Translations under genes and position numbers: made by a program
Shown here: in pieces, positions 1-32,349 of the stretch
How positions within the stretch are numbered: the first letter of the stretch is position 1
Layout: each line of letters opens with the position of its first letter
Assembly: GCA_009779265.1 (NCBI GenBank)
Contig: WREP01000030.1
Location: 1 to 32,349 of the forward strand
Origin: Betaproteobacteria bacterium
GTDB taxonomy: Bacteria > Pseudomonadota > Gammaproteobacteria > Burkholderiales > Rhodocyclaceae
Direction: 5' to 3'
Length of the DNA: 32,349 nucleotides
Notes under the pieces: generated by a model
Told to the model about the DNA's origin: nothing
Seen by the model: only the letters and a program-made list of their open reading frames with translations
Database searches by the model: none

Positions 1-84
1 CCGATTCCCGATTCCCGATTCCCGATTCCCGATTCCCGATTCCCGATTCCCGATTCCCGATTCCCGATTCCCGATTCCCGATTC
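1..84. repeat. Tandem heptamer repeat (CCGATTC)x12, G-quadruplex-prone
   Basis: Twelve perfect, uninterrupted copies of the 7-bp unit CCGATTC run from the first base of the window, so the array may extend further left. The minus strand reads (GGGAATC)n, meaning runs of three G separated by four-base loops, which is the classical pattern for intramolecular G-quadruplexes. The unit is not a multiple of three and no convincing gene crosses it. It lies downstream of the minus-strand operon ending at 219, so read-through transcripts would carry GGGAAUC repeats. Heptameric tandem repeats are known in other bacteria (for example the STRR arrays of cyanobacteria); any function here is inference. Confidence 0.97.
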
Positions 85-218
85 TTGGGTTGCCATATTT
101 TTCATCCTGTTTGCTATTTGTATTGCCAGGCAAGCGGCTTTGTGTTTTGTTCCGTTTGGATGGCGAAGGTGGCGAAGCCCACAAAAGGCAGCTTCACGAG
201 TGCGGGCATTGTACTGGC

Positions 219-824
219 TCAAGAGCAGGTCGCCGCCGGCAAATGGCGATCAAACCAGGCGGTGATGTACGGCGTCGTGTCCTCGCCCGCCAGCAGCGTT
301 TGTTCGTCGCATGTGGCGCGCAGGCGCGTTTGGGCGCGGTGGAAGGCGGCGGGGCCGAAGCTGTCGTCGGCGTCGAAGAGCATGAGCAGCGGCGCGGTCA
401 TGAATTTCAGCGCCTGTAGTCCGGCGCGGTCGATCAGGCCGCCGTGGCAGACCAGCACGCGGGCCTGTTGATCGCGCCGGGCGGCGATGCGGATTGCCGC
501 CGGGGTCGCGTCGCCAGCGGCGAAGAGGGCTAGCGGTAGTTCCTCGGTGTCGCCGTCGTTGGCGAGCAGGCCGAGGATGGCGAGCAGGCGCTGGCAGAGG
601 CGCGGGATGTTTTGCGCGGCGTCGGCGAAGTTCAGTTCGCGGGTGGTCAGCAGTCCCATGCTCAGGGTGGCGTAGCCGCTTGCGGTCAGGCCGGCGGCGA
701 CGATTTCGTCGCGCGGGGTGCGCTGGATGCGGGCGAGCAGCGCCAGCCCGCGCGCTTGTTCCGGGCAGTCGAGATAGCCGTGCAGGGTGCCGCTGGGGGT
801 GTTCAGGGTGATATGGCGGTTCAT
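219..824 (-). CDS. Alpha/beta-hydrolase-like protein lacking the catalytic residues
   Basis: This 201-residue protein follows amrS by 13 bp and is the last gene of the AmmeMemoRadiSam run. Its outline matches small dienelactone-hydrolase-like alpha/beta hydrolases: an N-terminal strand (GLALLARIQRTPRDE, about 26-40), a helix and strand leading to the nucleophile elbow region (LALFAAGDATPAA, about 98-110), a CHGGLIDRAG strand-loop (126-135) and a terminal AWFDRHL helix (189-195). In active relatives the elbow reads FGASTGAAAA and the oxyanion region HGSGS. Here the nucleophile serine is replaced by Gly104/Asp105, the HGSGS-like loop is absent, and no histidine sits at the usual place near 180. 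It therefore looks like a non-catalytic member. The family call is from remembered motifs; the substrate or partner is unknown. Confidence 0.6.
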   Translation of the reverse strand: MNRHITLNTPSGTLHGYLDCPEQARGLALLARIQRTPRDEIVAAGLTASGYATLSMGLLTTRELNFADAAQNIPRLCQRLLAILGLLANDGDTEELPLALFAAGDATPAAIRIAARRDQQARVLVCHGGLIDRAGLQALKFMTAPLLMLFDADDSFGPAAFHRAQTRLRATCDEQTLLAGEDTTPYITAWFDRHLPAATCS

Positions 825-837
825 GCGATTGGGCGCT

Positions 838-1932
838 TCATGCGGCGAGGCGGATGGGGATGCGGCGCGCGCCGAAGGCGAGTCCGTCGCGCCCGAGACG
901 CGGGCCGAAATGGCCGGCCAGCGGCGTTTGGCAATGCGGGCAGCGGCCGTCGGCGGTGAGTTCGTAGCGGCGGATGGCGTAGCCGTCGCGGACGATCAGC
1001 GCCGCCTGGCATTGCCGGCAGAAGGTGGCGCCGCCTTCGCTGCCGCGCAGGTTGCCGAGGTAGACGTGACGCAGTCCGGCGGCGAGGGCGATTTGCCGGG
1101 CCTGGCGCAGGGTCGCTGGCGGCGTTGGCGGCAGGTCGGTCATTTTCCAGTCGGGGTGGAAGGCGGTGAGGTGGAGCGGCACTTCCGGCCCCAGTTCGCG
1201 CTCGATCCAGGCGGCCAATTCGGCGATTTCCGCCGGGCTGTCGTTGTGGCCGGGAATCAGGAGGGTGGTGATTTCCAGCCAGCAGTCCGTTTCATGGCGA
1301 ATCCAGGCGAGCATGTCGAGTACCGGCGTCAGCCGGCCGGCGCACAGTTTTTGGTAGAAATGCTCGGTGAAGGCTTTGAGGTCGACATTGGCCGCGTCCA
1401 TCGCCGCGAAAAATTCGCGCGCCGGCTGGGGATGGATGTAGGCGGCGGTGACGGCGACGTTATGGATGCCCTCGGCGCGGCAGGCGAGGGCGGTGTCGAT
1501 GGCGTATTCGGCGAAGATGACCGGGTCGTTGTAGGTGTAGGCGACGGCGGCGGCGCCGTGACGGCGGGCGGCGGCGGCGATGGCGGTGGGGCTGGCGCTG
1601 TCCATCAGGCGATCCATGTCTTTCGCCCTGGAAATGTCCCAGTTCTGGCAGAAGCGGCAGGCCAGGTTGCAGCCAGCGGTGCCGAAGGAGAGGATGCTGC
1701 TGCCGGGGTAAAAATGCCAAAGCGGCTTTTTTTCGATGGGGTCGAGGCAGAAGCCGGAGGAGCGGCCATAGGTGGTCAGCCGCATCGTGCCGTCAACCAT
1801 GCGGCGGACGAAGCAGGTGCCGCGCTGGCCTTCGTGCAGTTGGCAGTCGCGCGGGCAGAGGTCGCACTGGATGCGCCCGTCGTCGAGCTTATGCCACCAG
1901 CGGCCGGGGTGATCGGAATCGGCCGGATTCAT
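838..1932 (-). CDS. amrS: AmmeMemoRadiSam system radical SAM enzyme
   Basis: This 364-residue radical SAM protein is the third core component of the AmmeMemoRadiSam system. An N-terminal cysteine cluster (C23, C26, C30, C40) precedes the radical SAM motif C88-x3-C92-x2-C95 in GTAGCNLACRFCQNW, which binds the 4Fe-4S cluster that cleaves S-adenosylmethionine. A C-terminal zinc-ribbon-like part has FCRQCQ and CPHCQ pairs. I chose ATG 1932 because it overlaps the amrA stop codon in ATGA; an upstream in-frame ATG at 1968 would bury 12 residues in amrA. Gene order amrB-amrA-amrS with overlaps indicates one transcript. The family resembles glycyl-radical-enzyme activases, but I know of no firmly established substrate. 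Confidence 0.93.
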   Translation of the reverse strand: MNPADSDHPGRWWHKLDDGRIQCDLCPRDCQLHEGQRGTCFVRRMVDGTMRLTTYGRSSGFCLDPIEKKPLWHFYPGSSILSFGTAGCNLACRFCQNWDISRAKDMDRLMDSASPTAIAAAARRHGAAAVAYTYNDPVIFAEYAIDTALACRAEGIHNVAVTAAYIHPQPAREFFAAMDAANVDLKAFTEHFYQKLCAGRLTPVLDMLAWIRHETDCWLEITTLLIPGHNDSPAEIAELAAWIERELGPEVPLHLTAFHPDWKMTDLPPTPPATLRQARQIALAAGLRHVYLGNLRGSEGGATFCRQCQAALIVRDGYAIRRYELTADGRCPHCQTPLAGHFGPRLGRDGLAFGARRIPIRLAA

Positions 1933-2477
1933 GGTTCGGCCTCCCGCCATTTTTCGACCGTGTAGCATTCCAGGCGCAGGTCGTCAGCCCAGTAATCGGC
2001 GGGCAGCCCGGCCTTGCGCTTGAGATGGGCGAGGAAGGCGGCGGGTTGCGGCAGTTGTTCCCAGACTTGCGGCAGGAAGGTGGCGCGGCGGCGACCGGCG
2101 CTGAGAATGACACCGTCGATGTGCGGCCGCAGCAGCGCCAGCGCCTCGGCCTCGTCGCGGCAGGGCAGAGGTTCGGCGGGCGACAGCAACGAGACTTCGA
2201 CGCGGATGTCGGCGAATTCCCCGGCGGTCAGCGGTTTGAAGCGCGGGTCGCGGAAGGCGGCGGCGCGGGCATTGGCCGCCACGTCATCGGCCAGCGGGCG
2301 CCAGGCGGTGAGGTTGCCGATGCAGCCGCGCAGCGCGCCGCGCTGGGTGAGGGTGACGAAAGTGGCCCCCGGCTCATGCCATCCGGCGTGCTCGGCGACC
2401 GGCTGCGGCGCGAGGCCGAAGCTTTCGCCAATGGCGTTGCGGGCGAGGCGCAGCAGACTGTTACCCAGTTCATTCAT
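1929..2477 (-). CDS. amrA: AmmeMemoRadiSam system protein A (AMMECR1 domain)
   Basis: A 182-residue AMMECR1-family protein. The family hallmark LRGCIGN lies at residues 49-55 (R50, G51, C52), followed by the usual RPLADDVAANARAAAFRDPRF segment (60-80) and a C-terminal FLPQVWEQLP...FLAHLKRKAGLPADYW block typical of the family. The start at 2477 overlaps the end of amrB by 8 bp and the stop overlaps the amrS start in ATGA, so translation of the three genes is probably coupled. The molecular role of AMMECR1 proteins is not established; the conserved cysteine and the linkage to a radical SAM enzyme suggest a modification or redox function (inference). Confidence 0.93.
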   Translation of the reverse strand: MNELGNSLLRLARNAIGESFGLAPQPVAEHAGWHEPGATFVTLTQRGALRGCIGNLTAWRPLADDVAANARAAAFRDPRFKPLTAGEFADIRVEVSLLSPAEPLPCRDEAEALALLRPHIDGVILSAGRRRATFLPQVWEQLPQPAAFLAHLKRKAGLPADYWADDLRLECYTVEKWREAEP

Positions 2478-3279
2478 GATCGTGCGGGTCGAAGGCGAAG
2501 GCGGCGTAGCCGACGACGCGCTCGCGGTCGCCGGCGGTGTCGCCGGAATTGCAGGCGGCGAGCAGGCGCGCGTGCAGCCCATGATGGCGGGCGGCCAGCA
2601 GGAGGCCGTTGATCGGATAGGCGCCGCAGGCTTGCTGCGGGTGGATGCGGGCATCGAGGGCGAGGATGCGGCGGCAGGTGTCGCCATCGACCTGGCGGGC
2701 GGTGGCGTCGGGCAGGTAGTGCGAGAGATCGGAGCTGATGACCAGCAGCGTCTCGCCGCCGCCCCACAGGCGTTCGAGTACGGCGGCCACGTCTTCCGGC
2801 GCGGCGTGGCCGACGGCCAGCGGAATCAGCGTGAAGTCGTCGAGGCAGCGTTGCAGGAAGGGCAGGTGCACTTCCAGCGAATGTTCCAGGGCGTGCGCCG
2901 CGTCGTTGCGGCAGATTGGCGGCAATTCGTCGAGGGCGGCCAGGGCCGGCAGATCGAGGGGAATGCTGCCGAGCGGCGTGGCGAAAGCCTGCGCCGTGGG
3001 CAGGGCGATGCCGTGAACGGCGACGCGGTGGCACGGGCCGAGCAGCGCGACGCGGCGGATTCGCTGCCGCCACGGCGCCAGCGCGGCATAGGCGGCAGCG
3101 GCGGCGGGGCCGGAGTAGATGTAGCCGGCGTGCGGCGCGATGATCGCCTTCGGCTGCTCCGCCGAGGCGCTCGCCGGGACGGCGGCGAGCAGGGCGTCGA
3201 CGGTGGCGGCGAGCGCCGTCGCGGCGGCCGGATAGAACATGCCGGCGACGGCGGGCGGGCGGGTGGCGGCGGTATTCAT
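2470..3279 (-). CDS. amrB: AmmeMemoRadiSam system protein B (Memo family)
   Basis: This 269-residue protein belongs to the Memo family, which has a fold like class III extradiol dioxygenases. Conserved blocks are visible in order: PAVAGMFYPA at the N-terminus, IIAPHAGYIYSG with H50, LLGPCHRV with H84, LEHSLEVHLPFLQ (131-143), ISSDLSHYL (181-189) and the QQACGAYP block with C218. H50, H84 and C218 correspond to the metal-binding residues described for human MEMO1 (His49, His81, Cys244). ATG 3279 lies 4 bp after the stop of the membrane-protein gene upstream; an open frame continues to 3525 but is antisense-like sequence inside that gene. Coupled to amrA by an 8-bp overlap. Confidence 0.94.
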   Translation of the reverse strand: MNTAATRPPAVAGMFYPAAATALAATVDALLAAVPASASAEQPKAIIAPHAGYIYSGPAAAAAYAALAPWRQRIRRVALLGPCHRVAVHGIALPTAQAFATPLGSIPLDLPALAALDELPPICRNDAAHALEHSLEVHLPFLQRCLDDFTLIPLAVGHAAPEDVAAVLERLWGGGETLLVISSDLSHYLPDATARQVDGDTCRRILALDARIHPQQACGAYPINGLLLAARHHGLHARLLAACNSGDTAGDRERVVGYAAFAFDPHDHE

Positions 3280-3283
3280 GGCG

Positions 3284-4540
3284 TCACACGATGAGGAGGC
3301 CGATGCCCAGGCCGAGGCCGATGGCGACCAGACCGGGCAGCGCCTGGCGGGCCAGGGGCTTGCCGCCGATGCTGATGACCAAGCTGATCTTGAAAGCCAG
3401 ATTGGCCAGGAGCGCCAGGGCAACGGCGATGACCGCCGGGGCGGCGAGCAGGCGTTCGAGGTTGAAGATGCGCAGCGTGGACAGCACGCTGGCGTCGGCA
3501 TCGGTGACGCCGGAAACGAAGGCAACGGCGTAGAGGCCGCTGCTGCCGAAAATATCCTGCAAGCAGGCGGCGGCGAGCAGGACGACGGCGTAGATGAGGC
3601 CGAAGGAAAGGGCCGTTTTCAGCTCGGTCGGGTTCTTGACATCGGGCAGCGGCAGGTCGCCCGCTTCGTTGAGCACTTTCCAGCCGTGTAGCGTGGTCAG
3701 CACGCCGGGGATGATGCCGCAGGCGAAGACGATGGCGATCGGGCGCAGCAGCCCCGGCGCGAGCAAACCGGCAATGATGCCGAGACGAAGCATGACCATG
3801 ACATTGGCGATGAGAATGACGAGCGATGACATGCGCGTCAGCTCGGGATGCTCGGCGGCGTGGCGGGAGAACATCATGGTCGTCGCCGTGGACGAGGCCA
3901 GCCCGCCAAAAATGCCGAGCACGGCGGCGCCGTGGCGGGCGCCGATGATGCGCAGGGCGAGATAGCCGGACAGCGCCAGACCGGAAATCAGCACCACCAG
4001 CCACCACACCTGGCGCGGGTTGATCGCGGCATAGGGGCCGAAATCGCGATCCGGCAGGATGGGCAGAATGACCAGCGAGAGCACGCCAAATTGCAGGATG
4101 GAATTGAGATCCTTCGGCGTCATCCGCTGGCTGATCTGTTTCAGTTCGGCCTTGAAATAAAGCAGCACGGTGGTGGTGATGGCCAGCATCACGGCCAGCA
4201 TCGAATAACCCATCCACACCGCCGCGCCGAGGGCGTAGGTGACGATGATGGCGGCTTCCGTGGTAAAGCCGCGAAACTGCTCCTCCTGCTGCGACGAGAA
4301 ATTGGAGGCGATCATCGTCGCCGCGACCACCACCAGACCGACCGCGACCAGCCAGGGCGCGCCGCTTTTCTCGCCGAGCATGGCGAACAGGCAGCCGAGC
4401 ATGGCGACCAGCGAGAAGGTACGCAGGCCGGCCGCCGAATCCAGGCGCCGCTCGCGCTCCATGCCTATCAGGAGGCCAATGCCAAGCGTCGTGGCGAAAG
4501 CCTCGACCGGGGCAGCCAGTTCAGGGGCGACGAAACTCAT
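3284..4540 (-). CDS. MgtC/SapB family membrane protein with DUF4010
   Basis: This 418-residue, strongly hydrophobic protein has the MgtC-type N-terminal motif GIGLLIGMERERR (about 17-29), followed by many membrane segments. The C-terminal half (LGIFGGLASSTATTMMFSRHA and VSGVTDADASVLS) matches the DUF4010 region of COG3174-type proteins. ATG 4540 is preceded by AGAGGAAAAAC, a good ribosome binding site; the frame is open far upstream but that part is antisense to ispD. It heads the minus-strand run leading into amrB with a 4-bp gap, so it is probably cotranscribed with the AmmeMemoRadiSam genes. The transported substrate, if any, is unknown; family members are often loosely annotated as Mg2+ transporters, which is not well supported. 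Confidence 0.88.
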   Translation of the reverse strand: MSFVAPELAAPVEAFATTLGIGLLIGMERERRLDSAAGLRTFSLVAMLGCLFAMLGEKSGAPWLVAVGLVVVAATMIASNFSSQQEEQFRGFTTEAAIIVTYALGAAVWMGYSMLAVMLAITTTVLLYFKAELKQISQRMTPKDLNSILQFGVLSLVILPILPDRDFGPYAAINPRQVWWLVVLISGLALSGYLALRIIGARHGAAVLGIFGGLASSTATTMMFSRHAAEHPELTRMSSLVILIANVMVMLRLGIIAGLLAPGLLRPIAIVFACGIIPGVLTTLHGWKVLNEAGDLPLPDVKNPTELKTALSFGLIYAVVLLAAACLQDIFGSSGLYAVAFVSGVTDADASVLSTLRIFNLERLLAAPAVIAVALALLANLAFKISLVISIGGKPLARQALPGLVAIGLGLGIGLLIV

Positions 4541-4579
4541 GTTTTTCCTCTCACCGCGCATCATTTTCTGGTTGTTCGT

Positions 4580-4591
4580 TAAAATTAAGCG
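4580..4591 (+). promoter_or_regulatory. Candidate leaderless promoter of ispD
   Basis: A TAAAAT hexamer (4580-4585) lies six bases before the ispD ATG at 4592. A sigma-70 start site would normally fall about seven bases after the hexamer, that is on the A of the ATG. The bases before the ATG (taagcg) contain no Shine-Dalgarno sequence, so the mRNA may be leaderless. I see no good -35 box, so this rests on the -10 match and spacing alone. The same arrangement precedes the globin gene and, with 8 bp spacing, tsaB. The 51-bp gap also carries the promoter region of the divergent gene starting at 4540. Confidence 0.45.
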
Positions 4592-5290
4592 ATGCCACGT
4601 CATTTCGCAATCGTCCCCGCTGCCGGCAGCGGTTCCCGCTTCGGCGCGGAAAAGCCAAAACAATACCTCGACCTGCTTGGCCGCCCACTGATTTATCATA
4701 CGCTTTCCGCATTGCTTGCCTGCCCCGCCATCGAACGGGTGTGGGTGGTGCTGGCGCCGGACGACCCGTGGTGGCGCCGTTACAACTGGACGGAACTCGG
4801 CCACAGGCTGGAAACCGTCGCCTGCGGCGGCGCCACGCGGGCCGAGAGCGTCGGCAACGGCCTCTGCGCCGCAGCCATGGTTGCCGCCGACGACGACTGG
4901 ATTCTGGTGCACGACGCCGCCCGGCCCTGTCTCGACCCAAGAATGCTGACGGCCCTGCTGACGGAATTGGCGGATGACCCGGTCGGCGGCCTGCTCGCCG
5001 TGCCGGTCGCCGACACCGTGAAGCAGGCCGATGCGGACGGGCGGGTGGCCGCCACCCTGCCGCGCGACGGTCTGTGGCAGGCGCAGACGCCGCAGATGTT
5101 CCGCCACGGCCTGTTGCGCGTGGCGCTGGAAAATAACCGCGCCGTTACCGACGAGGCTGGCGCTATCGAGGCCATGGGCCTGGCGCCAAAACTGGTGCGC
5201 GGCGGGGCCAGCAATCTGAAAGTTACCTGGCCGGCCGATCTGGCGCTGGCCGCCATGATCCTGAGGGCGCGCAAATGCATATCCGGGTAG
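4592..5290 (+). CDS. ispD: 2-C-methyl-D-erythritol 4-phosphate cytidylyltransferase
   Basis: IspD couples methylerythritol phosphate to CTP, giving CDP-methylerythritol in the MEP pathway of isoprenoid synthesis, in the cytoplasm. The 232-residue protein has the N-terminal nucleotide-binding signature [10 protein letters not shown] (9-18) with R16, then KPKQYL with K23, equivalent to the catalytic Arg and Lys of the E. coli enzyme. Also present are [13 protein letters not shown] (79-91), VHDAARP (106-112) and the DEAGAIE block near the C-terminus. Length is normal. The end overlaps ispF by 16 bp, so the two are cotranslated. It starts close to the divergent gene at 4540. Confidence 0.97.
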
Positions 5291-5757
5291 GGCAGGGCTA
5301 CGATGTGCACAAGCTGGTCGCGGGCCGCCGGCTGATTCTCGGCGGCGTCGAAATCCCGCATCCAACCGGGCTGCTCGGCCATTCCGACGCCGACGCGCTG
5401 CTGCATGCGATTACCGACGCCCTGCTTGGCGCTGCCGCCCTCGGCGACATTGGCCGGCATTTTCCCGATAGCGACCCGCGTTACAAAGACGCCGACAGCC
5501 GCGTTCTGCTGCGCGCCGCCGTCGCGCTGTTGGCCGAGCGCGGCTGGCGGCCGGTCAATGTCGACGCCACGCTGATCGCGCAAAAACCCAAACTGGCACC
5601 CCACGCCGCCGCCATGGCCGGCAACATCGCCGCCGACCTCGGCATCGCCGTCGACTGCGTCAATATCAAGGGCAAGACCAACGAAAACCTCGGCTACCTG
5701 GGCCGCGAAGAAGCCATCGAGGCGCAGGCGGTAGTGCTGGTCGAGCGCCGTGACTGA
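5275..5757 (+). CDS. ispF: 2-C-methyl-D-erythritol 2,4-cyclodiphosphate synthase
   Basis: IspF cyclises CDP-methylerythritol 2-phosphate to methylerythritol 2,4-cyclodiphosphate, two steps after IspD in the MEP pathway. The 160-residue protein shows the zinc ligands D10 and H12 in GYDVH and H44 in [14 protein letters not shown], plus [15 protein letters not shown] and the C-terminal [16 protein letters not shown] block. Length matches the family. The start overlaps the end of ispD by 16 bp, an arrangement seen in many proteobacteria and consistent with coupled expression. The TGA stop lies inside the first codons of thpR (overlap 8 bp). Confidence 0.98.
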
Positions 5758-6325
5758 AAACGGCGACGCCGCCACGCGGCGGCTGTTTTTCGCCCTGTGG
5801 CCGCCGGCTGAACTGGCGGCCGGCCTCGACGCCATCGCCAGCGCGGCGGCGCAGCGTTTCGGCGGCAAGGCCAGCCGCCGCGAGAAGTTGCATCTGACCC
5901 TGGCTTTTCTCGGCGAGCAGTCCGTCGCCATCCTGCCGGCGCTGCACGATGCCGCGCGGCGGGTCGCCGCCGCGCCCTTCGATCTCGTGGTCGACCGGCT
6001 CGGCCTCTGGCGTCACAACCGCCTGCTGTGGGCGGGCTGCGCCCCGTCGCCCGGCCTCGATGCGCTGGCCGCCCAACTCGGCGCGGCTTTGGCGAGCGCC
6101 GGAATAACCTGGACCGAGCGGCAGCGCGCCTTCAAGCCGCACCTGACGCTGGCGCGCAAACTGCCGGCGGCGACGCCGGCCGCCGAGATTACCGCTATTT
6201 CCTGCGCCGGCCTGCCGGCATGGCCGTGTACTCGCTTCGTGCTGGCCGCCTCGCAGCCCTCGGCCGCCGGCTCCCTCTACAGCCCGCTGGCCGAATTCCC
6301 GCTTACGGCGGTCGTCGCAAAGTAA
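5750..6325 (+). CDS. thpR: RNA 2',3'-cyclic phosphodiesterase (2H superfamily)
   Basis: This 191-residue member of the 2H phosphoesterase superfamily (formerly annotated as LigT, 2'-5' RNA ligase) has the two signature tetrapeptides HLTL at H48 (HLTLAFLG) and H131 (HLTLARK) that form the active site. An RLFFALWPP start is also characteristic. Such enzymes hydrolyse 2',3'-cyclic phosphates in RNA; the cellular substrate is uncertain. It starts with GTG at 5750 inside the end of ispF, so it belongs to the same transcript. It converges on pilY1 with a 25-bp gap in which I see no terminator hairpin. Confidence 0.9.
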
Positions 6326-6350
6326 AGGGGGACGGTTTTCGCGGGCAAGG

Positions 6351-9300
6351 TCAGTCGGTGACCATGATCTCCCGCCAGTTGATCAGCTTGGCCGCGGCGC
6401 TGGCAGGGTTTTTCAACGGGTTGCCGCTGATTCCGCCGCCGCCATTGCCGCCGTACAGACCGATTTTGCCGTTATTGCTCAGGAAGCCCAGCTCGGTGAT
6501 CGGGCTGTCGATGGATACGAAAGCAGTGCCCGACGCCAGTACCGATTCGCCGGTGGCGAAGTCCAGCGCGTAAATCCTGCCGGTTCCCAGTGGCTGGCAA
6601 GGGTCTGTGGAAGGCAGGAGCGTGGCAAAACCCACCTGGCCTGCATTGCTCACCGGGTTCGCGACCATGCGCCAGGCCAGGCCGCCGGCTTGGGCGTCCA
6701 GGCCGAAGTCGTGATACCAGCCGCTGCCGGAAATGACGGGGGGCGAGGTGGGGTTGGCAATCGCGGTGAGGTCGTTGCGCGTGAAGTCTCTCGTGTTCGC
6801 GGCGAACGCCTTGCTCGTGCCGTCCTGGATGGCATAAAAGCTCTGCTCGCTGGTCGACGGGATGTCGCTGGCGTCGAGCATTTTCCCGGTGCCAAACAGC
6901 ACATAGCGCTTGCGCTGGAGCGGATGGATTTCCGCCAGCGGCGCCGTCGTGATCGGCTGGGCTTGGCCCGCCGCGTTGGTAGCGGTGAACAGCAGCGTGG
7001 GCGTGGGATAGCTGCCCGTACCCGTGCCCGTGATGTCGAAGCGCCACAGTTGCCCGTTCAGGTCGCCCACGTAGACGGCATCGGCGGTGCCGTCGCTGTA
7101 GTCCTGGAAATAGGCGGCGGCTTGCGTCAGGCCCGGTGCGGTCGAGGGCGTTGGCACGGGGGCCTCGAGCAGTTCGCCGGTCTTGGGATTGACGAAGTAG
7201 AGATAACCGACGCTATCGGCACTGTTGTAGCCCGAGGTAAGGATCAGGGTCCAGCCGTATTTGCGGGTTTTGACCATGAGCGGCGCGCCGTAGCTGAAGC
7301 CCATGGTCGGATGGCTGAATTCCCAGAGCACTTTGCCGGCAACGGCGGCCTCGCTGGTCATGGCGGCGGGGTTGGTGATGTCGATGGCGTAAAAGCTCTT
7401 GCCGCCCTTGCCCAGGCCGCCGACGACTATGCTGCGCCAGTCGGGGGTGGTGTCGATCGCGCCATCGACGCGGCTGAAATCGACATCGAAGACTTTGGGC
7501 GTGGCATCGACGTAAAAGCGATGCGCATAGTCGGGGTTGCCGAGCGCCGCCAGGCCGTCCGCGCCGGCATTGCCCCTGGGGCCGGTAAAGACGGCGCTGG
7601 GCACATAGGCGAAAATTTCCTGACCGGCGCTGGCGCCGTTCAGCGCGCCGTTCAGCACATGCAGCATGCCGTCGTTGGCCGCCGCCAGCAGCATCGGCGT
7701 GCGCGTGCGCTGGGCGCTCTTGAAGGCGGCGTAGCCGGGATTGGCCGTGTTGGAATAAAGCTGCGAAGGCGGCCCGGCGAAAGTGATCTTGGCATTGACG
7801 ATGTCGCCGAGCAGGCGGGTTCGCGCCCGGTAAGCCTTGCTTCTGCCGGTTGCCGTGGAGTCTTGCTCATGCGTGCGGTCGCCCCGCAGATAGTTGAGGT
7901 AGTCGTCGGCGTCGTTGCCGCGGTAGGGGGTATTCAGTGCTGATTTCTGGGCGTGCGTTATGGAAGTGGCGCGGAACGGCACGCCAGCCTTGCCGTTCCA
8001 GGTAAGCACGCGGCGCGACGTATCCCAGCCGGTGTTGCCGAACTGGGTCGACAGCGTGGCGTCCGTGCTCCAGCTCTCGACCATCGCGGGCGGGTTGCCC
8101 AAGGTCAGCGTGCCGGCCGCAATCGTGCCGGTCCATCCTTGGGCATCGTAGCGGGCGGTATACGAAGCCACGCCGGCGCCCGGCACCTCCAGACTGGCCG
8201 GCGAGAGCGCCGTCGTATACGCCGCGACAGAGCTGGCGATGCTGGCGAAAGCCTGCGTCAATCCTGCTACCATGGCATTGGCATCGTTGGCCGGGAAGTA
8301 ATTGTCGGGCAGTTTGGTGTCTTCTGTTACCGCCTTGCCTTGGTCGATGGCCGACGGGGATACGGTGGAATAGGACCTGCCGTTTCTGTTCCACTGACCC
8401 GGCGTCAGGGACGCGCCCAGGGTGTAGCCGCTGGGAACGTCGAAGCCGCCGTATTTTGCGGCCAGCCAATACGGGTTCTTGTTGTACAGCTTCTGGCCTT
8501 CCATTACATCCACCCAGTAGGTCGAGATGGTCTGGGTTCCAGCGAGGTCTGAGCGGATATCGTTGACGTGCGCGCCGTAGGCGAGGCCGGCAATATATGC
8601 GGAAGCCCCATTGTTCGTATCGTTCGAACGGCTATGCCAACGGCCTCCGCGGTGGCCCAAGCCTTCGAGCGCCTCGATTTTGGTTGTCCACTCGTGCGAC
8701 TTGTTGATGGGGTCGCCGGTGGCGGTGACTTCCGCTGGCAGCGCGCGGTTCTTTGCATCCAGGGAGCCTCTGCCGCCCGTGTTGGAATCGAGGTGAGTAA
8801 GGACATCGCCGATGCCGAGGATAATGTTTTTCTGGCAACGGTAGCTGATCGGGTCCATGCCATCCCAGCTTGTCGGCGCCGGAAAGCCGTCGAGCTTGGT
8901 GGCGTTGAGTCCCGAAGTCCACTCCAAAACGTTTCCCTGATTGCGGAAGTAGCGAATGACGGCGTAGTACAACTCGCTTACATTGTCGTACTGCTTGTAG
9001 TTCTTGCCATCCTGTCCGAACCTGTTGAGATAGTTCATCACCCCGCTGCGGTTCACGCCGCTGCCGGCGGCAAGCGCCCTGTCGGGATTGGGGTCCATGA
9101 TGCCGGTCGCGGCGTCCCATTCGGCCCTGGTGTTTTCGGCGGGCGCGGCCAGCGGAAGCGGATAGGTCGGGCCGATGAAACCCATGCGGGCGCGCATCAC
9201 GCCGCCTTGCCGCGTGTTTGCGGAGTCGTTCAAGTAGGAAAAGGCGCTGTAGCGAACCTTGTCGGCATACTTTTGCAGCAGCCCTTCGGGCTTGTAGCTG

Positions 9301-10109
9301 TTGCCGTACTTGACGCAGTTTTCCTCCAGGCCGACGGCAGGATCGCAAACCTTGACACGGATGTAGAGGCGATAGTTGTTCTCAGGAGCGGTCTGATTCC
9401 GCCAATCCTGGATGTTGCCTGTCAGGTTGCCCTTGCATGTGAATATCAGCGCGTTCCCCTGGTTGGCGATGCGTGTCTTGAAACAGTCGTTGCGTCTCTG
9501 GTCGTTGCTCCCCCAGTTGAATTGGGTGACCGTGTCCGTATTGAGGGACAGCTTGTGACCATCTGCGCCACTGGTGCCGCGATCGGGAAACTCGATTGCT
9601 CCGCCTTGATTTGAGGGGAACCACGCCTTTTCCAGAATGGTCAGGCCCACCTCATCCACCGCCCGATAACCGCCGGTCAAGGCCCAGCGGAATGGGTCGA
9701 TGGCGGGCATGGTGGCCCAGTTCATGAAATTGCCGCTCCAGCCCCAGGTAGAGATGTGGTTACAGGAATGAATCATTCCCGCGCCGCTCCCCAAGACCTT
9801 TCCGACCGGATAGAAGTAGCTTTGCGCGGGGGCCGCCGAATTGAACTGGTAGAGATAGCACTTGTTGGGATCGAAATAACCCAGGTAAGTCTGGGCGTCG
9901 TCGTAATTGCCGAGGTTGGCGACGCTGATGGCGGTCGGGTATTCCACCGAGAGCGCCAGCGCCAGATTGGCCGGCACCTTGTTGTCGAAGAGCGGGCCGT
10001 CGGCCAAGGGCGTTGCCGCGCCGCTAGCGACGCCGCTCAGGGTGAGCGAGAGCGCGGCCAGCCAGAACAAGGCGCGCCGCTTGCCGCGACAGGAAAACAT
10101 GGGTGCCAT
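6351..10109 (-). CDS. pilY1: Type IV pilus assembly/adhesin protein PilY1
   Basis: PilY1 is a large exported protein associated with the minor pilin tip complex, acting in pilus assembly, adhesion and surface sensing. The 1252-residue product has a signal peptide (basic MAPMFSCRGKRR, hydrophobic LFWLAALSLTLSGVASGA), the family motif GNFMNWATMPAIDPFRWAL in the N-terminal part, and a C-terminal beta-propeller (PilC-like) region with repeated YVDATPKVFDVDF, VVGGLGKGGKSFYAIDI and AVYVGDLNGQLWRFDI strands. The loop before the last of these (about 1000-1009) reads QDYSDGTAD: it keeps Asp at positions 5 and 9 of the DxNxDxxxD calcium site but has Gln and Tyr at positions 1 and 3. I see no classical von Willebrand A metal motif. 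It follows pilX by 4 bp and ends the pilin operon. Confidence 0.93.
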   Translation of the reverse strand: MAPMFSCRGKRRALFWLAALSLTLSGVASGAATPLADGPLFDNKVPANLALALSVEYPTAISVANLGNYDDAQTYLGYFDPNKCYLYQFNSAAPAQSYFYPVGKVLGSGAGMIHSCNHISTWGWSGNFMNWATMPAIDPFRWALTGGYRAVDEVGLTILEKAWFPSNQGGAIEFPDRGTSGADGHKLSLNTDTVTQFNWGSNDQRRNDCFKTRIANQGNALIFTCKGNLTGNIQDWRNQTAPENNYRLYIRVKVCDPAVGLEENCVKYGNSYKPEGLLQKYADKVRYSAFSYLNDSANTRQGGVMRARMGFIGPTYPLPLAAPAENTRAEWDAATGIMDPNPDRALAAGSGVNRSGVMNYLNRFGQDGKNYKQYDNVSELYYAVIRYFRNQGNVLEWTSGLNATKLDGFPAPTSWDGMDPISYRCQKNIILGIGDVLTHLDSNTGGRGSLDAKNRALPAEVTATGDPINKSHEWTTKIEALEGLGHRGGRWHSRSNDTNNGASAYIAGLAYGAHVNDIRSDLAGTQTISTYWVDVMEGQKLYNKNPYWLAAKYGGFDVPSGYTLGASLTPGQWNRNGRSYSTVSPSAIDQGKAVTEDTKLPDNYFPANDANAMVAGLTQAFASIASSVAAYTTALSPASLEVPGAGVASYTARYDAQGWTGTIAAGTLTLGNPPAMVESWSTDATLSTQFGNTGWDTSRRVLTWNGKAGVPFRATSITHAQKSALNTPYRGNDADDYLNYLRGDRTHEQDSTATGRSKAYRARTRLLGDIVNAKITFAGPPSQLYSNTANPGYAAFKSAQRTRTPMLLAAANDGMLHVLNGALNGASAGQEIFAYVPSAVFTGPRGNAGADGLAALGNPDYAHRFYVDATPKVFDVDFSRVDGAIDTTPDWRSIVVGGLGKGGKSFYAIDITNPAAMTSEAAVAGKVLWEFSHPTMGFSYGAPLMVKTRKYGWTLILTSGYNSADSVGYLYFVNPKTGELLEAPVPTPSTAPGLTQAAAYFQDYSDGTADAVYVGDLNGQLWRFDITGTGTGSYPTPTLLFTATNAAGQAQPITTAPLAEIHPLQRKRYVLFGTGKMLDASDIPSTSEQSFYAIQDGTSKAFAANTRDFTRNDLTAIANPTSPPVISGSGWYHDFGLDAQAGGLAWRMVANPVSNAGQVGFATLLPSTDPCQPLGTGRIYALDFATGESVLASGTAFVSIDSPITELGFLSNNGKIGLYGGNGGGGISGNPLKNPASAAAKLINWREIMVTD

Positions 10110-10113
10110 TGAC

Positions 10114-10722
10114 TTATTCCGGTTTGGAGAAAGAGGTTTGCAGGAATACTTGTGTGCCGCGCGGCCCGGTGACGCGCACGCTCAGGCGGTACAGCGGCTC
10201 CCGGCGCGGCACAAGCCCTCCGGGCTGGCTGCCGCCGGTGACCGTGCTGCTGTCTACCGCCCAGATGCAGCCGCCGACGCCTTGATCGGTGGCCGCGCCT
10301 TCCGCATCGCAGAGGCGATCCACGACGTAGCGCAGCTTGGCGCCGCCGTCGGCGTCGAGGTCCGGGGCGGTCGCCACGCTGGCGTGGGCGCTGTCGATCA
10401 AGGCCAGCGGAATGCCCCGGCCGTTCTCTGGCAATTTCGTGGCGCTGTAGTTGAGGGCCGGCGCGCTTGTCGCCGTCGCGGTCGACGCGAAGAGCGCCCC
10501 GCCGTCGGCGAATTTTGCCATTACGGTGGCTACGGCGTGCTCGCCCTGATTGACCAGGTCGCGCTTGAAGGCGATGTTGCCGGCATTGGACAGGGTCGAG
10601 TTGAACGAACGCACGGCCGCCATGCTGCCCACCAGGAGGATGAGCAGCGCAATGAGGGCGTAAAGGAGAACGATGCCCCGCTGTTGGCGCGCGGCCCGAG
10701 GGAGAGGGAAAGGCGGACTCAT
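10114..10722 (-). CDS. pilX: Type IV minor pilin PilX
   Basis: A 202-residue minor pilin. A prepilin leader ends at G16 (QQRG), followed by the hydrophobic helix IVLLYALIALLILLVGSMAAV. Mature residue 5 is Tyr, not the Glu found in most pilins; GspK/PilX-type tip subunits also lack this glutamate, which fits a position at the pilus tip. Conserved PilX features such as the C-terminal YRLSVRVTGPRGTQVFLQTSF are present. The ATG overlaps the pilW stop in ATGA and pilY1 follows by 4 bp, matching the pilV-W-X-Y1 order of other type IVa systems. Confidence 0.9.
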   Translation of the reverse strand: MSPPFPLPRAARQQRGIVLLYALIALLILLVGSMAAVRSFNSTLSNAGNIAFKRDLVNQGEHAVATVMAKFADGGALFASTATATSAPALNYSATKLPENGRGIPLALIDSAHASVATAPDLDADGGAKLRYVVDRLCDAEGAATDQGVGGCIWAVDSSTVTGGSQPGGLVPRREPLYRLSVRVTGPRGTQVFLQTSFSKPE

Positions 10723-11882
10723 GGCGGCGATGGGGGAGGAAAGGCAAGCAGCGCATTGCGCAGGGGCACGACGGAATCGATGATCTGGTAGCGGTAGCGC
10801 CGCTCATCGTCCGTCAGGGTGATGCTTCGCGTGGCATCGTCCATGTCGGCAAAGAGCTCGATCTTGCCGGCGACGGATACCGCGGCTTGGGCGATAGGCT
10901 CTTTGTCGGCGGCCGCGCCGCGGAGTACGAGGGCGAAGCGGATCGCCAGAATCTGCCGGATTCTGGCCGGATCGGCGGCGAGCGCGGCGATGTCATAGTC
11001 GTCGCTCGGATCGACCCAGGCATCGACCCGCCCGTCGCCATCGGTGTCGATGCCGTAGAGGGCGTAGAGCCCGGCGACGCCATCGGCGATGGCCTGTACG
11101 CCATTACCGCCACCCATTTGCAGCATGTCGATGCTGACCAGCGTGCGATTGGCGTCGACGCCGTAGAGCGTGAACTGCGGGTGATTTTCTGTCGAGCCGA
11201 TGATGCTCAGATAGGCTTCGCCGCTGGCGGCCATGGCGGAAAGCGACTGGTTTTTCGAAGTCTGGGTGTAATAAGCCCCGCCGAATTTCAGCAACTCGGT
11301 GGCCGAATCGCCGGAAAAGTCACTGGCGACCTGTCCGATCAGGCACTCCGAGGCGCTTTTTTGCGTGATCAGCACGATGTCGTCGGCCATGATTTGCAGC
11401 GTGCCGTCGAGCCGCACCTCGGCCGCATCGTCGCCATCCGAGAGGATCGGACGCGGCGCGTCGCCCGCCGCCGCGTTGCCGGCCAGCACCATGATCACGT
11501 CCGAATCCGCGTCCGTGGCGCCTTTCTTGATCAGCACCGGCGCGACGCGCGGCGCTTGCGGAAAGGCCGCGAAAGGCGTCGGCCACGCGGCGCTGCGGGG
11601 CAGGATGGGCGTTTTCGCCTTGCTGGCCGCCAGTTCGCAGCCATAGCCGCCGACGCGCCAGGTTTGCGCCAGCCCCGAGCCGGCGCTGCGCAAGACGCGA
11701 TCCAGCAGCAGGGCGGCATAGGCGCCAGACTGCTCGCGGTCGTTGATGGAAGTCGTGGCGCGCTGCTGGTTCTCGCCGACGACCAGCGCCGTCATTACTC
11801 CCAGGGTGAGTATCAGGCCGATCGTCATGGCGACCATCAACTCGATGAGCGTCATGCCCTGCTGGCGCACATTCACCTTCAT
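10719..11882 (-). CDS. pilW: Type IV minor pilin PilW
   Basis: This 387-residue protein is a PilW-type minor pilin (GspJ-like role in the tip-initiation complex). It has a short 9-residue leader ending in G9 (RQQG) and the mature start MTLIELMVAMTIGLILTLGVM, with the invariant glutamate at mature position 5; methionine at +1 is less usual than phenylalanine. The long soluble part carries a DTDGDGRVDAW segment that looks like an aspartate-rich calcium-binding loop (inference). I chose ATG 11882 because it gives a proper prepilin leader and overlaps the pilV stop in ATGA; the open frame upstream is antisense-like sequence within pilV. The stop overlaps the pilX start in ATGA. Confidence 0.9.
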   Translation of the reverse strand: MKVNVRQQGMTLIELMVAMTIGLILTLGVMTALVVGENQQRATTSINDREQSGAYAALLLDRVLRSAGSGLAQTWRVGGYGCELAASKAKTPILPRSAAWPTPFAAFPQAPRVAPVLIKKGATDADSDVIMVLAGNAAAGDAPRPILSDGDDAAEVRLDGTLQIMADDIVLITQKSASECLIGQVASDFSGDSATELLKFGGAYYTQTSKNQSLSAMAASGEAYLSIIGSTENHPQFTLYGVDANRTLVSIDMLQMGGGNGVQAIADGVAGLYALYGIDTDGDGRVDAWVDPSDDYDIAALAADPARIRQILAIRFALVLRGAAADKEPIAQAAVSVAGKIELFADMDDATRSITLTDDERRYRYQIIDSVVPLRNALLAFPPPSPP

Positions 11883-12289
11883 GGCAGCACGACCGACGTC
11901 GTGTAGCGCGATGCTTGATCGCTCTCCCGCCGCGCCGGCGCTTTCCACTGGATCGTGATTACCGCCGATTGGTTGGTGGCGGTCACCGAGCCATTGCCGT
12001 TCGGCAAGCCGCCGGCCTGCATGTCGGCGACCTTGGTTTGCCACGCGCTCAGTACGCTGCCATCGACCTTGGTCGAGCCGGAAATCCACATGGCGCTGGC
12101 CATCTCGTTGGCCAGCAGCGCGGCGCGATTGCGGTCCTGCGCGTCGGAGGAAATGGTGATGGCGCGCGCCTGCAAGGCCACGAAGCCGAGCAGGCCGATG
12201 GAAAAAAGAATCAGGGCGACAAGGACTTCAATCAGCATGAAGCCGCCTTGCGCGCGCGAATTCCTGGAAGAAGAAATCGGCCGGGTCAT
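11879..12289 (-). CDS. pilV: Type IV minor pilin PilV
   Basis: A 136-residue minor pilin with a 16-residue leader ending in Gly-Gly and the mature start FMLIEVLVALILFSIGLLG, with glutamate at mature position 5. The segment ALQARAITISSDAQDRNRAALLANEMASAMW is typical of PilV, in which the conserved helix is followed by a residue pattern shared with GspI. ATG 12289 overlaps the stop of fimT in ATGA and its own stop overlaps the start of pilW in ATGA. An upstream ATG at 12298 is possible but lacks that coupling. Function: part of the priming/tip complex of the type IV pilus at the inner membrane and in the pilus. Confidence 0.9.
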   Translation of the reverse strand: MTRPISSSRNSRAQGGFMLIEVLVALILFSIGLLGFVALQARAITISSDAQDRNRAALLANEMASAMWISGSTKVDGSVLSAWQTKVADMQAGGLPNGNGSVTATNQSAVITIQWKAPARRESDQASRYTTSVVLP

Positions 12290-12897
12290 GACGGGCATCC
12301 ATCCGGGCGACTGCTGGAAAGCGTTCGGGCCGGATCGCACAGACGGACTTGCCCGCCCGGCGCCACCGTCACTTTGAGCGGCTTGTTGGCGCCGGCCATG
12401 TCCAGCGTGAAACTGACGAGGCCGGGGTGGGCCGCGCACGCCGTGTCGGTAAACGACAGGTTGCTGTTGGCAACCAGGCGGCCGGCGGAGTTGAAACATA
12501 GAACGCCCGCCTCGCCCGAGATATTGAAGCCGCTGGCCGCATCCGTGACGGCGCCGGCTTCGATGACGGCGCTCTCCTCGTTGCTCAGCAAGGGCAGCGC
12601 CACGATGGCCCAGCGCGTGCCGGCGGCATCGGGAGTCAGTTCGTCGGCGGCATCCGTCGTCGCGTTGGTCAGCACGAAGGCGACCTGGCGGCTGCGCCGC
12701 ACGGCCTCGGCCTGCGCTGTGCGCAAGGCGTTCTGCAACTCGGCGGCGGCGGCGCGTACCGTGGCATTGCGCGTCCAGGTCGTGAAGGACGGTATCGCGG
12801 CCAGAAGCAACAGGCTCATCAGCGCGACCACCGTCATCAGTTCGACCAGACTGAAGCCGCCCGGCGCCCGCGGCGGCGGCAGCGGATGGGTCAGCAC
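12286..12897 (-). CDS. fimT: Pseudopilin FimT/GspH family, GTG start
   Basis: This 203-residue protein has a 14-residue leader ending in GG and the mature start FSLVELMTVVALMSLLLLAAIPSF, with Glu5, followed by RNATVRAAAAELQNALRTAQAEAVRRSRQVAF, a hallmark of the GspH/FimT family. The globular domain ends in a beta-rich KVTVAPGGQVRLCDP segment. No ATG gives a sensible leader: I place the start at GTG 12897, preceded by AAGGG at a suitable distance and overlapping the end of pilE by 7 bp. FimT proteins are minor pilins; some bind DNA during natural transformation, but nothing here tests that. Confidence 0.87.
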   Translation of the reverse strand: MLTHPLPPPRAPGGFSLVELMTVVALMSLLLLAAIPSFTTWTRNATVRAAAAELQNALRTAQAEAVRRSRQVAFVLTNATTDAADELTPDAAGTRWAIVALPLLSNEESAVIEAGAVTDAASGFNISGEAGVLCFNSAGRLVANSNLSFTDTACAAHPGLVSFTLDMAGANKPLKVTVAPGGQVRLCDPARTLSSSRPDGCPS

Positions 12898-13391
12898 GAT
12901 TGACCCTTGCGCAGCATCCAGCCGGCTTCGCAGGTGTTGTATCCCGAGCCGCTTGGTACGCCGGTCGTTTGGCGGGTGTTCCGCTGGTCGATCGTATATT
13001 TGAAACCGTTCACCGGGCCTTGGCCCGTGGCGGTGATGGTGTAGGCCGTTGCGGTCGGGGTCGCGCAAACCAGCGCGAAATTGCCCATGACCGTTTTCTC
13101 CAGGCAAGGCGGCTCAATGGCGCCGACGCTCTCGTAAGTCCGGTTATCCTGGAAATAGCGCTCCATGTCGGCGCGCAGGGTGGCCAGTCCCGTGGCCGCA
13201 TCGACCAGATGCCCCCGGACGATGTGGTCGCGGTAACTGGGGTAGGCGATGGAAGCCAGGATGCCGATGATGGCAACAGTCACCATCACCTCGATGAGCG
13301 TGAAGCCGGCCTGTCGGCCGCCCGCGAATGCGCGCCACGCGCCTGCCGGTTGAATCCGGCGCCCAAGTAGCATGGGTTTGCAACTTTTCAT
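12891..13391 (-). CDS. pilE: Type IV pilin-like protein PilE (minor pilin)
   Basis: The first gene of the operon encodes a 166-residue pilin with the canonical mature start FTLIEVMVTVAIIGILASIAYPSYRD and Glu5. The C-terminus has a cysteine pair spaced for the D-region disulphide (CEAGWMLRKGQSC). The leader is unusually long at 29 residues. ATG 13391 is supported by GAAAGG eight bases upstream; GTG 13397 would be too close to it, and ATG 13373 has no ribosome binding site. The position at the head of fimT-pilV-W-X-Y1 fits the PilE-type minor pilins of Pseudomonas and betaproteobacteria rather than the major pilin. Confidence 0.88.
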   Translation of the reverse strand: MKSCKPMLLGRRIQPAGAWRAFAGGRQAGFTLIEVMVTVAIIGILASIAYPSYRDHIVRGHLVDAATGLATLRADMERYFQDNRTYESVGAIEPPCLEKTVMGNFALVCATPTATAYTITATGQGPVNGFKYTIDQRNTRQTTGVPSGSGYNTCEAGWMLRKGQSC

Positions 13392-13437
13392 TGCCACTGC
13401 CTTTCAAAGGGCGGCCTGCTCAGCGCCTTTCTCTGTC

Positions 13438-13468
13438 TTTGCGCCACCTGCCCGGGAAATGGCGCAAA
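13438..13468. promoter_or_regulatory. 9-bp inverted repeat upstream of pilE
   Basis: TTTGCGCCA (13438-13446) and TGGCGCAAA (13460-13468) form a perfect 9-bp inverted repeat around a 13-base spacer, 47 bp upstream of the pilE start. It separates the gene from a very AT-rich stretch. The spacing would suit either a dimeric regulator or an mRNA leader hairpin. No regulator can be named from the sequence. Confidence 0.55.
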
Positions 13469-13625
13469 ATAATAAAGGTCGCCCTTGCATCCGTAAATTT
13501 ATTAGATGGGTTAATTATTTTATTTTAACAGTATTATCATGATTTTAGAAGATATTTTTTCACAATCATAAATTCGATGTTATTAAATAATTTACTATAT
13601 ATAATAAAATTCTCAACTGATGCAT
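13469..13625. promoter_or_regulatory. AT-rich block upstream of the pilin operon
   Basis: The 461 bases between pilE and envZ contain no convincing gene. About 155 bases of it are strikingly AT-rich (runs such as TTATTAAATAATTTAC and ATATATAATAAAATT) in a genome that is otherwise very GC-rich. Most likely this is the promoter and upstream control region of the pilin operon, possibly bent and bound by a nucleoid protein; transferred DNA is the alternative. I found no clear sigma-70 pair and no good sigma-54 site. Bases 13626-13852 hold the hairpin described at 13747 and otherwise nothing I recognise. Confidence 0.6.
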
Positions 13626-13746
13626 TTCAGCGTCGAAATCAGCGAAGCCATGGCCGGGCAAGGCTTGCCATCGTTCTTGATTTCCGCATGTCATGTCCGA
13701 GGCCATGATGCGCTTCGCTTTCCTTGGGCAGCATGGCAGGATTGGA

Positions 13747-13787
13747 CAAGGCTCCGCCCCATCCGGCGCTGGTGTGGCGAAGCCTTG
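13747..13787 (-). terminator. Hairpin downstream of envZ, possible terminator
   Basis: CAAGGCTCCGCC (13747-13758) and GGCGAAGCCTTG (13776-13787) pair over 12 positions with a 17-base loop. The single mismatch is C-A on the plus strand but becomes a G-U wobble in the minus-strand RNA, so the stem is complete only in the envZ transcript, about 65 bp past its stop. There is no U-tract, so it may stabilise a 3' end or act with other factors rather than as a classical intrinsic terminator. Confidence 0.45.
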
Positions 13788-13852
13788 TGGTGTGGCGCTT
13801 TGTGCTGGCCTATGCCGTCGCCGGATGGCGTCGCGGCCTGCGGTGCGGGCGT

Positions 13853-15172
13853 TTAGCGGCGCGGCAGGATCAGGCGGGCGATCAGGCCGCCGTCGGGGTT
13901 GGGCAGCAAGTCGAGGCGGCCGCCGTGCAGGCGGGCGACGCGGTCGACGATGGCCAGGCCAAGGCCGGTGCCGCCAGCGCCGCTGCGCGCTGCTTCGAGG
14001 CGGGTGAAGGGGCGCTTCAGGCGCTCGATTTCGGCGGGCGGGATGCCGGGGCCGCGGTCGATCACGTCGATGCTTACGGTTTCGGCATCGGCTGCCGCTT
14101 GCAGCCAGACTTCGCCGCCGCCGTATTTGCTGGCATTGTCGATCAGATTGGTCAGGGCGCGCGTCAGGGCCTTGGGCCGCAGTTGGAGGCGTGGCAGTTC
14201 GCTTGGGGTCAGGCGTAGCCGGCAGCCGGCGGCCTGCCGGCGCTCGGCGATATCGCGCAGTAGCGCGGAGAGGTCGGTGTCCAGTGGCGCTTCGCCGGAT
14301 TCGTGGCGGGCGTAGTCCATGAATTGCGAAATTACCGCTTCCATTTCCTCGATGTCGGCGATCACGCCCTGGCGTGCGTTTTCGTCGGCCAGACTCATCT
14401 CGGCTTCGAGGCGCAGGCGGGTGAGCGGCGTGCGCAGGTCGTGCGAGATGCCGGCCAGCACTTCCGAGCGATCCCGCTCGTGACGTTCGAGGCTGCTGGC
14501 CATGGCGTTAAAGGCGCCGGCCAGGCGGCGCATTTCCTCGGCGCCGCTTTCCGCCAGCGGCGGCGGCGTCTGGCCGTGGCCGACGGTGGCGGCGGCAGCG
14601 GCCATGGCCCGCAGCGGGCGGCTGATGCGCGAGGCGATCAGCCAGGCGACGATCAGCGTCAGCAGCACGGCGAGCGCGCCCCAACCGAGCAGATGCCCGG
14701 CGACATTGCGCGTCGCCCGCTCGCGCGGCAGGATCAGCCAGAATTCGTCCTCGTCCCCTTCGTCGAGGCGAAAGCTGATCCAGAAACCGGGTTCGTCATT
14801 GACCGCGGCGGCGACGCGGGTTTGCGGCCCGAGCCGGGCCGCCAGTTCGCGCTGGAGCAGGCGGTGGGAGCGGCTGTCAAAGAGGGGCAGCAGGCGGTCG
14901 TCGGCTTCCGCCGGCAGGAGGCGGATGCCTTCGCGCGAGCCGAGTTCCTGGAAGAGGCGTGGCCGCTTGTCGGCGGCGGCGGCGAGCAGCGAAGCGCGCA
15001 CCAGATTGACCGCCGAGGCCGCCAGTTGCGCCGTGTCGCGGGCGCGCGGCTCGGCGTCGAGATAGCGGTAGAGGCTGAACCAGACGGCGGTAGTGAGCAG
15101 GATGAGCAGCGCCAGCAGCAGGAAGGTGCGCGCCAGGAGCGAGCGCGGCAGCATCCTGGAAAGGGCGTTCAT
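13853..15172 (-). CDS. envZ: Osmosensor-type sensor histidine kinase EnvZ
   Basis: A 439-residue inner-membrane sensor kinase. Two membrane segments (about 15-34 and 161-181) flank a periplasmic domain, followed by a HAMP linker (SRISRPLRAMAAA), the H-box AGISHDLRTPLTRLRLEAEM with phospho-acceptor H244 (E. coli EnvZ His243), and an ATPase domain with N-box LIDNASKYG, G1 DRGPGIP and G2 GGTGLGLAIV. It phosphorylates and dephosphorylates OmpR. The ATG at 15172 is formed at the junction with the repeat element at 15172-15272, which now separates it from ompR by 97 bp, whereas in E. coli the two genes overlap in ATGA. The resulting 5' leader has only a weak ribosome binding site. Confidence 0.95.
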   Translation of the reverse strand: MNALSRMLPRSLLARTFLLLALLILLTTAVWFSLYRYLDAEPRARDTAQLAASAVNLVRASLLAAAADKRPRLFQELGSREGIRLLPAEADDRLLPLFDSRSHRLLQRELAARLGPQTRVAAAVNDEPGFWISFRLDEGDEDEFWLILPRERATRNVAGHLLGWGALAVLLTLIVAWLIASRISRPLRAMAAAAATVGHGQTPPPLAESGAEEMRRLAGAFNAMASSLERHERDRSEVLAGISHDLRTPLTRLRLEAEMSLADENARQGVIADIEEMEAVISQFMDYARHESGEAPLDTDLSALLRDIAERRQAAGCRLRLTPSELPRLQLRPKALTRALTNLIDNASKYGGGEVWLQAAADAETVSIDVIDRGPGIPPAEIERLKRPFTRLEAARSGAGGTGLGLAIVDRVARLHGGRLDLLPNPDGGLIARLILPRR

Positions 15173-15272
15173 TCCGTTTTCATTTCAATCGAGTACGCGA
15201 AGGCGAAGCGCAGACAGTACTGTAGTACGGCCAGCGAAGCCGACAAAGTAATCGGTTGAAAGGGAAATGGAA
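15172..15272 (-). repeat. MITE-like element, copy A, between ompR and envZ
   Basis: This 101-bp sequence starts with TTCC and ends with GGAA, with imperfect terminal inverted repeats of about 25 bp (20 of 25 matching by hand). It is flanked on both sides by TGA (read on the minus strand). Copy B at 17207-17301 matches it at 86 of 95 aligned positions plus one 6-bp gap. The core contains GCCGTACTACAGTACTGTC. The ompR stop codon abuts one end and the envZ start codon forms at the other. Removing the element and one TGA gives GCATGAAC, the ATGA overlap of ompR and envZ. I do not recognise it as a named family. Confidence 0.85.
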
Positions 15273-16001
15273 TCATGCGTCGCGCTTGTCGCCGTCCGGG
15301 ATAAAGACGTAGCCGAAGCCCCAGACGGTTTGCAGGTAGCGCGGCTGCGCCGGGTCGTTCTCGATCAGCTTGCGCAGGCGGGAAATCTGCACGTCGATGG
15401 CGCGGTCGAACGGCCCCTGCTCGCGGCCACGGGCCAGGGTCATCAGCTTGTCGCGCGACAGCGGCTGGCGCGGATGGCGCAGCAACACCTTGAGCACGGC
15501 GAATTCGCCGGTGGTCAGCGGTTGCGCCTCGCCGTCGCGGTGCAGCGTGCGGGCGACCAGATCGACCTCGACATTGCCGAAGCGGACGCTTCCCGCGTCG
15601 TCTTCCGGCGCGCCCGGCGGGCGGTGATCCTGGCGGCGCAGCACAGCATGGATGCGGGCCAGCAGTTCGCGCGGATTGAAGGGCTTGGGCAGATAATCGT
15701 CGGCGCCCATTTCCAGGCCGACGATGCGGTCGACGTCGTCGCCCTTGGCCGTCAACATGATGATCGGCGTCTGGTCGCCGGTGCCGCGCAGGCGGCGGCA
15801 GATCGACAGGCCGTCCTCGCCGGGCAGCATCAGGTCGAGGACGATGAGGTGAAAATGTTCGCGGCCGCGCAGCTTGTCCATCTGTCTGCCGTCGGCGGCG
15901 GCCTTGACCTCGAAGCCCTGCTCGCCGAGATAACGGGTCAGCAGATCGCGCAGGCGGACGTCGTCATCGACGACCAGAAGTTTTTGTGTGCTTTCGTTCA
16001 T
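15273..16001 (-). CDS. ompR: Two-component response regulator OmpR
   Basis: The 242-residue protein has a receiver domain with VDDD (11-14), phospho-acceptor D56 in LIVLDLMLPGEDGLSICRRL and the invariant lysine in DDYLPKPFNPRELLARI, followed by a winged-helix DNA-binding domain ending in RYLQTVWGFGYVFIPD. Similarity to E. coli OmpR is strong over the whole receiver (for example MLPGEDGLSICRRLR and KPFNPRELLARI). It controls target genes, classically porins, under EnvZ. ATG 16001 gives the standard length; an open frame continues upstream to 16133 but has no family sequence. The 153-bp gap to the divergent gene at 16155 probably holds its promoter. Confidence 0.96.
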   Translation of the reverse strand: MNESTQKLLVVDDDVRLRDLLTRYLGEQGFEVKAAADGRQMDKLRGREHFHLIVLDLMLPGEDGLSICRRLRGTGDQTPIIMLTAKGDDVDRIVGLEMGADDYLPKPFNPRELLARIHAVLRRQDHRPPGAPEDDAGSVRFGNVEVDLVARTLHRDGEAQPLTTGEFAVLKVLLRHPRQPLSRDKLMTLARGREQGPFDRAIDVQISRLRKLIENDPAQPRYLQTVWGFGYVFIPDGDKRDA

Positions 16002-16154
16002 GCGCCAAGGGTAATGAAATACGGCCGGAGCGCCGCCGCCAATGGTAACAACGAATTGCCGTCCGACCGAGGGAAACATATCCTTACATTTGCTGCCCGC
16101 TACGCGCCCGATGCCGGCGGACAATGACCGCATCCTTTCGCCCCGCGCACCGCC

Positions 16155-16475
16155 ATGAAATTTCGCCTGTTCCTGCCGCTCTTGCTGTTCGCCCTGTTCG
16201 GCGGCGCGGCGCCGGCTGCCGCCGACGATGATCGTGGCTTCAGCGAGAAGCGCGAATCAAAGTGGTGCGAACTGGCGCCGGACGAGCGCCGCCAGATGCG
16301 CCGGCAAATGCGCGAGCACTGGCACGAGAAACACGCCGCGGACGGCGATGAAGATCAACGCTGGCAGCGCATGGATTCGGACGAGCGCAAACGCCTGCGC
16401 GACGAGATGCGCAAGCACCACAAAAAGCACGACGATAAGCGCGACGACAAGCGCCGGGGCGACTGCCGCGACTGA
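16155..16475 (+). CDS. Small exported, highly charged protein
   Basis: This 106-residue protein begins with a clear signal peptide (MKFRLFLPLLLFALFGGAAPAAA). The mature part is almost entirely charged and has two similar helical units, APDERRQMRRQMREHWHEKH and DSDERKRLRDEMRKHHKKH, then a KHDDKRDDKR tail and two cysteines (in KWCEL and GDCRD). It would lie in the periplasm; the Arg/His/Asp content suggests binding of metal, nucleic acid or another acidic or basic partner, but I recognise no characterised family (a distant likeness to DUF3106 or Spy-like helical repeats is possible). It is divergent from ompR, so regulation by OmpR is a reasonable guess. Confidence 0.7.
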   Translation: MKFRLFLPLLLFALFGGAAPAAADDDRGFSEKRESKWCELAPDERRQMRRQMREHWHEKHAADGDEDQRWQRMDSDERKRLRDEMRKHHKKHDDKRDDKRRGDCRD

Positions 16476-16502
16476 CGGCGTCGCAGAGGCGCGGGCCTCC
16501 GG

Positions 16503-16516
16503 TAAAATGCCGTCCC
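16503..16516 (+). promoter_or_regulatory. Candidate promoter of tsaB with near-leaderless spacing
   Basis: TAAAAT at 16503-16508 (in CCGGTAAAATGCC) lies eight bases before the tsaB ATG at 16517. The eight bases gccgtccc contain no Shine-Dalgarno sequence. A start site seven bases after the hexamer would leave a one- or two-base leader. No -35 box is obvious. Compare the TAAAAT boxes at 4580 and 31490. Confidence 0.4.
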
Positions 16517-17206
16517 ATGCTGATTCTCGCCCTGGAAACCTCGACGGAGCTTGGCTCCTGCGCCCTCTGGCGCGATGGCGTCGTGCTTGAACGCCGCTGT
16601 CCGGCCGGACAGGCGCATTCGGCGACCCTGCTGCCGCTGATCCGCGAACTGCTCGGCGAAGCCGGCGTCGGCGTCGCGGCGCTCGATGCCATCGCCTTCG
16701 GCGCCGGTCCCGGCGCCTTCACCGGCCTGCGCATCGCCTGCGGCGCGGCCCAGGGGCTGGCGGTGGCGGCGGATCGGCCCGTGCTGCCGGTGACCAGCCT
16801 GGAGGCAATGGCGCTGCAAGCCGGCGACGGCCAGGTACTGGCCCTGCTCGATGCGCGCATGGGCGAAGTCTATATCGGCCGCTATCAAGTGGCCGGCGGC
16901 GACTGCCGCTTGCAGGGCGAGATCCATGTGCTGCCGCCGGCCGCGCTGCCCCTGCCTGAAACGGGCGGCTGGCGAGCCTGCGGCAACGCCCCGGCGGCCT
17001 ATCCGGTGCTGGATGAGCGTTTGCGGGCAGCCAGCATCGCCATTCTGCCCGGCATCCTGCCGACGGCGGCGGCGGTGGCCGCGCTGGCGGCACCGCGCGT
17101 GGCGCGCGGCGAGGGTATCGACGCGGCGCTGGCGGCGCCGCTATATGTCCGCGACAAGGTGGCCAAGACGGTTGCCGAGCGCTTAAGCGAAGGCGGCCGG
17201 GCGTGA
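16517..17206 (+). CDS. tsaB: tRNA N6-threonylcarbamoyladenosine protein TsaB
   Basis: TsaB (YeaZ) partners TsaD and TsaE in making the t6A modification at position 37 of ANN-decoding tRNAs. The 229-residue protein has the N-terminal ILALETSTELGSCAL, the GPGAFTGLRIACGAAQGLA block that is the family signature, and VLALLDARMGEVYIGRY. Length is normal. It lacks the metal-binding histidines of TsaD, as expected. The TGA stop abuts the small repeat element at 17207-17301, which separates it from rimI. tsaB-rimI linkage is common in proteobacteria. Confidence 0.95.
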   Translation: MLILALETSTELGSCALWRDGVVLERRCPAGQAHSATLLPLIRELLGEAGVGVAALDAIAFGAGPGAFTGLRIACGAAQGLAVAADRPVLPVTSLEAMALQAGDGQVLALLDARMGEVYIGRYQVAGGDCRLQGEIHVLPPAALPLPETGGWRACGNAPAAYPVLDERLRAASIAILPGILPTAAAVAALAAPRVARGEGIDAALAAPLYVRDKVAKTVAERLSEGGRA

Positions 17207-17301
17207 TTCCATTCCCATCTCAACCGATTACTTTGTCGACTGCCGTACTACAGTACTGTCTGCGCTTCGTCTTCGCGTACTCGATTGATCTGGAAATGGA
17301 A
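17207..17301 (+). repeat. MITE-like element, copy B, between tsaB and rimI
   Basis: This 95-bp element has TTCC...GGAA ends and imperfect 25-bp terminal inverted repeats (20 of 25 by hand), and is flanked by TGA at 17204-17206 and 17302-17304. It is the second copy of the element at 15172-15272 and points the same way relative to transcription. The left TGA is the tsaB stop; the last base A of the element plus the right TGA makes the rimI ATG. Without it the junction would be GCGTGAGC, a GTGA overlap in which rimI would begin with GTG. CTGGAAATGG near its right end can serve as ribosome binding site for rimI. Confidence 0.85.
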
Positions 17302-17762
17302 TGAGCACTCTGACGCTGGCGGCGGAATTCTTCCCGATGAACGAGCGCGATCTCGACGCGGTGGCGGCGCTGGAAGCGTCGGTGCAGAAATTTCCGTGGT
17401 CGCGCGGCAATTTTGCCGATTCGCTGCTCGCCGGCCATGGCGCCTGGGTCTTGCGCCGGGGCGGCGAGTTGATCGGTTTTTCCGTCATCATGCGGGTGAT
17501 CGACGAGGCGCATCTTCTCAACATCGGCGTCGCCGCCCGTTACCAGGGCTGCGGCCACGGCGCCCGGCTGCTGCGTCAGGCGATGGACAATGCCCGGCTG
17601 GCCGGCGCCAGCCGCCTGTTTCTCGAAGTGCGGCCATCGAACGAGCGGGCGGTGGAACTGTACCGCCATTTCGGCTTTCGCCAGATCGCCCGGCGCAAGG
17701 CGTATTACCCGGCCGCCGAGGGGCGCGAGGACGCGCTGGTTTTCGACAAGGAGTTGACATGA
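17301..17762 (+). CDS. rimI: Ribosomal protein S18-alanine N-acetyltransferase
   Basis: RimI is a GNAT acetyltransferase that acetylates the N-terminal alanine of ribosomal protein S18 using acetyl-CoA. The 153-residue protein has the PWSRGNFADSL motif, LLNIGVAARYQGCGHGARLL with the acetyl-CoA-binding Q/R-x-x-G-x-G/A pattern, LEVRPSNERAVELYRHFGF and the conserved C-terminal YYPA. Its ATG at 17301 uses the terminal base of the repeat element upstream. The stop overlaps the glycosylase start in ATGA, so translation of the two is probably coupled. Confidence 0.93.
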   Translation: MSTLTLAAEFFPMNERDLDAVAALEASVQKFPWSRGNFADSLLAGHGAWVLRRGGELIGFSVIMRVIDEAHLLNIGVAARYQGCGHGARLLRQAMDNARLAGASRLFLEVRPSNERAVELYRHFGFRQIARRKAYYPAAEGREDALVFDKELT

Positions 17763-18520
17763 GCCTGAGCCGCGAACAGATGCTGGCGGAAATGGGCATC
17801 GTCCCGCTGTGGGTGCCGCGCCAACCGGCCGTGGCGGCCGAGGACGCCGCGCCGCCCGCCGCTGCTGCCGCCGGGCTCGCGGTGGAGCCGGCGGGCGTGG
17901 TGGAAAAAACGGTGGCAAATGCGCTGCCAGAAGCGGTGGCAGAAGCGGCGGAAGGCGCGCACGGGGATTGGCAGGAATTGGCCGCCGCTGTCGCCGCCTG
18001 CCGTCTTTGTCCGCTCTGCCAGCAACGGCAGCAGGCCGTGCTCGGCGTCGGCGACCGCCGGCCGGACTGGCTGTTCATCGGCGAGGGTCCGGGCGCCGAG
18101 GAGGACGCCCGCGGCGAGCCATTCGTCGGTCAGGCCGGCAAGCTGCTCGACAACATGCTGGCGGCGCTCGACATGGCGCGCGGCCAGCGGGTCTACATCG
18201 GCAATGCCGTCAAATGCCGGCCGCCCGGCAACCGCACGCCGGAAGCGGCGGAAATCGCCGCCTGCCGGCCCTGGCTGGAACGCCAGATCGCCCTGCTGCA
18301 ACCGAAAATCATCGTCCTGCTCGGCAAGGTGGCGGTGCACAGCGTGCTACATGAGGACAGATCGCTCGCCTCCCTGCGCGGCCGCCGCCTCGAACATGGC
18401 GGAATTCCGCTCGTCGTCACTTACCACCCGGCCTATCTGCTGCGCAACCTGCCGGACAAGGCCAAAGCCTGGGAAGATTTGCTTTTTGCCCGCCGGGTTT
18501 TGCGCGACAGCCTTGCCTGA
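17759..18520 (+). CDS. Family 4 uracil-DNA glycosylase (4Fe-4S)
   Basis: This enzyme excises uracil from DNA at the start of base-excision repair. The 253-residue protein has an alanine-rich variable N-terminus (about 20-70) before the catalytic domain. Four cysteines fit the iron-sulphur ligands of family 4: C81 and C84 in CRLC, C153 in VKCRPPGNRTP and C169 in AACRPW. Motif GEGPGAEED (108-116) and YHPAYLLRN (H223) form the uracil-binding active site. The family has a phage SPO1 DNA polymerase-related name in older annotations. The start ATG overlaps the rimI stop and is preceded by a strong AAGGAG. Confidence 0.92.
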   Translation: MSLSREQMLAEMGIVPLWVPRQPAVAAEDAAPPAAAAAGLAVEPAGVVEKTVANALPEAVAEAAEGAHGDWQELAAAVAACRLCPLCQQRQQAVLGVGDRRPDWLFIGEGPGAEEDARGEPFVGQAGKLLDNMLAALDMARGQRVYIGNAVKCRPPGNRTPEAAEIAACRPWLERQIALLQPKIIVLLGKVAVHSVLHEDRSLASLRGRRLEHGGIPLVVTYHPAYLLRNLPDKAKAWEDLLFARRVLRDSLA

Positions 18521-18540
18521 ACGGGCCGGCGATGGGTGGA

Positions 18541-18598
18541 TATCATGCTCAATATCAACCATAATGACCATATTGATCGTATTGGTTGAGGGTTGCTC
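18541..18598 (+). promoter_or_regulatory. Operator/promoter region of the toxin-antitoxin pair
   Basis: The short gap before the antitoxin holds nested inverted repeats: TCAATAT (18549-18555) with ATATTGA (18570-18576), and CAACC (18556-18560) with GGTTG (18584-18588). CATAAT-like and TATTG repeats add an AT-rich core. Antitoxins of the Phd/YefM family autoregulate by binding palindromes overlapping their promoter, so this is the likely operator. GAGGG lies at 18588-18592, a suitable ribosome binding site for ATG 18599. Confidence 0.6.
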
Positions 18599-18871
18599 AT
18601 GATCACCGAAGTTAACGCCGTGACCTTCCGCCAGAATCTCGGCGAAATGCTGAATCTGGTGCAGTACCGCAACGACAGCATTGTCATCAACAAGGATGGC
18701 AAGCCGGTGGCGGCGCTGGTGGATGCCGAATTGTTTGCGCGCATCCGCCGCCTGCGCGACCGCTTCGACGCTCTGAGCGCGCGCCTTGCCGGCGCTTATG
18801 CCGGCGTGCCCGAGGACGAAGGGCTGGCCGAGATCGACGCCATTGTCGCCGATGAACGGAAGTTACGCTGA
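18599..18871 (+). CDS. Antitoxin, Phd/YefM family
   Basis: A 90-residue protein with the Phd/YefM N-terminal fold: MITEVNAVTFRQNLGEMLNLVQYRNDSIVINKDGKPVAALV, which forms the DNA-binding dimer, followed by an acidic, flexible C-terminus (PEDEGLAEIDAIVADERK) of the kind that wraps the toxin. I prefer ATG 18599, eight bases after GAGGG, to TTG 18593. The stop codon overlaps the toxin start in TGATG. It should repress its own promoter through the inverted repeats just upstream and neutralise the PIN toxin. Confidence 0.88.
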   Translation: MITEVNAVTFRQNLGEMLNLVQYRNDSIVINKDGKPVAALVDAELFARIRRLRDRFDALSARLAGAYAGVPEDEGLAEIDAIVADERKLR

Positions 18872-19284
18872 TGCCGGCTTTGCGCGTGGTGTTGGACACC
18901 AATGTTCTGGTGTCGGGGCTGGCCTATCCCGGCAGCGTGCCGGGGCGCATCGTCGGCGTTTGGCGTCAGGGCGGGCTGGAGGTGGTGTTGTCGCGTTACA
19001 TTCTTGACGAGATGGTCAGGGTGCTGCCGCGTCTCTCCAAGGCGGCCTTGAGCGCGGCGGAAATCCGCGATCTGGCGGACAGTTTCATGTTTCTGGCCGA
19101 CATCGTGGAGCCAGCGGCGCAAGCGGATGCCGCTTTGCGGGATGCGGCGGATCAGCCGGTGCTGGCAACCTGGGCGGCGGCGCAGGCCGATTATCTGATT
19201 ACCGGCGACAAGGATTTGCTGGCGCTGTCAGGCAGCTATCCCATCATCACGCCGGCGGCGTTTTGGGCGCTGCACGGAAGTTAA
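18871..19284 (+). CDS. PIN-domain ribonuclease toxin (COG1569 type)
   Basis: This 137-residue protein has the PIN-domain acidic residues that bind Mg2+/Mn2+ in the nuclease site: D9 in VVLDTNVLVSG, an acidic ILDEM segment near 47, and DAADQPVLATWAAAQADYLITGDKDLL with further aspartates. It matches the PIN-family toxins of antitoxin-linked pairs. The start overlaps the antitoxin stop by one base (TGATG). Likely an RNA-cleaving toxin held in check by its partner; the RNA target cannot be told from the sequence. It ends 20 bp from the convergent lplT gene. Confidence 0.88.
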   Translation: MPALRVVLDTNVLVSGLAYPGSVPGRIVGVWRQGGLEVVLSRYILDEMVRVLPRLSKAALSAAEIRDLADSFMFLADIVEPAAQADAALRDAADQPVLATWAAAQADYLITGDKDLLALSGSYPIITPAAFWALHGS

Positions 19285-19304
19285 GCCTCGCTGGCCGCGG
19301 CTTC

Positions 19305-20558
19305 TCAGTGATGTAGCAAGTCGTCGAGATAGCGGGTGTCGTCCCGTTCGCGCTGGTTGTTCAGGTGGCGGATGCGGATGAGGGTCATCAGGGCGCTGAT
19401 GAAAAGGCCGAACAGGGTGAGGATGAGGTAGATCGACAAGTCCAGCCGGATCATCAGGTAGTACAGCCCGGTCATGACCAGAATCGACAGGTTTTCGTTG
19501 AAATTCTGCACGGCGATGGAGTGGCCGGCGCCCATGAGGATGTGGCCGCGGTGTTGCAGGAGGGCGTTCATCGGCACGACGAAAAAGCCGGACAGCGCGC
19601 CGATGAGGATGAGCAGCGGCACGGCCAGCCCCAGGTGGTGCACGAAATTCATCAGCAGCACGACGCCGCCGACGGCGATGCCGAGCGGAATGACCTTGAC
19701 CGATTGGCGCAGCGTGACGAGGCGGGCGGCGATCACGGCGCCGATGGCGACGCCGATGGCGACGACGCCCTGGAGCATCGAGGATTTCGAAAGATCGAAG
19801 CCGAGCGCCGCGTCCGCCCACATGATGACGATGAATTGCAGCGTCGCGGCGACGCCCCAGAAGAGCGTGGTGACGGCCAGCGAAATCTGGCCCAGACGGT
19901 CGCGCCAGAGCAGTGCGAGGCAGTGATTGAATTCGTGCAGCAGGTAGAGGGGATTTTTTTTCAGCGGTTTGTGGTCGACGCCGGTATTGGGCACGTAGAG
20001 GTTGAAGACGGCGGCGACGAGGTAGAGCAGGGCGATGACGGCGACGGCCATTTCGCCGCCGGTGTCGATCAGCGGCAGGCCGAGGTCGAGCAGGGGCTGG
20101 ACGACGGCAGGCTCGATGAGGGCGCCGCCGATGACGACGCCGAGGATGATGGCGCCGACGGTCAGGCCCTCGATCCAGCCATTGGCGACGACGAGCAGGC
20201 GGTGCGGCAGGTATTCGGTGAGGATGCCGTACTTGGCCGGGGAATAGGCGGCGGCGCCGAGGCCGACGATGGCGTAGGCGAGGAGCGGGTGCGCGCCGAA
20301 GAACATCGTGGCGCAGCCGACGATCTTGACGGTGTTGCTGATGAGCATGACCCGTCCCTTGGGCATGGAGTCGGCAAAGGCGCCGACGAAGGCGGCCAGG
20401 GCGACGTAGGAGACGGTGAAAACGGTTTTCAGCAGCGGCTCGTACTCGGTCGGCGCCTGCATTTCGCGCAGGGCGGCGATGGCGGCGATGAGCAGGGCGT
20501 TGTCGGCCAGCGCGGAAAAAAACTGCGCGGCCATGATGATGTAGAAGCCGAATGGCAC
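19305..20558 (-). CDS. lplT: Lysophospholipid transporter LplT (MFS)
   Basis: LplT flips lysophospholipids across the inner membrane so they can be reacylated. The 417-residue MFS protein has the LplT signature near the N-terminus, GFYIIMAAQFFSALADNALLIAAIAAL, and about twelve hydrophobic helices, with the MFS loop GAFADSMPKGRVMLISN. I place the start at GTG 20558 (VPFGFYII): it gives the usual length and lies 28 bases after the predicted transcription start. ATG 20534 would cut off part of the first helix region, and ATG 20711 lies inside the divergent lysR gene. Start choice is moderately certain. In E. coli lplT is joined to aas; no acyltransferase is next to it here. Confidence 0.9.
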   Translation of the reverse strand: MPFGFYIIMAAQFFSALADNALLIAAIAALREMQAPTEYEPLLKTVFTVSYVALAAFVGAFADSMPKGRVMLISNTVKIVGCATMFFGAHPLLAYAIVGLGAAAYSPAKYGILTEYLPHRLLVVANGWIEGLTVGAIILGVVIGGALIEPAVVQPLLDLGLPLIDTGGEMAVAVIALLYLVAAVFNLYVPNTGVDHKPLKKNPLYLLHEFNHCLALLWRDRLGQISLAVTTLFWGVAATLQFIVIMWADAALGFDLSKSSMLQGVVAIGVAIGAVIAARLVTLRQSVKVIPLGIAVGGVVLLMNFVHHLGLAVPLLILIGALSGFFVVPMNALLQHRGHILMGAGHSIAVQNFNENLSILVMTGLYYLMIRLDLSIYLILTLFGLFISALMTLIRIRHLNNQRERDDTRYLDDLLHH

Positions 20559-20592
20559 GTCGAAAACGGTCTCTTTTTGAGTCTGGTCGAGG

Positions 20593-20620
20593 TTTATACC
20601 ATGCTTTGCGCCAGCCGCAA
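20593..20620 (-). promoter_or_regulatory. Extended -10 promoter of lplT
   Basis: On the minus strand TTGCGG (20620-20615) and TATAAA (20598-20593) are separated by 16 bp, with a TG one base before the -10 box (TGG-TATAAA), an extended -10 element. The predicted start site is near 20586, about 28 bases before the GTG at 20558. The site sits in the 151-bp gap between divergent lplT and lysR, so the LysR-type regulator could act here. Confidence 0.55.
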
Positions 20621-20709
20621 GGCTTGTCGGCAAGAGTGAAATCCTGCCGGCCAGGCGGCGGGCGGCGGTGGAATATGGTTGAATAGCGCCCGCAGACACG
20701 AGGAGAATC

Positions 20710-21612
20710 ATGATGGCGGAACGACGCTTGCAGATCTTTCATGCCGTGGCCGAACACCTGAGCTTCACCCGCGCGGCGGAGGCATTGTTCATGACGCAGC
20801 CGGCGGTGACCTTGCAGATCAAGCATCTGGAAGCGGAGTACGGCACGCGCCTGTTCGAGCGCCGGCCCGGCGGCATTTCGCTGACGCCGGCGGGCGAGTT
20901 GATGCACTCTTACGCCGGGGACATCCTCAAGCTTTCGCGGGAGATGGAAACCCGCCTCGGCGAGATGACCGGGGAGATGCGCGGACTCTTGCGGGTCGGG
21001 GCGAGCGCCTCGGTGGTCGATTTTCTGCCGCGCGCGCTCGGCGAATTCAACGCCCTCTATCCGCAGGTTCGCATCCGCCTGAGCGTCGCCAATTCGGAAA
21101 ATATCGAAAACCGGGTCGGCGCGCATTCGCTCGACGTGGGTCTGCTCGGCGCGCCGGCCAAGCTTGCCGGTCTGGTCTGCCGCGAATGCGGTGGCGATGA
21201 ACTGGTGGTCATCTGCACGCCGGATTATCCGCTGGCGGCGCTGCCTGAGGTGACGCCGAAGCTCTTGGTCGATTACGAATTCATTTCGCAGGAACCCGGC
21301 TCGGGCGGCCGCGCCATGATCGAAGCCTGGTTCAGCGCCCAGCAGGTCGAGCCGCGCCTCCTGAAAACGCAAATGGAACTGGGCAGCCTGGAGGCGCTGA
21401 AAGGCATGGTCGCCACCGGCCTGGGCTTTGCCATCGTGCCGCGCGTGGTGGTGGACAAGGAAGTGCGCCTCGGCGAACTGGTCGCCGTCGCGCTGCAGCC
21501 GGCGCTGCGCAGCACGCTGCGCCTGATTTATCCGCAGGATCGTTTCCAGTCGCGCCTGGTGGCCACTTTCGTCGAATTCGCCGCCGGCATGCTCAGGGAG
21601 GCCGCCATATGA
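20710..21612 (+). CDS. LysR-family transcriptional regulator
   Basis: A 300-residue LysR-type regulator. The N-terminal winged helix-turn-helix reads RLQIFHAVAEHLSFTRAAEALFMTQPAVTLQIKHLEAEYGTRLFERRPGGISLTPAG (about 5-61). A periplasmic-binding-protein-like effector domain follows (LRVGASASVVDFLPRALGEFNALYPQVRIRL...). The helix-turn-helix resembles CysL/CbbR-type members but the effector cannot be told. ATG 20710 and ATG 20713 are adjacent; AGGAG at 20701-20705 suits the second slightly better. It is divergent from lplT and overlaps alr, so both are candidate targets. Confidence 0.9.
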   Translation: MMAERRLQIFHAVAEHLSFTRAAEALFMTQPAVTLQIKHLEAEYGTRLFERRPGGISLTPAGELMHSYAGDILKLSREMETRLGEMTGEMRGLLRVGASASVVDFLPRALGEFNALYPQVRIRLSVANSENIENRVGAHSLDVGLLGAPAKLAGLVCRECGGDELVVICTPDYPLAALPEVTPKLLVDYEFISQEPGSGGRAMIEAWFSAQQVEPRLLKTQMELGSLEALKGMVATGLGFAIVPRVVVDKEVRLGELVAVALQPALRSTLRLIYPQDRFQSRLVATFVEFAAGMLREAAI

Positions 21613-22703
21613 TGGGCCGCCGTCCGCTCCGCGCCCGCATCGACCCGGCCGCCATCCGCGCCAATTACCGGCTGGCGCAAACGCGTTCGCCGGGCGCGGG
21701 CATCTGGGCGGTGATCAAGGCCGACGCCTACGGCCACGGCCAATGGCGGGCCGTCGAGGCGCTGCGCGGCGAGGCCGACGGTTTCGCCCTGCTCGAATGC
21801 GAAAACGCCGTGGCCCTGCGCGAAGCCGGCGTGAGCCAGCCGATCCTGCTGCTCGAAGGCATTTTCGCCGCCGCCGAGGTGACCGCCGTCGTCGAGTACC
21901 GGCTGACGACGGTGGTGCATTGCGCCGAGCAGCTCGAATGGCTGATCGCCGGCCAGCGCCCGGAACAGCCGCTGCGCCTGTATCTGAAACTGAACAGCGG
22001 CATGAACCGCCTCGGCTTCACGGCGGCCACCCTGCCGCGCGCCTGGGAATTGCTGCGCCGCCTGCCGCGAGCGGAAGTCACGCTGATGACGCATTTCGCC
22101 GACGCCGACGGCGAGCGCGGCATCGACTGGCAACTAGAACGCTTTCGCGCCCTGGCCGGCGACTGGCGGGGGCCGCTCAGCCTCGCCAATTCGGCGGCCA
22201 TCCTGCGCCATCCGGCGGCGCACGGCGGCTGGACGCGGCCCGGCATCATGCTCTACGGCGCCAGCCCGTTCGCTGACCAGAGCGCGGCGGCGCTCGGCCT
22301 CGCCCCGGCGATGACGCTGGAAAGCCGCATCATCGCCGTGCAGGACATCGCCGCCGGCGAGCGCGTCGGCTACGGCGGCATTTTCACCGCGCCGCGGCCA
22401 ATGCGCGTCGGCATCGTCGCCTGCGGCTACGCCGACGGCTACCCGCGCCACGCGCCGAACGGCACGCCGCTGGCCGTCGCCGGCCAGTGCACCAGCACCG
22501 TCGGCCGGGTGTCGATGGATCTTCTGGCCTGCGATGTGACCGATATTCCCGCCGCCGGCCCCGGATCGCCGGTGACCCTGTGGGGCGAAGGCGAGGGCGG
22601 CACCGTGCCGGCCGACGAGGTGGCGGCGGCGGCCGGCACCATCGCCTACGAACTGTTCTGCGCCCTGGCCCCGCGCGTGCCGGTCGTACTCGGAAAAATC
22701 TGA
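21609..22703 (+). CDS. alr: Alanine racemase
   Basis: A PLP enzyme converting L-alanine to D-alanine for peptidoglycan. The 364-residue protein has the PLP lysine K37 in WAVIKADAYGHG, the catalytic tyrosine Y255 in ERVGYGGIFTA, LKLNSGMNRLGF, and the C-terminal VSMDLLACDVTD and EGGTVPADEVA...TIAYELFCALAPRVPVV blocks. Starts at 21609 and 21612 are both possible (ATATGATG overlapping the lysR stop). The stop shares one base with the radA start (TGATG). The alr-radA linkage is common in betaproteobacteria. Confidence 0.96.
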   Translation: MMGRRPLRARIDPAAIRANYRLAQTRSPGAGIWAVIKADAYGHGQWRAVEALRGEADGFALLECENAVALREAGVSQPILLLEGIFAAAEVTAVVEYRLTTVVHCAEQLEWLIAGQRPEQPLRLYLKLNSGMNRLGFTAATLPRAWELLRRLPRAEVTLMTHFADADGERGIDWQLERFRALAGDWRGPLSLANSAAILRHPAAHGGWTRPGIMLYGASPFADQSAAALGLAPAMTLESRIIAVQDIAAGERVGYGGIFTAPRPMRVGIVACGYADGYPRHAPNGTPLAVAGQCTSTVGRVSMDLLACDVTDIPAAGPGSPVTLWGEGEGGTVPADEVAAAAGTIAYELFCALAPRVPVVLGKI

Positions 22704-24063
22704 TGGCCAGGGCGAAATCCATCTACGTCTGTAGCGCCTGCGGCGCCAGCAGCCCGAAGTGGCAGGGCCAGTGTCCCGGCTGCGGGGCGTGGAACACCTT
22801 GCTCGAAAGCGTTGCCGAGAAGCCTTCCGAACATCGTTTCGCCTCGCTGGCGCCGGGCGCCCGGTTGTTGAACCTGGCCGACATCGAGGCGCGCGAGATC
22901 GACCGCCTCGCCTCCGGCGTCGGCGAACTCGACCGCGCCCTCGGCGGCGGCCTGGTTGCCGGCGGCGTCGTGCTGATCGGCGGCGATCCCGGCATCGGCA
23001 AGAGCACCCTGCTGTTGCAGGCGCTGGCCCACCTCTCGGCGGCGGGGCGCAAGGCGCTTTATGTCAGCGGTGAGGAATCCGCCGAGCAGGTCGCCCTGCG
23101 CGCCCGCCGCCTCGGCCTTGATACCCGCCGCCTGCCGCTCCTGGCCGAAATCAATCTCGAACGCATCCTCGCCGTCTTGCAGGCCGAACGGCCCGAAGTG
23201 GCGGTCATCGACTCGATCCAGACCCTGTGGTCGGAGGCCCTGAGCAGCGCCCCCGGCTCGGTCGCCCAGGTGCGCGAATGCTCGGCGCAACTCACCCGGC
23301 TGGCCAAGGAAAGCGGCGTCGCCATCGTCCTCGTCGGCCATGTGACCAAGGAAGGCGCGCTGGCCGGGCCGCGCGTGCTCGAACACATCGTCGATACCGT
23401 GCTCTATTTCGAGGGCGACACGCATTCCAGCTTCCGCCTCGTGCGGGCGGTCAAAAACCGCTTCGGCGCGGTCAACGAACTGGGCGTTTTCGCCATGACC
23501 GAAACCGGGCTGAAAGGCGTCAGCAACCCGTCGGCGCTGTTCCTCTCGCAACACGGTCAGGAAGTGCCCGGCTCCTGCGTGATGGTGACGCAGGAAGGCA
23601 CGCGGCCGCTCCTGGTCGAAATCCAGGCGCTGGTCGACGGCGCTCACGGCAACCCGCGCCGGCTCACCGTCGGACTCGACGCCCAGCGCCTCGCCATGCT
23701 GCTGGCCGTGCTGCACCGCCACGCCGGCATCGGCTGCTTCGATCAGGATGTTTTCGTCAATGCCGTCGGCGGCGTCAAAATCGCCGAGCCGGCAGCCGAT
23801 CTGGCGGTGCTCATCGCCATCGCCTCGTCGCTGAAAAACCGCGCCCTGCCGCCCAAACTGGTGGTTTTTGGCGAAATCGGCCTGGCTGGCGAATCCGCCC
23901 CGCCCCGCGCGGCCAGGAGCGCCTGCGCGAAGCCGCCAAACTCGGCTTTACCCAGGCACTGATCCCCGAAGCCAACCAACCGAAACGCCCCATCCCCGGC
24001 ATGACGACCATCGCCGTGCGGCGGGTCGAGGAAGCGGTGGCGAGGTTGCGGGAACTGGATTGA
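22703..24063 (+). pseudogene. radA: DNA repair protein RadA, frameshifted near the C-terminus
   Basis: RadA is a RecA-related branch-migration helicase for recombination intermediates. Visible are the zinc finger C10-C13-C24-C27, Walker A GGDPGIGKS (93-101), the KNRFG motif (251-255) and the Lon-like C-terminal domain. After residue 397 (GEIGLAGE) the frame breaks: the expected continuation IRPAPRGQERLREAAKLGFTQALIPEAN... resumes in another frame and runs to the stop at 24063. One added base near 23892 (reading GAAATCC instead of GAATCC) would restore a 453-residue protein of normal length. As written the product is 419 residues with a foreign tail. The lesion sits in an A-run, so sequencing error is at least as likely as mutation. 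Confidence 0.9.
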
Positions 24064-24096
24064 GCGGCACTGATTGAAATTCAGGCCAAACCACAT

Positions 24097-24501
24097 ATGC
24101 CCTATATCATCGGTTTCGTAAAACCTGTTCAAATTGCCGATTCCGAGCGGTACATCAACGATTGCTGTATCGGTGGAGATATTGTTCTCGATTGGCTGTT
24201 GCCGACACTCCGTGAACGATACGGTGGCGACCTTCAGTCGAGTCAGGAAGATTGGGGCTGGTTTGTCTGGTTTGAGCAGTCGGGCGTCAAACTGGCGGTC
24301 GATGTCCACACCGACGACAGCAAGCGTGGAGAGTTTCGGCTTCATCTCACATCGCGCAAGCCGCGATTTCTGCTTGGCGCGAAGATTCAGGACGCGCCAG
24401 AGCTGGAGCAACTGCGGGATCTGGTGCTGTCCCGATTGCAGTCATGGCCGGTGGAACGCTTCAATATCGAACAGGTGGATGAGAAATACATGCCGATTTG
24501 A
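24097..24501 (+). CDS. Conserved-looking hypothetical protein, 134 residues
   Basis: I do not recognise a characterised family. The protein is soluble, slightly acidic and rich in aromatic residues (EDWGWFVWFEQSG), with a HLTSRKPRFLLGAKIQD block and no signal peptide or membrane segment. Codon use looks less GC-biased than that of its neighbours, suggesting acquisition. No clear ribosome binding site precedes the ATG. It lies 33 bp after radA and 41 bp before a damaged VOC-family gene. Compact orphan proteins of this type are often immunity or accessory proteins, but nothing here shows it. Confidence 0.7.
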   Translation: MPYIIGFVKPVQIADSERYINDCCIGGDIVLDWLLPTLRERYGGDLQSSQEDWGWFVWFEQSGVKLAVDVHTDDSKRGEFRLHLTSRKPRFLLGAKIQDAPELEQLRDLVLSRLQSWPVERFNIEQVDEKYMPI

Positions 24502-24542
24502 AATGCGTCGGTGTTCATCACGCTTCATAAAAAGGATCAACC

Positions 24543-24928
24543 ATGCTCACCCAATTGCTCGAATTATCCCCCTGCATCACCACAGCCAAGGTCAGCTTTA
24601 TGTTCAGCATTTCGGCGCGAGGGTTACTTTCGATTGCGGGTGGTACGTCAATCTCCAATTGGGCGCGGGGGCCGCTCTGCAATTCATGGCGCCTCAAGGC
24701 GATCAGCCGGCCTGCAAGCCGGCTGGTCTGACGTACAACCTTTGCGTCGCTGAAGTCGATGCCGAATTCGCGGCGCTGACTGCTGCCGGGCTGGTTCCGC
24801 TCATGCCTCTCGAAGATCATCCGTGGGGAGATCGCGGCTTTGCCGTGCAAGAACCCAATGGCATCGTTCTCTATATCTATTCTGAACGCGAGCCAAGCCC
24901 TGAGTTCAAGCAGTACTACAAATCCTGA
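24543..24928 (+). pseudogene. VOC/glyoxalase-family protein, damaged 5' end
   Basis: From about 24604 one frame encodes a clear VOC (glyoxalase/bleomycin-resistance) domain: YVQHFGARVTFDCGWYV, LQFMAPQGDQ, GLTYNLCVAEVDAEFAALTAAGL, MPLEDHPWGDRGFAVQEPNGIVLYIY and a SPEFKQYYKS end. The only well-placed start, ATG 24543 behind AAGGA, is in a different frame. Between them lie homopolymers (CACCCAA, TCCCCCTG, CTTTATG) where small indels would restore MLTN...YPCITT...FYVQHFG. A net change of minus two or plus one base is needed. An ATG at 24503 opens the body frame but gives an N-terminus unlike the family. Substrate unknown. Confidence 0.75.
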
Positions 24929-24985
24929 GCGGGTGGCAAAGTCGCCAGTTGAAATCCCCATGCCCCAGCCATTGAGAAAACGCCC

Positions 24986-27472
24986 ATGATCGCCCTGGCC
25001 TGGCGGCTGCTGGGGCGGGAGTTGCGCTCGGGCGAATTGCGCCTTTTGTTCGCCGCGCTTGCGCTCGCCGTGGCGGCGGTGACTGCCGTCGGCTTTTTCG
25101 CCGACCGCGTGCATGGTGCGCTCGAACGCGGGGCGCGGCAGTTGCTGGGCGGCGATCTGGCGCTCAGCGCCGAGCATCCGCTGCCCGACGCCTATCGCGA
25201 AGAAGCGGCGCGGCGGCGGGTCGAGGTGGCGGAAACCCTGAGCTTCCCGAGCATGGTCGGTTTTGCCGGCGCGGTGCAACTGGCCGACATCAAGGCGGTC
25301 AGCGCCGCTTATCCCTTGCGCGGCAGCTTGTCGGCGGCATCCCGTCTGGGCGAGGCCGGCGCGCCGGTCGATGGCGGGCCGCGGGCGGGCACGGTCTGGC
25401 TCGACGAGCGCCTGGCGACGGCACTGCGGGCGACGCCCGGCGATGTCGTCATGGTCGGCCGGGCCTCGTTGCGGGTGGCGGCCATCCTGACGCTGGAACC
25501 GGATCGCGGCATCGGCTTTTTCAACCTCGGGCCGCGCCTTTTGCTGCACCTCGACGACATTCCGGCCAGCGGCCTCGTGCAATTCGGTTCGCGCCTGCGC
25601 TACCGCCTGCTGCTGGCCGGCGAGGATAGCGCCATCGACGGTCTGCGCGGCTGGCTGCAAACGCGGCTGACGCCCGGCGAGCGCCTCGAAGACATGAGCA
25701 ACGCCCGGCCGGAAATCCGCAACGCCCTGGAACGGGCCGAGCGTTTCCTCGGCCTGGCGACGCTGCTTACCGTGATCCTCGCCGCCGTCGCCGTGGCCCT
25801 GGCGGCGCGCCGTTACCTGCAACGCCATCTCGACGCCTGCGCCGTGATGCGCTGCCTGGGCATGACCCAGAAGCGCCTGCTCGGCCTGCATGCCCTGCTG
25901 TTCTTCTGGCTGGCGCTGGTCGCGGCGGTGGCGGGCAGTCTGCTCGGGCTGGCCGCACATTTCCTGCTCGTCGAGGGCTTGCGCGGCTTGTTGACCGTGC
26001 CTCTGCCGCCCCCCGGCTGGCGGCCGCTCGGCCACGGCGCGGCGGTGGCGGCGGTGCTGCTGTTTGGTTTTGCCCTGCCGCCGCTGCTGCAATTAGCCAA
26101 GGTGCCGACCCTGCGCGTGCTGCGCCGCGAACTCGGGCCGCCCCGGTTGTCGCGCCTCGGTGGCTATCTGCTCGGCTGCCTGCTGCTCGGCGGCTTGATC
26201 GTCGCCGTCGCCGGCAATGTCCGTCTCGGCATGCTGGCGCTTGCCGGATTCGCCGGGGCGCTGGCGCTTTTCTGGCTGCTCGCCCGCCTGCTGCTGGCCG
26301 GCGTTTCCCGCCTGCGCGGCATCGGCGGACCGGGCTGGCGGCAGGGCCTCGCCAGCCTCGCCCGGCAGGCGCCGGCCGCCAGTCTGCAAATCGTTGCGCT
26401 GGCGGTTGGCATCATGGCCCTGCTGCTGCTTACCGTCACCCGCGGTGAATTGCTCGCCGCCTGGACCCGCTCCCTGCCTGCGGATGCGCCCAACCGCTTC
26501 GTCATCAACATCCAGCCCGAGCAGCGGGCCGAGGTGGCGCAAGTCCTGACCGCCGCCGGGGTGGAGGCCGAACTGGCGCCGATGGTGCGCGCCCGCCTCC
26601 TGCGCATCGCCGGGCGGTCGGTGGCGGCGGCCAGCTATCCCGATGACGAGCGCGCCCAGCGCCTGATCGAGCGCGAATTCAATCTCTCCTGGCGCGCCGC
26701 GCTGCCGCCCGCCAACCGCATCACCGCCGGGCGCTGGTTCGCGCCGCAGGAAAACGGGCAGGCTCTCGCCTCGGTCGAGGAAGGGCTGGCCCGTACCCTC
26801 GGCATCGCCCTCGGCGATGAACTCGTCTTCTCCGTCGCCGGCAACGAGCGGACGGTGCGCGTCAGTAGCCTGCGCAAACTGGACTGGGACTCGATGCGCG
26901 TCAATTTCTTCGTCCTCACGCCGCCGGGCGTCATCGACGACCTGCCGGCCAGCTACATCACCAGCTTCCACCTGCCGCCCTCCGAAACCCGGCTCGGCGT
27001 CGAACTGGTCGGCCGCTTCCCGAACCTGACGGTGATCGACATCACCGCCGTCATCGCGCAACTGAACGCGGTCATGGAACAGGTGGCCGGGGCGGTGCGC
27101 TTCGTTTTCCTGTTCACCCTGCTGGCCGGCGGCATCGTGCTCTATGCGGCGCTACTCACACTGCTCGACGAGCGCCGCCACGCCCTCGCGGTGATGCGCG
27201 CCCTCGGCGCCCGCCGCCGGCAACTGGCGGCGGCGCTACTGGCCGAACTGGCAATCATCGGCGGCAGCGCCGGCCTCTTGGCAGCCGGCGGCGCGTTGCT
27301 GGTCGGCCAGATAATCGCCTGGCAGATATTCCAACTGGAACTCGCCCCGGCCCTGTGGCTGCCGCCGCTGGCCGCGCTGGGCGGCGCGCTGGCCGCCATC
27401 GCCGCCGGCTGGTGGGCCGTCCGCCGCCTGCTGGCGATCCCGCCGCTGGCGGTGCTGCGGAGCGGGGAGTGA
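24986..27472 (+). CDS. FtsX-like ABC transporter permease (YbbP type)
   Basis: An 828-residue inner-membrane protein with the layout of YbbP-type permeases: one N-terminal helix (about 17-38), a periplasmic domain, a first FtsX block of helices (about 255-345), further helices, a second periplasmic domain, and a C-terminal FtsX block (LFTLLAGGIVLYAALLTLLDERRHALAVMRALGARRRQL). Family members pair with a LolD/YbbA-like ATPase, and a mechanical role or envelope-lipid role is discussed. No ATPase gene lies in the window; in E. coli ybbA is directly upstream of ybbP. The nearest upstream genes here are the lower-GC pair at 24097-24928, which may have been inserted between them. Confidence 0.88.
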   Translation: MIALAWRLLGRELRSGELRLLFAALALAVAAVTAVGFFADRVHGALERGARQLLGGDLALSAEHPLPDAYREEAARRRVEVAETLSFPSMVGFAGAVQLADIKAVSAAYPLRGSLSAASRLGEAGAPVDGGPRAGTVWLDERLATALRATPGDVVMVGRASLRVAAILTLEPDRGIGFFNLGPRLLLHLDDIPASGLVQFGSRLRYRLLLAGEDSAIDGLRGWLQTRLTPGERLEDMSNARPEIRNALERAERFLGLATLLTVILAAVAVALAARRYLQRHLDACAVMRCLGMTQKRLLGLHALLFFWLALVAAVAGSLLGLAAHFLLVEGLRGLLTVPLPPPGWRPLGHGAAVAAVLLFGFALPPLLQLAKVPTLRVLRRELGPPRLSRLGGYLLGCLLLGGLIVAVAGNVRLGMLALAGFAGALALFWLLARLLLAGVSRLRGIGGPGWRQGLASLARQAPAASLQIVALAVGIMALLLLTVTRGELLAAWTRSLPADAPNRFVINIQPEQRAEVAQVLTAAGVEAELAPMVRARLLRIAGRSVAAASYPDDERAQRLIEREFNLSWRAALPPANRITAGRWFAPQENGQALASVEEGLARTLGIALGDELVFSVAGNERTVRVSSLRKLDWDSMRVNFFVLTPPGVIDDLPASYITSFHLPPSETRLGVELVGRFPNLTVIDITAVIAQLNAVMEQVAGAVRFVFLFTLLAGGIVLYAALLTLLDERRHALAVMRALGARRRQLAAALLAELAIIGGSAGLLAAGGALLVGQIIAWQIFQLELAPALWLPPLAALGGALAAIAAGWWAVRRLLAIPPLAVLRSGE

Positions 27473-27587
27473 GCGGTCGGGTAAAATCCGCTAATCCCTT
27501 CTATCCCGCCAAAGCGTATGACTCGCCTTCCAACAGAGCAATCATTCGAGATTTGGAGTAAGCGGCTAGCAAATAAAAAAGGACGCG

Positions 27588-29057
27588 ATGACCGAAGCTG
27601 AACTCCTGCAACTGCTGGCGCACGGCGAAGACAGTCGCCGCCAGTTCAAGCGCGACGCCACCAACGCCGACAGTCTGGCCGCCGAGTTGGTTGCTTTTGC
27701 CAACAGTGGCGGCGGCCAGTTGTTTCTCGGCGTGGCCGACGATGGCTCGGTCGCGGGGCTGGATGCCACCGCTGTGCGGCGCTTGAATCAGTTGCTCGGC
27801 AACGCCGCCACGCAGAACGTGCGGCCGTCGGTGCATCCGCAGACCGAGAACGTGATGACCACGCAGGGCATCGTGATCGTGGTCGATGTGCCCGATGGCA
27901 TCGCCAAGCCCTATGTCGATCATCAGGGCCGCATCTGGGTCAAGCAAGGGGCGGACAAGCGCCATGTCACGTCGCGGGAGGAATTGCAGCGCATGTTCCA
28001 ACGCTCCGGTCTGGTTCGCGCCGATCGGGTGCCGGTGGCGGGAGCGACGTCGGCTGATCTCGACGACAAGGCTTTTCAAGGCTACTTCACCCGCCGCTAC
28101 GGCCAGAGCGACGAGTACGCCGAGCTTGCCGGTTTGCCGCTGGATCAAGTGCTGCACAACATCGGCCTGGGCGATGGCCGCGAGTTGAACCTGTCTGGCG
28201 TGGTGCTCTTTGGCCGTAACACGCAGCGCTGGTTTCCCGCCTTTCTGGTCGCCGCCGTGGCCTTCCCCGGCACCAAACTCGCCGATAACCGCTACCTGGA
28301 TACGGAAAACATTTACGGAACGTTGCCGGAACTGTTCCGGGGCAGCCTCGCGTTCATCAAGCGCAATTTGCACCATGTGCAGCGCGGGCGCGGCTTCAAT
28401 ACGCCGGGCGAACTGGAAATTCCCGAGGGCGCATTGGTCGAGCTGCTGGTTAATGCGCTGGTCCACCGGGATTACTTCACCAGCGCCCCGATCCGCATCT
28501 TCGTGTTCGCCGACCGGGTGGAGATCATCAACCCCGGTGATCTGCCCGACAGCCTGAGCCTGGAGGAAATTCGGCAAGGCAAGGTCAATCGCCGCAATCC
28601 GACGCTGGCCGAACATGCGTTTCACCTGCTGCCGTATCGCGGCCTGGGAACGGGAATTACGCGCGCGCTGGAGGAATGGCCGCGGATCACGTTTGTCGAT
28701 GAGCCGGGCGGAAATCAGTTCAAGGCGGTATGCCAGCGCCCGGCGCCGGAGTGGGAGAGTGCGACCGACCAAGTCACCCCTCAAGTCACCCCTCAAGTCA
28801 CCCCTCAAGTCACCCCCGAAGTCGGGCGCTTGCTTGCCATGCTGGATGGAGAAATGGGGCGGGCCGACTTGCAGATCGTCCTGGGTTTGAGGGATTTGGT
28901 GAATTTCCGCGATGCTTACCTGCGCCCGGCGTTGGCGGCTGGATTCATCGAGATGACTATTCCAGACAAACCCAATAGCCGCCGGCAAAAATACCGTCTG
29001 ACCGATCACGGGCGGCTGGCGTTGCAATCACTTTCAAAGAAGCCGCCAACGCCATGA
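27588..29057 (+). CDS. AlbA_2/Schlafen-type and RecG-like HATPase_c_4 regulator
   Basis: This 489-residue protein has an N-terminal AlbA_2 (Schlafen-like) domain (EDSRRQFKRDATNADSLAAELVAFANSGGGQLFLGVADDG), a central ATPase-like region with GALVELLVNALVHRDYF, VEIINPGDLPDSL and NPTLAEHAFHLLPYRGLGTGI as in the family often misnamed ATP-dependent DNA helicase RecG-related, and a C-terminal winged helix (about 413-480). The two parts are joined by four Q-V-T-P repeats (395-410). Members are thought to be transcriptional regulators or defence-associated proteins; function is unproven. AAGGA lies before ATG 27588. The gene stands alone and probably belongs to the accessory genome. Confidence 0.85.
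   Translation: MTEAELLQLLAHGEDSRRQFKRDATNADSLAAELVAFANSGGGQLFLGVADDGSVAGLDATAVRRLNQLLGNAATQNVRPSVHPQTENVMTTQGIVIVVDVPDGIAKPYVDHQGRIWVKQGADKRHVTSREELQRMFQRSGLVRADRVPVAGATSADLDDKAFQGYFTRRYGQSDEYAELAGLPLDQVLHNIGLGDGRELNLSGVVLFGRNTQRWFPAFLVAAVAFPGTKLADNRYLDTENIYGTLPELFRGSLAFIKRNLHHVQRGRGFNTPGELEIPEGALVELLVNALVHRDYFTSAPIRIFVFADRVEIINPGDLPDSLSLEEIRQGKVNRRNPTLAEHAFHLLPYRGLGTGITRALEEWPRITFVDEPGGNQFKAVCQRPAPEWESATDQVTPQVTPQVTPQVTPEVGRLLAMLDGEMGRADLQIVLGLRDLVNFRDAYLRPALAAGFIEMTIPDKPNSRRQKYRLTDHGRLALQSLSKKPPTP
28770..28817 (+). repeat. In-frame 12-bp tandem repeat encoding QVTP
   Basis: Four tandem copies of CAAGTCACCCCT (the last ends in CCC), then a fifth partial GAAGTC. Each codes Gln-Val-Thr-Pro, forming a linker between the ATPase-like region and the C-terminal winged helix of the gene at 27588. 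Because the unit is 12 bp, copy-number changes keep the frame and alter linker length only. Confidence 0.95.
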
Positions 29058-29111
29058 GCGGGCAATGGTCAAAGATATGGAAATAGTCTGCCCCACTGAG
29101 CCGTTACATTG

Positions 29112-31487
<2,376 letters not shown>

Positions 31488-31489
31488 CA

Positions 31490-31501
31490 TAAAATCGCCG
31501 G
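31490..31501 (+). promoter_or_regulatory. Candidate leaderless promoter of the globin gene
   Basis: TAAAAT at 31490-31495 lies six bases before the globin ATG at 31502, the same spacing as before ispD. The intervening cgccgg offers no good Shine-Dalgarno match. The site lies in the 14-bp gap after ygiQ, so the globin might also be cotranscribed with ygiQ. No -35 box is evident. Confidence 0.4.
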
Positions 31502-31885
31502 ATGGAAACGACTACCTACGAAAAAATCGGCGGCGAGGCGACTGTCGCCCAATTGTGCGACTGCTTTTATGCCCGCATGGACAGCGCGCCGCAATTCGCC
31601 GAACTGCGCGCCATGCACCCGGCGGACCTGCAAAGCTCGCGCGACAAGCTGTTCATGTTCCTTTCCGGCTGGCTCGGCGGCCCCGACCTGTTCGTCGAGA
31701 AGTTCGGCCACCCCCGCCTGCGGGGACGGCACATGCCCTTCGCCATCGGCATCAAGGAGCGCGACCAGTGGGTGGCATGTATGGTGCTGGCGATGGAAGA
31801 TGTCGGCATCGACCCGGCAATCCGCGCCAAGTTGCTGGAAAACTTCTTCAACACGGCCGACTTCATGCGCAATAAAGAGGGTTGA
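31502..31885 (+). CDS. Group II truncated hemoglobin
   Basis: A 127-residue globin with the short 2-on-2 fold. Y23 at position B10, the proximal histidine H77 in GHPRLRGRHMPF (F8), and W90 in ERDQWVACM at G8 are the hallmarks of group II (trHbO). FNTADFMRN at the end is also typical. These cytoplasmic proteins bind haem and react with oxygen, nitric oxide or peroxides; the role here is unknown. Length is normal and no signal peptide is present. Confidence 0.94.
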   Translation: METTTYEKIGGEATVAQLCDCFYARMDSAPQFAELRAMHPADLQSSRDKLFMFLSGWLGGPDLFVEKFGHPRLRGRHMPFAIGIKERDQWVACMVLAMEDVGIDPAIRAKLLENFFNTADFMRNKEG

Positions 31886-32085
31886 GGCTTTGCGCGGCAG
31901 GGCAAGCGCCTGGGCCGTCGTAATGAGCGAAAAGCAATAACAGCCGCCACGCCTGCGGTGCGCGGTTGCGCGGCCGCCGCGCGCGACGACCGCTCGTTTG
32001 AAGCGCCTGGCTTGGCTGTTCTCAATCCGTGGCTGGCCCCTTGCTATCCGCTCCGTCCTGAAGAGACTGTCGCGAAAGCCCGATA

Positions 32086-32129
32086 CTCCCCTCCCCCCTC
32101 GCGGGGGAGGGCCGGGGGAGAGGGGGTGG
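32086..32129 (+). repeat. GC-rich dispersed palindromic repeat, copy 3
   Basis: Same orientation as copy 1 and almost identical to it (one G fewer and one A-to-T change near the end by eye). This copy is intergenic, showing that the sequence inside ygiQ is a mobile or dispersed repeat and not a native part of that gene. Confidence 0.9.
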
Positions 32130-32222
32130 CGGCAAGTGAGACGGCGGTTGGTTCGTCCATCGCACTTGCGTACGTCGCTTCGCGGGCAGGAGTGACGGGG
32201 AACGCCCCTTTCTTCGGTGAAG

Positions 32223-32259
32223 CTCCCCTCTCTCCCTCTGGGAGAGAGGTCGGGAGAGC
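32223..32259. repeat. Related palindromic repeat variant
   Basis: A diverged relative of the repeats above, with CTCTCTCCCTCTGGGAGAGAG forming a hairpin followed by TCGGGAGAGC. This CTCCCTCTGGGAG form is the other common version of the repeat in proteobacterial genomes (from memory). It lies 14 bp from the end of the transposase fragment. Confidence 0.7.
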
Positions 32260-32273
32260 AACTGTCTTTCAAG

Positions 32274-32349
32274 TCAAGCGTGATGAAGCGATTCATCCCA
32301 GGGTTTTCCGGTTCTGACCATGGCATTGAGGATGGTGAGGAGCTTGCGC
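32274..32349 (-). CDS. IS110-type transposase, C-terminal fragment (cut by window edge)
   Basis: Read on the minus strand from the window edge, the last codons give RKLLTILNAMVRTGKPWDES and LHHA before a TGA stop at 32274-32276. The KLLTILNAMV...PW pattern is typical of the C-terminus of IS110/IS1111-family transposases. Only 25 codons are inside the window, so completeness cannot be judged. IS110 elements move by a DEDD recombinase guided by a bridge RNA encoded in a non-coding end; that part may lie in the neighbouring non-coding sequence or outside the window. Confidence 0.7.
   Translation of the reverse strand, partial: RKLLTILNAMVRTGKPWDESLHHA

Follow-up and report, generated by a model that had tools for sequence, protein, structure and literature searches.

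A short palindromic element of about 100 bp occupies two gene junctions in the window, which is the whole 32,349-nucleotide stretch of DNA analysed here. We consider it, with a probability of about 0.7, to be a miniature inverted-repeat element (MITE) that has a Correia-type core and TNA-type ends and duplicates a TNA target; its seats on stop codons would be the outcome of a selection sieve, and the ATG that it hands to the next gene a by-product. The preference for stop codons and for gene 3' ends in general is real, and was absent from the original prediction. The features at the two junctions are as follows.

16517..17206, plus strand: tsaB-like gene (Pfam TsaD family), its end flush with the element
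17204..17206, plus strand: left TGA, the tsaB stop codon and first copy of the 3-bp target
17207..17301, plus strand: element copy 1, separating tsaB from rimI, in orientation A
17302..17304, plus strand: right TGA, the second target copy, which with A17301 gives the rimI ATG
17301..17762, plus strand: rimI-like GNAT acetyltransferase gene (Pfam), its ATG made by the element
15273..16127, minus strand: ompR-like response regulator gene (Pfam; longest open reading frame, called start 16001)
15273..15275, minus strand: TGA, the ompR stop codon and first target copy
15172..15272, minus strand: element copy 2, separating ompR from envZ, in orientation A on this strand
15169..15171, minus strand: TGA, the second target copy, which with the terminal A of the element (15172) gives the envZ ATG
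13853..15172, minus strand: envZ/RisS-like sensor kinase gene, starting at the element ATG (Pfam histidine kinase and RisS periplasmic domain)
15151..15168, minus strand: 18 extra bases after the second TGA, in the first envZ residues (MNALSR), absent from aligned relatives

Each of the two copies was flanked by TGA on both sides, as had been read from the letters at tsaB/rimI and ompR/envZ. The upstream stop is intact, and the terminal A of the element together with the second TGA forms the ATG of rimI (17301) and of envZ (15172), again in line with the original prediction. The interior of copy 1 is 6 bases short of the 101-bp consensus. In Pfam, the OmpR-like protein is a response regulator with a C-terminal DNA-binding domain, and 'envZ' appears to be more exactly a RisS-like kinase, as far as the Pfam support goes. 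The window gave no match in Rfam at the gathering score, and its element gave none against plasmids. Other repeats were also seen in the window: tandem 7-bp units of the CCCGATT type where the contig ends (1-84), and several GC-rich palindromic repeats of the CCCTCTCCCC/GGGGAGAGGG type, in both orientations, at 29937-30101 and 32088-32132.

The element is short, non-coding, palindromic and multi-copy and has terminal inverted repeats, as is characteristic of MITEs. Searching the genome of the organism itself (G000, 94% complete, 2.53 Mb in 75 contigs) with a 101-base query returned the window pair (100% and 86%) and 18 other places at E <=1.6e-12. With an nhmmer profile built from 17 of its copies, 26 distinct copies were detected there, several degraded and some partial. 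Inverted arms of about 21 bp end in TTCCATTTCC, and a Correia-type core lies between them. In the 21-bp outer stem, 7 pairs were changed on both sides in some copy; such pairs and cells were more numerous than in nearly every shuffle, whereas further pair types were not above chance, 481 of 500 shuffles reaching their number. The covariance model R2, made from the 17 copies, replaced an earlier model without the outer stem (R1), which was not used. R2 matched three congeneric genomes 67 (G004), 42 (G013) and 41 times (G033); in G000 some R2 matches are the opposite strand of the same copy.

Several variants of the element were noticed. Deletion derivatives of about 55-60 bp keep both ends (L263 2730-2791, L271 2968-3029). 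A second, distinct palindromic repeat, whose ends resemble CAGGGCAATCGCATGAATG, interrupts element copies or lies directly against them (L273 3735-4005; L004). Near-identical left flanks recur across congeneric genomes (L062 and L066; L067, L072 and L074; L057 and L058; L312 and L313); these copies are probably old inherited insertions, and their arms are unlike those in the window.

The target was read from the flanks of the copies in the four genomes. There were 126 distinct copies in G000, G004, G013 and G033, and dropping three at contig ends left 123, which are the listed places away from contig ends and not a full census. An identical TNA was found on both flanks of 76 of the 123 copies (TGA 30, TAA 22, TTA 16, TCA 8), and TNA on at least one side of 119. 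These flanks showed that the element inserts with a 3-bp TNA target duplication; TGA, which had been proposed as the duplicated target, gave way to TNA in this tabulation. Two identical TNA flanks were missing in 47 of the 123 copies, many of which appear decayed and some of which may have been rearranged. The wider target consensus showed a weak excess of G directly after TNA (38 of 76). In 25 distant copies (L288-L314 without L295 and L313), the left triplet was TGA or TAA in 10 and the right one TCA or TTA in 2. By a mixed codon model, the upstream stop lay flush with the element in just 4 of the same 25, and we draw no claim from these triplets.

Empty sites were sought in relatives. From 378 relatives with a TsaB match, the best 80 loci were kept, the nearest named ones being metagenome-assembled genomes called Azonexus, Dechloromonas and, once, Desulfobulbus, on which account we speak of an Azonexus-type organism; the element was absent from all 80 (nhmmer, E 1e-3). 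The tsaB and rimI genes share an NTGA overlap in 61 of the 80 loci (36 GTG, 21 ATG, 4 TTG), lie adjacent otherwise in 17, and 2 loci are without an adjacent rimI. At a TsaB identity of at least 65%, the overlap was present in 31 of 33 relatives, with a GTG start of rimI within it in 24. The predicted empty junction GCGTGAGC occurs letter for letter in L083-L086. For ompR/envZ, both genes were found in 50 loci, with an NTGA overlap in 19 (11 of them ATGATG), another adjacent arrangement in 29 and 2 not comparable. Here the prediction was borne out in part: the genes do overlap in the nearest relatives with this region (L084-L086), where the junction reads GCATGATG, but the exact letters GCATGAAC occurred in none of the 60 of 80 loci read. 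The overlap itself thus stands as the ancestral arrangement, except that the window's envZ carries the 18 bases after the second TGA which the relatives lack.

Two more junctions were compared, and Pfam confirmed their neighbours as PPIase/PdxA and deformylase/formyltransferase. For def/fmt, 36 genomes gave a match and 30 loci were retained; among the 29 relatives read, 28 have CATGA or CGTGA (L366, from G033, lacks both). At surA/pdxA, ATGA or GTGA was found in the closest by identity (L316-L318) and in several others, and the rest have TGATG or TAATG. Both sets appear to agree with empty, overlapping junctions. Overlapping genes, which the original prediction expected in element-free relatives, were therefore present at all four junctions compared. 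Target site duplication and empty sites in relatives are again what is expected of a MITE.

To place the copies relative to genes, we took gene ends from our own codon-score caller, which cannot read a gene through the element; it flagged none of the 123 copies inside a gene, and 7 overlapped a called gene by more than 20 nt. Fifty-four copies were flush with a stop and 69 were not flush with a called stop. Compared with the share of stops among non-coding TNA sites, stop-flush copies were enriched in G000 (16/26 versus 0.136 expected, binomial p = 1.8e-8), G004 (21/49 versus 0.134, p = 4.2e-7), G013 (11/27 versus 0.116, p = 1.1e-4) and G033 (6/21 versus 0.087, p = 0.0073). Stops were used 3-5 times as often as other non-coding TNA sites, convergent gaps included. 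Convergent gaps held 0.176 copies per stop versus 0.036 per other TNA (21 copies versus 9, p = 2.3e-5), and co-directional gaps 0.088 versus 0.025 (24 copies versus 35, p = 8.3e-6); divergent gaps held 12 copies, and 101 copies in total lay between two called genes. The rate per TNA site was 0.159 at the stop, 0.115 from -2 to 5 nt, 0.069 from 6 to 15 nt and 0.035 from 16 to 30 nt, and beyond 30 nt it was 0.035, 0.029 and 0.027, a copy between convergent genes being counted from both.

The stop-codon seat is a real preference, which may be due to a sieve or to targeting. According to the mechanism that we prefer, the element inserts with duplication of a 3-bp TNA, and insertions inside genes would be lost by purifying selection. 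TGA and TAA stops are themselves TNA sites, so the duplication restores the stop and the insertion would be tolerated; TAG does not fit TNA and was seen at a single stop-flush end. An insertion exactly on a TGA or TAA stop duplicates the whole codon and interrupts neither the upstream gene nor any part of the downstream spacer. Survivors would come to concentrate at stop codons and just downstream, where the enrichment is observed. At an NTGA overlap, the last A of the element and the second TGA form an ATG, and from it the next gene would be translated in an unchanged frame.

In convergent gaps no promoter is endangered and stops are preferred all the same, so a sieve in its simple form may fall short. 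Active targeting, by which the machinery would be drawn to gene 3' ends or stops in addition to TNA (for example by a DNA structure linked to transcription or translation), is in our judgement unlikely. It would account for a preference that is about five-fold even in convergent gaps and is already seen in G033, whose copies are the least diverged (mean 0.024; 6/21 versus 0.087), although every copy seen has passed through selection. It would also account for the gradient that decays over the first 15-30 nt past the stop, but terminators or other spacer functions just past stops could give the same gradient, the rate from 16 nt outward (0.027-0.035) is near that of divergent spacers (0.025), and no targeting factor is known.

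Divergence within genomes was also compared. Stop-flush copies were less diverged than the others in G000 (p = 0.019) and G013 (p = 0.039) and not different in G033 and G004. A survivorship reading of divergence was not supported within genomes, where stop-flush copies were not the more diverged ones.

The original prediction went further and took NTGA stop/start overlaps, the sites of translational coupling, as the specific safe target. Our results did not support a preference for such overlaps, and we regard this version as very improbable. Of 55 stop-flush ends, two of which belong to a single copy, 5 have an element-made ATG for the called next gene; of 360 background stops, 53 are NTGA overlaps (Fisher p = 0.30). 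Reading added two further element-made ATGs that fail the automatic test or fall outside its set, in L010 (a formyltransferase gene) and L021 (a HIT-domain gene), which makes 7 in all. Against these seven cases, a co-directional next gene followed 24 of 55 stop-flush ends versus 244 of 360 background stops, so operon junctions are if anything under-used, and TTA and TCA duplications and insertions in spacers occur as well. The new ATG is a by-product of the element's terminal A.

At stops, the element lay in orientation A 41 times and in orientation B 14 times (binomial p = 3.6e-4). The bias was clear in G000 (p = 0.0023) and G013 (p = 0.012) and not in G004 (0.38) or G033 (1.0). The B strand folded more stably in all 118 near-complete copies (111 from the four genomes and 7 from elsewhere), as well as in 21 of 26 distant copies, where G-U arm mismatches numbered 35 on B versus 12 on A. 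In the four genomes the B/A counts were 35/5, 21/0, 50/5 and 84/9, with shared ancestry among the copies. The long hairpin, the G-U/G-T mismatches lying mostly on the B strand and the orientation bias would suit a single-strand, REP-like element of the HUH/Y1 type with TGA as its recognition sequence, but this is scarcely credible, because the flanking triplet varies and yet matches on both sides (TGA/TGA, TAA/TAA, TTA/TTA, TCA/TCA), which is the duplication of a variable target and not expected of REP/RAYT-type elements, and because the wobble counts within the four genomes reflect common ancestry.

In the MITE reading, stop-flush copies in orientation A would place the weaker hairpin in the mRNA, which may be the cause of the bias, and a ribosome terminating on the upstream stop is predicted to melt the 5' arm and help to free the start region. 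For the six element-made starts folded, all of the seven but L010, opening the start region was predicted to cost 7.5-18.1 kcal/mol as found and 9.5-22.3 kcal/mol with the element reversed, higher in 6 of 6. With a ribosome held on the upstream stop, the predicted cost as found dropped to 2.3-7.1 kcal/mol, and the reversed form was easier in 2 of 6 (L001, L006), within 0.4 in 2 and harder in 2. The opening argument alone hence does not explain orientation A.

R2 was also run on 399 genomes drawn evenly from a larger group, all of one order that we take to be Burkholderiales (GTDB). Matches were found in 54 of the 399 genomes and 29 of 158 genera at E 1e-4, with 10 candidates scored per genome, so that copy numbers in the order are lower bounds. 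The core, ACTTTGTCGGC..CTTGCCGTACTA..GTACTGTCTGCG..CTTCGCGT, is largely conserved, and the arms vary by lineage yet pair. The element of L303, from a genome of the same order, gave no match against phages. Two N. gonorrhoeae records of 2.17 Mb, both filed as plasmids, each contained at least 40 matches to it. The gonococcal stretch retrieved has the same core as the element, and it is probably the Correia repeat.

Correia elements (CREE/NEMIS) of Neisseria share with our element the core (CTTGCCGTACTA..GTACTGTCTGCG), the class of about 105 bp, the inverted arms and the many copies. Their ends are TAGTGGATTAA-like instead of TTCCATTTCC, their arms and ends are unrelated to ours, and their target is TA instead of a 3-bp TNA; the element thus has the Correia core and neither the Correia ends nor the Correia duplication. 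For the Neisseria type there were more than 90 matches, from which 30 loci were retained, and among the 29 copies read, TA stood on both sides in 25 and none was flush with a stop, versus 54 of 123 for the TNA-ended copies. We infer that stop seats are fewer in Neisseria because a TA duplication, unlike a TNA duplication, would not re-form the stop into which it falls. In the available part of PMC4189776, a meningococcal primer contains CCGTACTATTTGTACTGTCTGCG, and size and core notes in the corresponding part of PMC2649163 add to the Correia identification.

Other known systems share single features. The available text of PMC12016507 gives the IS1031 group of the IS5 family a TNA preference and a 3-bp repeat, and our element has the same TNA duplication, but GAACCTG, with which the inverted repeat of the one member quoted starts, differs from TTCCATTTCC. 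Bacterial MITEs such as ERIC and RUP are likewise short, palindromic, non-autonomous and located in spacers, as far as the parts of PMC2229807 and PMC10969869 available describe them; these parts describe no TNA duplication on stop codons, and the former gives most such MITEs TA at their ends. In Yersinia, ERIC is mentioned as inserted at gene 3' ends (PMC10969869), so a seat of this kind has precedent. Titles and abstract openings named no MITE at stop/start overlaps, and no literature match combined miniature inverted-repeat with translational coupling, many subscription papers being outside the scope of both searches.

A mobilising enzyme was sought in G000, G004, G013 and G033 (79-96% complete), and no autonomous partner with the same ends was found through PF01609, PF13586 or PF13359. 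The PF13359 matches fell at four of the PF01609 places, and PF13586 had two matches, one at such a place and the other (L375) left out. Around all 13 PF01609 loci, none of the TTCC-type end pairs listed, at most six for each locus, had matching TNA flanks, and around 5 of these 13 no inverted ends of any kind with TNA were seen. The end pairs of G033 enclosed no transposase-bearing element; they comprised two short deletion derivatives, one copy with a nested second repeat and a diverged copy of normal size (L269), besides unpaired ends. No IS1031-type element with common ends was detected in the transposase loci covered.

A more ambitious view, which we hold only as a long shot, is that an order-wide superfamily of mobile hairpins has one core and swapped arms, and that its TNA branch on stops carries its own translational coupler. 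If this is true, the next start would be hidden in the 3' arm and opened by the ribosome terminating on the upstream stop. For the element as we read it, TNA duplication would be a simple rule for a harmless seat exactly on stop codons, which a TA-type relative cannot follow, and an overlapping gene pair can be split by 100 bp without loss of either frame. That Azonexus-type bacteria and Neisseria have the core in common suggests a family much wider than the Correia elements, which would form one of its branches; comparative tests could then address their origin and mobilising enzyme.
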